A stretch of 64,000 bases of DNA, from contig JAIXRO010000141.1 of NCBI GenBank assembly GCA_027485145.1, positions 1 to 64,000 on the forward strand. Direction: 5' to 3'. A program made the translations under genes and the position numbers. The DNA comes from Hyphomonadaceae bacterium (GTDB lineage: Bacteria; Pseudomonadota; Alphaproteobacteria; Caulobacterales; Hyphomonadaceae). Of the stretch, positions 1-64,000 are shown piece after piece. The notes beneath the pieces were generated by a model. That model did no database searches. It was given only the letters and a program-made list of their open reading frames with translations, and was not told the origin of the DNA. The stretch's first letter is position 1. Each line of letters opens with the position of its first letter.

Positions 1-652
1 AGTCGACGGCATAATTCGTCGGCTGGCTGTCAAAGTCGGTACGGCCGGTGGCAGCTTCATAGTTGGCCTTGTCGGACGGACGGCCCTTGTGGATGCCGTT
101 GGAGACGAACTCGATGGCGGTGTCGGAGTCGTCCTTGATGTCCATGTAGGTATAGGTCCAGTTCCACTGGTTGCCTTGCATCTTGATGTTGACGAAGCCT
201 TTTTCGGCGGCGTCAGGGAAATGGTTCTTGGTGTAGGCGAGGTGCTCGGCAGTCTTGCCCTCGGCGAGCAGCGCCTTCGACGTAGCCGCGATCTGGCCGA
301 GGTTCGGCGTTACACCCTGATAATAGAGGTTCGGGAAGGAAAGGCTGGCAATGCCGACGAGGATCAGCGCCGGCACAACTGTCCAGATCACTTCGACCGT
401 CGTGTTGTGGCTGAACTTGCGCGGCGTCTTGTTCGCAGCGCTGCTGTAGCGCACCATCACCCAGACGAGCAGCACCGTCACCAGCGCCGTGATCAGCGTG
501 ATGATCCAGAGCAGGACGACGTGGAAGTCATGGATGCGTTCCGCGATGCGCGTCGCCGCCGGCTGGAAGTTGATCGCGCCGTCCTCGGGCAGCGCCGCAA
601 AGGCGGGCGAGGCGAACAGGATGGCGGACAAGGCGGCAAACAGGTGTCGCAA
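1..652 (-). CDS. coxB: Cytochrome c oxidase subunit II (3' end cut by window edge)
   Basis: Minus-strand reading frame from a TTG start (GAGG upstream) gives signal peptide LRHLFAALSAILFASPAFA, two TM segments and ...VNIKMQGNQWNWTYTYMD..., typical of CoxB. Open to the left edge. Confidence 0.88.
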   Translation of the reverse strand, partial: MRHLFAALSAILFASPAFAALPEDGAINFQPAATRIAERIHDFHVVLLWIITLITALVTVLLVWVMVRYSSAANKTPRKFSHNTTVEVIWTVVPALILVGIASLSFPNLYYQGVTPNLGQIAATSKALLAEGKTAEHLAYTKNHFPDAAEKGFVNIKMQGNQWNWTYTYMDIKDDSDTAIEFVSNGIHKGRPSDKANYEAATGRTDFDSQPTNYAVD

Positions 653-833
653 GTTGAAAGACCTCGGTAGTGTTTCAGGCACAGGCCCGGATTTGGGAGC
701 TTGGATTCGCAAACTTCCTATACCAGCCCCGGCCTTAACCCCAGACCTTTCCGCGCTCAAAATTGTCGCAGCGCATCGCCGCACGCGCGAATTCGTGCTA
801 TGTCCGAAGTCATAGAAACACAGGGAGTCAACT

Positions 834-1385
834 ATGTTCCGGGTCTTCGCTCTTGCGGCGTGTGCCGCCCTCCTCGCACCACTCGCCGGCGCCCAGGTCA
901 CCGTCATCGGCGGGGGAATTGCCCGCGACTGCTACGACGCCGTTAAGTATGGTCTCACTCAACCTTCCGAGGCCGAGGAGATCTGCACCCGCGCCCTGCA
1001 ACTTGGGGCGCTGAACCTCTCCAACAAGGCCGCGACCTACACGAATCGCGGTGTGCTCCGGATGCGTCAGGGCGACTATGACGCCGCCCTTGGTGATTAC
1101 GCCGTATCCAAGCGCATGCGCCCGGAAACCGGCGCCACCTGGCTGAACGAAGGCGCGGCGCTGATCTTCAAGAAGGATTACCCCGCCGCCCTCGCCTCGC
1201 TGGAAAAGGCGATCGAACTCAATTCCGAGGACCTGTATGCGGCCTATTTCAACCGGGCGATTGCCCGTGAGAACATGGGCGACATTCAGGGCGCTTATTA
1301 TGATTTCGTCAAATCGAAAGAGCTGAACCCGGATTTCCCGCACACCGACAGCCAGATCGCCCGCTTCACAGTCATCACGAATTGA
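834..1385 (+). CDS. TPR-repeat protein with signal peptide
   Basis: 183 aa; N-terminal signal sequence and repeated TPR-like helices (ATYTNRGVLRMRQGDYDAALGDY, ATWLNEGAALIFKKDYPAALASLEKAIELN). Confidence 0.8.
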   Translation: MFRVFALAACAALLAPLAGAQVTVIGGGIARDCYDAVKYGLTQPSEAEEICTRALQLGALNLSNKAATYTNRGVLRMRQGDYDAALGDYAVSKRMRPETGATWLNEGAALIFKKDYPAALASLEKAIELNSEDLYAAYFNRAIARENMGDIQGAYYDFVKSKELNPDFPHTDSQIARFTVITN

Positions 1386-1431
1386 CACAACACGGCTTGC
1401 CCAAGGCGAGGGCGCGCCGCATCTTGCAAGG

Positions 1432-2835
1432 ATGACAGACACACCCTTGCCGTTTGACGTGACCGACGCCCTGCCGCTGCTGTCCGATGCAGCCCGGGGC
1501 GCAGATGATGCCGACCTGTATGTCGAGCGATCCCGCTCGGAGAGTTTCGTCTTCGATGACGGCCGGCTGAAATCTGCCGCCTACGACACCGATCAGGGCT
1601 TCGGCCTCCGGGTCGTCGCGGGCGAATCTCAGGGCGCAGGCTATGCCTCGCAGCTGACGCTGGAGGCCATCCGCCGCGCCGCCGGCACCGCTGCGCAGGC
1701 CAAGCGCGGCTATTCGGGAAAGCTCGCCGCCGGTCCGCAACCGACCAACCGGCGCCTCTATGCGCCGATTGACCCCACCCTGAACCCGGGCTTCACCGAC
1801 AAGACGAGCCTGCTCGCCGAGATCGATGCCTTCGCCCGCGCCGCCGACCCACGCGTCGTGCAGGTCTCGGTCTCGCTGTCGGGCAGCCATACAGAGGTGG
1901 ATATCCTGCGCCCCGACGGCGCCCATTTCCACGATGTGCGCCCCCTCGTCCGCCTCAACGTGTCGGTGACAATGGAAGAGAACGGCCGGCGCGAATCGGC
2001 GGGCTGGGGCGCGGGTGGGCGCGCGGCTTACGAAGAATGGATCCAGCCCGGCCGCTGGCAGGCTATGGTACGCAGGGCGATCCGCAAGGCCGAAGTCAAC
2101 CTGCAATCGATCCCCGCCCCCGCCGGCGAGATGGAAGTGGTGCTCGGCCCAGGCTGGCCCGCCGTGCTTCTGCACGAAGCCGTCGGCCACGGCCTCGAGG
2201 GCGACTTCAACCGCAAGGGCACCAGCGTCTATGCCGGCCGTATCGGCGAACAGGTCGCCGCCAAAGGCGTTACCGTGATTGATGACGGCTCGATCGAAGC
2301 CCGCCGCGGCTCGCTCTCCTTTGACGACGAAGGCACGCCCACCCAGCGGACGGTGCTGATCGAGGACGGCATCCTGAGGGGCTACATGCAGGACCGCATG
2401 AACGCCCGCCTGATGGGCATGGAGCCGACGGGCAACGGCCGCCGCGAAAGCTACGAATCGCAGACCATGCCGCGGATGACCAACACCGTGATGCTCGGCG
2501 GCGACCGCGACCCGAACGAAATCGTCGCCTCGATCAAGCGCGGCCTCTGGGCGGTCGATTTCGGCGGCGGCCAGGTGGACATCACCTCCGGCAACTTCGT
2601 GTTCCAGTGCACCGAGGCCTATCTCGTCGAGAACGGCAAGATCGTCGCCCCGGTCAAGAACGCCACACTGATCGGCCATGGCCCGACTGTGCTGTCGGAC
2701 GTCACGATGATCGGCAATGATTTCGCGATGGATGACGGGGTCGGCGTCTGCGGCAAGGCGGGCCAGTCCGTTCCGGTCGGCGTCGGCCAGCCAACGCTCA
2801 AAGTCGGGTCACTGACGGTCGGCGGCGCGGGTTAA
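1432..2835 (+). CDS. tldD: Metalloprotease TldD
   Basis: 467 aa; HEAVGHGLEGDFNRKGTSVYAGRIGEQVA motif and C-terminal GKAGQSVPVGVGQPTLKVGSLTVGG. Confidence 0.95.
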   Translation: MTDTPLPFDVTDALPLLSDAARGADDADLYVERSRSESFVFDDGRLKSAAYDTDQGFGLRVVAGESQGAGYASQLTLEAIRRAAGTAAQAKRGYSGKLAAGPQPTNRRLYAPIDPTLNPGFTDKTSLLAEIDAFARAADPRVVQVSVSLSGSHTEVDILRPDGAHFHDVRPLVRLNVSVTMEENGRRESAGWGAGGRAAYEEWIQPGRWQAMVRRAIRKAEVNLQSIPAPAGEMEVVLGPGWPAVLLHEAVGHGLEGDFNRKGTSVYAGRIGEQVAAKGVTVIDDGSIEARRGSLSFDDEGTPTQRTVLIEDGILRGYMQDRMNARLMGMEPTGNGRRESYESQTMPRMTNTVMLGGDRDPNEIVASIKRGLWAVDFGGGQVDITSGNFVFQCTEAYLVENGKIVAPVKNATLIGHGPTVLSDVTMIGNDFAMDDGVGVCGKAGQSVPVGVGQPTLKVGSLTVGGAG

Positions 2836-2904
2836 ACCACGCCGACCCTTGGCGGTGTGCTGACGCGGCGTTACACACGCGTGTCAGAGCCGGGGGCATG
2901 AGAC

Positions 2905-4026
2905 ATGAGCGGTGAACTCGAAGCTGGCGGCGCGCTGATCACCGCGGGCCTCGCCTCCAAGGCCCTTCAGGACGGTGAAGGCCACGGACATGGCGATGGC
3001 GGCCCCTGCATAAACTGCGGCACGGTGTTGAACGGCAAGTTCTGCGGAAACTGCGGCCAGCCGGCCCACATCCACCGCACGCTTTGGCACCTCGTCGAGG
3101 AAGCCCTGCACGGAATCCTCCATTTCGACGGCCGCTTCTGGCACACGCTGCCCAAGCTGACATTCCGTCCCGGCACGCTGACGCATGACTATATCGAGGG
3201 CCGCCGCGCCCGCTACATCTCGCCTCTGGCGGCGTTTCTGTTCACCATCTTCCTGATGTTCTTCGTGTTCGCCATGACGGGCGGGCCGAACATTGCCAGC
3301 AATTCCGAGGCGGCAGATCAGGACGCCATTGTTGCCGAAGTGAAAGCCGATCTTGCTGCGGAAGGGCTCGAAATGCCTCCCGGCCTCGAAGCGGGTCTTG
3401 AGGCAGCCGCGGGACCCGCGGACGCGGATACGCCTGCCCAGGCGGACGTTGCGGCTTCCGATGCACCTGCAGATCCGGTCGCCACGCCGGCTCCGGAAGA
3501 CGACGTGATCTATGACGAAAAAGCCGATGGTACCTGGCAGGAGCGGTGGCGCCGGGCCGTCGAGAACGGCAACATCAATATCGGGTTCGGAACCCCGGCC
3601 GAGCAGGAAAAAATCAAGAAGAAGCTGCTGAACCCGGACCTCCTGCTCTACAAATTCGAGAACTCGGCCTACAAGTTTTCCTTCCTGCTGGTGCCGCTGT
3701 CCCTGCCCTTCGTGGCGCTTGTCTTTCTCTGGAAACGCGGCGTGACATTGTTCGATCACGGCGTGTTCGTGCTCTATTCGCTGACCTTCGTATCGCTCAT
3801 GTTCATGGTGATCGCGCTGATGTTGAAGGTCCCCGGCGGCTGGCTGGACGGGCTGGCAACCGCGCTCCCAATGGCCTTGCCGGTGCACATGTTCTTCCAA
3901 CTCAAGGGCGCCTACCGCCTCGGCTGGTTCTCGGCGCTCTGGCGCACGCTGTTCCTGCAGATCGCGGCGATGTTGTGCCTGTCGGTCTTCGGGCTCATCA
4001 TTATCCTCATAGGCCTCCTGGGCTAA
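2905..4026 (+). CDS. DUF3667-like membrane protein with zinc-ribbon N-terminus
   Basis: 373 aa; CINCGTVLNGKFCGNCGQ zinc ribbon, GTLTHDYIEGRRARYISPLAAFLFTIF, several TM helices, Ala/Pro/Asp-rich loop. Confidence 0.7.
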   Translation: MSGELEAGGALITAGLASKALQDGEGHGHGDGGPCINCGTVLNGKFCGNCGQPAHIHRTLWHLVEEALHGILHFDGRFWHTLPKLTFRPGTLTHDYIEGRRARYISPLAAFLFTIFLMFFVFAMTGGPNIASNSEAADQDAIVAEVKADLAAEGLEMPPGLEAGLEAAAGPADADTPAQADVAASDAPADPVATPAPEDDVIYDEKADGTWQERWRRAVENGNINIGFGTPAEQEKIKKKLLNPDLLLYKFENSAYKFSFLLVPLSLPFVALVFLWKRGVTLFDHGVFVLYSLTFVSLMFMVIALMLKVPGGWLDGLATALPMALPVHMFFQLKGAYRLGWFSALWRTLFLQIAAMLCLSVFGLIIILIGLLG

Positions 4027-4058
4027 GCGGCCTTCACCCGGAGCGAAAGGAGCCCCCC

Positions 4059-4466
4059 ATGAACTTCAAATCGATTGTCGCGGCGATGTTTGCGCTCGGC
4101 GGCGCCGGCCACGCCGCCGCGCAAGATGTCTCGGTCCAGACCGTTCACGAGTATGCCGCAAAGGGCGATGTGCTCCTCGTGGACGTTCGCCGCGCAGACG
4201 AATGGGCGGAGACCGGTGTTGCGCCCGGAGCCGCGCTGATCACCCTTCAGGACACGGACTTTCTCGGACGCCTCGCCATCGCGGCGGGCGGCAACAAGGA
4301 CGCCGCGATCGCGTTCATCTGCCGCTCTGGCGTGCGCTCCGCGGCCGCCGCCGAGAAGGCGCGCGCGGCAGGCTATAGCAACGTCTATAACGTCACCGGC
4401 GGCATGAGCGTGGCGGGCGGCTGGATCGACGCCGGCCTGCCCGTGGTCGGCGCAGGATCACCCTGA
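4059..4466 (+). CDS. Rhodanese-like domain protein, secreted
   Basis: ATG at 4059 preceded by AAAGGAG; signal peptide; LLVDVRRADEWAETGVAPGA ... FICRSGVRSAAAAEKARAAGYSNVYNVTGGM. Confidence 0.88.
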   Translation: MNFKSIVAAMFALGGAGHAAAQDVSVQTVHEYAAKGDVLLVDVRRADEWAETGVAPGAALITLQDTDFLGRLAIAAGGNKDAAIAFICRSGVRSAAAAEKARAAGYSNVYNVTGGMSVAGGWIDAGLPVVGAGSP

Positions 4467-6467
4467 AGCGGCGTCTGCCTTGAGCGCAGCTTCCGGAGCG
4501 TCCACGTTCGCCATCCAGCGCTTGACGAGCGGTGCTACGAGCAACATCAGGAAGCCGATGATCATGCCGATGTATCCGATGGACGAGAACACCTGGATGT
4601 AGTTCGCCTTGGCGCCTGCCAGGTCGACGATTTGTCCGCCCACGGTTTCCGCGCCCGCTGCCGACGCAATCACACCCGAAAGCGCGTTGCCAAGTCCGGA
4701 ATAGACAAACCACGCCGCCATGAACAATCCGACCAGCGAGGCTGGCGCCAGCTTGGTCATCGCCGACAGGCCAACCGGCGACAGCATCAACTCTGCCATC
4801 GTGTGGATCCAGTAGATCGCGAAAATAAAGATGACGGGCGTCAATGCAGCGGCACCGACGCTCGACATGCCGCCGACCAGCACGAGGTAGCCAAGGCCTG
4901 CGCCGAAGACGCCGATGGCAAATTTTACCGGCGTCGAAGGCTCCCATTTGTGTTTGGCAAGCCAGACCCACAGCCAGGCCACGGCCGGTGCGAACAGGAA
5001 GATGAAACCGGCATTCAGCGACTGGAAAACAGGGGTCGGTACGCTCCAGCCGAATATGTTCGTATCGACGAGACGGCTCGTCACCAGCGTGAGCGATGAA
5101 CCGGCCTGTTCGAACAACGACCAGAAGGGAATCTGCGCAATGGCAAAGTAAACCGCAGCCCACATCCGCGTCCGCGCCGCGCCTTTAAGGCGGAGGATGG
5201 AATATCCAATCATGTAGATGAACATGGCGATGCCGACGATCATGGCCAGCGTGCCCACGATTTCGGCATAGATCAGCAGGCTGATTGAAACGAGGATCAC
5301 CAGCAATGCCGATCCGTAACAGGCCATCTCGACGGTCACCGGGCCGAACACGCGCTGTTTCAGTTTCTCCGGGTCAGGCGGCGCGGCTTTGCCGTCGAGC
5401 CAGCCCTGTCCGAACCGGAAGACCAGCAACCCGAGCAACATGCCCACGCCTGCAAGGCCGAAACCCCAGGCCCAGCCATACAGCACGCCGAGGATACCGC
5501 AGGAGAAGGTCGCGAGGAACGAACCGAGGTTGATGCCCATATAGAAAAGGGTGAATCCGCCATCGCGCCGGGGATCACCTTCCGGATACAGATCACCCAC
5601 GATGGTCGATACGTTCGGCTTCAGGAAGCCGACGCCCGTGATGATCAGGGCCAGCGAAAGATAGAGGATGTTGACGTACAGCGCCTGTCTTTCGACTTCC
5701 GTCTTGTAGGAGCCGTCAGGGAAGGTCGCGACGGCTGCCGTGTCTGCCGCCGTGGCATCCGAGAGAAAGAGAAGGTCGGTTTCGCTCGATTCCTCGAACG
5801 GCAGTTCCTGGCCATTTTGGGCGACCAGCATCTTGCCGCCGCTTTCGGTGACAGGCAGGCGCTCGCCGTTCAGGACAAGTGTCGTCGTGGGCTCCGGACC
5901 GGCGCACGCCAGACCCGCGACCGCGCAGATATTCTGCACCAGACCGCGCGTTTCGCGTTCGATCACGTAATCGCCCGTGCCTTCATCCGTGATCGGCGCA
6001 ATACGCGCTTCGCCAAGCGTCGCGAAGTTTGTCGTTTCAAAAACGACGCGGCGAGTCTCGCCTTCGTACTCCACAAAAAGCTGGCGGCGATTGTCGCGGC
6101 CCTCGGCCACGATTTCGAACTCGCCGGCAGGTGTGATCAGCGTTTCGCGCGACCCCTCGCCCTCGAACGCCATGCCGAAATGGCCCAGCACGAGAAGGAT
6201 CGCCCCGAAGGTCACGGCCTTGCCCTGCCCGAGATACTTGTCGGACAGCACGCCGCCCACAATCGACATGATGTAAACCAGCGCGATGTAGGCGCCGTAG
6301 ATCACGTTCGAGCGTTCGTCCGAGAACAGGAAATGCTGGGTCAGGTAAAGCAGCAACAGTCCGCGCATGCCGTAGAAGGAAAATCGCTCCCACATTTCGG
6401 TAAGGAAGCAGATAACCAGTCCGCGCGGATGTCCGAGAAAGGATTTCTCCGGAACCGTTGTTGTCAT
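4458..6467 (-). CDS. POT/PTR-family peptide MFS transporter with large periplasmic-loop insertion
   Basis: EMWERFSFYGMRGLLLLYLTQ and GVGFLKPNVSTIVGDLYPEGDPRRDGGFTLFYMGINLGSFLA are POT signatures; ATG at 6467. Confidence 0.9.
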   Translation of the reverse strand: MTTTVPEKSFLGHPRGLVICFLTEMWERFSFYGMRGLLLLYLTQHFLFSDERSNVIYGAYIALVYIMSIVGGVLSDKYLGQGKAVTFGAILLVLGHFGMAFEGEGSRETLITPAGEFEIVAEGRDNRRQLFVEYEGETRRVVFETTNFATLGEARIAPITDEGTGDYVIERETRGLVQNICAVAGLACAGPEPTTTLVLNGERLPVTESGGKMLVAQNGQELPFEESSETDLLFLSDATAADTAAVATFPDGSYKTEVERQALYVNILYLSLALIITGVGFLKPNVSTIVGDLYPEGDPRRDGGFTLFYMGINLGSFLATFSCGILGVLYGWAWGFGLAGVGMLLGLLVFRFGQGWLDGKAAPPDPEKLKQRVFGPVTVEMACYGSALLVILVSISLLIYAEIVGTLAMIVGIAMFIYMIGYSILRLKGAARTRMWAAVYFAIAQIPFWSLFEQAGSSLTLVTSRLVDTNIFGWSVPTPVFQSLNAGFIFLFAPAVAWLWVWLAKHKWEPSTPVKFAIGVFGAGLGYLVLVGGMSSVGAAALTPVIFIFAIYWIHTMAELMLSPVGLSAMTKLAPASLVGLFMAAWFVYSGLGNALSGVIASAAGAETVGGQIVDLAGAKANYIQVFSSIGYIGMIIGFLMLLVAPLVKRWMANVDAPEAALKADAASG

Positions 6468-6581
6468 GTCTGTCACTAGCAAGCTCCCCAGCGCGCTGAA
6501 TTGCGTCGGCGCGCCGAAGGCCGCCGGAATATGTCAGAGGTTTGACCATGCCCCGCAGGGGGGCTCAAGGCGGTATTTGCT

Positions 6582-6607
6582 GTTGCGCAAGTCCGCGCTT
6601 GCGCAAC
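6582..6607. promoter_or_regulatory. Perfect 10-bp inverted repeat containing two TTGCGCAA palindromes
   Basis: GTTGCGCAAG-TCCGCG-CTTGCGCAAC, ~115 bp upstream of the POT transporter start. Confidence 0.5.
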
Positions 6608-6667
6608 GAAAATGCTCCACGCGCTCCATACGGGGTTTACGGAGAGGTTCTGGACGGGCCGACGGCC

Positions 6668-8047
6668 TCAATATGCCTCTTCGGCGAATACTTTCGTCAG
6701 GTCTTTCTTCCAAGGACCATGATAGCGCTGCAGCAGCCGTTCAGCGGGCGTCAGCCCGGAAGCGGCAATCTCGTCGAGGCCAGACAGGAAGCCTGACTCG
6801 TCATCACCCGCCGCCGATAGGAAGGCCCGGTCGCGCAAGCCGGCACGCGAAATCGCGAGCACTTCTTTCGCCAGGTCCTGCATCGACCGGCCACCCGGAA
6901 TCGGCGTACGCAGGCCGAGCGTGCGCACGCCTTGCCGCATCACTTCGCGCTCCGGCGCGGTCCAGTGTTTCACGAGGTCCCACGCCGCATCGAGCGAGGA
7001 TTGCGAGTAAAGGATGCCGGTCCAGAAGGCCGAGAAGGCGCACAGCCGGTCCCAGGGACCCGCATCCGAGCCGCGCATTTCGAGGAAACGCTTCAGGCGC
7101 ACTTCCGGGAAGATAGTCGAAAGGTGATCGACAAAATCGTCCATCGCGGGCCGCTCGCCCGGCAGGATCGGCAGCTTGCCGTCCATGAAATCGCGGAAGC
7201 TCAGGCCCGATGCGTCAAGATACTGGCCGCCCCGGCGCACGAAATACATCGGCACATCAAGCGCGTAGTCCACGTATTGCTCAAAGCCGAAGCCCTGCTC
7301 GAAGGCGAAGGGCAGCATGCCCGAGCGGTCAGGGTCCGTGTCGGTCCAAATCTGCGAGCGGTAGGACAGGAACCCGTTCGGCCGCCCGTCGATGAAAGGG
7401 GAGTTTGCAAACAGCGCCGTGCCGAGCGGCTGCAGCGCCAGCGACACGCGCAGCTTCTGAACCATGTCGGGCTCGGACGAGAAGTCGAGGTTCGCCTGGA
7501 CCGTGCAGGTCCGGAACATCATCTGTCGGCCAAGGCGCCCGACCTTGTCCATGTACGCGGTCATGATCTTGTAGCGGCCTTTCGGCATCACCGGCGTCTC
7601 GGCGAGGCTCCAGATCGGGCTCGCGCCAAGGCCGAGGAAGCCGATACCCAGTGGCTCAGCCAGTTCGCGCACTTCGGACAGGTGCTGGCCGACTTCCGTG
7701 CAGGTCTGGTGGATCGATTCCAGCGGCGCGCCGGAGAGTTCGAATTGCCCGCCGGGCTCCAGGCTGACGCTGGCGCCGCCTTTCTTGAGGCCGATCAGGT
7801 GGCCGCCTTCGATGATCGGGGCCCAGCCAAACCGGTCGCGCAGGCCTTCCAGCATCGTCAGAACCGAGGCCTTTCCGTCATACGGCAGAGGCCGCAGGCC
7901 ATCCCAGAGGAAGCCAAACTTCTCGTGTTCGGTGCCGATGCGCCAGTCGGTTTTCGGCTTGTTGCCGCCTTCGAGATACTCGACCAGTTCGGTCTTGCCG
8001 GCGATCCGGGGCGAGGCTTCGTCGATGTCACTTGTTGGCGTGGTCAT
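6668..8047 (-). CDS. gshA: Glutamate--cysteine ligase (plant/alphaproteobacterial type)
   Basis: MTTPTSDIDEASPRIAGKTELVEYLEGGNKPKTDWRIGTEHEKFGF ...; GCS2-type glutamate-cysteine ligase; start placed at internal ATG 8047. Confidence 0.88.
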   Translation of the reverse strand: MTTPTSDIDEASPRIAGKTELVEYLEGGNKPKTDWRIGTEHEKFGFLWDGLRPLPYDGKASVLTMLEGLRDRFGWAPIIEGGHLIGLKKGGASVSLEPGGQFELSGAPLESIHQTCTEVGQHLSEVRELAEPLGIGFLGLGASPIWSLAETPVMPKGRYKIMTAYMDKVGRLGRQMMFRTCTVQANLDFSSEPDMVQKLRVSLALQPLGTALFANSPFIDGRPNGFLSYRSQIWTDTDPDRSGMLPFAFEQGFGFEQYVDYALDVPMYFVRRGGQYLDASGLSFRDFMDGKLPILPGERPAMDDFVDHLSTIFPEVRLKRFLEMRGSDAGPWDRLCAFSAFWTGILYSQSSLDAAWDLVKHWTAPEREVMRQGVRTLGLRTPIPGGRSMQDLAKEVLAISRAGLRDRAFLSAAGDDESGFLSGLDEIAASGLTPAERLLQRYHGPWKKDLTKVFAEEAY

Positions 8048-8144
8048 CGTCGGGCCTCCCGGCACAGTTTCTCTTCGGCGAGGAGATAAGGCTGAAATGT
8101 GGCAACGCCAATGCCCCTTCCAAAATGTTGCACAACCGTCGCGA

Positions 8145-8912
8145 TCAATCCCAGTCGCCGCAGACCGCCTGCCAGAGCGCCATCGCGGCGACGGCGGCGG
8201 TCTCGGCGCGCAGGATGCGGGGGCCAAGGCTGACGGCGTAGGTCCCCGCCCGGCCGCGCAGGAAGGCGCGTTCCTCTGACGTGAAGCCGCCCTCCGGGCC
8301 GATCAGGATGGCCGCATCCCGGCCCTTCAGGCTCTCGAGAATGCGGCGCGCAGGCCCGGCGCGGCCATCCTCCCCGCCCCAGGGCGCCGCGGGATCGGCC
8401 CCCGCCTCATCACAGAAAACCAGCGCTGCAGCCGGTGGAAGCGCGGCCAACGCGACGTCCAGGGTGGTCAGATCGGCAATCTCGGGCAGGTCCAGCCGCT
8501 CGGTCTGCTCGGCCGCTTCGAGCGCGATCTTGCGAAAACGATCCAGCCGCACGGTTCGCGTTTGCGTGCGCTGGGTCAGAACCGGAACGATGCGTACCGC
8601 GCCCAGTTCGGTGGCTTTCTCGACGATCAGGTCGGTTTCGTCCTTCTTTACCGGCGCGAACAACAAGGTCAGCGCGGGCGATGCTGCGGGTGGCTGGATC
8701 CGGCGGCGGGTGACCGGCGAAACCGCCGCCTTCTTGCCCGCAGACGCCAGCGCGGCGTCCCACTCCCCGTCCCGGCCATTGAACAGGCGCACCTCGGCGC
8801 CGGATTCGAGGCGAAGCACACGCAGCAGGTAGTTCGATTGCTCCTCGTCCAGGGCGACGGCCTGCCCGGCAGAAAGATCAGCAGAAACAAAGAGTCGCGG
8901 CGTTGTCGGCAT
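8145..8912 (-). CDS. rsmE: 16S rRNA (uracil(1498)-N(3))-methyltransferase
   Basis: 255 aa; NYLLRVLRLESGAEVRLFNGRDGEWDA ... ILIGPEGGFTSEERAFL. Confidence 0.92.
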   Translation of the reverse strand: MPTTPRLFVSADLSAGQAVALDEEQSNYLLRVLRLESGAEVRLFNGRDGEWDAALASAGKKAAVSPVTRRRIQPPAASPALTLLFAPVKKDETDLIVEKATELGAVRIVPVLTQRTQTRTVRLDRFRKIALEAAEQTERLDLPEIADLTTLDVALAALPPAAALVFCDEAGADPAAPWGGEDGRAGPARRILESLKGRDAAILIGPEGGFTSEERAFLRGRAGTYAVSLGPRILRAETAAVAAMALWQAVCGDWD

Positions 8913-8972
8913 GCCCGGCGGTATAGTCCCGTTCGGGCTCGCCTGTCAGGTGTGGTTTTTGCATCACGCCGA

Positions 8973-8988
8973 GTGGTTTTGAAACCAC
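8973..8988. promoter_or_regulatory. Palindrome GTGGTTTTGAAACCAC in rsmE/ubiA divergent promoter region
   Basis: Perfect 7-bp arms around TG; a further GTGGTTTTT half-site lies ~20 bp upstream. Confidence 0.4.
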
Positions 8989-9003
8989 AACCGGTGCGAG
9001 AAC

Positions 9004-10176
9004 ATGGCAAATACTTTATATCCGCTTGTCATGACCGCGCCGCCTCGCTCCGACAAATCGGAAGCCTACAGCTTCCCGGCCGATACAGCCCTTCCCGGAT
9101 GGCTGGAAAGCCTGCCGGCTGCCTGGCAGCCGTATGCGATGCTGGCGCGTCTCGACCGGCCTGTCGGCATCTGGCTGCTGTTCATTCCCTGCATCATTGG
9201 TCTCGTGTTCCAACGTCTGTCCGGCGGTCTGTTCCTCGCCGATCTCGGCTGGGCCGCCCTGTTCTTTATCGGCGCGGTCGCGATGCGCGGCGCAGGCTGC
9301 ACCTGGAACGACATCACCGACCGCGACTTCGACGCAAAGGTCGCCCGCACGGCGCAGCGGCCCATCCCGTCCGGCGCCGTGTCGGTGCGCGACGCCTACA
9401 TGTTCCTCCTGGCGCAGCTGGGCGCGGCGTTTGTCGTGTGGCTGCTGCTGCCGGGTGACGCAAAGCTGACCGCCCTGCTCGCGCTGCCGCTGGTGGCCAT
9501 CTACCCCTTTACGAAGCGCGTGACGTGGTGGCCGCAGGCTTGGCTGGGCCTGACCTTTAACTGGGGCGTGCTCGTCGGCGCCGCGACCGCAAGCCTGATC
9601 ACAGGCCCGGTCTACCTTCTGTACTTCGGCCTCGTGCTCTGGACCGTGGCCTATGACACCATCTACGCCCTGCAGGACCGCGAGGATGACGCGCTGATCG
9701 GCGTACGCTCCACGGCGCGCCTGTTCGGCAAGCGCGCAGCGCTGATCGCCTTCTGCTTCCACCTCGGCGCCGCGGCGCTGATCGCGCTGGCGGCATGGTT
9801 CAACGATGCCGGCCGCATCGGCGCGCTGGCGGCGCTCGGCTTCCTCGCGCATGGCGCATGGCAGACCATGCGGCTCAAGGCGTCGGGCGAGCAGGCGGCG
9901 CTGGCCGTGTTCAAGTCCAACGTGTGGGCCGGCGCGATCGTTGCGACCGGCTTCCTGATCGCGGCGCTGATTCCGGAGCGGGCACCCAAGACCATCTTCG
10001 CACAGTCCGAACTCGTGCCGCCCGTTCGTTCGGAAAGCGTGGACCTGCCCTTCGGCCTTGAACTGCGCCGCAAACCAGCGCCGAAACCAGACGTGTGGTT
10101 GGCAAGGGATATCCGCCGCGCCATGGAAATCCGGGGCCTTGCGCCCGACGCAAGGGAAACAACGCCGGAACGGTGA
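9004..10176 (+). CDS. ubiA: 4-hydroxybenzoate polyprenyltransferase (UbiA family) with C-terminal extension
   Basis: LDRPVGIWLLFIPCIIGLVFQ, GAGCTWNDITDRDFDAKVARTAQRPIPSGAVS, YDTIYALQDREDDALIGVRSTARLFG. Confidence 0.9.
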   Translation: MANTLYPLVMTAPPRSDKSEAYSFPADTALPGWLESLPAAWQPYAMLARLDRPVGIWLLFIPCIIGLVFQRLSGGLFLADLGWAALFFIGAVAMRGAGCTWNDITDRDFDAKVARTAQRPIPSGAVSVRDAYMFLLAQLGAAFVVWLLLPGDAKLTALLALPLVAIYPFTKRVTWWPQAWLGLTFNWGVLVGAATASLITGPVYLLYFGLVLWTVAYDTIYALQDREDDALIGVRSTARLFGKRAALIAFCFHLGAAALIALAAWFNDAGRIGALAALGFLAHGAWQTMRLKASGEQAALAVFKSNVWAGAIVATGFLIAALIPERAPKTIFAQSELVPPVRSESVDLPFGLELRRKPAPKPDVWLARDIRRAMEIRGLAPDARETTPER

Positions 10177-10207
10177 CGGGCGCGTCAGCTTGGCCTATAT
10201 TGACTCT

Positions 10208-11173
10208 ATGCCCTCTGCCGCCCGTATCCGTCCGCTCGACCTCTTCACCCGCGACGACTGGGAGCGCCTGTCGGCGCGCAACAGCTGGATGGGCCCGCTT
10301 CTGGTCGTGCATGCCTGGGGGATCATCGCGGCGGCGATGGCGCTGTCGATCTGGTCGCTCTGGTTCCTGCCGGTCTCTATCATGCTGATCGGCGCGCGCC
10401 AACTCGGGCTCACGATCCTGATGCACGACGCGGCGCATGGCGCGCTGCACCCGAATGCGAAGGTGAATGACTTTGTAGGCCACTGGCTCGCCGGCGCGCC
10501 GATGGGCGGGCACCTGAAGGCCTACCGGCAGTATCATCTGACGCATCACAAATATGCGCAGCAGGCGGAAGACCCTGATCTCATCCTCTCGAAACCCTTC
10601 CCCGTGACGCGCACATCGCTTCGCCGCAAGATCATCCGCGACCTGACGGGCCAGACCTTCTTCAAGCAGCGCTCGAACCAGTTTGCGAACGCGTTCGGCA
10701 TCGGGATCAAGAAGGGCCCGGGCGCAGAGAACCGCTCGCAGTCGGCGCGCGAGGCGGTGATCCCGATGATCATCACGAATCTCGCGATCTTCAGTGTACT
10801 GACCGTTTTGGGTTATTGGTGGGCCTACTTTGTTCTCTGGCTGCTTCCGATGGCGACCTGGATGATGATGATCACGCGGCTGCGGAACATCGGCGAACAT
10901 GCCGTGGTGCCCGACAACAACGACCCCATGCGCCACGCGCGCACGACGCTGGCGAACCCGCTCGAAGGCCTCCTGCTCGCGCCCTATTGGGTGAACTATC
11001 ACTGCGAGCACCACATGTTCATGCACGTGCCCTGCTACCGCCTTGGCATCATTCACCGGGCGCTGGCGGCCAAGGGCGTCACCGCGCGCATGGAAGTGCA
11101 GCGCGGATATCTCAAGGTGCTGGCGATGGCGACCTCGAAGTCCGAAACACCCAAGGCGCTGGCCGCCGCATGA
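10208..11173 (+). CDS. Fatty acid desaturase family protein
   Basis: Histidine boxes HDAAHG, HLTHHK and NYHCEHHMF; start at ATG 10208. Confidence 0.85.
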   Translation: MPSAARIRPLDLFTRDDWERLSARNSWMGPLLVVHAWGIIAAAMALSIWSLWFLPVSIMLIGARQLGLTILMHDAAHGALHPNAKVNDFVGHWLAGAPMGGHLKAYRQYHLTHHKYAQQAEDPDLILSKPFPVTRTSLRRKIIRDLTGQTFFKQRSNQFANAFGIGIKKGPGAENRSQSAREAVIPMIITNLAIFSVLTVLGYWWAYFVLWLLPMATWMMMITRLRNIGEHAVVPDNNDPMRHARTTLANPLEGLLLAPYWVNYHCEHHMFMHVPCYRLGIIHRALAAKGVTARMEVQRGYLKVLAMATSKSETPKALAAA

Positions 11174-11550
11174 GCGCGCGGAACGTTCTTGGCGGCGATC
11201 TCGAGGATTGCAGCCATGATCCGCTGACGGGCTATTTCCGAAATGGCTGTTGCGAAACCGGCCCGCAGGATACCGGCAGCCATACGGTCTGCGCGGTGAT
11301 CACCGCGGACTTCCTGCAATACAGCTACACGCGCGGAAATGACCTGATCACGCCGCGCCGGGACTATGCCTTTCCCGGCCTGAAACCGGGCGATCGGTGG
11401 TGCCTGTGCGTCAATCGCTGGCGCGAGGCGTGGGAGGCCGGATGCGCGCCGCCGGTGATCCTTGAGGCGACCCATGAAGGCGCGCTGAAGCGCGTGACGC
11501 TCGACATGCTGAAGACGCGCCGAGCGCCGTATACGGAGGAAGTACCATGA
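11170..11550 (+). CDS. DUF2237 family protein
   Basis: ATGA overlap with the preceding gene; MSARNVLGGDLEDCSHDPLTGYFRNGCCETGPQDTGSHTVCAVIT ... FLQYSYTRGNDLITPRRDYAFPGLKPGDRWCLC. Confidence 0.87.
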   Translation: MSARNVLGGDLEDCSHDPLTGYFRNGCCETGPQDTGSHTVCAVITADFLQYSYTRGNDLITPRRDYAFPGLKPGDRWCLCVNRWREAWEAGCAPPVILEATHEGALKRVTLDMLKTRRAPYTEEVP

Positions 11551-12218
11551 CTGTCGTCATCGAGATGGTATCCGACATCGTCTGTCCGTGGTGCTGGCTC
11601 GGGCTGCGGCGGATCGAGGAGGCGCGAAAGCTGGCCCCGGAAGTGGACGTGCGCCTGCTGTTCCGGCCCTATGAACTCGACCCCACGATCCCGGCCGAAG
11701 GGGTAGATTACAAGGCCTATATGTCGAGCCGGGTGAGCTCGCCCGAAGGGCGCGAACGCATGGCCGCGATGCGGCAGGCGCTGGTCGATTACGGCAACGC
11801 CGAAGATATCCCCTACCGCTTCGACGCCGTGACACGCCGGCCGAACAGTTTCGATGCCCACCGCCTCGTGCGCTGGGCGCAGGGACAGGGCAAAGGCGCC
11901 GCCGCCAAGGAAGCGCTTTTCCGCGCCTATTTCAATGAGGCGCGCAATGTCGGCGATCATGCGGTGCTGGTCGATATCGCCCGCTCGATTGATCTGGACC
12001 CGGACATAGTGGCCGACCTGCTCGCCTCCGGCGCGGACACCGAATCCGTGCGCGAGGAGGCCGAAGTGTTCCGTCAGATGGGCATCTCCGGCGCGCCGAC
12101 CTACATCGCCAACCGCAAGGTCGCCGTCCAGGGCGCCGAGAGCGCCGAGAAACTGGCGCGCTTCATCCGGCATGCTGCGACCCTGCTGCCGCAGGAACGC
12201 CCAGCTGGGCAAGCGTAA
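11547..12218 (+). CDS. DsbA/FrnE-family oxidoreductase
   Basis: DIVCPWCWLGLRRIEEA redox motif; GISGAPTYIANRKVAVQGA. Confidence 0.88.
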   Translation: MTVVIEMVSDIVCPWCWLGLRRIEEARKLAPEVDVRLLFRPYELDPTIPAEGVDYKAYMSSRVSSPEGRERMAAMRQALVDYGNAEDIPYRFDAVTRRPNSFDAHRLVRWAQGQGKGAAAKEALFRAYFNEARNVGDHAVLVDIARSIDLDPDIVADLLASGADTESVREEAEVFRQMGISGAPTYIANRKVAVQGAESAEKLARFIRHAATLLPQERPAGQA

Positions 12219-12226
12219 CGCACCAC

Positions 12227-13015
12227 ATGGATCTCGTCCGTATCCAGACCGAAGGCCGCTTCGCTGTCGTCAGCTTTGACACCGGCACCAAGGCAAATGC
12301 CCTCAGCCAGAAACTGATGCGCGAGTTGACAGAGGCCGCGCATCTCTTCGCGGGGGATCCGGCCATCTCTGCCGTGATCCTGGCGGGCCGGGCCGAAAAC
12401 TTCACGATGGGCGCGGACCTGCGCGACGCCGAAGGCGTGGACGTGCGCCGCCTCGGCCTCGCCGAGCGCCGCGTGCGCCTGCGCACCGGGCCCGCGATGT
12501 GCGAGGCCTGGGAGGCGGTCGACGCGCTGACAATCTGCGCAATCGAAGGCTGGTGCGTGGGCGGCGGCGCGGCGCTGGCGGTGTCCTGCGACCTGCGTGT
12601 CGCGTCCGAGGCGTCCACGATCTACGTGCCGGAAGTCGAGCGCGGCATGAACATGAGCTGGGGCTCGATCCCGCGCTTCGTCGCGCTCGTCGGTCCCGCG
12701 CGCGCGAAACGGATCGCGGGCCTCTGCGAAAAGGTCAGCGCCGACACCGCGCTGGGCTGGGGCCTGGTCGATCACATCGCCCCGCCCGGCGGCGCTCTGG
12801 CGAAAGCGCGCGAAGTGGCCGAGGCGGCCGCGAAACTCCCGCCCACGGCGCTGAAGATGGTGAAGCAGGACGTGAACGTGGCCGCGCTTGCATTGGCCAA
12901 GGCCACGGCGCACCGAGACCTCGAAGCCTTCGCGCTCATGCAGCAGACGGATGATTTCCGCGAAGGCGTGAAAGCGTTCTTCGAAAAGCGCGATCCGGAT
13001 TTTACCGGCGACTAG
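12227..13015 (+). CDS. Enoyl-CoA hydratase/isomerase family protein
   Basis: Crotonase fold: NFTMGADLRDAEG ... CAIEGWCVGGGAALAVSCDLRVASE. Confidence 0.87.
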   Translation: MDLVRIQTEGRFAVVSFDTGTKANALSQKLMRELTEAAHLFAGDPAISAVILAGRAENFTMGADLRDAEGVDVRRLGLAERRVRLRTGPAMCEAWEAVDALTICAIEGWCVGGGAALAVSCDLRVASEASTIYVPEVERGMNMSWGSIPRFVALVGPARAKRIAGLCEKVSADTALGWGLVDHIAPPGGALAKAREVAEAAAKLPPTALKMVKQDVNVAALALAKATAHRDLEAFALMQQTDDFREGVKAFFEKRDPDFTGD

Positions 13016-14823
13016 CTGAGCTGCAATTCCACCAGCCGCTTGTATGCGCCGCCCTGAGCCATCAGGCTTTCGTGCGTACCTTCTTCGACGGCGCGGCCAT
13101 CTTCCATCACGATGATGCGGTCCGCCGCCCGCACGGTGGAGAGGCGATGAGCAATGACGAGAACCGTCCGCCCACGGGCAAATCCGGTGAGCGCGTCCTG
13201 AACCTTGGCTTCGCTTTCGGCATCGAGCGCGGAGGTCGCCTCGTCCAGCAGCAGGATCGGCGCGCCGCGCAGGATGGCGCGAGCGAGCGCGATGCGCTGG
13301 CGCTGGCCGCCCGACAGGCTGCGCCCGAGTTCTCCGGCCGGCGCGTCATAGCCTCCGGGCAGCGCGAGGATGAACTCATGCGCGTTGGCGGCGCGGGCCG
13401 CGGCCTCAATCTCATTCGTGGACGCACCAATCCGCCCGAGTGCAATATTGTTGGATATGCTATCGTCAAACAGCGCCGCATCCTGCGCGACCAGCGCTAT
13501 CTGCTGGCGCAGGCTGGCGCCCGTCACGTCACGGATGTTCAAGGTATCGAGCCGGATGTCACCGGACGAGGCATCATAGAGGCGCATCAACAGATTAAAG
13601 ACGGTCGATTTGCCCGCGCCGGACGCACCGACGAAAGCCACCGTCTCGCCAGGCCGCGCGGAGAAGGTCAGGCCTTTCAGCGCCTCGCCGCCGTCCGGAT
13701 AGGCAAAGCGGACATCGCGAAATTCGACGTCGCCCCGGGCGCTCTCGAGCTTGAGCGCGCCCGGCTTGTCCGCGACCACGGGGCGCGCATCAACAATTTC
13801 GTACACCCGGTCAGCGGCAGCGGCGCCTTCCTGCGCGACGGCGCTGATCGAGCCGAGGGCGCGCACTTCCGGCGCGGCGACGGCGACTGCGCCGATGACC
13901 CCCAGCAGGTCGCCCAGCGTGTTCTCGCCCTGCGAGATGCGCCAGGCGACAAAGCCCAGCAGCGCGGCGAGCGCGAGGCCGCCGAACACTTCGAGCACGG
14001 GATCGACGCCCGCGCGCTTTGACAGCACCTTGAGGAAAAGCCGGGAGCGTTCAGCGAAGCCGCGCCGCGCGCGGTCTTTCTGCCAGCCTTCGAGACCATA
14101 AGCCTTGACGACGCGGGCGGACTGGAAGCCTTCCGACAGCAGCGAGGTGATCTCGCCTGTCTGCTCGGCGGCTTTCTTGGCGCGCTTGCGCACAGAATTG
14201 CCGAGGGAGACGACCGGCCCGAGCGCCAGCGGGTAGACGACCGCGATGATCAGCGCGAGCTGCCAGTCCTTCCAGAACAGCCAGGCCAGCACGCCCAGCA
14301 CGGTGGCAAGGCTCTTGGTGAAGTTGTTGGCAAAACGCAGCGCCGCTTCGCGGATCGAGAGCACATCGCTGATGAAGCGCGAGACGAAATTGCCGGAGGC
14401 ATCCGCCGCGATGCGTGCATAGTCTCCGTCCGTGAGCGCATCATACTGGACCGTCTGCACACTGACGAGGCCGCGCTGGACGCCGGTATTGTTCAGCAAC
14501 GTCATGCCGTACATCGACAGCGAGCGCGCGACGGTCAACCCGATGATGGCGATGATGCCCGTCCAGATCCATCCGGCCGGCGCCCCGCCGCCCTCGCCCG
14601 TCATCTGGGACTGAAGGGAATTACCGACATAATCGAGCACGGCGACATAGCCGATGCCCCACAGTGCGGTGAGCAGGGCCAACGCCGTGCCCCCGATGAA
14701 CCAGGCTTTCTGCGGCCAGAAGTGCGCCTTGAACAGCCGCCAGAGCGACCGTTGCGGCGCAGGCTGGGCGGGCTCAGACGTTATGGGTGTCTCCCGTCGC
14801 GGGGTCGAGCAGACGGTGCGCAT
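13012..14823 (-). CDS. ABC transporter, fused permease/ATPase (MsbA-type exporter)
   Basis: Walker A GASGAGKST, signature LSGGQRQRIALARAIL, Walker B ILLLDEATSALD. Start uncertain (ATG 14823 overlaps the upstream gene; ORF opens at 14886). Confidence 0.88.
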   Translation of the reverse strand: MRTVCSTPRRETPITSEPAQPAPQRSLWRLFKAHFWPQKAWFIGGTALALLTALWGIGYVAVLDYVGNSLQSQMTGEGGGAPAGWIWTGIIAIIGLTVARSLSMYGMTLLNNTGVQRGLVSVQTVQYDALTDGDYARIAADASGNFVSRFISDVLSIREAALRFANNFTKSLATVLGVLAWLFWKDWQLALIIAVVYPLALGPVVSLGNSVRKRAKKAAEQTGEITSLLSEGFQSARVVKAYGLEGWQKDRARRGFAERSRLFLKVLSKRAGVDPVLEVFGGLALAALLGFVAWRISQGENTLGDLLGVIGAVAVAAPEVRALGSISAVAQEGAAAADRVYEIVDARPVVADKPGALKLESARGDVEFRDVRFAYPDGGEALKGLTFSARPGETVAFVGASGAGKSTVFNLLMRLYDASSGDIRLDTLNIRDVTGASLRQQIALVAQDAALFDDSISNNIALGRIGASTNEIEAAARAANAHEFILALPGGYDAPAGELGRSLSGGQRQRIALARAILRGAPILLLDEATSALDAESEAKVQDALTGFARGRTVLVIAHRLSTVRAADRIIVMEDGRAVEEGTHESLMAQGGAYKRLVELQLS

Positions 14824-15895
14824 GCAGGATGAAGTAGCGCGTCTCGGCATGGTCCACGGTACGTTGGGCGGCCGCTTTCCAGGCATCGTACGCGTCCTGG
14901 TAGTTCGGGAATGCGCCGACGAAATCGATCTTGCTCAGATCCTCGAATTCGACGCCGGTCACGTCCTTCAGTTCCCCGCCAAATACGATGTGCAGGAGTT
15001 GCTTGCCGGTCTTGTCCTTGCTGGCCATCTTGCGGGGCTCCGTCTTTTCAGGCGCGGCTTTGACCGCAGCCCGCGCTTGGGGGTCGGGGATAGGCACATA
15101 TTCCGTGCGGCGCACTAACAAAGGATGGAGGGCGTTTCCAGAGGCGAGGATACTGCGCTGGGCGGGAATGGCCTGATTGAACACGAGGCGCTCGCCGGCA
15201 TGGGTGGTCGCCTGCCCGCCCGCCTCGGTCACGAGCACGGCGCCGGCGGCAAGGTCCCAATCCGCCTTTTCCGCCAGCACGAGCACCGCGTCCCACTCGC
15301 CGGCGGCGACCAGGGCGAGGCGCAGCAGCGTCGAATTCGGCTTTGGCCGGGCAAGGTGCACATCCGGCCAAGGCTCGCGCCAGCTGGGATGGGTGACAAG
15401 ACCCTCATTGGTGATCAGCCGGGTTCCCGCTTCAACCGCGCGCGTCGAGGTGCGCAGGATTTCGCCATTGCGCCGGGCGCCTTCCCCGCGCCGCGCCTGG
15501 TAGAACTGGCCGAGCGCCGGCGCATAGATGACGCCCGCGACAGCCTCGCCGTCCTCCACGATGGCAAGGCCGATGCACCAATCCGGATCGCCGCGCATGT
15601 AGGCCTTGGTGCCGTCGATCGGATCGACCACCCACACGCGCGATTTCTGCCGCGCCGCCGGATCGTCCAGCGTTTCTTCCGACAGCCAGCCATACTCCGG
15701 CCGCGCGGTCTTCAAGGCGGCCGCGCAAAGACGGTTCACCGCAAGATCGGCCTCCGTGACGGGACTGCCGCCGGTCTTGTTCCAGGCTTCCGCGCCGCCC
15801 TTGTGAAGGTAGGACATCGCAAGGTCGCCGGCGTCCTGCGCAAGCCGGCACAGCGTGATCACGTCTTCTTCAAGCGTGCGCTCAGCTGCCGGCAA
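14774..15895 (-). CDS. Inositol-monophosphatase-family/CysQ-like phosphatase fused to a C-terminal DUF4170 domain
   Basis: N-terminal WVVDPIDGTKAYMRGDPDWCIGLAIV (IMPase signature); C-terminal KQLLHIVFGGELKDVTGVEFEDLSKIDFVGAFPNYQDAYDAWKAAAQRTVDHAETRYFILHAHRLLDP matches a stand-alone DUF4170 protein. Confidence 0.82.
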   Translation of the reverse strand: MPAAERTLEEDVITLCRLAQDAGDLAMSYLHKGGAEAWNKTGGSPVTEADLAVNRLCAAALKTARPEYGWLSEETLDDPAARQKSRVWVVDPIDGTKAYMRGDPDWCIGLAIVEDGEAVAGVIYAPALGQFYQARRGEGARRNGEILRTSTRAVEAGTRLITNEGLVTHPSWREPWPDVHLARPKPNSTLLRLALVAAGEWDAVLVLAEKADWDLAAGAVLVTEAGGQATTHAGERLVFNQAIPAQRSILASGNALHPLLVRRTEYVPIPDPQARAAVKAAPEKTEPRKMASKDKTGKQLLHIVFGGELKDVTGVEFEDLSKIDFVGAFPNYQDAYDAWKAAAQRTVDHAETRYFILHAHRLLDPATGDTHNV

Positions 15896-17228
15896 GGTTC
15901 ATGTCCTCGATGAGGATCGACGGCGCATCGCGCGTACTGCGAAGTTCAAGGTCAGAGGCCGGAACAAGGCGCGCGAACATCGATGGCAAGTCGCCCGCTA
16001 CGGTGACTTCCGAAACCGGATAGGCGATCTCGCCATCCTCGAACCAGAAGCCTGCGACGCCGACGGAATAGTCACCATTGTTCGGGTTGATCGACGGGCC
16101 GAACATGTCCGTGACCAGAAGACCCTTGCCCACCGACTTGGCGAGCGCGCCGGGCGACTGGGTGCCGGGACGAAGATACACGTTCGAGGTGGACACGCCC
16201 GGCGGATCGCCGAAGCCGAGACCGGCAAACCCGTTCGGGGTGAGGCCCAGCTGGCGGGCGGTTGCCGTGTTCAGCAGCCAGCGCGTGAGGCGCCCATCCT
16301 CGATGAGGTGCGCTTCGGCAACGGCGAGGCCTTCCCCGTCATGCGACCGGCTGCCCATGCCGAGCGGGCGGTGCGGGTCGTCGGTCAGGTAGATGCCCTT
16401 GGCGAACACCTGCGCGCCCATCTTGTCCTTCAGGAAGCTGACTCCGCGCGCGACGGACGGTCCCGAAATCGCACCGAGCAGCGCGCCGATCAGGCTGTCC
16501 GACACGCGCCGGTCAAAGATCACGGCTGCTTTCTGGGTTTCGACCTTGCGGGCGCCGAGTCGCGCGATGGTGCGCTCACCGGCTGTCTTGCCGATCTCCT
16601 CCGCAGACGGACGGTCCTTGGAATGGCGCACGGACCAGCTGTCATAGTCGCGCTCCATCTGCCCGTCCTTCTCCGCGACGGCGGCGAGACCCAGACTGGT
16701 GGACGTGCCGGTTTTCCAGGCGCGGAAGCCGTTGGTGGCCGCCACCCAGCGCTCGGACCGGTTCCAGGATGCGCCGCAACCGGCCACCGTCTTGATGCCG
16801 GGCACAGCCAGAGCAGCCGCTTCGGCAGCCAGCGCCTCGCGTTCGAGCACATCGGCCGGCACTTCCGGCTCGCCGGACAGGTCCAGGTCGAGCACGCCCG
16901 TTGCCAGCTGCTCCGGCGATGGCAGGCCGCAATACTTGTCCTCGGGCACGGCGCGCGCCATCGCTACGCAGCGTTCGGTCAGCGCCTTGAGGCCGTCAGG
17001 CGAGAGGTCTGCGCCGGACACGTGCGCCTGCCGCTGGCCGAAGAAGCACCGAAGCGCGACGCTGGCGCTTTCTTCGCGCTCGATGCTTTCGAGCTTGCCG
17101 TCGCGCACGGAGACACTGACGCCGTCCGCCACCCCGATCCGGGCATCGGCGGCGCTTGCGCCCGCCTTGAGGCAGTTATCGAGCAATCCGGCGAGAAGCT
17201 CCGCCGGCGAAACATTAAATCCAGTCAT
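15882..17228 (-). CDS. pmbA: TldE/PmbA metalloprotease partner
   Basis: 448 aa; GASAADARIGVADGVSVSVRDGKLESIEREESASVALRCFFGQRQAHVSG and VYLRPGTQSPGALAKSVGKGLLVTDMFGPSINPNNGDYSVGVAGFWFEDGEIAYPVSEVTVAG. Confidence 0.93.
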   Translation of the reverse strand: MTGFNVSPAELLAGLLDNCLKAGASAADARIGVADGVSVSVRDGKLESIEREESASVALRCFFGQRQAHVSGADLSPDGLKALTERCVAMARAVPEDKYCGLPSPEQLATGVLDLDLSGEPEVPADVLEREALAAEAAALAVPGIKTVAGCGASWNRSERWVAATNGFRAWKTGTSTSLGLAAVAEKDGQMERDYDSWSVRHSKDRPSAEEIGKTAGERTIARLGARKVETQKAAVIFDRRVSDSLIGALLGAISGPSVARGVSFLKDKMGAQVFAKGIYLTDDPHRPLGMGSRSHDGEGLAVAEAHLIEDGRLTRWLLNTATARQLGLTPNGFAGLGFGDPPGVSTSNVYLRPGTQSPGALAKSVGKGLLVTDMFGPSINPNNGDYSVGVAGFWFEDGEIAYPVSEVTVAGDLPSMFARLVPASDLELRSTRDAPSILIEDMNLAGS

Positions 17229-17273
17229 CTTCGCTAGATGGACCGCACCGCGGCCCCGTGCAACAGGCCTGCG

Positions 17274-17660
17274 TCAGACGACCGCCACGTAGATCACGGC
17301 TGCGCCGATACCCAGCATTCCCAGCCATGTCAGGATCATGCCGAACTGGCGGGCCCAGAGCGCCGTGGTGGACAATCCAAAGGCGTGCAGCACCCGGCCC
17401 AGGGTAAAGACGCCGCCAAGCCCGTGAATGGCCCAGACCGGCACCGGAAACTGCGACAGGACGAACAGGCCCAGCATACAGGCCGGAATATACTCGGCGG
17501 CATTGCCATGCGCGCGCATGCGCAGCTCGAGATCGCTGTCACCGCCCGAACCAAGGGACACCTTGGTGCGCATCCGGCTGCCGACAACGCGGAAGGACAG
17601 GAAGAAGAGGAGCAGGATATTGACGCCGATATACAGCGCGGCAGCGGAAACGGCGGTCAC
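17274..17660 (-). CDS. MAPEG family membrane protein
   Basis: GTG start with GGAGGAG upstream; RVVGSRMRTKVSLGSGGDSDLELRMRAHGNAAEYIPACMLGL is MAPEG-like. Confidence 0.85.
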   Translation of the reverse strand: MTAVSAAALYIGVNILLLFFLSFRVVGSRMRTKVSLGSGGDSDLELRMRAHGNAAEYIPACMLGLFVLSQFPVPVWAIHGLGGVFTLGRVLHAFGLSTTALWARQFGMILTWLGMLGIGAAVIYVAVV

Positions 17661-17675
17661 GGGAAACTCCTCCAG

Positions 17676-17705
17676 AAAAAGGCCGCCGGATCGATCCGGC
17701 GGCCT
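17676..17705 (-). terminator. Rho-independent terminator (minus strand)
   Basis: AGGCCGCCGGATCGATCCGGCGGCCT near-perfect palindrome followed on the minus strand by a T-tract (AAAAA on plus at 17676-17680); directly downstream of the minus gene ending at 17740. Confidence 0.8.
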
Positions 17706-17739
17706 CAATATTTGTCCGTATTGCCTCTCTCGAAGCAGC

Positions 17740-18015
17740 TTACATGTCGCGGCGGGCGTCCGGCAGGCGGTCGTTGATGTCGTCGCGGATATCCATCAGC
17801 GTGACGATCAGGCCGCAGATAATGCTGGCGGCAACCCATCCGCCGAAGCTGAACACCGCGAAATCTGCCACCTGGGCCAGCGTGCCTGTCAGGCCGATCA
17901 GTTCGCCGGTGAACTCGCCCTTCTGGTAGATGCCAAGGGCAATGCCGGCCACGATGATGGCGATATAGGCCACATAGACCATGACCCGGAAACTGTTGAT
18001 GATGATGAACTTCAT
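17740..18015 (-). CDS. Small membrane protein, unknown function
   Basis: 91 aa, ATG start with GGGGATCCTC upstream; two hydrophobic helices. Confidence 0.65.
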   Translation of the reverse strand: MKFIIINSFRVMVYVAYIAIIVAGIALGIYQKGEFTGELIGLTGTLAQVADFAVFSFGGWVAASIICGLIVTLMDIRDDINDRLPDARRDM

Positions 18016-18121
18016 GAGGATCCCCTTCCTGGTTCCGTCCTGTTCTAGGGCGTGCGCCGGTGAGCGGCACGTTGTTCGTGTCTGCTGCAGGCGTCAGGCC
18101 AAGCCTGGTGCCTGAAGTCGG

Positions 18122-18442
18122 TTAGCCTTCCGTAGCGGCAGCGTTGCCGCAAGCTTCAAGGTCGTTGGTAACGGCGGAGAACGCAAGGAGTTCCTCCACC
18201 GGCAGGGTGCTCATGTACTCGACCATGTCCTGCTTGTCCCGGCCAGCGGCCTGGGCCACCTTCTTGAACAGTTCCGGCGGCAGGTTTTTCTCAAGCGCAT
18301 CGGCGACGCAGCTGCAGGTCGGCTCGGCCTCGCCCTTCTCGATACAGGTTGAAACCAGTGCCTGTTTGTCAGAGGGGCGCCCTATACCGTCGCACCCGGC
18401 CAGCAAAGCCAGCGCCGACACTGCCAAAACGAATACCCGCAT
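18122..18442 (-). CDS. Small putative lipoprotein
   Basis: 106 aa; MRVFVLAVSALALLAGC lipobox; conserved-looking Cys pairs. Confidence 0.65.
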   Translation of the reverse strand: MRVFVLAVSALALLAGCDGIGRPSDKQALVSTCIEKGEAEPTCSCVADALEKNLPPELFKKVAQAAGRDKQDMVEYMSTLPVEELLAFSAVTNDLEACGNAAATEG

Positions 18443-18502
18443 CGCGTTCCCTCCAAGTCTCCCGCCGCGACTGCTCGCATGAATTTCCGCGGCTGAAAAG
18501 CG

Positions 18503-19216
18503 CTATTCCCGGCGCAGGAGAACGTCCAGCTGCGGCCCTCGCCCGAGCGTGCGGGCAAAGTCGGCTTTCACCGCGGCACGGTCATAATCCTCGCGCACCC
18601 AGTCCAGGAACGGCTTCCAGTCCTTTTCCGGCTTGCCCGCATTATGGGCCGCATAGGCGTCCAGGAAGGCGTCCAGAACGCCGGTCTTGCCATGCCGGAT
18701 ATGCAGGTACTTTCCGGAAAGCTGTTCGGACGCCTCGTGAAACGAAACCTGTTCCCGCAGCAGCTTGTAAAGGACCGCCATGATGCCGGCCCGGTCCGCA
18801 CCCGATTTGCAGTGCATCAGGGCCGGATAGCGAATGCGCCCGAACAGCTCCTTTGCCGCAAAAACCGCCTCCCGCGTCGGCGGATCGCGGGAAAATACCT
18901 GAAAATCAACGAGATCGATCCCCGCCGCGGCGCAGGCTTCCTGCTCCAGCAGGTAGTAGCCCTGCGAACTCGGGCCCCTCAGGTTGAGGATGGTCTTGAT
19001 GCCGCGGTCCTTCGCATGCGCCATGATCTGCCGGGGAGACGGCTGGTTCGACCGCCACATCTCGGGCGAGATCTGGTGCAGGTTGCGGAAGCCGGCGCGC
19101 AGGAAACCGTGGTCGCCCCAGGTCAGCTCGCGCTGCGCCCGGGCCCGGCCCGAGGCGGTCGTCAGGTCGGCCGCGACGTGCGCGCGCCTCTTCTTTTTCG
19201 ACCGCATCTTCACCAT
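18503..19216 (-). CDS. Dual-specificity/tyrosine phosphatase family protein
   Basis: Active-site loop HCKSGADRAG; WRSNQPSPRQI ... GIKTILNLRG; start placed at internal ATG 19216. Confidence 0.83.
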   Translation of the reverse strand: MVKMRSKKKRRAHVAADLTTASGRARAQRELTWGDHGFLRAGFRNLHQISPEMWRSNQPSPRQIMAHAKDRGIKTILNLRGPSSQGYYLLEQEACAAAGIDLVDFQVFSRDPPTREAVFAAKELFGRIRYPALMHCKSGADRAGIMAVLYKLLREQVSFHEASEQLSGKYLHIRHGKTGVLDAFLDAYAAHNAGKPEKDWKPFLDWVREDYDRAAVKADFARTLGRGPQLDVLLRRE

Positions 19217-19400
19217 GCCTCCGCACCTAAGGGGCTGCGCGGGCCGGGGCAAGCGCAAGCCTGCAAACGGCGCCAGACCCGGCAGCGGGACGGCGGCTGA
19301 AACTATTTCGGGGCCGCTGCATCCAGATCGCCCCGCCAACGCATCTTACGGGCATTAAGACCAGCAATCGTGCTGGATGAAACCTGAACCGGAGACCCCA

Positions 19401-19775
19401 ATGGGTGAAGAAATCGTCGTTCCAACAGTCGTGTTCGGCTCGATTGTCGGCATCGTATGGCTCGTAAGCTTTTTCAACAGCCGCAAGCGCCTGACCATCC
19501 ATGAAACCCTGCGTCACGCCATCGACAAGGGTCAGACCCTCTCGCCCGAACTGTTGCAGAACATGTCGCTGGTGACCGACCCGGTCCGCGCCGATCTTCG
19601 CCGCGGCGTCCTGTTCCTCGCTTTCGGTGCCGCCTTCGGGGTCCTTGCCGCCCTCATCGGCCGCGAAGAAGCCGAAGCGCTGACCCCGATGCTCGGCGTG
19701 GCCACCTTCCCGATCTTCCTGGGTATCGCGTATATCGGTCTGTGGGCATTCGGCCGTGGCAAGTCACAAGCCTGA
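19401..19775 (+). CDS. DUF6249-like small membrane protein
   Basis: ~124 aa; MGEEIVVPTVVFGSIVGIVWLVSFFNSRKRLTIHETLRHAIDKGQTLSPELL. Confidence 0.7.
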   Translation: MGEEIVVPTVVFGSIVGIVWLVSFFNSRKRLTIHETLRHAIDKGQTLSPELLQNMSLVTDPVRADLRRGVLFLAFGAAFGVLAALIGREEAEALTPMLGVATFPIFLGIAYIGLWAFGRGKSQA

Positions 19776-19806
19776 TCTGCAGCTCGTCGCCTCTGGAGGG
19801 CGGGAC

Positions 19807-20331
19807 ATGCGAAGCGATCCTGATCTCGCCCAGGCGGCCGCACGAGGTAACGAGGCAGCATTTGCCGAACTCGTGCGGCGCCACCAGGGCAAGGTGCGCG
19901 GCATGGCCCGCCGCCTCGCCGGCTCCGACGCCCCGGGCGACGACATCGCCCAGGTCACGTTCCTCACCGCCTGGCAGAAAATCTCGACCTATGCCGGCGG
20001 TACCTTCAGTTCCTGGATCTGTTCCATCTGCTGGCGGGAATTCCTGCAATGGCGCCGCCGCCAGAAGATGGAAATCGAGTTCGACGAGACGGCGGAGATC
20101 ATCCCCTTCGACCGGTCGGCGGACCAGAACGAGATGCGGATGGACCTCACCCGCGCCCTCGAGACCCTCAGCGAAGCCCAGCGCGTCTGCGTGGTGCTGT
20201 GTGTCGCCACGGGATTGACCCACCAGGAGGCCGCCGATGTGACAGGCTGGCCGCTCGGAACCGTAAAGTCACATGTCCTGCGCGGCGTTGCCTTGCTCAG
20301 GACGCGTCTTGAAAATGCCAATGTGGCGTGA
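19807..20331 (+). CDS. ECF-family RNA polymerase sigma factor
   Basis: RGNEAAFAELVRRHQGKVRGMARRLAGSDAPGDDIAQVTFLTAWQ; HTH LTHQEAADVTGWPLGTVKSHVLRG. ATG 19807 has GGAGGG upstream; the ORF opens at 19756. Confidence 0.87.
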   Translation: MRSDPDLAQAAARGNEAAFAELVRRHQGKVRGMARRLAGSDAPGDDIAQVTFLTAWQKISTYAGGTFSSWICSICWREFLQWRRRQKMEIEFDETAEIIPFDRSADQNEMRMDLTRALETLSEAQRVCVVLCVATGLTHQEAADVTGWPLGTVKSHVLRGVALLRTRLENANVA

Positions 20332-20344
20332 TGGAGTGATGATC

Positions 20345-20716
20345 ATGCGTGAACAGGATGCCTACAAGGATCTGTCTGACCTCTTCCGGGTCGAGGACAA
20401 CACATTGGCCGCCGAGCCGTTTACCCGCCAGGTCATGGGCCGGGTGCGTCAGCAGAAACGGATGCGCCGGGTTGTCGTCGGCGGCCTTGGCCTCATCGGC
20501 GCCGGCATTGCCGCGATGCAACTGCCCCAGCTCTTCGCAGAATGGGCAGGCCTCGAAAAACCCCTCGCCGACGCACTGGCGACCGCTCCGGCCGAACTCA
20601 GCACCGCTGCCGTCAGCCAGATCAACGCCGCCGCAACGGGGAACCCGATGTGGATCGCGATTGCCGCCGGCGCTGCCCTTTGCGTGTTTGCTGTTTCGGC
20701 CTTCGAACGGGCCTAA
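20345..20716 (+). CDS. Membrane protein, candidate anti-sigma factor
   Basis: Immediately downstream of the ECF sigma gene; cytosolic N-terminus and two hydrophobic segments. Confidence 0.6.
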   Translation: MREQDAYKDLSDLFRVEDNTLAAEPFTRQVMGRVRQQKRMRRVVVGGLGLIGAGIAAMQLPQLFAEWAGLEKPLADALATAPAELSTAAVSQINAAATGNPMWIAIAAGAALCVFAVSAFERA

Positions 20717-20740
20717 ACAACCAACTTCAGAAGCGGGAAA

Positions 20741-20767
20741 CCCCGGCAGTGATGCCGGGGTTTTTTA
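20741..20767 (+). terminator. Rho-independent terminator
   Basis: CCCCGGCA-GTGA-TGCCGGGG followed by TTTTTTATT, just downstream of the sigma/anti-sigma genes. Confidence 0.9.
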
Positions 20768-20941
20768 TTGTGGCCGGACTTTCTGCAGATAGCCGAGCTT
20801 GAAGGCAGACCTCTCATCACGCGAGCGGGCCCGGGTGTCACGTAGGAACCATAGAGAAGTCATCGAAGGGCAACGGCGGGATGTGGCCCACGCTTTCCGT
20901 TGATTTGAAAGGTGCGATCTCTGGAAAGATATACCGCACCG

Positions 20942-21784
20942 TCATTCCATTTTGTCGGAACGGTAAATCCACGAGGTCAACATCATCCGGGGGCGTTCGC
21001 GCGTGTTGGGGGCGCTGCCGTGCAAAACGGCAGGATGCATGATGACAAGGTCACCGGGTTGACCGGTCATTTCTTCAAGCCGAAGTTTGTGTCCTTGGAA
21101 CTCATGGTCGGCCTCCATAAGTTCGCGCAAGTGGTTCCCCCGAACCGAAAGCAGATTCCTGAGCCACGTGTCTTCACTTTTGAGTCGTTCGCGGACATCG
21201 GCTGAACGAACGGGTCGACCGAGCTCGCGCTCAATTTCGAGAGCCAACAGATGAGTCCCCGCAACATACAGGGTGCCGCCGCCACCGCCGAGCACGGGCT
21301 CGAGGAATGTGAAGCTCCTAAGTATCGGCAAAGGCGTGAGGGGTTTCACGCCGCCGATGTCCAAGTGCCATGCCGAGTGATGCCTCTCAGGATTCGGTGT
21401 CGGGAACGTGACGAGTGGAGCGCCCCATGAAGCCGGCTCGTCCCACTCGCCTGCACCCAGAAACGTGTCGGCAAGCGCGAACAGTTCGGGAGAGGCGAGT
21501 GCATTGAATGCTCCGGCCTGCTTAAGGGCTTGGAATTGAGCAGGTGCGGCGACAGTCCAGCTTTCGGGCCGATCTCGGTCGATGCCAAATCTTCGTTCGA
21601 GATCCTCCCAGAGACGATCCGCCATAACGTCGATCGAGTTTCTGGAGTAGAAGCCCGGCAAACAAACGACGCCTCTGCGCACAAACTCTGCGATCTGTTC
21701 GGGGGACAAGGAATAAATCTCAGGCACAACCGTCTCCTTAGGGAAGACGCCCCGCGGCAGATTTCCGGCCTTGGCATCAGCCAA
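20942..21784 (-). CDS. Phytanoyl-CoA dioxygenase (PhyH) family protein
   Basis: 280 aa; AWHLDIGGV Fe-binding HxD and QPGDLVIMHPAVLHGSAPNTRERPRMMLTSWIYR. Start codon is TTG. Confidence 0.78.
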   Translation of the reverse strand: MADAKAGNLPRGVFPKETVVPEIYSLSPEQIAEFVRRGVVCLPGFYSRNSIDVMADRLWEDLERRFGIDRDRPESWTVAAPAQFQALKQAGAFNALASPELFALADTFLGAGEWDEPASWGAPLVTFPTPNPERHHSAWHLDIGGVKPLTPLPILRSFTFLEPVLGGGGGTLYVAGTHLLALEIERELGRPVRSADVRERLKSEDTWLRNLLSVRGNHLRELMEADHEFQGHKLRLEEMTGQPGDLVIMHPAVLHGSAPNTRERPRMMLTSWIYRSDKME

Positions 21785-21985
21785 GACTTTCCATCCACCA
21801 CGGCGGTACCGTGGATCACCGCAAGGCGCGATGAATTATGGTCAGACTTAAGTTCTGACGATTGTAATTGTCAACGCACGAGTCTAGGCGGCCCCGCCTA
21901 GCGAGCCGACCCGTGTACGGTCTTTCGGCGATTTGAGGCCACTACGCCGCCTTCTATCACAATTGTACGTCGGGCCGCAGCGTAC

Positions 21986-22549
21986 TCAGCGCCGCCAACC
22001 CATTCCCTGCAGCAGCATCCGGGTCTCGTAGAGCGGCAGGCCGACGATGCTCGTGTAGCTGCCATTGATGGCGGTCACGAAACCGCCCGCCATGCCCTGG
22101 ATACCATAGCCGCCCGCCTTGCCCTTCCATTCGCCGCTGGCGACATAGGCGGCGATCTCGGCGTCGGTCAGCCGCTTCATCTTCACTCGCGCCAGCACCG
22201 TGCGCGAGGCGACCCGCCCGTCCGGCGCGCGCACCGCAACGCCCGTGATGCACTGATGCGCGCGGCCTGACAGGAGACGCAGGAAGGCCTCCGCCTCGGC
22301 CTCGTCCGCCGCTTTTTCGAGATTGCGCTGCCCGAGCGCGACAACGGTGTCGGCGGCGAGCACATAGCCCTCCTCCCCGCAGGCCGCCGCCTTCTCCCGC
22401 GCAAGGCGCTCGGCCAGCGCACGCGGGCTTTCATCCTTGTGGCGGGACTCGTCGATATCGGTAGGGGCAACCTTGTCCGGCACGAGGCCGATCTGGGCGA
22501 GCAGCTCCAGACGCCGGGGGCTTGCGCTCGCGAGGATGAGGCGGCTCAT
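21986..22549 (-). CDS. maf: Maf family nucleotide pyrophosphatase
   Basis: LILASASPRRLELLAQIGL ... VLAADTVVALGQRNLEKA ... GGYGIQGMAGGFVTAINGSYTSIVGLPLYET. Confidence 0.93.
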   Translation of the reverse strand: MSRLILASASPRRLELLAQIGLVPDKVAPTDIDESRHKDESPRALAERLAREKAAACGEEGYVLAADTVVALGQRNLEKAADEAEAEAFLRLLSGRAHQCITGVAVRAPDGRVASRTVLARVKMKRLTDAEIAAYVASGEWKGKAGGYGIQGMAGGFVTAINGSYTSIVGLPLYETRMLLQGMGWRR

Positions 22550-22968
22550 TCGGGAACTTTGAACGTGGCACTGGCCTGCGCGATGGCGGCGCCATCTGCC
22601 AGGATCATGGCGCGCGCAAAGGCGATGCTCCTGCCGCCCTTTACGTGATCGGTGTCTACCACCAGCCACTGGCCGATCCGGCCGGTTCCCAGAAAGTCCG
22701 TGGACAGACTGATGGTCACCAGCCCCTTGGGCGCATGGCCTTCGCTCTGCATTTTCTGGATACAGGACAGGCCCATCGCGTTGTCGGCCAGCGCCGTGAT
22801 CAGGCCGCCATGCGCAAACCCGCGCGAATTGCAGTGGGCCTCGGCGAGGAACAGGCCGATCTGGATGCGGTCTTCCAGGATGCGCGAGTAGAGCGGCTCC
22901 CAGGGATCGGTGAAGCCCGACTTCCGGAAATGCGGCGCAAAGCCTTCGGGAAGGGACTGAGCCGTCAT
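22546..22968 (-). CDS. PaaI-like hotdog thioesterase
   Basis: 140 aa; NSRGFAHGGLITALADNAMGL hotdog motif; 4-nt overlap with maf. Confidence 0.85.
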   Translation of the reverse strand: MTAQSLPEGFAPHFRKSGFTDPWEPLYSRILEDRIQIGLFLAEAHCNSRGFAHGGLITALADNAMGLSCIQKMQSEGHAPKGLVTISLSTDFLGTGRIGQWLVVDTDHVKGGRSIAFARAMILADGAAIAQASATFKVPE

Positions 22969-22978
22969 GCCGGAAGGC

Positions 22979-23197
22979 TTACTTGAAGCGGTAGGTGATG
23001 CGGCCCTTGGACAGGTCGTACGGGGTCATCTCGATCATGACCTTGTCGCCGGTCAGCACGCGGATGCGGTTCTTCCGCATCTTGCCGGCCGTGTGCGCGA
23101 TGATTTCGTGGTTGTTCTCAAGCTTCACGCGGAACGTCGCGTTCGGCAGCAGTTCAACGACTGTGCCTTCGAATTCGATGAGTTCTTCTTTCGACAT
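22979..23197 (-). CDS. infA: Translation initiation factor IF-1
   Basis: 72 aa; [63 protein letters not shown]. Confidence 0.98.
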
Positions 23198-23333
23198 GCC
23201 TTCTCCAGCTGTCCGGCCGTTCCGGCCGGGACTTCGCATTGCTGGGCTGCGCCATACAGGCTTGCAGGGATTCCGGCAAGCGCGCGGGGGAGTCGGGCGG
23301 TCTCAGGCGGCAGGCGGCGGCGCGGGCTACTGA

Positions 23334-23906
23334 TCAGCGCGGCGGCAGCGGTACGCCCGATTCGAGGCTGCACTGGCCTGCAAATCCGGGAAAGGTGCCA
23401 TTGATATCGACGTTCGACTCCGCAAAACCGTCGCCGATGGCGAGGCGGGCAGTAATCGCCGTGGCGACGGCGGCGAGCAGGTCCGGCGTCAACGGGAGGG
23501 TCAGGCTGACGGCCGGCCCATCCACCTCGGTGAGCACGGCCTCGCCATCGAAGACGGCGCCGGAGGCGATGAACTGCGCAGGCCCTGCCACGGCATAGTC
23601 GCCGAGCTGCCGCGCCGGGGCGACCACTTCAAGCGTCCTGGCGGCGGTGTCGCAATGCAGCGCGAACTTCGGGGGGGAGAGCCCGGACACGTCGTCCTGT
23701 GGACCGGCATCGAGGGCCGAGATCACGGTTTCGCCGTCCAGCAGTTCGAGACCGTCCACCGGCGGCGGCGTCTCGGGCTCTGCAGGCTGCGCCTCGGCCG
23801 GCGCTGCCTCAACCGGCGGCGCTTCGAGGGCGGGGGTCGGATTTCGCCCCTCACAGGCGCCCAGCATCAGAACCGCTGCAGATAAAGCGAGCGCATGGCG
23901 TTTCAT
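23334..23906 (-). CDS. Putative lipoprotein, unknown function
   Basis: MKRHALALSAAVLMLGACEG lipobox, Pro/Ala/Glu-rich linker then globular domain. Confidence 0.65.
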   Translation of the reverse strand: MKRHALALSAAVLMLGACEGRNPTPALEAPPVEAAPAEAQPAEPETPPPVDGLELLDGETVISALDAGPQDDVSGLSPPKFALHCDTAARTLEVVAPARQLGDYAVAGPAQFIASGAVFDGEAVLTEVDGPAVSLTLPLTPDLLAAVATAITARLAIGDGFAESNVDINGTFPGFAGQCSLESGVPLPPR

Positions 23907-23920
23907 GGGACGTCCGTCTT

Positions 23921-24409
23921 TCATGTGCCGGGCGCCCTGCCCTGACCCGCATGGAGGGCGCAGATCAGCGTGAACAGGCGGCGAGCGGTGGGCTGGTCGA
24001 TCTCGATCTTCCCCGCGAGGCGTTCCCGGAGCAGGTCGGAGCCTTCATTGTGGATGCCGCGCCGCGCCATGTCGATGGCCTCTATCTGATGCGGCGTCTG
24101 TGTACGGATGGCTTCGTAATAGCTGTCGCAGATCATGAAATAGTCGCGGATCACGCCCCGGAACGGGCCGAGCGACAGGATGAATGTGTGCACGTCTTCC
24201 GCCGCTTCGGTACGCACCGCCAGGATCAGCCGGCGTTCGGCCTGGCTGAGCGAGAGCACATAGGGGCCGCGCGACTGGCCAGTTACAGCGAAACTGTTTT
24301 CCTCGATCAGGTCGAAGATCGCGACGCGGCGTTCATGCTCCGCGTCCGGGCCCGACGCGCCCAGCGTGTCGTCATCGATATGAACGGCGATGAGGCGATC
24401 AGTGCCCAT
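23921..24409 (-). CDS. UPF0262 family protein
   Basis: [37 protein letters not shown] ... [23 protein letters not shown]. Confidence 0.87.
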
Positions 24410-25709
24410 CGCTCCGGCCCCGGTTCGTGCGGATGGAGACAGAGCGGGCGTGCGCTGGCAGGCGCTCGGCTTCGGCGAGGCGCAGCGCGGCGGGCGCAAG
24501 CACTTCCAGCCCACGGGGCCCCGCGCGCTGAACGCTCATGCGCTTCAGGAAATCATACAGTCCGAGCCCGGATGAAAACCGCGCGGCGCGGCTCGTCGGC
24601 AGGACGTGGTTGGAGCCCGTCACATAGTCGCCCAGCGCTTCCGGCGTGTGGTGGCCGAGGAACACCGCGCCGGCATGCCGGATCAGCGGCAGCAAGCCGT
24701 CAGGGTCCTCGACGCAAAGCTCAAGATGCTCCGCCGCGATGCGGTTCGCAATTTCCGCCGCCTGAAGGCGGTCGCGGGCTTGGATGATGGCGCCGTGAGC
24801 GGTCCAGGACTCGCGCGCCCGTTCGCCGGTCGCCAGCGTCTTCAACTGGCTTTCCACAGCCTTATCCACAGCCTTGCCCACAGCTTCATCCACAGTGATG
24901 AGGATCGACTGGCTGGAGGGGTCATGCTCGGCCTGGCTCAGCAGGTCTGCCGCGATCCAGTCCGGATTGGCCGTGGCGTCGGCGATGATCAGGATCTCGG
25001 ATGGCCCGGCGATCGTGTCGATGCCAACATGCCCGAACACCTGGCGCTTGGCTTCCGCCACCCAGGCATTCCCCGGCCCGACGATCTTGTCCACCGGCGC
25101 CAGCGCGCCGGCGCCGAACGCCATCGCGCCCACGGCTTGCGCGCCGCCGATGGGATAGTACTCGTCCACGCCCGCCTTCAGCGCGGCGTAGGCCACGGCG
25201 TTCGACAGCTCGCCCTTCGGCGCGGGCGCGACCATGACGATCCGCTCCACCCCGGCAATCCGTGCCGGGACGATATTCATCAAAACGGACGACGGATAGC
25301 TCGCGCGCCCGCCGGGCACATAGACGCCGACCGAGTCCAGCGACGTCCAGCGCCAGCCAAGCTCGATACCGGCATCGTCCGTGAAGGAATGATCGGCGGG
25401 CCGCTGGGCGCCGTGATAGGCCGCGATCCGGTCATGCGCAAAATCAATCGCGGCCCGAAGGTCCGCCGGACACGTCGCCGCGAGCGCGTGCAGGTTGACG
25501 TTATCGGATTCCAGCGTCGACGGGTCGATCTGCAGCCCGTCATACTTGGCCGTATAGTCGGCCACCGCCGCCCCGCCGCGCTTCTTCACATCGGCGAGGA
25601 TATCCTTCACCACGCCAAACACGTCCTCCCCCTGCCCGCGATCTTCGGCGAGGAAGCGCGTCAGGACCTCATCGAACTGAGGCTTGGTGGCGTCAAAGTG
25701 GCGGGCCAT
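24399..25709 (-). CDS. hisD: Histidinol dehydrogenase
   Basis: 436 aa; [35 protein letters not shown] ... [39 protein letters not shown]. Confidence 0.97.
24848..24895 (+). repeat. Four tandem 12-bp units containing DnaA-box-like sequences (inside hisD)
   Basis: GGCTTTCCACAG / CCTTATCCACAG / CCTTGCCCACAG / CTTCATCCACAG; TTATCCACA at 24862-24870 is a perfect consensus DnaA box. Confidence 0.75.
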
Positions 25710-25802
25710 GCGGCAGGAATCCGGCTGTTTGATACGGCCCCGCTACATGGACCGGGGCTGGCAGGCTGGCAAGACGGCGGATGGGCGCAATTTCGGCGCC
25801 AG

Positions 25803-26261
25803 CTAGCGCTTCCGCCGCTCATGGCTCGGCACATGGCGGGTCGGCCAGACGTAGTCGCTGTCGAGCAACGTGGCGTCGAGCGCCTCGACTGTGAGCACGA
25901 TTTCGCCATCGCCAGCAAACAGCAGGTTCACCTTCCCGCCCGGTGGCTCGGCAACGTCCGGGACGAAATCGGCGCTGAGCAGCGAGAGGATAAGTTCCGG
26001 ATCGGTCTTGGTGATGCCGCGCGTCTTCACGCCCAGCACGCCGTCAAAGGCGAGCAGTGAACGCACCCGCTCGCCCGGCTGGCCCTTGCGCATCGGCGCG
26101 GCCTCCCAGCGGTAGCGGTTGAGTTCGATGGCAAACCGGCGATTGCGCTTCTCGTAGACAAGGTTGCCGGCCTTCACGACTGCGTCCTGCACAGCCGCGG
26201 CGATGATTTTCAGATCGTCCCCCTCTTCGGCGAGAAGGCGCAGCGGTTTCGGTTCGGTCAT
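25803..26261 (-). CDS. DUF2948 family protein
   Basis: 152 aa; LKIIAAAVQDAVVKAGNLVYEKRNRRFAIELNRYRWE; lies between hisD and murA. Confidence 0.82.
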   Translation of the reverse strand: MTEPKPLRLLAEEGDDLKIIAAAVQDAVVKAGNLVYEKRNRRFAIELNRYRWEAAPMRKGQPGERVRSLLAFDGVLGVKTRGITKTDPELILSLLSADFVPDVAEPPGGKVNLLFAGDGEIVLTVEALDATLLDSDYVWPTRHVPSHERRKR

Positions 26262-26276
26262 CGGCCCCTGCCGTGG

Positions 26277-27557
26277 TTACTCATCTTCGCCAGATCGGCG
26301 TTCGATCTTCGCGCCGCAAGCCCCCAGCTTCGCCTCCAGCCGCTCAAAGCCGCGGTCGAGGTGGTAGATCCGGTTCACGACCGTTTCACCCCGTGCCGCG
26401 AGACCCGCGATGACCAAAGAGACCGAGGCCCGGAGGTCCGTCGCCATGACGGGCGCTGCGGTGAGGTGATCGACCCCCTTCACCACCGCTTCCTGTCCGC
26501 GCACCGTGATGTCGGCGCCCAGACGTGAAAGCTCCGGCGCGTGCATGAAGCGGTTCTCGAAGATCGTCTCGCGGATGATGCTGGTACCATCAGCGGTGCA
26601 CATCAGCGCCATGAACTGGGCCTGCAGGTCAGTCGGGAAGCCGGGATGCGGCTGTGTCGACAGGCTGACGGCTTTCAGCGCCGAGCCATTGCGGCGGATG
26701 CGCAGGGTGGAGGCGGCTTCGTCTGCGTCCACCGTCACGCCCGCTTCGCGCAGCTTCGAGATCATCGCGCCGAGGGCTGCCACCGGGCAGCCGTCGAGCG
26801 TGACGTCGCCGCCGGCGGAGGCGGCCGCCATCGCGTAGGTGCCCGCCTCGATCCGGTCCGGCATCACCGGATAGGTCGTACCTTTAAGGCTTTCGACGCC
26901 TTTGATGCGGATGATCGGTGTGCCGGCGCCGGTGACGTTGGCGCCCATCGTGTTGAGGCAGTTGGCGAGGTCCTCGATCTCCGGCTCGCGCGCGGCGTTC
27001 TCGAGGATCGTCTCGCCCTTGGCGAGCGTCGCCGTCAGCATTGCATGCTCGGTCGCGCCGACCGAGACGGTCGAGAAGTTGATGTGCGCGCCCTTGAGGC
27101 CATGGATCGCGGCGGCCTTTACATAGCCGCCCTCGACGCGCAGGTCCGCGCCCATCGCTTCCAGCGCCTTCAGGTGCAGGTCCACCGGGCGGGCGCCAAT
27201 CGCGCAGCCGCCAGGCAGCGACACGGTGGCATGGCCCGAGCGTGCGATCAGCGGCCCGAGCACGTTGAAGCTCGCCCGCATCTTGCGCACCTGTTCATAG
27301 GGCGCGATCGTGGATTTGAGTTCCGCTGCGTTCAGGTGGCAGGTCGAGGACCCTTTCGGCCAATAAACCTCGACGCCGAGCGTCTCGAGCAGCTGCGCCA
27401 GGAAGCGCGTATCTGCCAGGTTCGGCATGTTGGTGAGCTCGACCGGCTGATCGGTGAGCAGGCAGGTGACCATCAGCTTCAGCGCCGAGTTCTTGGCGCC
27501 GGAGACGTGGATCCGGCCATGAAGCGGCGTGCCGCCGGTAATGTGAAGTCTGTCCAT
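26277..27557 (-). CDS. murA: UDP-N-acetylglucosamine 1-carboxyvinyltransferase
   Basis: [34 protein letters not shown] ... [24 protein letters not shown]. Confidence 0.97.
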
Positions 27558-27630
27558 GGGCGGCACATATACTGTGCTTCGCGGCTTTGTCAGGGCCGGA
27601 ATGTGCGCCGGATTGTGATTTGAGCGGCTT

Positions 27631-27771
27631 TCAGGCGCCGGGGTCACCGCCCGGTGCCCCGGCCGGTGGTTTGCGGGTCGCTTCCTTGCGGCGCTTCAGG
27701 TTGGCCCGCAACGCCTCGGCCCGCCGGGCGTCGCGTTCGGCCTTTTCGGGGGTGGGCGGCTTCTGGCTCAT
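27631..27771 (-). CDS. Small basic protein, unknown function
   Basis: 46 aa [46 protein letters not shown], not in the ORF track; upstream of murA on the same strand. Confidence 0.55.
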
Positions 27772-27838
27772 ATTCGCGGCTAAACGGTCTTTTCACGAAG
27801 GAAGGCTTAGGCTAAAGCCCGCGAACCGTACCGGCAAG

Positions 27839-27913
27839 GCCGCCTTAGCTCAGGGGTAGAGCGCGTCATTGGTAATGACGAGGTCGACAGTTCAAATCTG
27901 TCAGGTGGCACCA
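27839..27913 (+). tRNA. tRNA-Thr (anticodon GGT), CCA encoded
   Basis: GCCGCCTTAGCTCAGGGGTAGAGCGCGTCATTGGTAATGACGAGGTCGACAGTTCAAATCTGTCAGGTGGCACCA; acceptor, D, anticodon and T stems all pair. Confidence 0.96.
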
Positions 27914-28049
27914 TTCTTTGCCGGTTGCGCGGCAGCACAAGCGCAGGACTCGGAACCATATTCCCAAGCGCCGATCCGGATCCGCGCTATCGGCCTCTGT
28001 CTCCCGTGCTGAATGTTCATGGAGTACGTCATATCGCCCGGGCCTGGCC

Positions 28050-28871
28050 TCAGGCTATCGCGCGCTTGCTCGCCCTCGCCTTCTGCCATCTCGAATAGAC
28101 CAGCCAGGCGCCGGCGAGGAGCATTGGAACGCTGTAGGCCATTCCCTTGGTGAAGGGCGCATCTTCCCAGATCATGCGGTGAGGCGCGAATTTGAACGTC
28201 TCCACATAGATGCGCGCCACGCCGTAGCCGACAAGGAAGATGCCGGCGGTGAGGCCTGGAAAGCGCAGCGTCCGGTAGCGGAAGATGAACAGCGCGAGGA
28301 TGGCAAACAGGAGTGCGCCCTCAAGCGCAGCCTCGTACAGCATAGCCGGGTGGCGCGGCTCATCGAAGCCGGGAAACACGATGGCCCATGGCAGGTCCGA
28401 CGGCGAGCCGACAATTTCTCCGTTCACGAAGTTTGCCGAGCGCACGAGCATTATGCCGATGGGCGAGCAGGCCGCTACCAAGTCTCCGATCACCCACTTG
28501 TCCACGCCATTGCGCGCGGCGAACACTAGAATGGCGATGACCGTTCCGGCCAAGCCCCCGTGAAACGACATCCCCCCTTCCCAGACGGCGAAAATCTCGA
28601 TCGGGTTCGCCACGTAATGCCCTGGATCGTAGAGCAGGATATGGCCGAGGCGGCCGCCAATAATGACCCCGATAACGATATAAACGAGCAGGTCGTCGAG
28701 CTTGCTGGCCAAGTCCGTTTTCAGGCCTGGCGCCCAGAGTGAGGGGCGAGAGAGCAGGCTGCGAGCATACCACCAGCTCAAACCAAACGTCATGGCGAAG
28801 GCAATGCCATACCAACGCACAGCCAGCGGGCCGATCTGAAAGGCCGTTGGATCAATATTGGGAAATTCCAT
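28050..28871 (-). CDS. lgt: Prolipoprotein diacylglyceryl transferase
   Basis: 273 aa; VGVIIGGRLGHILLYDPGHYVANPIEIFAVWEGGMSFHGGLAG and RSANFVNGEIVG. Confidence 0.96.
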   Translation of the reverse strand: MEFPNIDPTAFQIGPLAVRWYGIAFAMTFGLSWWYARSLLSRPSLWAPGLKTDLASKLDDLLVYIVIGVIIGGRLGHILLYDPGHYVANPIEIFAVWEGGMSFHGGLAGTVIAILVFAARNGVDKWVIGDLVAACSPIGIMLVRSANFVNGEIVGSPSDLPWAIVFPGFDEPRHPAMLYEAALEGALLFAILALFIFRYRTLRFPGLTAGIFLVGYGVARIYVETFKFAPHRMIWEDAPFTKGMAYSVPMLLAGAWLVYSRWQKARASKRAIA

Positions 28872-28972
28872 GGCTTGATGCTCCGCTCGCTTCCTTCACT
28901 ATGGCAATCAACGGCCAAATCAATCGCCGGGTCTTCAACTGTGAAGCGGTACGGGCCGAGCAAGCAGCGCAA

Positions 28973-29143
28973 TCAGACCGCCAGACTCCCCGGCCTCAGC
29001 CAAACGAGCAACAGCGCCCCCACCCCGAGCACGGCAATCCCGAACCATGCGCCCGCGCCGACATAGAGGATGGCGGAAACCAGCATCGCGGCGCTCGTCA
29101 GCGTGAAGACCAGCGGCAGGACGGGATAGAGCGGCACACGGAA
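28973..29143 (-). pseudogene. Truncated 3' fragment of an APC permease gene (duplicate of 30419-30589)
   Basis: Encodes FRVPLYPVLPLVFTLTSAAMLVSAILYVGAGAWFGIAVLGVGALLLVWLRPGSLAV-stop; ~92% identical (about 14 mismatches counted by eye, no gaps) to the end of the intact permease gene. Confidence 0.9.
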
Positions 29144-29214
29144 CGTGAAAAGGTAGGTCAGATTGCAATACGCGCGACCAAGACTTCGATGATTTGTCGT
29201 TCGTCGGTCCTCAT

Positions 29215-30210
29215 CTATGGCGCCTTACTTGGTAGATATTCGGTAGGGGGAACTTTATACATAGAGAGAACGCTGGCGTCGTGGACGCTCTCCAAAGTCG
29301 AATCCACGGCTAGCTCTTCGGATTTCATCCGAATGCGAACGATCTTGGTTGCCAGCGCCGCGTACCCGGGGGCGGCTCGTTCAAACATGTAGTCAAGGTC
29401 GGACCTTGCGATGGTGGAGAACATACTCGCCCGAGGAGATCGACGAATCTCCTTGAAGTACCATTCCAGATCGTTCTGGATCGAAGGAAATTCGATGGCA
29501 GGGTCCCCGCGTCGCCTGTCTTTCGTGTTCTGATAGTACGTTGCCGCAGAACTTTCGAAATACTCCTCGCCAATTTGCTCGTCCACGTGGGAGGCCTTTT
29601 CACCTGTATGAAGCCAGTACTGGTCGGCCAAAATCTGTCGCGGGTTCCACACGAACAGCCCGCTCAGAGTGTTCGTGGTCTTGTGATAATCAGCCCGCCC
29701 GTAACGCGGAACGAGCGCGAAATCGAATTTCTCAAAGAACGACAATTCTAAAAATGTGATTTGGATGTTTAGTTCTTCGCTCTTCGTTCCGCAAAGCTCC
29801 TGCTTGCCTAACTCGATGAAATCCTGCTCGACCGCGGCCGCATAGGCCGAGACGTAGTCGGCTTCGAACTGCAGGTCGGTGGACGTAGACCCGGATGAGA
29901 CGAGATACTTGCCGACGACTTCCGGAAGACTCTCGCTCTGCTCTTCAAACGACACGGGCATCTCCACCGAATCGCCATACTGTCGCAGCTTCGCCAACAT
30001 TCGCGCTTGAATCTTGTATTCCGCACTCTCGGGATGCGGCATGGGTCTGGCAAGTCTAACTGAAGTTTGGACTCTGCAGGTTTCCAAGCCGTCGATCTTC
30101 GCCGCCTCCGCCGTTGACGGATTGCCATTCTTGGGGTCTTCGCACGCAACTATTCCCGCAAGCGGTGCCAGAAAAAGCAGCGATACACCAATGTCAGCAA
30201 TCTTCGACAA
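29215..30210 (-). CDS. Orphan putative lipoprotein, unknown function
   Basis: 331 aa; LLFLAPLAGIVAC lipobox-like; visibly less GC-rich than the surroundings; located between the two permease 3'-end copies. Confidence 0.7.
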   Translation of the reverse strand: MSKIADIGVSLLFLAPLAGIVACEDPKNGNPSTAEAAKIDGLETCRVQTSVRLARPMPHPESAEYKIQARMLAKLRQYGDSVEMPVSFEEQSESLPEVVGKYLVSSGSTSTDLQFEADYVSAYAAAVEQDFIELGKQELCGTKSEELNIQITFLELSFFEKFDFALVPRYGRADYHKTTNTLSGLFVWNPRQILADQYWLHTGEKASHVDEQIGEEYFESSAATYYQNTKDRRRGDPAIEFPSIQNDLEWYFKEIRRSPRASMFSTIARSDLDYMFERAAPGYAALATKIVRIRMKSEELAVDSTLESVHDASVLSMYKVPPTEYLPSKAP

Positions 30211-30418
30211 AAAATGCCCCAGTCGTCTACGGCGCAGTCCACTTCACTTCCTACTTTAGATATAGGGTAGTCCGCTTCCGACCACCAACCACCAAAAGGT
30301 GGCTCGTTTTGTTTGAACAGATTCCGGTCACTGGCTCAGCGTCTCTCCGTACGTCGAGATCAATTGTGCGGCCAACCTGCTCGCACTGGCCGCATCCGGC
30401 GAATAACGGCCATCGCTC

Positions 30419-31780
30419 TCAGACCGGCGCACTCCCCGGCTTCAGCCACGCCAGCAACACCGCCCCCACCCCGAGCACGGCAATCCCGAACCACGCCCCC
30501 GCGCCCACATAAAGGATGGCGGAAACCAGCATCGCGGCGCTCGTCAGCGTGAAGACCAGCGGCAGGACGGGATAAAGCGGCACGCGGAAGGGCCTCGGCT
30601 GATCCGGGAACTTGTGCCGGAGGCGGATGAGGGCAAAGCCGCTTGCGATCAGGAACATCCAGTAGATCGGCGCCGTATAGTCCACGAGGGTCTGGAATCC
30701 CTGATACGCCGCGCCGAGCGCGACAAGCGCCAGCGAGATTGCGCCCTGCAGGAGGATCGCGTTGCGCGGGCTCCGGGTGCGTTCATTCCAGCGCCCCGCC
30801 CAGCCGAGGGACGGGATCGCCGCTGCCGCGGCAAAAGTCGTCCGGGCACCGACGATGATGGTCGCGTTCAGCGAGGTGAACGCCGCCGCAACCACGCCGA
30901 TGGCCAGCACGAGGCCCGCCTGCGGTCCGAATGCGCGGTCCATCAGGTCTGCGGCGGGCGCATCGGAGCCGGCGAGCCCGTCGAGCCCCAGGCCGCGCAA
31001 CATGGCCCAGGCCGTCAACAGGTAAAGCGAAGTGATGATGGCGATGGCGACAACCAGCGCCCGCACCATGCCGCGTTCGCCGTCCTTGACCTCGGCGGAC
31101 AGCGTCGCCGATTCCGTCCAGCCGCCGAAGGCCAGCAGCACGAACACGAGGCCGTAGCCGAGGCCGCCCAGCGTCGGCGCCGCGCCTTCGCCCGGATCGG
31201 CCGGCGCGATATCGCGCACTTCGAGCCAGATCGCCGCCGCCGCGAGGGTCAGCAGCCCGAGCATCTCGAGCGCGACCATCGCGCTATCGCTGGCCTCGCC
31301 TTCGCGGCGCAGTTTGAGCGCGGTCGCGATGAGCACGCTGGCGAAGGCATAGATCGCCGGGCCGAACGGCCCGAGATCCACGACCCGGTTCATGTAATCC
31401 CCGATGACGAAACCCAGCAGCGCAATCGCGCCCGTATTGATGACGGCGAGCCGGGCCCAGGCAAACAGGAAAGCGAAACGCCGCCCGAAGGCCCGCTCAA
31501 GGAAATGATAGTCCCCGCCGGGGTGTGCGAAGGCCGTGGCCAGTTCCGAATAGCAAAGCGCGCCGGCCAGCGAGATCAGACCACCGATCGTCCAGAGGAG
31601 ATAGATGGCGACCTCGGACCCGGCATTCGAAGCGACGAGGGCGGGCGACTTGAAGATGCCGGCGCCGACCACCATCCCGACCGTCACGACGACCACATAG
31701 GCGGCCGACTTGTGCCGCCGGATGGCTCCGCTTGCCTCGCCCGGGGCCAGGACTTCAGACGAAGGGCGGTGCAAATCCAT
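30419..31780 (-). CDS. APC-family amino acid permease
   Basis: VTVGMVVGAGIFKSPALVASNAGSEVAIYLLWTIGGLISLAGALCYSELATAFAHPGGDYHFLERAFG; ATG at 31780. Confidence 0.9.
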   Translation of the reverse strand: MDLHRPSSEVLAPGEASGAIRRHKSAAYVVVVTVGMVVGAGIFKSPALVASNAGSEVAIYLLWTIGGLISLAGALCYSELATAFAHPGGDYHFLERAFGRRFAFLFAWARLAVINTGAIALLGFVIGDYMNRVVDLGPFGPAIYAFASVLIATALKLRREGEASDSAMVALEMLGLLTLAAAAIWLEVRDIAPADPGEGAAPTLGGLGYGLVFVLLAFGGWTESATLSAEVKDGERGMVRALVVAIAIITSLYLLTAWAMLRGLGLDGLAGSDAPAADLMDRAFGPQAGLVLAIGVVAAAFTSLNATIIVGARTTFAAAAAIPSLGWAGRWNERTRSPRNAILLQGAISLALVALGAAYQGFQTLVDYTAPIYWMFLIASGFALIRLRHKFPDQPRPFRVPLYPVLPLVFTLTSAAMLVSAILYVGAGAWFGIAVLGVGAVLLAWLKPGSAPV

Positions 31781-31970
31781 CAAGTCTCCAGAGCCGGCTC
31801 CGACCCAACAGGGACACGCGCGCTGCTGATCCGTCAATCCGTTTGTCTAAACAAAGGCTTCAGCAGGCGCCAAGCGCCCGTCCTAAAAGCAAAACCAGGT
31901 TTCGCGCCAAACCCTCATGAAGCAGACTTCCGGCGCCCACCCGTCCATCCGTAGACAGAACACACGCCGA

Positions 31971-33458
31971 TCAAAGCGCCCGCGCCAGGGCCGCGCGCCA
32001 ACCCTCCAGAAGGCTGGCCCGCGTCCCGGCGCCCATCGCCGGCTCAAACCGCTTGCCGGGAACGGCCCGCGCCGCCCAGCCGGCCGCGTCAATCCAGCCG
32101 AGCTGCATCGCGGCGGCCGCGGCCGCGCCGAGGGCCGTCATCTCGCGGTAGTCCGGACGCAGGACGGGCAGCGCGCAGATATCGGCGAGGAACTGCATCA
32201 GCCAGTCATTGCCGACCATGCCGCCATCGACGCGCAGCTCCGCAATCGGGGCGCCGTCGCCCGCGAAGGCGGCGAGCAGGTCATGCGTCTGATAGGCAAC
32301 CGATTCGAGGCCGGCGCGGACGAGATGCGCTGCGGTGGCGGCGCGGGTGAGCCCGGCGATGAGGCCGCGGGCTTCAGCGTTCCAGTGCGGCGCGCCGAGG
32401 CCTGTGAAGGCGGGCACCATGTAAACGCCGCCATTGTCCGGCAGGCCGGCCGCGGCGGCGGCGCTTTGCTCCGCACTCTGAATAAGCCCCAGATCATCGC
32501 GCAGCCATTTGATGACGGTGCCTGCGTTGAAGATGGAGCCTTCAAGCGCCATCGCCGCGGCCCCGGGCAAAGCGTAGCCCATCGTTCCGAGGAGGCGGTT
32601 GTCCGAGGCGGGGCGCACCGCGCCGGTGTTGGCAACGAGGAAGGCGCCGGTGCCGAAGGTGACCTTCGCCTGCCCGGGGGCAAGGCAGCCCTGGCCGACG
32701 AGCGCCGACTGCTGGTCGCCGAGGATGGAGCAGACGGGAATCGCGCGGCCGAACAGGGCGGGATCGGTCGCGCCATAGTCAGCAGCGCTGGGTTTGACGG
32801 ACGGCAGCAGCGAGGTCGGGACGTTCAGCATTGTGGCCATCTCGGCGCTCCAGCCCCCCGCGCTGCCGAGGCCGAGGCGGTAAAGCAGCGTGCGCGAGGC
32901 GTTGGTCACGTCGGTGGCGTGCACCTGTCCGCCGGTCAGGTTCCAGAGCAGGAACGCATCGACGGTGCCGAAAGCGAGTTCGCCAGCCTCTGCGCGGGCG
33001 CGGGCGCCGGGCACATTGTTCAGTATCCAGCCGATCTTGGTGCCGGAGAAGTAGGGATCGAGCAGAAGGCCAGTCTCGTCTTGAACGGCGGCTTCATGGC
33101 CACCCGCCTTCAGCGCGTCGCAGGCGGCGGCGGTGCGCCGGTCCTGCCAGATGATGGCGGGCGCGATGGGCTTGCCGGTCGTCCGCTCCCAGACGAGTGT
33201 GGTCTCACGCTGGTTGGTGATGCCGATGGCGGCAATCCGGTCAGCGCCGCCGGCCTTGGCGATCACCGAGCGGCAGACTGAAAGCGTGCGTGACCAGATC
33301 TCCTCGCCTTTCTGCTCGACCCAGCCATCGGCGGGGTATTGCAGGGCCACCTCCTCCTGCGCGAGGGCGACTTCCTTGAAACTGCGGTCATAGACAATCG
33401 CCCGCGTGGACGTGGTGCCCTCGTCGATGACGAGAATGAAATCAGCTTGCCTTGTCAC
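31971..33458 (-). CDS. glpK: Glycerol kinase
   Basis: 495 aa; DEGTTSTRAIVYD, ITNQRETTLVWERTTGKPIAPAIIWQDRRT, KVTFGTGAFLVANTG; GTG start. Confidence 0.95.
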   Translation of the reverse strand: MTRQADFILVIDEGTTSTRAIVYDRSFKEVALAQEEVALQYPADGWVEQKGEEIWSRTLSVCRSVIAKAGGADRIAAIGITNQRETTLVWERTTGKPIAPAIIWQDRRTAAACDALKAGGHEAAVQDETGLLLDPYFSGTKIGWILNNVPGARARAEAGELAFGTVDAFLLWNLTGGQVHATDVTNASRTLLYRLGLGSAGGWSAEMATMLNVPTSLLPSVKPSAADYGATDPALFGRAIPVCSILGDQQSALVGQGCLAPGQAKVTFGTGAFLVANTGAVRPASDNRLLGTMGYALPGAAAMALEGSIFNAGTVIKWLRDDLGLIQSAEQSAAAAAGLPDNGGVYMVPAFTGLGAPHWNAEARGLIAGLTRAATAAHLVRAGLESVAYQTHDLLAAFAGDGAPIAELRVDGGMVGNDWLMQFLADICALPVLRPDYREMTALGAAAAAAMQLGWIDAAGWAARAVPGKRFEPAMGAGTRASLLEGWRAALARAL

Positions 33459-33489
33459 TTGAAATTCCTTGTACTGACTTTCAACTTGA

Positions 33490-33762
33490 TCAATCGAACA
33501 CGCCTGTCAGACCCGCGTGCTTTGTCACCCACTTTGTCCAGTTGAGTAGCAAATAGGACAAGAGCAACACCAGGCCTGTTGCGACGACGCCGCCCAGAGC
33601 GACCGCTCCGCAAGTGGCGACCAAATACCAGTTCGAGCTGTAAACTCCGAAGCATGCAACGGCCAAAAAGCCCAAGGTTGCAAAGGCGCCGCCGAGTGCG
33701 ATCAGGATGCAAACCCACCCAAGCAGCCGGCTCACCTGGGGAACAAATCGGGGCGAGATCAT
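33490..33762 (-). CDS. Small membrane protein, unknown function
   Basis: 90 aa with two hydrophobic segments. Confidence 0.5.
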   Translation of the reverse strand: MISPRFVPQVSRLLGWVCILIALGGAFATLGFLAVACFGVYSSNWYLVATCGAVALGGVVATGLVLLLSYLLLNWTKWVTKHAGLTGVFD

Positions 33763-33766
33763 TAGG

Positions 33767-34132
33767 TCAGGCTTTCATCTGGGCAGGATCGTAGAAGAAG
33801 GTTTCGGCGGCGATGCGATCGCCGCGCCAAGTCTGCCATGCCACTTCTTCCATTGACCGCGTTCCGCCCGATTTCGGATGAAAGGTGAAGCGCCAGCGGA
33901 TCACCACGGTATCGCCTGCGATCAGAGGGTCTGCCAGCAGCTGCGTCTCGACCCGCAACATGCGGTCGAGCGTCGCCTGTTCCTGAGCGACAAGCGCGTC
34001 TCTCCCCTGCCGGGGCGGAGATTGATTCTCCTGCATGGAAGCGTCCGGCGTGTACCAGTCGCGGATCGCGCCGGCATGGTCACCGCTGAGCACCTGCGCC
34101 GTGAAGCGCCGGACCGTTTCAATTGCAGGCAT
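33767..34132 (-). CDS. SnoaL/NTF2-like protein
   Basis: 121 aa; FTAQVLSGDHAGAIRDWYTPDASMQENQSPPRQGRDALVAQEQATLDRM ... WQTWRGDRIAAETFFYDP. Confidence 0.75.
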   Translation of the reverse strand: MPAIETVRRFTAQVLSGDHAGAIRDWYTPDASMQENQSPPRQGRDALVAQEQATLDRMLRVETQLLADPLIAGDTVVIRWRFTFHPKSGGTRSMEEVAWQTWRGDRIAAETFFYDPAQMKA

Positions 34133-34179
34133 GGAGACTCCCTTGTCGGTAAGTCCCTAGCACGCCCGCTTTGTCTGGC

Positions 34180-34647
34180 TCAACGCACCTCCCGCCTTTG
34201 GCCCCGGTCTCCGAACCACCAGAGGGTCGCCGCCGTCGCCGCAAAGGTGGTCGTCTCGATGATGCCTGCCCGGGCGTCCGCCGCCGCGCCGAGATAGACA
34301 AGACCGGTGATGATCCAGAGAAGCAACGTCAGCAATGGCCTTGTCAGGGCCCGGACTGCGTTCACCCACCTGTAGCTATCGCCGATGGCCGCTTCGGCCG
34401 CCATCGATGACGCGAGCCCTTGCCAGGCTCCCGCCGTTTGCGCGAGGTCTTCCTGCCCCGCGAGTTCAGATGCCCTCGCCTTCATCTGAAGTTCTACCAG
34501 CGCCGCTTCGTGCTTCCAGCGCGCTTGTTCCTGCGTGTTTTCCTGCCGGCGCTCAATCAGCCCGGCGATCCGCCCGATCACCGTGCCAAGAAGACCGAAA
34601 ACGCCGCCGCCCGCCGCGCTCGCGGCCAGTCCGATTATGTCCGCCAT
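34180..34647 (-). CDS. GTA-type 3TM holin-like protein (DUF3154/GTA_holin_3TM-like)
   Basis: N-terminal Gly-rich TM, charged amphipathic middle (ERRQENTQEQARWKHEAALVELQMKARASEL), then RWVNAVRALTRPLLTLLLWIITGLVYL; start overlaps the M15 peptidase stop. Confidence 0.68.
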   Translation of the reverse strand: MADIIGLAASAAGGGVFGLLGTVIGRIAGLIERRQENTQEQARWKHEAALVELQMKARASELAGQEDLAQTAGAWQGLASSMAAEAAIGDSYRWVNAVRALTRPLLTLLLWIITGLVYLGAAADARAGIIETTTFAATAATLWWFGDRGQRREVR

Positions 34648-35054
34648 GAGATTGCCGCTCCCGGGTAAGTCCATGCGGCGGGTGTCTTCCGCCGGTCGAG
34701 ATGAAGGAATGTCCGTCCACGGCCGATACCGGTGAAACCGCACGCCTTGGCGAACGCTAGGAGCGCGTGCCGGTCGTGGCCCGCGAGCGCGATATCCACG
34801 GCGATGCGCCGGTGACGCGATTCCACCGCGCCGCCGACCACCATGTTGCGCACCGCGCAGCGATGGCCGGAATTGATCCGGATTTTCTTGCCCACTTTTT
34901 CCCGCAGCGCCTCCAGCGCATCGAGGAATGCCGGGTCATGCCAGTATTCACCATGGCAGCCACCGGCCCTGCATTTGCAGGCCAGTTCCGCCGGGCGGAA
35001 ATGCGGCCAGCGCCAGCCAGCCATCGAAAAATCCTTGTACGAAGCAATCAGCAT
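34635..35054 (-). CDS. M15-type peptidase (phage endolysin-like)
   Basis: KKIRINSGHRCAVRNMVVGGAVESRHRRIAVDIA ... GFTGIGRGRTFLHLDRR matches M15_3 metal-binding motifs. Confidence 0.82.
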   Translation of the reverse strand: MLIASYKDFSMAGWRWPHFRPAELACKCRAGGCHGEYWHDPAFLDALEALREKVGKKIRINSGHRCAVRNMVVGGAVESRHRRIAVDIALAGHDRHALLAFAKACGFTGIGRGRTFLHLDRRKTPAAWTYPGAAISWRT

Positions 35055-35286
35055 TCCCGGATTATGCCTCCGCCCCGGACCCTGCCGGATTGGCGCTGCC
35101 CGAAAAAGTTCAGCGGCGAGCACGCTGCGCGGCTTCACATGCCTGTTTTCATGAAGGAAAAAGTCGATGCGCGGCGATGAAATATTTTCGCGACGGGCGC
35201 CGGAAATGGCCAGAAGTGAGGGATAAGCCGAAACTTATGCAACAAAACTCCGCCGTTCAGACCGGGTCAAACGAGAGCCAAAACGA

Positions 35287-35312
35287 GTCATCCCGGCTTT
35301 CGCCGGGATGAC
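35287..35312. repeat. REP-like hairpin GTCATCCCGGC-TTTC-GCCGGGATGAC
   Basis: Perfect 11-bp inverted repeat with 4-nt loop in the intergenic gap downstream of the 35343-36338 gene. Confidence 0.8.
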
Positions 35313-35342
35313 AAGGTGGTCCCTGGCAGAGTTGGTTTCGGA

Positions 35343-36338
35343 CTACGCCGTAACAGTCTGCTTGCGCACGAAGCCGAGACCCTTGGCCAGCGCGGCGCGC
35401 GCGTCATCGTACTCGCGCACGAGCTGGTCCACGAACACTTGCGTCGGCATCCGGGCCTTGATGGCGCCGATGCCCTGGCCGCAGCCCCAGATGTCCTTCC
35501 AGGCCTTGGCTTCGGTATTGCCGCCGGAGCCGAAGTTCATCTTCGAAGGATCGCTTTCGGGCAGGTTGTCCGGGTCCAGGCCGGCCGCGATGATCGACGG
35601 CTTCAGGTAGTTGCCGTGCACGCCGGTGAACAGGTTCGTGTAGACAATGTCTTCCGCGCCGTACTGGGCGATGGCGTCCTTGTAGCCGTCCGGGGCGTTC
35701 GCCTCATCGCAGGAGATGAAGGCAGAGCCGATATAGCCAAGGTCTGCGCCCATCGCGAGCGCGGCAGCGACGGCGCCGCCATTGGCGATGGAGCCGGAGA
35801 GCGCGAGCGGGCCATCGAAGAATTCGCGGATTTCCTGGATCAGCGCAAAGGGCGACAGCGTCCCGGCATGGCCGCCGGCGCCGGTGCACACCGCGATCAG
35901 ACCGTCGGCGCCTTTTTCCAGGGCTTTCTTCGCAAAGAACGTATCGATCACATCGTGCAAGACGATGCCGCCATAGGAATGGATCGCATCATTCACGTCC
36001 TTGCGGGCGCCGAGCGAGGTGATGATCACCGGCACCTTGAACTTCACGCAGGCTTCGATGTCATGCTCAAGGCGGTTGTTGGTCTTGTGGACGATCTGGT
36101 TCACCGCAAACGGCGCGGCCGGGCGGTCAGGATTTTTGAGATTGTACTCGGCGAGTTCGGTGGTGATCCGGTCCAGCCACTCATGGAGAACCGGGCCGGG
36201 ACGGGCGTTGAGGGCGGGGAAGCTGCCGACGACGCCGGCCTTGCACTGGGCGATCACGAGATCCGGCGTGGAGATGATGAAGAGCGGCGACGCGATCACC
36301 GGGATGCGCAGGTTCTGAAGGATGGGCGGCAGCGACAT
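35343..36338 (-). CDS. Nitronate monooxygenase family protein
   Basis: 331 aa; PVIASPLFIISTPDLVIAQCKAGVVGSFPALNARP ... GADGLIAVCTGAGGHAGTLSPFALIQEIREFF. Confidence 0.88.
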   Translation of the reverse strand: MSLPPILQNLRIPVIASPLFIISTPDLVIAQCKAGVVGSFPALNARPGPVLHEWLDRITTELAEYNLKNPDRPAAPFAVNQIVHKTNNRLEHDIEACVKFKVPVIITSLGARKDVNDAIHSYGGIVLHDVIDTFFAKKALEKGADGLIAVCTGAGGHAGTLSPFALIQEIREFFDGPLALSGSIANGGAVAAALAMGADLGYIGSAFISCDEANAPDGYKDAIAQYGAEDIVYTNLFTGVHGNYLKPSIIAAGLDPDNLPESDPSKMNFGSGGNTEAKAWKDIWGCGQGIGAIKARMPTQVFVDQLVREYDDARAALAKGLGFVRKQTVTA

Positions 36339-36425
36339 GAGCGTTTGACTCCAAGAGGGAAAGTTCCGGACCAGAACCTAAACTCCGGGCGCGCCGGAGC
36401 AAGCCTTACGTTAGGGGAAGCGGCC

Positions 36426-36989
36426 TCACTTCGCGAGGTCCGGGTCGAGGGTCAGGTCATCGTCGAGTTGCACGCCGAACGCGTTCAGCATCATCGAGAC
36501 CTGGGTGTACTGGCCGACCGTCATCACAAGGTCCATGCGCTGTTTTTCGGTGAGCGAGGACAGCTGCGCCCAGGTCGCGTCGGTGATGAAGGCGTCGGAG
36601 GTCAGCTCGTCGGTGGCGCGCAGCAAGGCGGCGTCGAGAGCGCGCCAGCCGGGAGCGTCGGGGCCAGCCTTGATGCGGGTGATCTCGTCGTCCGTCAGGC
36701 CGCACTGCTTGCCGATCCGCACATGTTGCGCCCATTCATAGCCGGACTTCCAGTTGAAGCCGGCGCGCAGGATGACGAGTTCGCGTTCGCGCGGCGCGAG
36801 GCTGTTGTAATCGGAAAGGATGTAACCGCCCCAGCGTCCGAAGGCCTTGTAGGCCTTGGGCGCGCGCGCGAGCGTACGGAAGATGTTGAACACCGGCCCC
36901 CGGCCGAACTGGGCGGCGAGCGCCTCTTTCTGCTCGGCGGTCATGTCCGCGTCGGCGAGGGGCTGAATTCGCGGGCTCTTGAGGCGCAT
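36426..36989 (-). CDS. Carboxymuconolactone decarboxylase/AhpD-like protein
   Basis: 187 aa; LAPRERELVILRAGFNWKSGYEWAQHVRIGKQCGLTDDEI. Confidence 0.85.
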   Translation of the reverse strand: MRLKSPRIQPLADADMTAEQKEALAAQFGRGPVFNIFRTLARAPKAYKAFGRWGGYILSDYNSLAPRERELVILRAGFNWKSGYEWAQHVRIGKQCGLTDDEITRIKAGPDAPGWRALDAALLRATDELTSDAFITDATWAQLSSLTEKQRMDLVMTVGQYTQVSMMLNAFGVQLDDDLTLDPDLAK

Positions 36990-37064
36990 CTGTCTGTTTC
37001 CTCCGGCGTTTCTCTTCGCCGGAGTAAAGGCCGAAGGCCGCAGCCGAACAAGACCCTCCGAATG

Positions 37065-38117
37065 TCAGATCGTGGCGGGCCCGAAGATCGGCGTGTTGGT
37101 CCGGTCGAGCGCCGATGCGCGGGTGCGCGCCGGATCGTCGGCGGCCTTGTCGATGGCGGTCTCGGTTGCGGCGTCAGCAATGCCGGTCACTGGCAGGCCG
37201 TTCTCCTGCTGGAAAGCGACCACCGCCCGGCGGGTGGCCTGGCCGAAGGCGCCGTCCACGCCGCCGGTGGCGATGCCGAGGGTTTCGAGGTCCTGCTGGA
37301 GTTCGCGGACCCGGGCGCCCCTGCTGCCGACCTTGAGCGGCTTGAGCGAAGGCGGCTCGGGCGCGGCGGCTGCGGCGAGGATGGCGTCCTCCCGCGCAAC
37401 CGGCGCAAAGGTGTACGGCGTCTGGGTCACCGACAGCGCGGTTTCGGTCCATAGGATGCGCAGGTCCTCGTGATTGGCAGCGGCGGCCGCATTGGCATCA
37501 CCCCGGTTGACGGCGCGCGACACCTTCACCGCATCGTTGGTGTCGGCAAGTTCGTTGAGGCGGTTGGTCTTCCAGAAGGCGGCGGCGACTTCGACCGACT
37601 TTTTGAGGTCGCGCTTGATGATGTCGGGATCGTTCGCGAGATCAATGCCGGCGGCTTCGCCATACCGAGTGTAGTTGTCCCGGCCGGTGAGCTGGATGAA
37701 GCCGCGGCCGCGGAATTTGTATCCGTCGCCCTCCTGCACGTTGCCGAGGTCGGCGCGGCCGCCATAGACGGTGTTGGCGATCAGTTCCGGCTTGCGGGCA
37801 TGCTGTTTGGCGAGGATCGGATTGCGGCGATAAACCCGGAACGTCTTCATCAGGCCTTCGGCGGAATAGCTGAAACCTTCCTCGGTGTATTTGAGCCAAC
37901 CGGTCTCAACCAGGCCTTGCCCGAAGAAGTGGCCAAGGCGCAAAGCCGTGTTGATTTCATAACGCTCGAGCACCTCCCACGACTCAATGATGGCCTTCAT
38001 GTAGCGGCCCTGGGTGCCGAGCTTCAGAATGTCCCAACCGTTGCGGCCGGGCAGAAGCCTCGCGATGCGGTCAAGATCGACATCGCCCACACCTTTGATT
38101 GTCACGAACATTGCCAT
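37065..38117 (-). CDS. GH19-like endolysin with C-terminal peptidoglycan-binding domain
   Basis: NTALRLGHFFGQGLVETGWLKYTEEGFSYSAEGLMKTF; YGGRADLGNVQEGDGYKFRGRGFIQLTGRDNYTRYGEAAGIDL; C-terminal LQQDLETLGIATGGVDGAFGQATRRAVVAFQQENGLPVTGIAD. Confidence 0.87.
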   Translation of the reverse strand: MAMFVTIKGVGDVDLDRIARLLPGRNGWDILKLGTQGRYMKAIIESWEVLERYEINTALRLGHFFGQGLVETGWLKYTEEGFSYSAEGLMKTFRVYRRNPILAKQHARKPELIANTVYGGRADLGNVQEGDGYKFRGRGFIQLTGRDNYTRYGEAAGIDLANDPDIIKRDLKKSVEVAAAFWKTNRLNELADTNDAVKVSRAVNRGDANAAAAANHEDLRILWTETALSVTQTPYTFAPVAREDAILAAAAAPEPPSLKPLKVGSRGARVRELQQDLETLGIATGGVDGAFGQATRRAVVAFQQENGLPVTGIADAATETAIDKAADDPARTRASALDRTNTPIFGPATI

Positions 38118-38187
38118 GTCATGCCCTCCCCACCGCCCGCAGTGCAGTCAGTATAGCAGGATTTGCAACAAATGGGTGACTGGCCGA

Positions 38188-38622
38188 TCAGTCCTGGGGA
38201 TCGCTGCCCTTTGTGCCCAGTAATCCACCAGCGAGGACGCCGGCCAAGGCCGCGATGATCAGCGTCTTGGTCGAACCACCACCGAGCGCGAGCCCGGTCA
38301 GCGTCCCCAGCGTGGCCTTCTGGCGCGCCTCGGCGACTTCCTTCGCGCGTTGTTCTTCAGCGCGGGCGGACAGGGAGCCGAACCAGAACACGATACCCGC
38401 CATGCCGACAAAGCCGAGGGCGATGATCGCGAGGGCGGCCCAGGTGCTCATGTGCTCGGCCAGGAAAAACGCGAGCGCGCCGACCGCCAGTACATAGGCC
38501 GTCAGCAGGAAGACAATTGCCACCAGCGTATAGCCTATGCCCTTCGCCCGCCGCGAGACGGCGCCGCCAACATCGACATTGGCGAGTGACATCAGCGAGG
38601 AGATCAGCGGCAGGAAGCGCAT
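38188..38622 (-). CDS. Holin-superfamily-like membrane protein
   Basis: 144 aa; paired TM helices AIVFLLTAYVLAVGALAFFLAEHMSTWAALAIIALGFVGMAGIVFWFG, adjacent to the GH19 gene. Confidence 0.6.
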   Translation of the reverse strand: MRFLPLISSLMSLANVDVGGAVSRRAKGIGYTLVAIVFLLTAYVLAVGALAFFLAEHMSTWAALAIIALGFVGMAGIVFWFGSLSARAEEQRAKEVAEARQKATLGTLTGLALGGGSTKTLIIAALAGVLAGGLLGTKGSDPQD

Positions 38623-38631
38623 GGCGCAGGA

Positions 38632-38976
38632 TCAGCGGCGCATCAGGAAGGCTGCGAGGAAGCCTACGCCGAATGCGACCAGCAGCGCCTCGAGCGGATG
38701 CTCGCGGGCCGTCTGGGTGACTTTCTTTTCAGCATTGCCGGCCTGCTTTTTCGCTTCAGCCAGAACGTCGCGAAGTTCTTCGATGACCTGCTGGGCGGGA
38801 CCATTGGCTATGGAACTGGAAAACTCGGATGCCTGCTTTTCCGCTTTGCCGGCGATCGCGCTCAACACCTCGTCGAGATCGGCGCGCAGGGAGGCGAGAC
38901 GGGCTTCGAGCTCTTCGGAGGTTTTTTCAGCCGCCGCTTTGACACGCTTGGCGGCGTTGGAAGACGAGTCGGACAT
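38632..38976 (-). CDS. YqjD/ElaB (DUF883)-like membrane-anchored protein
   Basis: Long helical region ending in REHPLEALLVAFGVGFLAAFLMRR, typical of the family. Confidence 0.75.
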   Translation of the reverse strand: MSDSSSNAAKRVKAAAEKTSEELEARLASLRADLDEVLSAIAGKAEKQASEFSSSIANGPAQQVIEELRDVLAEAKKQAGNAEKKVTQTAREHPLEALLVAFGVGFLAAFLMRR

Positions 38977-39138
38977 TCTGATCACCCATGGTTGGCGGTC
39001 CAGTCCGGCGAGGGGGCCAGGACACCGCGAGGCTGAGCATTCCGATACGCCGGAACACTGAACTTACAGTATAGAACATGGATGAAATTGGGCGTGCTAG
39101 CCAATTCACGCAGGTGGAGAACCTGTAATGCAGCCGCC

Positions 39139-39444
39139 TCAGCCGCGGCCGATATGCGCCCGAAGCATCTGCAACCAGGCTTGTTGCCGGTGGACCATGC
39201 TGATCAGGTCGCCGGGATCACCTTCCGCGATCAGCCGGTCAAGCCAGAGACCAAGCACATTCGTCTGCGACTCGATCCAGTCACCCACCGGCCCGCTGAC
39301 CGGCATGGGGGAGGACGCGAGGCGGTCCGAGGGCGAGTTGTGGACGGGACAGATCCGGCACGTCTCCGGCGTTTCAGACAGGTTGCCGGTTTCCATCGAG
39401 GGGGTGGGCAGGCTTCCGGTATGAGTTTGCCGGGACAGGCGCAT
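39139..39444 (-). CDS. Uncharacterised small protein downstream of a Fur-box-like site
   Basis: ATG at 39444; 101 aa; TCRICPVHNSPSD and helical C-terminus WIESQTNVLGLWLDRLIAEGDPGDLISMVHRQQAWLQMLRAHIGRG. Confidence 0.55.
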   Translation of the reverse strand: MRLSRQTHTGSLPTPSMETGNLSETPETCRICPVHNSPSDRLASSPMPVSGPVGDWIESQTNVLGLWLDRLIAEGDPGDLISMVHRQQAWLQMLRAHIGRG

Positions 39445-39461
39445 GGCTTGGTCTCCAGTAT

Positions 39462-39482
39462 TGCGAATAGTTCTCATTCGCA
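39462..39482. promoter_or_regulatory. Fur-box-like palindrome
   Basis: TGCGAAT-AGTTCTC-ATTCGCA: perfect 7-bp inverted arms with GAGAA/TTCTC core, 18 bp upstream of the ATG at 39444. Confidence 0.55.
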
Positions 39483-39578
39483 TTTTGATCTGGCGCCGTC
39501 AAGCCGCGCGGACAGGTGTCGCGGTGTCCCAAAGGAAACGGTTCACAAGCCCCCCCGGAATGCCCTAAATCCCGCGCC

Positions 39579-41495
39579 ATGCCCGATGACATCCTGACTT
39601 TCAGTGCCGCCTTTCCCGAAGCAACCGAAGCCGACTGGCTGCGCGAGGTCGAAAAGGCCTTGAAGGGCAAGGGCGCCGAGACGCTCACCCGCAAGACGGC
39701 GTACGGGATCGGCATCAAGGCGCTGTACCGCGAAAGCGATTTTGCGGGGGCCGGCGATCCGCTCGGCATTCCCGGCGTTGCACCTTTCCTGCGTGGCAAG
39801 ACAGCTGCGCCGGACAAGTGGCTGCCCTGGGACATCCGTCAGGCCTTCGCGCATCCCTCGCCCGAACAGACCAATGCCGAAATTCTCCGGGATCTGGAGC
39901 GCGGCGTCTCGTCGATTGAACTGCGCATTGATGGTACGGGCGCAAACGGTGTGCAGCTGTGCACGGCGGAGGATTTCGCCGTAGCCCTTCGCGGCGTGGA
40001 TGCGTCGATCGCAGCCGTCGCGCTCGACTCGGGCCGCGGCATGGGCGCGCGCACGGCCGGGCTGCTGGGTCAGTGGGCCGAGGGCAAAGGCGATGCAGCC
40101 AAGCTGAAGCTCGATTTCAACATGGACCCGCTCGGCGCGCTGGCGAAGACCGGCCGCATCGAAGGCGGGCTGGACGCGGCGTTTGCCAAAGTTGGCGGGC
40201 TTGCAACCGCGCTCGCCAAGACATTTCCGGCGGCGAACCTGCTGCGCATCGACGGCGCGCTGATTCACGAGGCAGGTGGATCAGAGGCCCAGGAACTCGG
40301 CGGCCTGATCGCGTCGGCCATCGATACGCTGAGGCGGATTGATGGCTCCCTGGGCGTCAGGGCGGCTGCAAACCGCATCGTGTTCGCCTTGGCGCTCGAC
40401 GCAAATTATGGCGCCGGGATCGCGAAACTGCGCGCCGCACGGCGCCTTTGGGCGCGCTGCCTTGACGCGCTGGGCCTAGAGGCGGCGCCGATGCGCCTTC
40501 AGGCGATCACCTCGGCGCGCATGCTGACGGCATATGATCCGTGGACGAACATGTTGCGGAACACATCGGCCGCATTTGCGGGCGCCGTCGGCGGCGCAGA
40601 TATCCTGACCGTTCGCGCCTTCAACGAAGCGCTGGGATTGCCCGAGGAACTCGGCCGCCGGATTGCGCGCAACACGCAGATCATCGCGATGGAAGAAAGC
40701 CAGCTGGGCCGCGTGGCGGATGCCACCGGCGGGGCCTGGTTCACCGAGACACTGGCAGACGATCTCGCCAAAGCGGCCTGGGCGGAGTTCCAGCGCATCG
40801 AGACCGAAGGCGGCTTTGCCGCGTCCCTGATGGCAGGCGCGTTCCAGGCGCGCATCGCCGCGGTGCGAGACGCGCGGGCGAAAGACGTCGCGCGGCGGAA
40901 GATTCCACTCACCGGCGTCAGCGAGTATCCCCTGCTGGAAGAAATTGCAGCACCCGTCGCCGATGTGACGGCGCCGAAAGAAAAAGCGGTGACGGACGCG
41001 GGCCTGAAGCATTTCGTGAAGGCCTTGCCGGCGCCCGGCGCAGCTGCCGTGGCTGGCGCGCTCGAACCGATCCGCCTCGCCGCGCCGTTCGAAGCGCTGC
41101 GCGATGCAGCCGCGCGCGCCGTTCGTCCGCCTGCGGTGTTTCTGGCAACACTCGGCAGCCTCGCGGAGTTTACCGCGCGGGCGGATTTTGCACGCAACCT
41201 GTTTGCCGCTGGCGGCATCGCCTCGAAGGAGCCGCCCGTGCCGCCGCGCACGACGGCCGAACTTGCCGCCGCCTTCAAGGCGTCCGGATGCAAGCTGGCC
41301 GTGCTGTGCAGCACGGACAAGATGTACGAAACAGAGGCAACCGCAGCGGCCGCAGCCCTCAAATCGGCTGGGGCGGCGCGCGTGTGGCTGGCCGGCAAGC
41401 ATGAGGGCGACGGCATTGATGCCAACATCTTTGCGGGCGCGGATGTGGTGCACCTTCTCAAACTTGCGCAGGCCGAACTCGGAGTATCCGCATGA
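39579..41495 (+). CDS. mutA: Methylmalonyl-CoA mutase, small subunit
   Basis: [44 protein letters not shown]; directly upstream of mutB with ATGA overlap. Confidence 0.9.
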
Positions 41496-43654
41496 CCAGC
41501 TTTCCAGACTTCACTAAGCTCGCGCTCGAGACGCCGGTCACCCAGACCGGCAAGCTGAACCTTGGCGAGACCTGGGAGACGCCGGAAGGGATTGCGGTGA
41601 AGACGGCCTATACGGCCTCTGACCGCGCAGGACTGGATTTCGTCGATGACTATCCGGGCCTCGCGCCGTTCGGACGGGGTCCCTACCCCACCATGTACAC
41701 CAACCAGCCCTGGACGGTTCGTCAGTATGCGGGCTTTTCGACGGCTGAAGATTCGAATGCCTTCTATCGGCGCAATCTGGCGGCGGGTCAAAAGGGCCTC
41801 TCGGTGGCGTTCGATCTGGCCACCCACCGGGGCTACGATTCCGATCACGTGCGCGTCTCCGGCGATGTCGGCATGGCGGGCGTGGCGATCGACTCGATCT
41901 ACGACATGCGCACCCTGTTCTCCGGCATTCCGCTGGACCAGATGTCGGTCTCGATGACGATGAACGGCGCGGTGCTGCCAATCCTCGCGCTGTATATTGC
42001 GGCGGCGGAAGAACAGGGCGTACCGCCGGAGAAGCTGGCCGGAACGATTCAGAACGACATTCTGAAAGAGTTCATGGTGCGCAACACCTATATCTATCCG
42101 CCAAAACCCAGCATGCGGATCATTTCGGATATCTTCGCCTACACCTCGCAAAAGATGCCGAAGTACAACTCGATCTCGATTTCCGGCTACCACATGCAGG
42201 AAGCGGGTGCGACCGCAGACCTCGAACTCGCCTACACGCTGGCGGACGGCATCGAGTATATCCGGGCCGGCGTGGCCGCGGGACTGGATGTGGACGCATT
42301 TGCGCCGCGCCTGTCCTTCTTCTGGGCGATCGGCATGAACACCTTCATGGAAGTCGCCAAGATGCGCGCCGCGCGCCTGATCTGGGCGAAGCTCGTGAAG
42401 GAGAACTTCAATCCGAAGTCAGACAAATCCCTCAGCCTTCGGACGCATTCGCAGACGTCCGGCTGGAGCCTGACGGCCCAGGACGTGTACAACAACGTCA
42501 TCCGCACCTGCCTCGAAGCCATCGCGGCAGCAGGCGGGCAGACGCAGAGCCTTCACACCAACAGCTTTGACGAAGCGCTTGCTCTGCCGACGGACTTCTC
42601 GGCCCGCATTGCCCGCAACACGCAGATCCTGTTGCAGCAGGAAGCCGGCGCCTGCCAGTCCATCGACCTGTTCGGCGGCAGCTATTACGTCGAGCGCCTC
42701 ACGCATGACCTCGCCGCCAAGGCGCTGAAACACATTGCCGAGGTCGAGGCGATGGGCGGCATGGCGAAGGCCATCGAGGAAGGCCTGCCGAAACTGCGCA
42801 TCGAGGAGGCCGCCGCCAATACGCAGGCGCGCATCGACAGCGGCACGCAGACGGTGGTCGGCGTCAACAAGTTCCTGCTGGACGAGGATGAAGACGTCCC
42901 TGTGCTGAAGGTCGACAATGCGGCTGTGCGGCGGATGCAGCTTGAGAAGCTGGCGCGCCTGAAGGCGGAGCGCAATCAGGCCGAGGTGACGGTCAAGCTG
43001 GATGCGATTGCCGATGCGGCGGCGAGCGGCAAGGGCAACCTGCTGGAACTGGCGGTGGATGCGGCACGCGCGAAAGCGACTGTCGGTGAGATTTCCGAAG
43101 CCGTGGAGCGCAGCCAGGGCCGCCACAGCGCCGTCATCCGCTCGATCAAGGGCGTGTATGGCGGCGGTGTGAAGGGCAATGACAAGGCAGAGCACGCGCA
43201 GGCGCTCGCCGCGAAGTTCGAGAAGGCGCACGGGCGACGGCCGAAGATCTACATCGCCAAGATGGGTCAGGACGGCCACGACCGGGGGCAGAAGGTTGTC
43301 GCCTCGGCGCTGATGGACCTCGGCTGGGATGTCGAGATCGGGCCACTGTTCCAGACGCCGGAAGAGGCCGCCGCCGATGCGCGCAAGGCGGGCGTGGACA
43401 TCGTGGCGGCCTCGTCGCTGGCGGCCGGCCACCTGACGCTGGTGCCGGAGCTGAAACGCGCGCTTGGCAACGAAGGCGCGGCGACTGCGCAGATCATCGT
43501 GGGCGGGGTCATCCCGCCGCAGGATTTCGACGCCTTGCGCACCGCCGGCGCCGCCGCCATCTTCCCCCCGGGCACCGTGATTGCGGACAGCGCGATTCGC
43601 ATGCTCGAATTGCTGGACGGTAAAACGGATCCGGCCCTGACGGCAGCGGAATAG
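41492..43654 (+). CDS. mutB: Methylmalonyl-CoA mutase, large subunit
   Basis: 720 aa; [57 protein letters not shown]; cobalamin-binding [15 protein letters not shown]. Confidence 0.97.
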
Positions 43655-43664
43655 GAACCAGCGC

Positions 43665-43985
43665 ATGATCATCACCACCACTTCCTCCATCGATGGCCGC
43701 CGAATCGTGGCCTACAAGGGCATTGCCTGCGGCGAGGTCGTGTTCGGCGCGCACCTTGGCAAGGACATCCTGGCAAGCTTCACCAACCTCGTGGGCGGGC
43801 GGTCGGAATCTTACGAAAGTTCGCTGCGCGAGACGCGCGACGGAGCGATCAGCGAGATGATCGAGGAGGCGAGGCGCCTCGGCGCCAATGCCATCGTCGG
43901 CGTGAAGTTCGATTATGGAGTCGTCGGCCAGCAGGGCTCGATGATGATGGTCGCCGTGTCCGGCACGGCGGTCGTGCTCGAGTGA
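43665..43985 (+). CDS. YbjQ/UPF0145 family protein
   Basis: 106 aa; [75 protein letters not shown]. Confidence 0.93.
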
Positions 43986-44392
43986 GCGCGTTTGCGCTGA
44001 CGGCTCCGGGAACCGAGGAATTCCTCACGTGCGCAGAGGCGTGCTTTGCCGCGCTTCCAGCGGTCATGCGGCAGGCGGCGGGCGATGTGCGTATTGTCGT
44101 CATGGACTATGCCGAGGATGAAGTCCTCGACGATATGGAAATCGACGACGCCCTCGAACTGACCGGGCTGTATGTCGGCACCCCGTTGACGCTCGAGAGC
44201 GTGACCCAGCCAGCGCTCGAGCGGCCGCTGATCTATCTCTACCGGATGCCCATCCTGTTCGAATGGGCCGCACGCGGCGACGCGACGATCGAGGAGCTCG
44301 TCACGCACGTGTTCATTCACGAACTGGGCCATCATTTCGGCTGGTCGGACGAAGAGATCGACGCCAAGCTGGCGGAAGAGGACGAAGGCTGA
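43982..44392 (+). CDS. Zincin-like metallopeptidase family protein
   Basis: [25 protein letters not shown] (HExxH); GTG start with 4-nt overlap. Confidence 0.87.
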
Positions 44393-44458
44393 TCGCCTGT
44401 TTGCAGACCTGCCAAAATATGACACCCCTCATGCTTCGGAAAGCGCAGGGGACACACG

Positions 44459-45040
44459 ATGACACCAAAGATTCTTATGGCGAGCGTGCTGATTCTGGGC
44501 GCCTGTTCGCAAGAGGCTGCGACGCCAGCCTCGGATAGCCCGCTGGCTGAACAATCGGCGACGGATGCGGAAACGGCCAACGACGTGACGGGGACCTTGC
44601 CGGATGCGCCGGATGCGCCTGCCGAGCCGGTTCCGGTTCTGGCGCAAGTTTCGCCCGCCACCCCCGCCCCGGCCCAACCGGTTCAGCAAGCCGCTGCGGC
44701 GGAGCGCGATGCCCGCATGGTTGGCATCTGGGTGAACGAAAACAACATCAACAGCGGCGGCGGAGACTTTGCGTCCTACTCGACCGTCATGACGATGGAG
44801 CTGCATCCCGATGGCCGCGTCCTTCAGTACACGGAATCGGTGGGCGGCGGAGGCGACTGGTCCTATGACGGCGGACGGACGCTGGATTTCGACGGCCAGT
44901 GGCGCGCCGATGGCCAGACACTCTATGTCTATGCCGATCCTTTGCCGGATTTTACTCCGGCTGCGACCTATAGTTTTTCGGGTGAATACCTCGTCACACA
45001 ATCAGACATGGGCCGCCTGATCTGGCAGCGCCGGGGATAA
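44459..45040 (+). CDS. Putative lipoprotein, unknown function
   Basis: MTPKILMASVLILGACSQ lipobox; 193 aa. Confidence 0.7.
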   Translation: MTPKILMASVLILGACSQEAATPASDSPLAEQSATDAETANDVTGTLPDAPDAPAEPVPVLAQVSPATPAPAQPVQQAAAAERDARMVGIWVNENNINSGGGDFASYSTVMTMELHPDGRVLQYTESVGGGGDWSYDGGRTLDFDGQWRADGQTLYVYADPLPDFTPAATYSFSGEYLVTQSDMGRLIWQRRG

Positions 45041-45070
45041 CAGAACATAAACGAAGTGGGAGGACGTGCA

Positions 45071-46510
45071 ATGACGGAACTTGATGGCCTCGGCCTCGCG
45101 CAGCTTGTCCGCGACAAGAAAATCTCGGCCTCCGAACTGCTCGACGCCACGCTCAGCCGCGCCGAAAAGGCGCAAGCGCGGGTGAACTGCTTTGCCGCCC
45201 TGTATCCGGATCTCGCGCGGGAACAGATCGCCAGGGGCGGTCTCGATGGGCCATACGCGGGCGTCCCGTTCGTGACGAAGGACCTCGCCGTCGGCATCAA
45301 GGGCGCACCGCTGACCGGCGGCAGCCGTGCCTACAGGGACACGGTGTCTGCGGACGATACCACCTTGACGAAGCGGTACCGCGAGGCAGGCCTCGTCTTC
45401 TTCGGCTCGACGACCACGCCGGAGTTTGGCCTGACGCTGACCACGGAATCCACACTCTACGGCCAGACCTGCAATCCCTGGGACCGCACGCGCATCGCGG
45501 GCGGATCGTCCGGCGGCGCGGCGGCGGCGGTCGCGGTAGGCGTCTTGCCGGTGGCGCAGGCGAGCGATGGCGGCGGCTCGATCCGCATCCCGGCGGCCTG
45601 TTGCGGCGTGTTCGGACTAAAGCCATCGCGCGGGCGCGTGCCGATGGGGCCGTCTCGCACCGAGGGCTGGAATGGTCTGTCCACGGTGCATGTGGTCAGC
45701 CGCACGGTCCGCGACAGCGCCGCGCTGCTCGACCTGACACATGGGCCGGAAACCGGCAGCCGCTATATCGCGACGCCGCCAGTGCGGCCTTATCTCTCGG
45801 AACTGGACAAGGATCCCAAACGCCTGCGCATCGCGCTCTGGCGCACGGCGCCGAATGGTACAAAGCCGGATGCAGACGCAACGGCTGGGCTTGAGGCGAC
45901 GGCGAAACTGCTGGAAAGCCTCGGTCACATCGTGGTGGAGGCCGGTCCGATCCTGAACGGCGAGGTGCTCGGCAAGGCGGCGCTGTTCACGATCTCGGCG
46001 AATATCGCAGCCCAGCTCGATGAGCATGGCGAAGCCCGTGGACGGCCCGTCGCCGACGACGAGATCGAACCGATCACCGCCGGAATGGTGCACCTCGGGC
46101 GCACCGTTCCGATGGCGGAGCTTGCGAAGGCGAACAATGCCTTCATCACCGCGGCGATCCAGTATGAGCATTTCCTCGATGCCGGCGGCTTTGACCTGAC
46201 CTTGTCCCCAACGCTGCACCGGGCTCCTGACCTATTGGGCACGATGGCGCTGACGGCGGACCGGCAAAAGATGGGCGAAGCGGTGGCGGGCTTTGCGCCG
46301 CACTGCGCCGTGTTCAACCAGATGGGCGCGCCCGCCATGTCTGTCCCGCTGCACTGGACAGCGCCGACGGCGACGGCGCCAGGCGGCCTGCCGATCGGCA
46401 TGATGTTCGGGGCGCGCTACGGCGCCGAAGGCCTGCTGCTCAGCCTTGCGGGCCAGCTGGAACGTGCCGCGCCCTGGGCGCACCGGCGGCCGCCGGAGTG
46501 GGTCGGATGA
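45071..46510 (+). CDS. Amidase signature family protein
   Basis: [25 protein letters not shown] ... [58 protein letters not shown]. Confidence 0.93.
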
Positions 46511-46908
46511 GTGAGGAGACGCGCACCTGGCGCGCGGGCGGATGCCATTGCGGCGCCGTGCGGTTCGAAGCAGAACTGCCGCACGCCTTCGAGGTGGAGA
46601 ACTGCAACTGCTCGATGTGCGCCATGAGCGGCAACATCCATGTCATCCTGCCCGCGAGCCGGTTCCGGCTTCTTCAGGGGGCGGACCATCTTGACGAATA
46701 CACATTCAACACCGGGCGCGCAAAGCACCGCTTCTGCAGGACCTGCGGCATCAAGAGCTTCTATGTGCCCCGCTCAAATCCGGATGGCTATGCCGTGACC
46801 TGGCGCTGTCTTGATGACTGGGACAAGCTTGACGTTACCGTCTCGCCCTTCGACGGTCAGAACTGGGAGGCCAATGCGGGCCGCCTTGCCCACAAGTCGA
46901 TCGACTAG
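46507..46908 (+). CDS. GFA/CENP-V family protein
   Basis: GGCHCGAVRFEAELP ... NCSMCAMSGNIHVI ... HRFCRTCGIKSFYVPRSNPDGYAV. Confidence 0.92.
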   Translation: MSEETRTWRAGGCHCGAVRFEAELPHAFEVENCNCSMCAMSGNIHVILPASRFRLLQGADHLDEYTFNTGRAKHRFCRTCGIKSFYVPRSNPDGYAVTWRCLDDWDKLDVTVSPFDGQNWEANAGRLAHKSID

Positions 46909-47426
46909 GGCGCGCCGTCCTCTTCGCGGCGGCGCTCGTCCCTCCGCTCACGGAACTTCTCGAACCGCTCATGGCGCTTGCTGCGCTTCTCGAGGTTGGT
47001 GGCCATCATGTTCGCCACGAGGCCGCGTTGTTCAGCAGACAGTTCATCCATGCCGTCGAGCATGCGATTGGAAACCGTTTCGCGCGCCAGCCGGTCGGCA
47101 GCCCGCAACTCATCCAGCGCCGCGCGCGCGGCTGCTTCGTCATAGGGCTCTGCGGTAAGGATCTTGACGAACTTGCGTTCCGCCTGCCGGGCCGCTTCCA
47201 CCTGCGGCCGGCCCTCGGCCAGGCTGTCGCGCAACAATTGGCGCACCGCGCCGCGTTCGTCCTGGCTGAGTTCGGAGCCCGGCCCGCCCATCATGCCGCC
47301 CGGTCCCGGCGGCGGACGCGGCGGAGACTTGAGAAAAATCCCTGCCAGAAGCCCGATCAGGACCAGATTGCCGAGCACCGACACGGTGAGCAGAAAGGGA
47401 AAGCGTCGTTTCGGTGCGTCGCTCAT
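46905..47426 (-). CDS. Periplasmic heavy-metal sensor/CpxP-like membrane protein
   Basis: Single N-terminal TM, then LSQDERGAVRQLLRDSLAEGRPQVEAARQAERKFVKILTAEPYDEAAARAALDELRAADRLARE. Confidence 0.77.
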   Translation of the reverse strand: MSDAPKRRFPFLLTVSVLGNLVLIGLLAGIFLKSPPRPPPGPGGMMGGPGSELSQDERGAVRQLLRDSLAEGRPQVEAARQAERKFVKILTAEPYDEAAARAALDELRAADRLARETVSNRMLDGMDELSAEQRGLVANMMATNLEKRSKRHERFEKFRERRDERRREEDGAP

Positions 47427-47857
47427 TCGACAATTCCTTCAGACAGCGCCGCCGGATCATATCCGATGGCCTCCTCAAGCAGGGCTTGCACGTCGTCCGT
47501 TTCGCTGTCGGCGCTCGCGGTGGGGGCCACCATCAGTCCCATGAACAGACCGGCGGCCAGCGCGGCGACGCCGCTCGCCGGCGCCCAGGGGGCAAACTTC
47601 GGTAAACGGAAGCCGCCTGCGGCGCGCTTCGGTTTCGGCGCCGATGCGATGAGCGCTTCAGTAAGCGCGGGCGACGGCAACACGTCCGGCATGCGCGCCA
47701 GCGCCGCGTCAAGCACGCGCGCCTCGGCGATGGCCGCCGCGAACCGTTCAGGATGGGCGGCGAGCAGCGCCCGGGCTGCAGCGCGCTCCGCGTCCGGGAA
47801 GGCCGATGGATCCGCGCCCCAGGCTTCGATGAGTTCAATCAGACGGTCTTCGGTCAT
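47423..47857 (-). CDS. Membrane protein, candidate anti-sigma factor
   Basis: 144 aa, one TM; 4-nt overlaps with both neighbours in the sigma operon. Confidence 0.62.
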   Translation of the reverse strand: MTEDRLIELIEAWGADPSAFPDAERAAARALLAAHPERFAAAIAEARVLDAALARMPDVLPSPALTEALIASAPKPKRAAGGFRLPKFAPWAPASGVAALAAGLFMGLMVAPTASADSETDDVQALLEEAIGYDPAALSEGIVE

Positions 47858-48399
47858 GCGCTCTGGCTCCCTTCCAGGAGGTGTGCGCGCAAGGTTCGCC
47901 GCGCGCGGGCGAGAAGGCTTTCGAGGGCTTCAACACTGACGTCCATGATCTCGGCGGCCTCAGCCTGTGAATGTCCCTGCAAGGCGCACAGCGTCAAGGC
48001 GGCGCTCTGGCGCTCCGGCAGGGCGCTGATCGCCTGCTCGATGGCGCGCACGCGCTGTGACTGGTCCAGCGCCTCATGCGGCGCGAGGCGGGTATCGGCG
48101 AGGTCCGGCAACTCGCCGGGCAGCGATTCGCGGCGCTTGCGAAGCCGGTCGTAACAGAGGTTGAGCGCGACCCGGTGCAGCCAGGTCGAGAATTTAGCCC
48201 GCGGTTCCCAGCCGGGCAGCGCTTTCCAGGCGCGGATGAAGGTTTCCTGCGTCACGTCTTCGGCCTCGCCGCGGTCCGACAGCATGCGGGTGGCAAGACT
48301 GAGCACGCCGGGGCTGTAGCGGTTGACGAGCGCACGCACCGCAGCCGGGTCGCCCGCTGCGGCACGCGTGATCTGGTCAAGGTCCGACGAAAAGGCCAC
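47854..48399 (-). CDS. ECF-family RNA polymerase sigma factor
   Basis: LATRMLSDRGEAEDVTQETFIRAWKALPGWEPRAKFSTWLHRVALNLCYDRLRKRR; HTH GHSQAEAAEIMDVSVEALESLLARARRTL. Confidence 0.93.
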   Translation of the reverse strand: MAFSSDLDQITRAAAGDPAAVRALVNRYSPGVLSLATRMLSDRGEAEDVTQETFIRAWKALPGWEPRAKFSTWLHRVALNLCYDRLRKRRESLPGELPDLADTRLAPHEALDQSQRVRAIEQAISALPERQSAALTLCALQGHSQAEAAEIMDVSVEALESLLARARRTLRAHLLEGSQSA

Positions 48400-48496
48400 G
48401 CTGCAAGGTCTATCCGATTCCGGGCCGGAAACCCGAACAACAATGGCCAGGGGTAAGCAATCGCCATCTCATGGCTCCGGCCCGGCTCAGGGGTCC

Positions 48497-49054
48497 TTAC
48501 TCGGCGGCCGGCTTGTCCCGCCATTTGCCGCGGTGCTCCTTCATCTTGGCTTTGGCAGCGTCCTGCTCAGCCGCCGTGATGTTGCCGTCGCCATCGGTAT
48601 CGACCTTCGCGAAGTGCGAGAGATGCTCAGCGGTGAACTCGATTGAGCTCCACTTGCCGTCACCGTTGGTGTCAGCGGCCGCGAAACGCTCGGCGGATTT
48701 CTCTTCCATCTTGGCCTTGCGGGCTTCCATCTTGGCCGGATCGGGCTCACCCTTCGGTTTGCGGGGCTCCTTGCCTTCGCCCTTCTCGGCCCATTTCGCC
48801 TTCATTTCGGCGCGGCGGGCTTCGTGGGCGGATTTCATTTCATCCTGCGTGAGGAAGCCGTCCTTGTTGGCGTCGATTTCGCCGAACTGGACCAGCGCCG
48901 CCGCCTCGGCCTCTGCGCGGGCGACCGTGCCGTCACCATTGGTGTCGAGCTTTTCCAAGTGGCCGCCGCCCTTGTGACCGTGGGCGCTTGCAAGCATCGG
49001 GACGGCCAGCGCGAGTGTCAGCGCAGAGGCCGCAGCGAGTGTCAGTTTCTTCAT
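48497..49054 (-). CDS. EF-hand calcium-binding periplasmic protein
   Basis: Signal peptide and four EF-hand-like loops: DTNGDGTVARAE, DANKDGFLTQDE, DTNGDGKWSSIE, DTDGDGNITAAE. Confidence 0.93.
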   Translation of the reverse strand: MKKLTLAAASALTLALAVPMLASAHGHKGGGHLEKLDTNGDGTVARAEAEAAALVQFGEIDANKDGFLTQDEMKSAHEARRAEMKAKWAEKGEGKEPRKPKGEPDPAKMEARKAKMEEKSAERFAAADTNGDGKWSSIEFTAEHLSHFAKVDTDGDGNITAAEQDAAKAKMKEHRGKWRDKPAAE

Positions 49055-49099
49055 GGGTGATCTCCTTTTTGATCCCAGCGAATGTCAAACGGGGAGACC

Positions 49100-51793
49100 T
49101 CAGGATTCCGTCGCTCGCAGGTGCAGTTTTTCGCGGGCAAGATGGTGAACGCGGGCTTTGACGGCCGAAATACGGGCCTCCAGGTCTTCGAAAACCTCTT
49201 CGCCGGCGGCCCGGCACATCCGCGCTTTCAGGCCATCCGGCATCTCGCCCTCGACCGGGCCGCTACCCAGCGCCAGGCGCTGCAATTGCTGCATGCCGGA
49301 CAAAAGGTTCAGCGCCGCGCGCAGGAAACACCAGTCTTCGCTGTCCGCCCCGTCCGCGTCCGCGAGTCCCGAAAGCGCACGAGCGGTATTCGGGCGCACG
49401 AGATCCGGACGGGCCCGCTGCAGCATTTCCTGCTGGGCCATGAACTCGATATCGATGAGGCCGCCTTCGGCGGTCTTGAAGTCCCATAAGCCATAACCCG
49501 GTTTCTCGCGGTACAGGGTCCGGCGCATCTCGGAGACATCGGTGGGTATCTGTTTACGCCTTGGGCTGCGGGCGCGGGCACAAATCGCGTCGGCCGCCAT
49601 CTGGTGCACGGTTTCACCCAGCGCTGCGTCACCGGAAACAAACCGGAGGCGCGTCAACGCCATGTGCTCCCAGGTCCACGCCTCCTCGTTCTGGTAATGG
49701 CTGAAACCGCCGAGGTTCACCGCGACCGGCCCGGCGCGGCCGGATGGGCGCAGCCGCATGTCCACCTCATAGAGCTCCCCTTCCGCCGTGGGCGCTGTCA
49801 GGCCCGTGATCAGGCGCTGCGTCAGCCGGGTGAACCAGGTCTGGGCATTGTCACTCGCCGAGTCGTAGATGACGATCAGATCAAGATCGGAGCCGGCGGT
49901 CATTTCTTCGCCGCCCAGCTTGCCCATGCCAAACACGGCCCAGCGCCCATCCACCGGCCCGTAGCGGCGCGCCGTCTCGGCCTCGGCCACAGCCGCCATG
50001 TATCGAATCGTATCGTCGGCGAGCCGGGTCCAGACAAGCGCGGCCTCCTCCGGGCGGATCAGGCCATGCAACAGCCGGTGCCCGGTCAGGAAACTCTGTT
50101 CGCGGTGATACCGGCGCCAGGCATCAAGCGCGATGTCGAATGTCTCAGCCGCTGATGCGTTCGGGGCAACCGGCACGGCGTTCGACACGAGGGCTTCCAG
50201 CAAATCCGGACGCCGCGCGAGAATGCGCGCGAGCCGCGGCGCGAGTGCCAGCGTCGCGACAAGATCGGACAACAGATCCGGCCGGGCGAGCAGCATCGAC
50301 AGGGTCTGCACCCCGGACGACAAGCCTTCGAAGAACCGGGACGTCCACAGGAAAGCCTGGTCCGGCTCGCCCGTCTCGCCCATAGCCTTAAGCATGCCGG
50401 GCAGGATCGCCGTCAGCAATTCACGTCCGCGCGCCGTCCGTGTCGCGGGCACGCGGCCCCGGTGCCAGTTACGGATCGTGTCGATGGCGGAGGACGCATT
50501 CGAGAAGCCGAGCCCGGAGAGTGTTTGCACCGTACCCGGATCATCATCGACGCCGGTGAAGACGAGATTGCCGAGCCCGTGCGTTTCGGCGGCGCGGCCC
50601 TCCTGCGCAAACAGACCGTCATAGGCCCGCTGAATTTCGCGCCGGGTGTCCAGCAGGTCACGGTCGAACGCATCCAGCGAGTCGTAGCCGCAGAGAAAGG
50701 CGAGGCTTCCGCGCTCGGGCGGATCGGCGGGCACGGTATGCGTCTGTTCGTCATGGCGCATCTGGATCCGGTGTTCGACATTGCGCAGCGCGCGGTAGGC
50801 AACCGTCAGGGACTCCGCCGTTGCGCGCGACACAATGCCTGCCGAGCGGAGCGCGGCCAGCGCACCAAGCGTCGTGTTGTCGCGCAAGTCCGGATCGCGG
50901 CCACCGAGGATCAGCTGCTGGGTCTGAACAAAGAATTCGATTTCGCGAATCCCGCCGGGGGCCAGTTTGACGTCCGGCGAGACGGTGCTGAAATCGTCTG
51001 CGCCGACCTTCGTGTTGATCATCCGCTTGATGGCCTGGATGTCGCCGACCGCCCAATAATCGAGATTGCGCCGCCAGACATAAGGCTCGAGGCGTCGCAG
51101 GAATTTCGCGGCCGCGGCGGCATCCCCCGCCGCAAACCGGCCCTTGATCCAGACCATCCGTTCCCAGTTCTGGCCCGCGCTCTCGTAGTACAGTTCTGCC
51201 ATCTCGGTCGAAACAGCGAGTGGCGTAGAGCCCGGATCTGGGCGCAGGCGCAGATCGGTGCGGAAGACGTACCCGCCGGCGGTCGTGTCGTGCATGATCC
51301 GCACCACATCGCGCACCACCTTCTGCGCCGCCTCGCTGGCTTCCAGCTTTCCGCCGCTGAACCGGCCAGGTTCGTAGAACACCGCGATGTCGATATCGCT
51401 TGAATAGTTCAGTTCGAACGCGCCCATCTTGCCGAGGGCGATGGCGAACAATCCCTCGCCGCTCAATCCGCGCGCGCCGAGCGCCGCACGAAAGGCTGCT
51501 TGCAGACAGTCTCCGGCGAACTGCGTGAGGCCGCGCGTCACCTCCATCACGTCGCGCGCGCCGGAAAGATCGTCGCCTGCGAGCGACAGATGGGCTTCCA
51601 GCTTCGCTGCGCGCAGCGCGGCCATCGTTTCCTCGACACTGGCCTGCGGTGACAGATTGGCCACCTGCTTCAGCGCGCTTTCGAAGCTGACGCCCACACC
51701 GCGTTCTAGGAGCCGGCGGAGATACGGCGCATGCGGCGCCGCAGCATCGAGGGCCGCAACAGAATCGGAGGCGATCGGGCGGAAAACCAGCAT
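49100..51793 (-). CDS. glnE: Bifunctional glutamine-synthetase adenylyltransferase/deadenylylase
   Basis: Two NTase motifs: GKMGAFELNYSSDIDIAVFY and GKLGGEEMTAGSDLDLIVIYD; ATG at 51793 (ORF opens at TTG 51799). Confidence 0.95.
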   Translation of the reverse strand: MLVFRPIASDSVAALDAAAPHAPYLRRLLERGVGVSFESALKQVANLSPQASVEETMAALRAAKLEAHLSLAGDDLSGARDVMEVTRGLTQFAGDCLQAAFRAALGARGLSGEGLFAIALGKMGAFELNYSSDIDIAVFYEPGRFSGGKLEASEAAQKVVRDVVRIMHDTTAGGYVFRTDLRLRPDPGSTPLAVSTEMAELYYESAGQNWERMVWIKGRFAAGDAAAAAKFLRRLEPYVWRRNLDYWAVGDIQAIKRMINTKVGADDFSTVSPDVKLAPGGIREIEFFVQTQQLILGGRDPDLRDNTTLGALAALRSAGIVSRATAESLTVAYRALRNVEHRIQMRHDEQTHTVPADPPERGSLAFLCGYDSLDAFDRDLLDTRREIQRAYDGLFAQEGRAAETHGLGNLVFTGVDDDPGTVQTLSGLGFSNASSAIDTIRNWHRGRVPATRTARGRELLTAILPGMLKAMGETGEPDQAFLWTSRFFEGLSSGVQTLSMLLARPDLLSDLVATLALAPRLARILARRPDLLEALVSNAVPVAPNASAAETFDIALDAWRRYHREQSFLTGHRLLHGLIRPEEAALVWTRLADDTIRYMAAVAEAETARRYGPVDGRWAVFGMGKLGGEEMTAGSDLDLIVIYDSASDNAQTWFTRLTQRLITGLTAPTAEGELYEVDMRLRPSGRAGPVAVNLGGFSHYQNEEAWTWEHMALTRLRFVSGDAALGETVHQMAADAICARARSPRRKQIPTDVSEMRRTLYREKPGYGLWDFKTAEGGLIDIEFMAQQEMLQRARPDLVRPNTARALSGLADADGADSEDWCFLRAALNLLSGMQQLQRLALGSGPVEGEMPDGLKARMCRAAGEEVFEDLEARISAVKARVHHLAREKLHLRATES

Positions 51794-51914
51794 GCTCAAG
51801 GCTTAGACGAGGCCGCCGCGCGGGACAAATCCAATCCATGGCAGCCCCGTCCGGCCAGAGACCGCGGCGCCGAAGCCTGTTTCAGTTACCCTGCCGGTTT
51901 GCTATCAGGCTCTG

Positions 51915-52313
51915 ATGAAAACCCTGCTCGCCGCCGCGTTCATTGCCCTCCTCGCCGAAGCCCCGCTTGCCGACCCTGAGGCCGAAGCCCGGGCGCAGTC
52001 GCTGATGCGGGAGATCCGGTGCGTCGCCTGCGAAAACGAGCCGGTCTCGCAATCCTCGGCGCCGATTGCCGAGGACATGCGCGTCCGAATCCGGGAACTC
52101 GTCGCCTCCGGCGCGTCCGACACCGAGGTGCGGGACTGGTTTGTCAGCCGGTACGGCGACTTCGTGCTGTTCCGCCCGCCTGCGCGAGACTTCTCCGGCT
52201 GGCTGCTCTGGGGGCTGCCCTTCCTGTTGCTTGTCCTCGGCGGCGCGACGGCCCTGTTCCTGACCCGGAAAGCCGGTGCCCGGTCGCCTGTGATCGAGCC
52301 GGAAGACGTCTGA
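51915..52313 (+). CDS. ccmH: Cytochrome c-type biogenesis protein CcmH
   Basis: AQSLMREIRCVACENEPVSQSSAPIAEDMRVRIRELVASGASDTEVRDWFVSRYGDFVLFRPP. Confidence 0.93.
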   Translation: MKTLLAAAFIALLAEAPLADPEAEARAQSLMREIRCVACENEPVSQSSAPIAEDMRVRIRELVASGASDTEVRDWFVSRYGDFVLFRPPARDFSGWLLWGLPFLLLVLGGATALFLTRKAGARSPVIEPEDV

Positions 52314-52457
52314 CCCCGGATGAAGGGTCCTGCAGAGACCGGTTCACATCCTGCGGAAATCACCTAACTGTCTTTTAATGACCACATTGCCTGTGGCATG
52401 TTTATGTTCTGTCACGTCGCCGGAAATGGCGGCATTTTCAATTCTCTGGAGAGATTG

Positions 52458-54008
52458 ATGAACAAATTTGGCGTTTCGGCCCAGACGCTTGTTGCGGCGG
52501 CTTTCGGCGCAGCGATCATGGGCTCGGCGGTGGCTGTCCCTCGCCTGCTGGCCCCCGAGGCCGGCGCGCAACCGATCGCGATCCAGGCGCCCCCCGGCGC
52601 GCCACTCAGCTTTGCGGACCTGATCGAAAAGGTCGAGCCGGCCGTCGTCTCGGTTAACGTCGTTTCGACGCAGGAGATCAGCGAACTGGGCGACATGAAC
52701 GAGTTCTTCGAACAGTTCCGCGGCATGCCAGGGCTTGACGAGTTTTTCGAGGAGCGCCGCCAGCAGCAAGAGGAAGAGCAGGAAGATCCGCGTTCGCGGG
52801 AGGCCCGCTCGCTCGGCTCCGGCTTCTTCATCTCCAAGGACGGTCTGGTCGTTACCAACAACCATGTCGTGGAACGCGCCACCCAGATCCAGATCGTCAT
52901 GAGCGACGGACGCGAGCTCGATGCCGAACTCGTCGGCGCCGATCCGCTGACCGATCTCGCCGTCGTCCGGGTCAAGGAAGCGGGCCCATACCCTTACGTG
53001 AAATTCGGCACCTCGAAGGACATCCGCAAGGGTGACTGGGTCGTCGCGCTAGGCAACCCTTTCGGTCTCGGCGGCAGCGCCACGGCCGGCATTCTCTCGG
53101 CCGATGGCCGCGAGCTCGGCGCCGGCAGCCCCTACACGGACTTCCTGCAGATCGACGCCCCGATAAACCGGGGCAATTCGGGTGGCCCGACCTTTGACCT
53201 CAAAGGCAACGTGATCGGCGTCAACTCGCAGATCCTGTCCCCCAGCGGCGGCTCGGTCGGCATCGGTTTCGCGATCCCTGCCGAACTGGCCAAGGAAGTG
53301 ACCGACACGCTGATCAAGTCGGGCCGCGTGTCGCGCGGCTGGCTCGGCGTCCAGATCGGTGACCTGCCGCCGGAGTTTGCAGAGGCCCTCGGCATCGAAG
53401 GCATCGAAGGCGCGTTGATTGCCGACGTCACCATCGGCAGCCCGGCAGAACGCGCGGGCTTGAAGCGCAACGACATCATCCTCTCGGTGAACGGCCAGAA
53501 GGTGACGGACTCGACGTCCACCACCCGCGTCGTCGCCAAGCTGATCGCGAACACGCAGAACAAGTTCGACATTCTCCGCGACGGCAAGTCCCAGACGATC
53601 AACGTCACCGTCGGCGAACGCCCTGCTGACCCCACCGCGGCAAATCCGGCCACCGGCGGCGGCAACGGCAAGGCCGAAAAGGATGCGCCTTCGGCCGTCC
53701 CCGGCGCCTTGTTGAAGGATTTCGGCGTCCGCCTCGCCCCGATGGATGCGGCCGTGCGCTCGAACCTCGGCCTTCGCGCAACGGACTCAGGTCTCCAGAT
53801 CACTGAAGTGGTGAAAGGCGGCATCTTCGAAGAGGCCGGCTTTGAACCCGGTATCGTGATCCTCGAAGCCAACGGGCGTCCGGTGCCGACCGTCGATGCG
53901 TTCGAGCGCGCGATTGCAGAGGCCAAAGCTGCCAATCGCACCAAAGTCCTGCTTGCCCTGCGTATCGGCCAGGTCACGAACTACCGCACGATCGATATTC
54001 CCAAGTAA
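52458..54008 (+). CDS. DegP/DegQ-type (Do) serine endoprotease
   Basis: GSGFFISKDGLVVTNNHVV, NRGNSGGPTFDLKGNVIGVNSQI; two PDZ-like domains. Confidence 0.95.
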   Translation: MNKFGVSAQTLVAAAFGAAIMGSAVAVPRLLAPEAGAQPIAIQAPPGAPLSFADLIEKVEPAVVSVNVVSTQEISELGDMNEFFEQFRGMPGLDEFFEERRQQQEEEQEDPRSREARSLGSGFFISKDGLVVTNNHVVERATQIQIVMSDGRELDAELVGADPLTDLAVVRVKEAGPYPYVKFGTSKDIRKGDWVVALGNPFGLGGSATAGILSADGRELGAGSPYTDFLQIDAPINRGNSGGPTFDLKGNVIGVNSQILSPSGGSVGIGFAIPAELAKEVTDTLIKSGRVSRGWLGVQIGDLPPEFAEALGIEGIEGALIADVTIGSPAERAGLKRNDIILSVNGQKVTDSTSTTRVVAKLIANTQNKFDILRDGKSQTINVTVGERPADPTAANPATGGGNGKAEKDAPSAVPGALLKDFGVRLAPMDAAVRSNLGLRATDSGLQITEVVKGGIFEEAGFEPGIVILEANGRPVPTVDAFERAIAEAKAANRTKVLLALRIGQVTNYRTIDIPK

Positions 54009-54031
54009 CCCCAGCGTAATCGGAGCCCAGG

Positions 54032-54730
54032 ATGGCGGACACACTTCACCATCGTTCCCTCAAAGTCCTCGTCATTGAAGACGATACCGAGATGGCGAAC
54101 TTCATCGAGAAAGTGCTCGCAGATGCGGGCCACGATGTGGAGTGTGCCCATGACGGAACCGCCGGTCTCGCCCGCGCCCGCGCGTCGGAATTCGACGCGC
54201 TGGTGGTGGACCGAATGCTTCCGGAGAAGGATGGTCTCACGCTGATCCGGGAGTTCCGGGACGCCGGTGGCACCACGCCGGCCCTGTTCCTCTCCGCCCT
54301 CGGCGACGTGCAGAACAAGGTTCAAGGCCTGAAGGCCGGTGCTGAAGACTATCTCGGCAAGCCCTTCGTGCCGGCGGAACTCGCCGCGCGTGTCGAAGCC
54401 CTCGGGCGCCGGCAGGCCGGTGAGCCCCAGGTCACGACCCTCAAGGCCGGCGATCTGGAAATGAACCTGCTGACCCGCAAGGTCACCCGGGACGGCAAGA
54501 AGATCGATCTCCAGCCACGCGAATTCCGCCTGCTCGAGTACCTGATGCGCCATGCCGGGCAGGTCGTCACCCGCACCATGCTGCTCGAAAAGGTGTGGGA
54601 CTATAACTTCGATCCCCAGACCAATGTGATCGACGTGCATGTCTCGCGGCTGCGCGCCAAGATCGACAAGGACTTCCCGGAGCCTCTGCTGCAGACGGTC
54701 CGCGGCGCGGGTTACCGCCTGCAAGGCTAG
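54032..54730 (+). CDS. OmpR-family response regulator
   Basis: VLVIEDDTEMANFI ... ALVVDRMLPEKDGLTLIREFR ... winged helix RVTRDGKKIDLQPREFRLLEYLMRHAGQVVTRTMLLEKVWDYNFDPQTNVIDVHVSRLRAKID. Confidence 0.95.
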   Translation: MADTLHHRSLKVLVIEDDTEMANFIEKVLADAGHDVECAHDGTAGLARARASEFDALVVDRMLPEKDGLTLIREFRDAGGTTPALFLSALGDVQNKVQGLKAGAEDYLGKPFVPAELAARVEALGRRQAGEPQVTTLKAGDLEMNLLTRKVTRDGKKIDLQPREFRLLEYLMRHAGQVVTRTMLLEKVWDYNFDPQTNVIDVHVSRLRAKIDKDFPEPLLQTVRGAGYRLQG

Positions 54731-54762
54731 ACGAAACGGAGGGGGCGTGGCACGCGTCACCC

Positions 54763-56286
54763 ATGAAGCTGCCCCTGCAATGGCCGGCCTGGCTCCGTTC
54801 TGAGCGCATCTCCCGTTTGTCCGCGAAACTCGCCGGGCGCCTTCCTCCTATGCCGAGCCTTGACCGCCTTCCCATCCCGGAAGGCGTGCGCAAGGCGATG
54901 CCGATCTTCGTGCGGACCACGACCTTCAAGCTCGCTTTGCTCTACAGCACGATGATTGCCGTCTTCTCGGGCGCGTTGCTGGCGTACCTCTACTATTCGA
55001 CCGTCTATTACATCCGCGTCGAGTCCGAGCGCCGGATCACGGTCGAGTTCGAACAGCTCGCCAACGCCTACTATACCGGCGGCATGCAGCGCCTCAGCCA
55101 GGCCGTTTTCGAACGCATGACGCTGTCAGGCTCGCCCTTCTACTATTACCTTGAAGACACGGCCGGGCAGAAGATCGCCGGCCACTTCCCGCGGCTGCCG
55201 GACGACCCACCGGAGGCCGGCATGAAGACGGTCTATTTCGACTTTGAACTGCCCCAGACCGACGGCTCGAAAGTGCTGCGTCCCGCTGCCGGGCGGATCG
55301 TGCGTCTGCGCGACAATGGCGGCGCGCTGATGGTGGCGTTCGACACGGCGCAACAGACCGTCATCGTGGACCGGATCCAGAGCGCCATCCTCGTCGCCGC
55401 ACCCGTCGCGCTGATCCTCTCCCTGTTTGGCGGGGTCCTGATCACCCGCGGCGCAGCTCGCCGCGCGGAGGAACTCGCAAAAACGGCCGAGGCGGTGATC
55501 GGCGGCGAACTCAGCCGCCGCGTGCCCATGCGCGGCACAGGCGACGAGTTCGACCGCCTCGCGCAGCGCATCAACGCGATGCTCGACCAGATCGGCAAGC
55601 TGGTGGAAGCCTCGCAGAATACCGGCAATGCCATCGCCCACGACCTGCGCTCACCGCTCACGCGCCTGCGCAACAAGCTGGAAATCGCGCTGTCGGCGCC
55701 AATGAGCGAGCAGGACGCGAATGCGACGCTTGGCGAAACCGTCGAGGAAGTGGACCGGGTGCTCGACACGTTCAACGCCATCCTCCGCCTTGCCCGGCTG
55801 GACGCCGGCACCGAGGGCCTGCGCGTGCGCATGGACCTCAGCGAAGTGGCCGAAGAACTCACCGAACTGTTCGAGCCTGCCTGCGAGGAAGCGGGTCTCG
55901 CGTTCCGTAGCCAGATCACGCGCAATCAGCTCGTGCTCGGCGACCGGGAACTGATCGGCCAGGCGATCTCCAACCTGATCGACAATGCCATCAAGTATAC
56001 GCCGGACGGCGGCTCCATCGCCGTGAGCGTGATGCGTGGGCCTGAAGCGATGGTCGATCTCATCGTCACGGATACGGGACCCGGCATCCCGGAATTCGAA
56101 CGCCCGAAAGTCGTCGAGCGTTTCCACCGTCTGGACTCTGCGCGCACGCAGCCGGGCTCTGGCCTCGGCCTGTCGCTGGTTCAGTCGGTCGCCGACCTGC
56201 ACGGCGGCGCGCTGATACTGGCTGACGGGAACGGCCCGAAAGACCGGCCCGGCCTCAAGGCAACGCTGCGGCTTCCGCGGGCTTGA
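54763..56286 (+). CDS. Sensor histidine kinase
   Basis: HAMP region, AIAHDLRSPLTRLRNKLEIAL H-box, NLIDNAIKYTPDGG, DTGPGIP, GSGLGLSLVQ. Confidence 0.95.
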   Translation: MKLPLQWPAWLRSERISRLSAKLAGRLPPMPSLDRLPIPEGVRKAMPIFVRTTTFKLALLYSTMIAVFSGALLAYLYYSTVYYIRVESERRITVEFEQLANAYYTGGMQRLSQAVFERMTLSGSPFYYYLEDTAGQKIAGHFPRLPDDPPEAGMKTVYFDFELPQTDGSKVLRPAAGRIVRLRDNGGALMVAFDTAQQTVIVDRIQSAILVAAPVALILSLFGGVLITRGAARRAEELAKTAEAVIGGELSRRVPMRGTGDEFDRLAQRINAMLDQIGKLVEASQNTGNAIAHDLRSPLTRLRNKLEIALSAPMSEQDANATLGETVEEVDRVLDTFNAILRLARLDAGTEGLRVRMDLSEVAEELTELFEPACEEAGLAFRSQITRNQLVLGDRELIGQAISNLIDNAIKYTPDGGSIAVSVMRGPEAMVDLIVTDTGPGIPEFERPKVVERFHRLDSARTQPGSGLGLSLVQSVADLHGGALILADGNGPKDRPGLKATLRLPRA

Positions 56287-58168
56287 TTGCGCGGCCACCG
56301 GGCCACATGCCGAGCAGACCGGCGAGGCCTATGAGCACGACGCCGAGATAGAGAACGTCCACAAGCGGATTGAAATAGACGCGGAAAACCCAGCGCGCTT
56401 CGCCGTCCACGTCGCGCTGTTCGCCGAGCGCCGCATAGAGATCGCCGGTGCCGGTCTTGTAGATGGCCGTCTCGGTAGTCGGCATCGCGGCCGCGGGATA
56501 GAAACGCTTCATCGGCTCCAGCACCGCTGTCTGCGCGCCCCGGCGCGCGGTCAGTACCGCCCGGTCCGCGTACCAGTTCGGTCCTTCGATGGAGCTGATA
56601 TCGTCCAGCGTGATCACCCATCCGGCCACCGTATCCGAACCACCGACCGGCAAGGCCAGGGTTGCCTCATACCGCCCCGTCGTCTCGACCACAGCGCCGA
56701 TGACGAACAGACCGAGCCCCGCATGCGCCAGCGTCATCGCCCAGACCCGGCGCGGCATCTTGAAGACGCGGCCGAACGTGATCGCCCGGCGCTTCAATTC
56801 CCAGGCCGCGCCGAACACGAGCCAGAGGCCCAGGGCGATACCGAACGCGGCCCCGGGCGAGATATCGAGCGGGCCGACACCGAGCAGTACGAACAGCAGG
56901 ACGAGCCCTGCCCCGCCCGCCGCCCAGCGCAGCCAACCTTTCAAATCCGCCTTGCCCCAGGCCCACGCCTGCACGATGGGTAAGAGGATCAGGATCAGCA
57001 CGAGGATCGGCACGAAGGTCAGATTGAAATAGGGCTCGCCCACCGAAATCGTGCGGCCGAACGCTTCCGCAATGAGCGGGAACAGCGTGCCGAGCAGCAC
57101 CGTCAAGGCCGCCACGATCAGCACGACATTGTTGGCCATCAGTGCGCCTTCACGGCTGACCAGAGTCCACGCCTTGCCGCCCTCCAGCTTCGGCGCGCGC
57201 CAGGCAAACAGTCCGAGCGCAAAGCTGCCATACACGAGCAGTCCGATCAGAAGCAGCGTGCCGCGTTCCGGATCAACCGCAAAGGCATGGACAGACGTCA
57301 GCACGCCGGAGCGCACGAGGAAGGCGCCAAGGATCGAGAACAGGAAAGAGAGCACGGCAAGCAGCGCCGTCCATGCGGCAAAGCCTTCGCGTTTCTCCGT
57401 CACCACCACCGAATGCAACAGCGCGGCGCCGATCAGCCACGGCATCAGGGACGCATTCTCGACCGGATCCCAGAACCACCAGCCGCCCCAGCCCAGCTCA
57501 TAATAGGCCCAGTAGGAACCGAGCGCGATGCCGATGGTGAGCGGCGCGAAGGCTGCCAGCGACCAGATCCGCGCCTCCTTCGCCCAGACGCGGTCAATGC
57601 GCCCTTCCATCAACCCGGCGGCGGCCAGCGCAAACACGAAGGAGTATCCGACATAGCCGAGATAGAGCATCGGCGGATGGATCGCGAGAGCGGGGTCCTG
57701 CAGCAGCGGATTGAGTTCCGCGCCCTGGAAAGGTGCAGGATCAAGCCGCAGGTAAGGCGAGGAGGCAAACAGCAGATAGGCCAGCGCGCCGGTGGCCAGC
57801 AGTCCCTGCACGCCGAGTGCGCGCGCCTCGAACACTTCGCGGCCGGTGCGCATTCCGCCCGCCGCCGCGGCGCCGAAGCCCAGCGTGACGAGGCACCAGA
57901 GCGCCATCGAGCCTTCATGGTTTCCCCATGCGCCGGCGATCTTGTAAACCATCGGCTTCAGCGTGTGCGAGTTGTTGGCGACCAGCGCGACCGAGAAATC
58001 GGACGTCACGAACGCATTGATCAGCGTAAGGAAGGAAAGCGCCATCAGCCCGAACGCGGCGACAGCAATCAGGCCCGCGAGCTGGCGTTCCCCGCGCAGG
58101 CCGAACACGCCCTGGGCGAGGGACAGTGCAAGCGCAAGGAAGGCCGCGACATGGCCGGCTTCGATCAT
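56255..58168 (-). CDS. ccmF: Heme lyase CcmF/CycK
   Basis: KIAGAWGNHEGSMALWCLVTLGFG, HPPMLYLGYVG, GWGGWWFWDPVENASLMPWL. Confidence 0.96.
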   Translation of the reverse strand: MIEAGHVAAFLALALSLAQGVFGLRGERQLAGLIAVAAFGLMALSFLTLINAFVTSDFSVALVANNSHTLKPMVYKIAGAWGNHEGSMALWCLVTLGFGAAAAGGMRTGREVFEARALGVQGLLATGALAYLLFASSPYLRLDPAPFQGAELNPLLQDPALAIHPPMLYLGYVGYSFVFALAAAGLMEGRIDRVWAKEARIWSLAAFAPLTIGIALGSYWAYYELGWGGWWFWDPVENASLMPWLIGAALLHSVVVTEKREGFAAWTALLAVLSFLFSILGAFLVRSGVLTSVHAFAVDPERGTLLLIGLLVYGSFALGLFAWRAPKLEGGKAWTLVSREGALMANNVVLIVAALTVLLGTLFPLIAEAFGRTISVGEPYFNLTFVPILVLILILLPIVQAWAWGKADLKGWLRWAAGGAGLVLLFVLLGVGPLDISPGAAFGIALGLWLVFGAAWELKRRAITFGRVFKMPRRVWAMTLAHAGLGLFVIGAVVETTGRYEATLALPVGGSDTVAGWVITLDDISSIEGPNWYADRAVLTARRGAQTAVLEPMKRFYPAAAMPTTETAIYKTGTGDLYAALGEQRDVDGEARWVFRVYFNPLVDVLYLGVVLIGLAGLLGMWPGGRAIKPAEAAALP

Positions 58169-58590
58169 CCGCCCGCCTCGAGCGGCTTGAGTTCGCGCGG
58201 CTGGTAATTCTCGTCATGCTTCGCGAGCAGCTGCTTCGCGGTGAACTGACCCGCCGCATCGAACGAACCGGTTGCCACAACGCCCTGCCCCTCGCGGAAA
58301 AGATCGGGCGCGACACCCGTGAAGCTCACGGTGATCGTGTTCGGGCTGTTGTCGATGACGGTGAACTGCATGGTCGCGCCGCCGTCCGTATAGGTCAGTG
58401 TGCCCGGCTCGACCCAGCCACCGACCTTCACTTCCTTGCCCGCTCTCGGCAGCCCTTTTTCCGCGAGGACTTCCGGCGTGTAAAACAGGTTGGCGTTCTC
58501 ACGCAGCGCGAAATAGGCGAGCACCGCCGCCGCCAGCACCAGCAGCGCGGCAATTCCAAACGTGTACAGGCGGCGAGTCCGGGCTCTCAT
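58165..58590 (-). CDS. ccmE: Heme chaperone CcmE
   Basis: YTPEVLAEKGLPRAGKEVKVGGWVEPGTL; LLAKHDENYQP heme-attachment HxxxY. Confidence 0.95.
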   Translation of the reverse strand: MRARTRRLYTFGIAALLVLAAAVLAYFALRENANLFYTPEVLAEKGLPRAGKEVKVGGWVEPGTLTYTDGGATMQFTVIDNSPNTITVSFTGVAPDLFREGQGVVATGSFDAAGQFTAKQLLAKHDENYQPRELKPLEAGG

Positions 58591-58644
58591 CCCGTACGGT
58601 ATAGGGCGCAGCGGGGTCTTTGGGGAGTGCGGCAATACGGCGGG

Positions 58645-59259
58645 TTACTGCGGCGGGGCCGCCTCGCCCGTCTCGCCGATCGCCTCGATCATCGCGCGGA
58701 AGCGTTCGCGGCGGGGGTCGTCCTCGGGCAGGCGGGCATAGATATAGCGCATGGCCTGCTCGGCCTTTTCCTGGTCACCGGCCTGCGCCGCCCCCATCGC
58801 CGCGAACATGCCGGCGCGCACCTGCGTTTCGTCCAGCTCGTACGCCCGCCCGAACATGCGCGTGGCGTCCGGGCTGACGGCGCCGCCGCCCAGTTCCACG
58901 AGCACATCCCCCAAAGCAACAAGCGCCGGCACAAAATCCGGGTTGCGCCGCAGCGATGACTGGTAGGCCCTCAGCGCATCTTCCGGACGGCCCTGCGCGC
59001 GCAGCATCTCGCCAATGAAGAAGTGCGGCTCCGGCGCTTCAGGCTGCTCCTTGATCGCCTGTTCCAGCCGCGACAGCGTCTCTGCGGGTGACAGCGACTG
59101 AGGATCGTTACGGATCTTTTCCATCAGCGCCGCCTGCCGCGAGCTCATCGGCTGGTCTGCCATGCCCGGCTGCCCGATCACGGCATACCCCGCCGCGCCC
59201 GCGAGGACGCAGACGCCGAGGATGATGGCGTTGGTGCGGGAAAGCGTCGGGCGTGTCAT
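58645..59259 (-). CDS. ccmI: CcmI/CycH-like TPR protein (cytochrome c biogenesis)
   Basis: TPR repeats LEQAIKEQPEAPEPHFFIGEMLRAQGRPEDALRAYQSSLRRNPDFVPALVALGDVLVE; adjacent to ccmE. Confidence 0.82.
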   Translation of the reverse strand: MTRPTLSRTNAIILGVCVLAGAAGYAVIGQPGMADQPMSSRQAALMEKIRNDPQSLSPAETLSRLEQAIKEQPEAPEPHFFIGEMLRAQGRPEDALRAYQSSLRRNPDFVPALVALGDVLVELGGGAVSPDATRMFGRAYELDETQVRAGMFAAMGAAQAGDQEKAEQAMRYIYARLPEDDPRRERFRAMIEAIGETGEAAPPQ

Positions 59260-60686
59260 GGGCGCGGGAACCGGAGTGTGGCGCTGAGGCCGCCCAGGGA
59301 GGCGACGCCAAGCTGAAGCTCGCCCTTATGCAACTCGGCGAGTTCCTTGACAATCGACAGCCCCAAACCGGTGCCGGGCATGGTTTCATCGAGGCGAACG
59401 CCGCGCTTCAGCGCCGCTTCCCGCTCGGCCTCGGTCAAGCCGGCGCCATCATCTTCAACCGTGATCACCAACCCCTGCGCTGTATCCGAGATGCTGACCC
59501 TGACTTCGCTTGCGGCCCATTTGCAGGCGTTGTCCATCAGGTTTCCGGCCATCTCCTCAAAGTCCTGCTGCTCGCCGCGGAACACGGCAGACGTTGCGCC
59601 TTCCACGGTTACGTCGATACCCTTGGCATCGAACAGGCGGTTGAGCAGCCGGGCGAGCCCGTCGATCACCGGGCGTACATCCGTCCGGGCCCCGATGGTT
59701 TCGGCCCGGGCCGCCATCCGGGCCCGCTTCAGGTAATGCTCGACATTGGTCTGCATGGCATCGGCCTGGCGGCGTACGACGGTGTCGAGCTGCGATTGAC
59801 CCGAGGCTTCATTCTTGAGCACGGCGAGCGGCGTCTTCAGCGCGTGCGCCAGGTTGCCCACATGCGTTCGCGCCCGCTCAACGACCTCCCGGTTGTGTTC
59901 AATCAGCTTGTTCAGCTCTTCCGTAAGCGGACGGACTTCGGCGGGATGGTCGCCGACGAGTTTCTGCGTCTCTCCCTCGCGCACCCGCGCCACATCGGCT
60001 TGCAACCGCACGAGCGGATTCAGCGAATAGCGGATCCCCAGCAACATCGCCGCGAACACCCCGCCAAAGAGCGCGATCATGGTGCCAAGCAACAAGTTTC
60101 TGAACCGCGTCGCCGCCATGTCGTTCGGCGTGCGGTCAGCGGCTGCCACAAGGATGAGCGGCGTCGGCCGGTTCTCGATGACGATCGCGAGCACAGCCAC
60201 GCGGGAGCGCTGGTCTGCCGGTCCGTCATAGTTCCCATATTGGGTGACGCCCGGCGCGCCCACCGCCCTGGATATCAGGTCCGGCGTGATCGGGACATCC
60301 TCATCCCAAAGGCTCTTCGAGCGGAAGTCACCCGCGATTGTCTGGTCGGGATTGATGGCAACTACCGCCCAATACTGGCCGGAATACTGCGTCTGGAAAC
60401 GCGCGTCGCTCGGAAAATAGGTGCGTTCGGTATTGGTCACGCGCCCGTCCGGCAGGATCGAATCCTCCCGGATCAGTTCCCGCGACAGCGTGATCAGCGT
60501 TTCCTGAAGGTCCCGTTCCACCAGCGCCAGCGTTTGCGCGCGGTACACGGCCGAAAGCGCAACAGCGCCGCCGAACAGCACCAGGAGACCCCAGATGGTC
60601 GCCGCGATCGTGATACGCCGGGCCAGGGACACGCTCGACCAGCGGTCAATCAGGCTCTTCTGGGATGGTCCGGCAGCCTCACGCAT
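59256..60686 (-). CDS. Sensor histidine kinase (PhoQ/FeuQ-like)
   Basis: HVGNLAHALKTPLAVLKNEA H-box, NLMDNACKWA, GTGLGLSIVKELAELHKGEL. Confidence 0.92.
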   Translation of the reverse strand: MREAAGPSQKSLIDRWSSVSLARRITIAATIWGLLVLFGGAVALSAVYRAQTLALVERDLQETLITLSRELIREDSILPDGRVTNTERTYFPSDARFQTQYSGQYWAVVAINPDQTIAGDFRSKSLWDEDVPITPDLISRAVGAPGVTQYGNYDGPADQRSRVAVLAIVIENRPTPLILVAAADRTPNDMAATRFRNLLLGTMIALFGGVFAAMLLGIRYSLNPLVRLQADVARVREGETQKLVGDHPAEVRPLTEELNKLIEHNREVVERARTHVGNLAHALKTPLAVLKNEASGQSQLDTVVRRQADAMQTNVEHYLKRARMAARAETIGARTDVRPVIDGLARLLNRLFDAKGIDVTVEGATSAVFRGEQQDFEEMAGNLMDNACKWAASEVRVSISDTAQGLVITVEDDGAGLTEAEREAALKRGVRLDETMPGTGLGLSIVKELAELHKGELQLGVASLGGLSATLRFPRP

Positions 60687-60711
60687 GGAGGCGGTTTAGC
60701 CTCTATTCGCG

Positions 60712-61395
<684 letters not shown>

Positions 61396-61428
61396 GTGTC
61401 TTGCCTCGTCAAAGTCCAGTTTGCCGAA

Positions 61429-61761
61429 TCAGTCGCCGCGCCCACGAACGATGTTGCCCGTTTGGGCATCGACCATCACACGAACCAGGCGTCCGTCACC
61501 GGTCTGCCATCGGATGTCGTAAATTGCGCCGCCGGAGGATTGGGAATACAGGTCCGCACTGATCAGAACGCCGTCCCGGCCATACTCCTTCCGCAGTGTC
61601 TGCTCGATCTCGTCGAACGGCACATGCAGACCCTGCTTGCGGGCGTCGCGCGCTTCGCTTGGCGAGAACTCGGCACCCCAGCCCTGATCCTGTCCCTGTG
61701 CAAGGGCGACGGGGGCTGCGAGGGCGCCAAGGATGGCAAGGAGAGCAAGTGTGCGTTTCAT
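61429..61761 (-). CDS. PepSY-domain periplasmic protein
   Basis: Signal peptide MKRTLALLAILGALAAPVALA; VPFDEIEQTLRKEYGRDGVLISADLYSQSSGGAIYDIRWQTGDGRLVRVMVDAQTGNIVR. Confidence 0.88.
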   Translation of the reverse strand: MKRTLALLAILGALAAPVALAQGQDQGWGAEFSPSEARDARKQGLHVPFDEIEQTLRKEYGRDGVLISADLYSQSSGGAIYDIRWQTGDGRLVRVMVDAQTGNIVRGRGD

Positions 61762-61870
61762 GAGGCTCCATATGCTGGCAAGGCTCTGAACATGAAGTGA
61801 ATGGTGCAGTTCTTCTGCAGTCATCCAGCGCTTGCGCCTTTCAGGCGAGCCCGAAGACCCACATACCCGT

Positions 61871-61896
61871 TAAACTTTGATAAAATATATCTAAAC
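61871..61896 (-). promoter_or_regulatory. PhoP-box-like direct repeat (three GTTTA-like half-sites on the minus strand)
   Basis: Minus strand GTTTA-N6-TTTTA-N5-GTTTA in an AT-rich patch ~110-135 bp upstream of the PepSY-RR-HK genes. Confidence 0.4.
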
Positions 61897-61938
61897 TTAC
61901 AGAGCGTTAGATGCAATCCGCCGAACACGGTCAGGGCG

Positions 61939-62808
61939 TCAGCGCCCCTCAGCCCACTTGCGCAGCCCGTCATCGCGCGGGTCGCTGAGCACGATCTCCA
62001 CGCGGACGTAAAGGTCTCCCGGCGGCGTGATCTGAACGCCCTTCCCCTTCAGGCGAAGTTGCGCCCCGGTATTGGTGCCCGCAGGAATCTTCAGCGAAAC
62101 CGGGCCGGACGGCGTACGCACGTCCACCGTGCCCCCGAGCACCGCGGTGCGCAGGTCGACGCTCAAGGCCATCCGCAGGTCCTTTCCCTCCCGGGTCCAG
62201 ATTGTGCTCGGCAGCACATCCACTTCCAGCAGCGCGTCTCCCGGAGGGCCGCCCGACGGCGAAGGATGCCCCTGGCTTTTGAGGCGCAGCGTCTGGCCGC
62301 TGATCATGCCGGCCGGAATATTGACGTCGAGCGCGCTGCCATCCGCCATCGCCATCCGGCGGCGCGCGCCGGTCACCGCATCCTCGAATGCAATCTCGAC
62401 CCGGTAACGCACGTCCCGGCCCTTCTGCGGCCCCGGATTGCGCCGCCGGGCGCCGCTGCCGAACATGCCGGAGAGAATATCCTCGAACGGGTCGCCCTGC
62501 GCGCCCGCGCCGCCTTCCCAGCGTCCGCCGCCCGGAAAGCCGCCACCACCGAAGCCTTTGGGATTTCCGTCCCCGTCAATCTCGCCGCGGTCGAACTTTG
62601 CGCGCTTTTCCGGATCGCCGAGTATCTCGAACGCACCGTTCAGCCGCTTGAATTCTTCTTCCTTCGCCTTGTCGCCGGGATGCTGGTCCGGATGCAGCGT
62701 CTTGGCCTTTGCGCGGAAGGCCTTCTTGATATCGGCCTCCGACGCCGACCGGGACACACCAAGGATGGAATAGGGATCGAGCACCAGGCCGGGCTCCTCG
62801 CCGCGCAT
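61939..62808 (-). CDS. DnaJ-like co-chaperone (CbpA type)
   Basis: J-domain DPYSILGVSRSASEADIKKAFRAKAKTLHPDQHPGDKAKEEEFKRLNGAFEILGDPEKRAKFDRGEID; C-terminal DnaJ_C sequence. Confidence 0.93.
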   Translation of the reverse strand: MRGEEPGLVLDPYSILGVSRSASEADIKKAFRAKAKTLHPDQHPGDKAKEEEFKRLNGAFEILGDPEKRAKFDRGEIDGDGNPKGFGGGGFPGGGRWEGGAGAQGDPFEDILSGMFGSGARRRNPGPQKGRDVRYRVEIAFEDAVTGARRRMAMADGSALDVNIPAGMISGQTLRLKSQGHPSPSGGPPGDALLEVDVLPSTIWTREGKDLRMALSVDLRTAVLGGTVDVRTPSGPVSLKIPAGTNTGAQLRLKGKGVQITPPGDLYVRVEIVLSDPRDDGLRKWAEGR

Positions 62809-62820
62809 TGAATCAGAGCC

Positions 62821-64000
62821 TTACAAGTAAGGTGATCCGGGACCGATTGAAAGCCATTCACCTCTCCGCCCGTCGGGTCCGACCTCGGCCACGCGCATTG
62901 CAATCGTTCCGGCTGGCACGCCGTAGGTGGCAGCGTCCAACTCAAGCGCGCCGCCAAACCCGCTGCCGGTGTCGAACTCGGCAACGAAACGCCCGATATT
63001 GGGCCCCTCGGCGAAGGTCCAGCTGTCGGCAATATCCGGCCCGCGCCGCAACCAGTTGGCAACGCCGCCGCGCACCCGCAAATGGCAAGCCTGCCAGGGC
63101 AAGGACGCCCGCCGGTCAAAGCGAAGGATCTGCTCGCCCGAGGCGCCGCGCGCCCGCCACCGGAGATCCATCCCAGGTTCGGCCCCGGACACATTCGCCC
63201 GCTGAACGGCAGTGTCCAGCAGCACGAGGCGCGCCCCCGCCGCCGCTGGCCCGCTTCGGCTGCCACCCTGCCCGCGCAACAATCCGCCCAGCTGCCATTC
63301 GTCCGGACCGGTCAATTCGGCCTCGGTGAATTGCAGGAATTCCCATCCGTCCGCTGTCTCGAGCAGCGCCGCATTGCCGCCCGCCAGCACCGCCGCAACC
63401 GGCAGGCTGGAAAATGAACCGGTCACCGCACGCACATGCAACCGCCCGTGATGATCCCATCGCCCCACGGGACCAGTACCCACGGCAGACAGCAAACGCC
63501 CGATCACCGCCGGCTGCTCAAGCCGCGCGCGCTCCGTCAGATCATCCGCCGACGGACCCGCCAGCACCGCCAACTCACCCGGCCAGGGATCGGCGAATGC
63601 CGCCACAACCGGTCCGTCACCCGGCAAGGCGGCGAGCGCCGGCGCGTCGATCACCACGAGATCCGGCTCCGGAAACACCGCCGCCGCATCCGGCACGCCG
63701 AGCTCGGCAATCCCGCGCGCGCGCGGCAGCGATTGCGCAACTTCGGTCAACGCGAACTGCCGCCGGACGCCCTCGTCCGTCACGGCATCAATCCGCCAGA
63801 CCTTTCCGTCGCCCGTTTCGATCCAATCGCCCGTCTCAAACGCGGCCAGGCTTGGCCCGGACGTCACCTCGGCCGTCTGCATCCGGGCCGACATGTCCAG
63901 CAAGTGCCGGGCGACCGCTTCCGCCCGGCTCCGGGACAGCGCCATCGGCAGCATGACATCCGCGACCAGCCGCGCATCGCCGTCGCCGCGCCGCGCATCC
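62821..64000 (-). CDS. C-terminal part of a GTA host-specificity ('megatron', RcGTA g15-like) tail protein, 5' end outside window
   Basis: Frame is open to the right edge (DARRGDGDARLVADVMLPMALSRSRAEAVARHLLDMSARMQTAEVTSGPSLAAFETGDWIETGDGKVWRID...); RARLEQPAVIGRLL..., GPDEWQLGGLLRGQGGS and RDRRASLPW-type C-terminus resemble GTA/phage tail-tip proteins. Confidence 0.72.
   Translation of the reverse strand, partial: DARRGDGDARLVADVMLPMALSRSRAEAVARHLLDMSARMQTAEVTSGPSLAAFETGDWIETGDGKVWRIDAVTDEGVRRQFALTEVAQSLPRARGIAELGVPDAAAVFPEPDLVVIDAPALAALPGDGPVVAAFADPWPGELAVLAGPSADDLTERARLEQPAVIGRLLSAVGTGPVGRWDHHGRLHVRAVTGSFSSLPVAAVLAGGNAALLETADGWEFLQFTEAELTGPDEWQLGGLLRGQGGSRSGPAAAGARLVLLDTAVQRANVSGAEPGMDLRWRARGASGEQILRFDRRASLPWQACHLRVRGGVANWLRRGPDIADSWTFAEGPNIGRFVAEFDTGSGFGGALELDAATYGVPAGTIAMRVAEVGPDGRRGEWLSIGPGSPYL

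Follow-up and report, generated by a model that had tools for sequence, protein, structure and literature searches.

Two overlapping genes at positions 34180 to 35054 of the analyzed DNA most probably form the lysis module for the RcGTA-type gene transfer agent (GTA) that this bacterium encodes; the module would have been relocated from the structural genes but would still belong to the GTA regulon. Judging from the sequence comparisons, we put the probability of this reading at roughly 85%. GTAs are tamed viruses whose particles carry DNA from cell to cell. The first-pass annotation had proposed that the pair is a GTA release cassette encoded apart from the structural cluster and using an M15 enzyme where RcGTA has a muramidase, and the comparisons favored that proposal. 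We base the reading on the promoter element that the pair has in common with GTA genes, on the loss of the pair together with the GTA, and on a phage-like gene order, all three of which are independent of how the genes are labeled. Throughout, the window is the whole stretch analyzed, positions 1 to 64000 (64 kb) of a 73.5-kb contig that ends at position 73528.

Table 1. Positions of the lysis gene pair, its upstream signals, and the GTA gene within the window
Feature	Position	Strand	Remarks
Probable holin gene	34180..34647	-	155 aa; start overlaps M15 stop
M15_3-type peptidoglycan endopeptidase (endolysin) gene	34635..35054	-	139 aa
-10-like CATAAT	35061..35066	-	6 nt before M15 ATG; direct sequence reading
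GTA-type promoter element AATCCGGCAGGG, -35-like	35080..35091	-	37 nt before M15 ATG
Terminator-like hairpin, NMO to cassette	35287..35312	-	11 pairs, 8 GC
GTA gp15 (GTA_TIM/megatron), C-terminal part in window	62821..64000	-	Whole gene 62821-66453, past window end

The gene pair and its surroundings

Both open reading frames named in the first-pass annotation are present on the minus strand, where the stop of the first and the start of the second overlap by 13 bases (34635-34647), and its description of an M15-like lytic enzyme was correct. The product of the first gene belongs to PF08291 (Peptidase_M15_3), which it matched with an E value of 2.8e-19 and 69.7 bits against a curated cutoff of 23.2 bits. 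It also matched endolysin families of PHROG, with phrog_894 (endolysin) at 1.4e-23, and a profile comparison linked it to the muramoyl-pentapeptide carboxypeptidase structure PDB 1lbu (1.2e-7). Residues H81, D87, and H118 of the M15 zinc site (HxxxxxD...H) are the presumed zinc ligands and were invariant in 18 homologues, as was D120. No signal peptide was seen in the sequence. These matches identify the product as a putative M15_3 endopeptidase, which would be expected to cleave peptidoglycan.

The second product has three hydrophobic segments by hydropathy (about residues 4 to 31, 100 to 124, and 127 to 145) with an amphipathic middle between them, and its gene was located directly downstream of the M15 gene wherever both were present. 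All 18 members of its family that we compared matched phrog_6637, an uncharacterized phage family, and the alignment across genera contained 42 invariant columns. No characterized homologue was found, and a tblastn search of the phage collection gave no match. The GTA-type 3TM holin label given to this protein in the first-pass annotation was not confirmed: PF11351 (GTA_holin_3TM) scored 17.4 bits (E value, 0.0064), below the curated 24.8 bits, any match to this family was seen in only 4 of the 18 members, and an hhalign comparison of the family profile with 18 genuine PF11351 proteins returned a probability of 7% over 18 columns, covering only an RP-transmembrane motif. With a score under the threshold and no profile-profile support, membership in PF11351 is not supported. 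A genome search of G000 likewise gave no PF11351 match. The predicted structure was of too low confidence (pLDDT of 58) for a fold search. Because phrog_6637 is uncharacterized and the PF11351 threshold was missed, we infer a holin from the position, size, and hydrophobicity of the protein, and we refer to it as the probable holin. The arrangement is that of a phage-type holin-endolysin cassette, in which an endolysin gene is adjacent to and cotranslated with a gene for a small multipass membrane protein, as judged from the overlap, the three hydrophobic stretches, and an order kept across families. In a comparison of loci L013 and L009 (genomes G055 and G056), the dS of the holin gene was 0.66, versus 0.07 for the flanking M15 gene and 0.03 for the nitronate monooxygenase (NMO) gene, a pattern that resembles allelic replacement of the holin alone.

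The pair is surrounded by metabolic genes, as originally described, including those for NMO, a SnoaL-like protein, glycerol kinase, and CMD, and no integrase, structural phage gene, or prophage remnant was found adjoining it. The hairpin between NMO and the cassette suggests a transcription start specific to the cassette. The putative GTA tail gene that had been placed about 28 kb away proved to be gp15, with the domains PF13547 (GTA_TIM; 1.9e-118), PF13550 (Phage-tail_3), and PF23666 (Rcc01698_C). Behind it are gp14 (NlpC/P60), gp13, gp12, gp10, an HK97-type capsid gene, and the portal gene, which runs to the contig end; the pair thus lies at that distance from a standard RcGTA-type cluster. 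Linkage of the pair to the GTA cluster was seen in many relatives, at distances of about 24 to 70 kb. A second phage-type lysis-like set is present on the minus strand at 37065-38985 and consists of a gene for a GH19-like endolysin with PG_binding_1 (37065-38117; phrog_181, 6.6e-60), a holin-X-like PF07332 gene (38188-38622), and a DUF883-like gene. These three genes were considered as parts of the cassette and set aside, because the GH19 gene is kept where the pair was lost and thus does not track the GTA.

A promoter element common to the pair and the GTA genes

The sequence AATCCGxCxGGG was common to the regions upstream of M15 in much of the genus, mostly with the ATG 36 to 38 nt away. In GTA loci from 18 genomes of the genus (124 kb in total), 13 copies of its strict form, AATCCGRYNGGG, were found, 9 of them upstream of the portal gene and 4 upstream of the terminase gene; unrelated loci of this genus, totaling 195 kb, contained none. 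Within the window the strict form occurred once (expected, 0.3), at the site upstream of M15. To avoid circularity, we built a position weight matrix (PWM) from 18 portal promoters only, and of about 128,000 window positions the best was 35091 on the minus strand, which is the M15 site. Significant scores with this matrix were obtained upstream of M15 for 20 of 30 genomes (weak in the other 10) and upstream of the DUF2793 fiber gene for 13 of 21, mostly 123 to 131 nt from the domain; upstream of NMO, the control gene, there were none in 25 genomes. Because the genomes are related, these counts do not represent independent events.

In a second genus, the element took the form AATYN-N-TCCGMC and was found at both the GTA terminase and the M15 promoters. 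Its form differed in other genera, with the GTA and M15 promoters resembling each other within a lineage; for example, those of G078 carried AATCAATCCGACCGGGTTCG and AATCAATCCGACGGGGTTCG, and those of genus g3 carried TCCGAC with CTAGTCT. At the sequence level, the common element strongly supports coregulation of the pair with the GTA structural genes, and it predicts a GTA regulon made up of several loci. The spacing of the -10-like sequence predicts that the M15 mRNA would be leaderless or nearly leaderless. The GTA promoter of Caulobacter crescentus has a GafYZ-dependent -35 element, AATCAT (PMC11150451), and the AATC start of the element described here shows a resemblance to it that is suggestive only. 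No full CtrA sites (TTAA-N7-TTAA) were present upstream of M15 among the genomes listed. The GafA/GafZ domain PF20057 was found in 17 of 105 family genomes, none of them in the genus of the window. Upstream of the portal in this genus (L086 and L093), either a ParA-like gene of opposite orientation lies between terminase and portal or no terminase gene was found within 6 kb (L086); in several genomes, both GTA parts carry the AATCCG element.

Distribution, co-loss, and origin of the pair

Among the 105 family genomes, the M15 gene was present in 65 and the membrane protein gene in 76, and where both were intact they were adjacent, in the same order, and beside the same NMO gene. The pair was also present in two further families and thus occurs in at least three families of the order. 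Median dN/dS values of about 0.25 for both genes (0.24 for M15 and 0.26 for the probable holin in GTA-positive genomes of the genus) indicated purifying selection. We scored 42 genomes of the genus for GTA_TIM and portal as GTA markers. Both markers were full length in 17 of the 42, and the pair was intact in all 17; neither marker was present in another 17, of which 5 had an intact pair and 12 had lost it or carried a broken version; the defects were a missing M15 gene, frameshifts, truncations, or clean removal that left NMO in place. Partial markers were found in the remaining 8 genomes, 6 with an intact pair and 2 with a broken one. The co-occurrence with the GTA that the first-pass annotation would lead one to expect was therefore found (Fisher test, 2.3e-5), and within the genus the pair was lost only where the GTA was missing or defective.

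On a tree built from NMO and methylmalonyl-CoA mutase, the minimum number of state changes was nine for the pair and twelve for the GTA. Eight independent tree pairs gave 3 to 5 concordant and 0 discordant cases, so few that the strict tree sign test alone did not fall below 0.05; random placement of losses according to branch length spared all 17 GTA-positive tips with a P value of about 1 to 2e-4. The GH19 lysin gene, 2 kb away, was retained in genomes without the pair, which shows that loss of the pair was not general decay of the neighborhood. Four of the five GTA-less genomes with an intact pair also carried the fiber gene, and recent loss of the GTA could account for these exceptions. 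The GTA-positive genome G029 has lost M15 and kept the fiber and holin genes, the GTA-positive genera g4, g5, and g10 were without the pair, g8 had a distant M15 only, and nearly all sampled genomes of family f2 were without it; not every GTA carrier, then, has the pair. Beyond the family, co-occurrence within the order carries little weight as evidence, since GTA_TIM is present in about three quarters of all genomes sampled. In one f2 genome (L306, G422), the gene preceding a distant holin relative encodes a GH19 lysin rather than M15, an endolysin swap.

Gene order suggests where the pair may have come from. A gene for DUF2793, a domain of the RcGTA tail fiber rcc00171 (PMC8265664), whose gene family coevolves with GTA genes (PMC10883770), was located directly upstream of M15-holin at the NMO site in three genomes of the family (G013, G026, and G032), and other family genomes had fiber-holin without M15 at this site. 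The order gp15-fiber-M15-holin was found in the RcGTA-like viral contigs L219, L223, and L224, and gp14-gp15-M15-holin was found in L218/L227. In the simplest history, the GTA ancestor would have had fiber, endolysin, and holin genes at the distal end of its late operon, and this end would have moved to the NMO locus, some 25 to 70 kb from the head-tail cluster, after which some lineages would have lost or shifted the fiber gene while the pair stayed under GTA control. A g7 genome carries a second RcGTA-like element (L107; G080:C27:38000-50000) with gp14, gp15, a short DUF2793 protein, M15, and a small transmembrane protein, and it looks like a GTA-like prophage.

Proposed exit route, alternatives, and known systems

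If the pair is the GTA release cassette, lysis would begin with activation of the GTA regulon, probably through binding of a GafA/GafYZ-type activator to the AATCCG..GGG element. The M15 endopeptidase would then build up in the cytoplasm, because it is without a signal peptide, until the cotranslated membrane protein opened the inner membrane as a holin. The enzyme could then cut the peptide cross-links in peptidoglycan, and the producer cell would burst and free the GTA particles.

Three other explanations were weighed. M15 endolysins beside holins are common in phages, and another phage-type lysin is located nearby (37065-38117), so the pair could be the remnant of an ordinary prophage that had no connection to the GTA, now drifting at this locus. 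We consider this very improbable: a single orthologous site upstream of NMO is kept across genera and families, dN/dS is about 0.25, integrase and structural phage genes were not found alongside, loss of the pair follows loss of the GTA, and M15 carries the GTA promoter element. A domesticated module for autolysis or wall remodeling with a role of its own, such as stress-induced lysis or release of eDNA, and with only a loose tie to the GTA, would fit the five GTA-less genomes with an intact pair, and a general stress factor could read the element. However, every GTA-intact genome of the genus has kept the pair, the element is found at GTA operons and at the GTA tail fiber gene but hardly anywhere else in the loci scanned, the nearby GH19 lysin persists where the pair is gone, and the five exceptions, four of which keep the fiber gene, could be recent GTA losses. 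This explanation thus appears improbable.

It is also conceivable, though unlikely, that the pair is linked to the GTA but that its second protein is an antiholin, a spanin-like protein, or a scaffold, with M15 reaching the wall by another route. The low PF11351 score, the 7% profile comparison, the low-confidence structure, and the lack of a characterized homologue are compatible with this idea, whereas the three hydrophobic stretches, the translational overlap with an endolysin that has no signal peptide, retention with the fiber gene even where M15 is lost, and the same position in phage lysis ends argue for a holin.

Read as a GTA release cassette, the pair can be compared with several known systems. 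The RcGTA lysis locus of Rhodobacter capsulatus, rcc00555/rcc00556, encodes a lysozyme and a holin and is controlled by GafA and CtrA together with the GTA genes (PMC9638019, PMC3423380). Both are two-gene endolysin and holin loci away from the head-tail cluster, but here an M15 endopeptidase takes the place of the rcc00555 lysozyme, the holin belongs to another or a very distant family, and the endolysin gene comes first with the holin gene overlapping it. The GTA of C. crescentus works without a holin-endolysin pair, and a LypABC lysis hub, a CARD-NLR-like protease system, was documented for it in 2026 (PMC13236601). That system also is a separate locus that kills GTA producers for particle release in a related alphaproteobacterium; however, the module here is of the classical phage type, and a domain search found no LypABC-type domains in its two proteins. 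In RcGTA-like prophages of Methylobacterium nodulans, the tail fiber and endolysin genes adjoin the head-tail cluster, and the endolysin is a homologue of rcc00555 (PMC11409702). These prophages and L219, L223, and L224 have fiber and endolysin genes beside the head-tail cluster, but as phage or prophage operons; here, 28 kb separate the lysis end from the cluster, and the element has been domesticated. Phage M15 endolysins encoded next to a holin, such as that of Vibrio phage pVp-1, belong to the same enzyme family and follow the same two-gene logic, but they show at most about 44% identity and come from ordinary phages with other holins.

From these comparisons, we think it likely that GTAs of the Hyphomonadaceae and sister families exit by means of a domesticated M15 endolysin and a holin of a new family (phrog_6637), split off together with the fiber gene from the operon of the ancestral GTA phage and held in one regulon by a lineage-specific element. 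There would then be at least three GTA exit systems in alphaproteobacteria: the rcc00555/556 lysozyme-holin, LypABC, and M15-phrog_6637. The last would be a third, conserved cassette beside the exits documented for Rhodobacter and Caulobacter in the literature consulted; a promoter element links it to the structural genes, and it offers a concrete target in culturable Hyphomonas strains. Such a cassette suggests an early origin of the phage-type lysis end within the order, with other solutions in use in some lineages. No report of an M15-based GTA lysis cassette or of the NMO-adjacent locus was found in a literature search that covered papers outside subscription. No spanin was identified. In two loci of family f160 (L299 and L301), two genes, one for an OmpA-like protein and one for a membrane/coiled-coil protein, are located between NMO and M15-holin, and their products are possible outer-membrane lysis partners.
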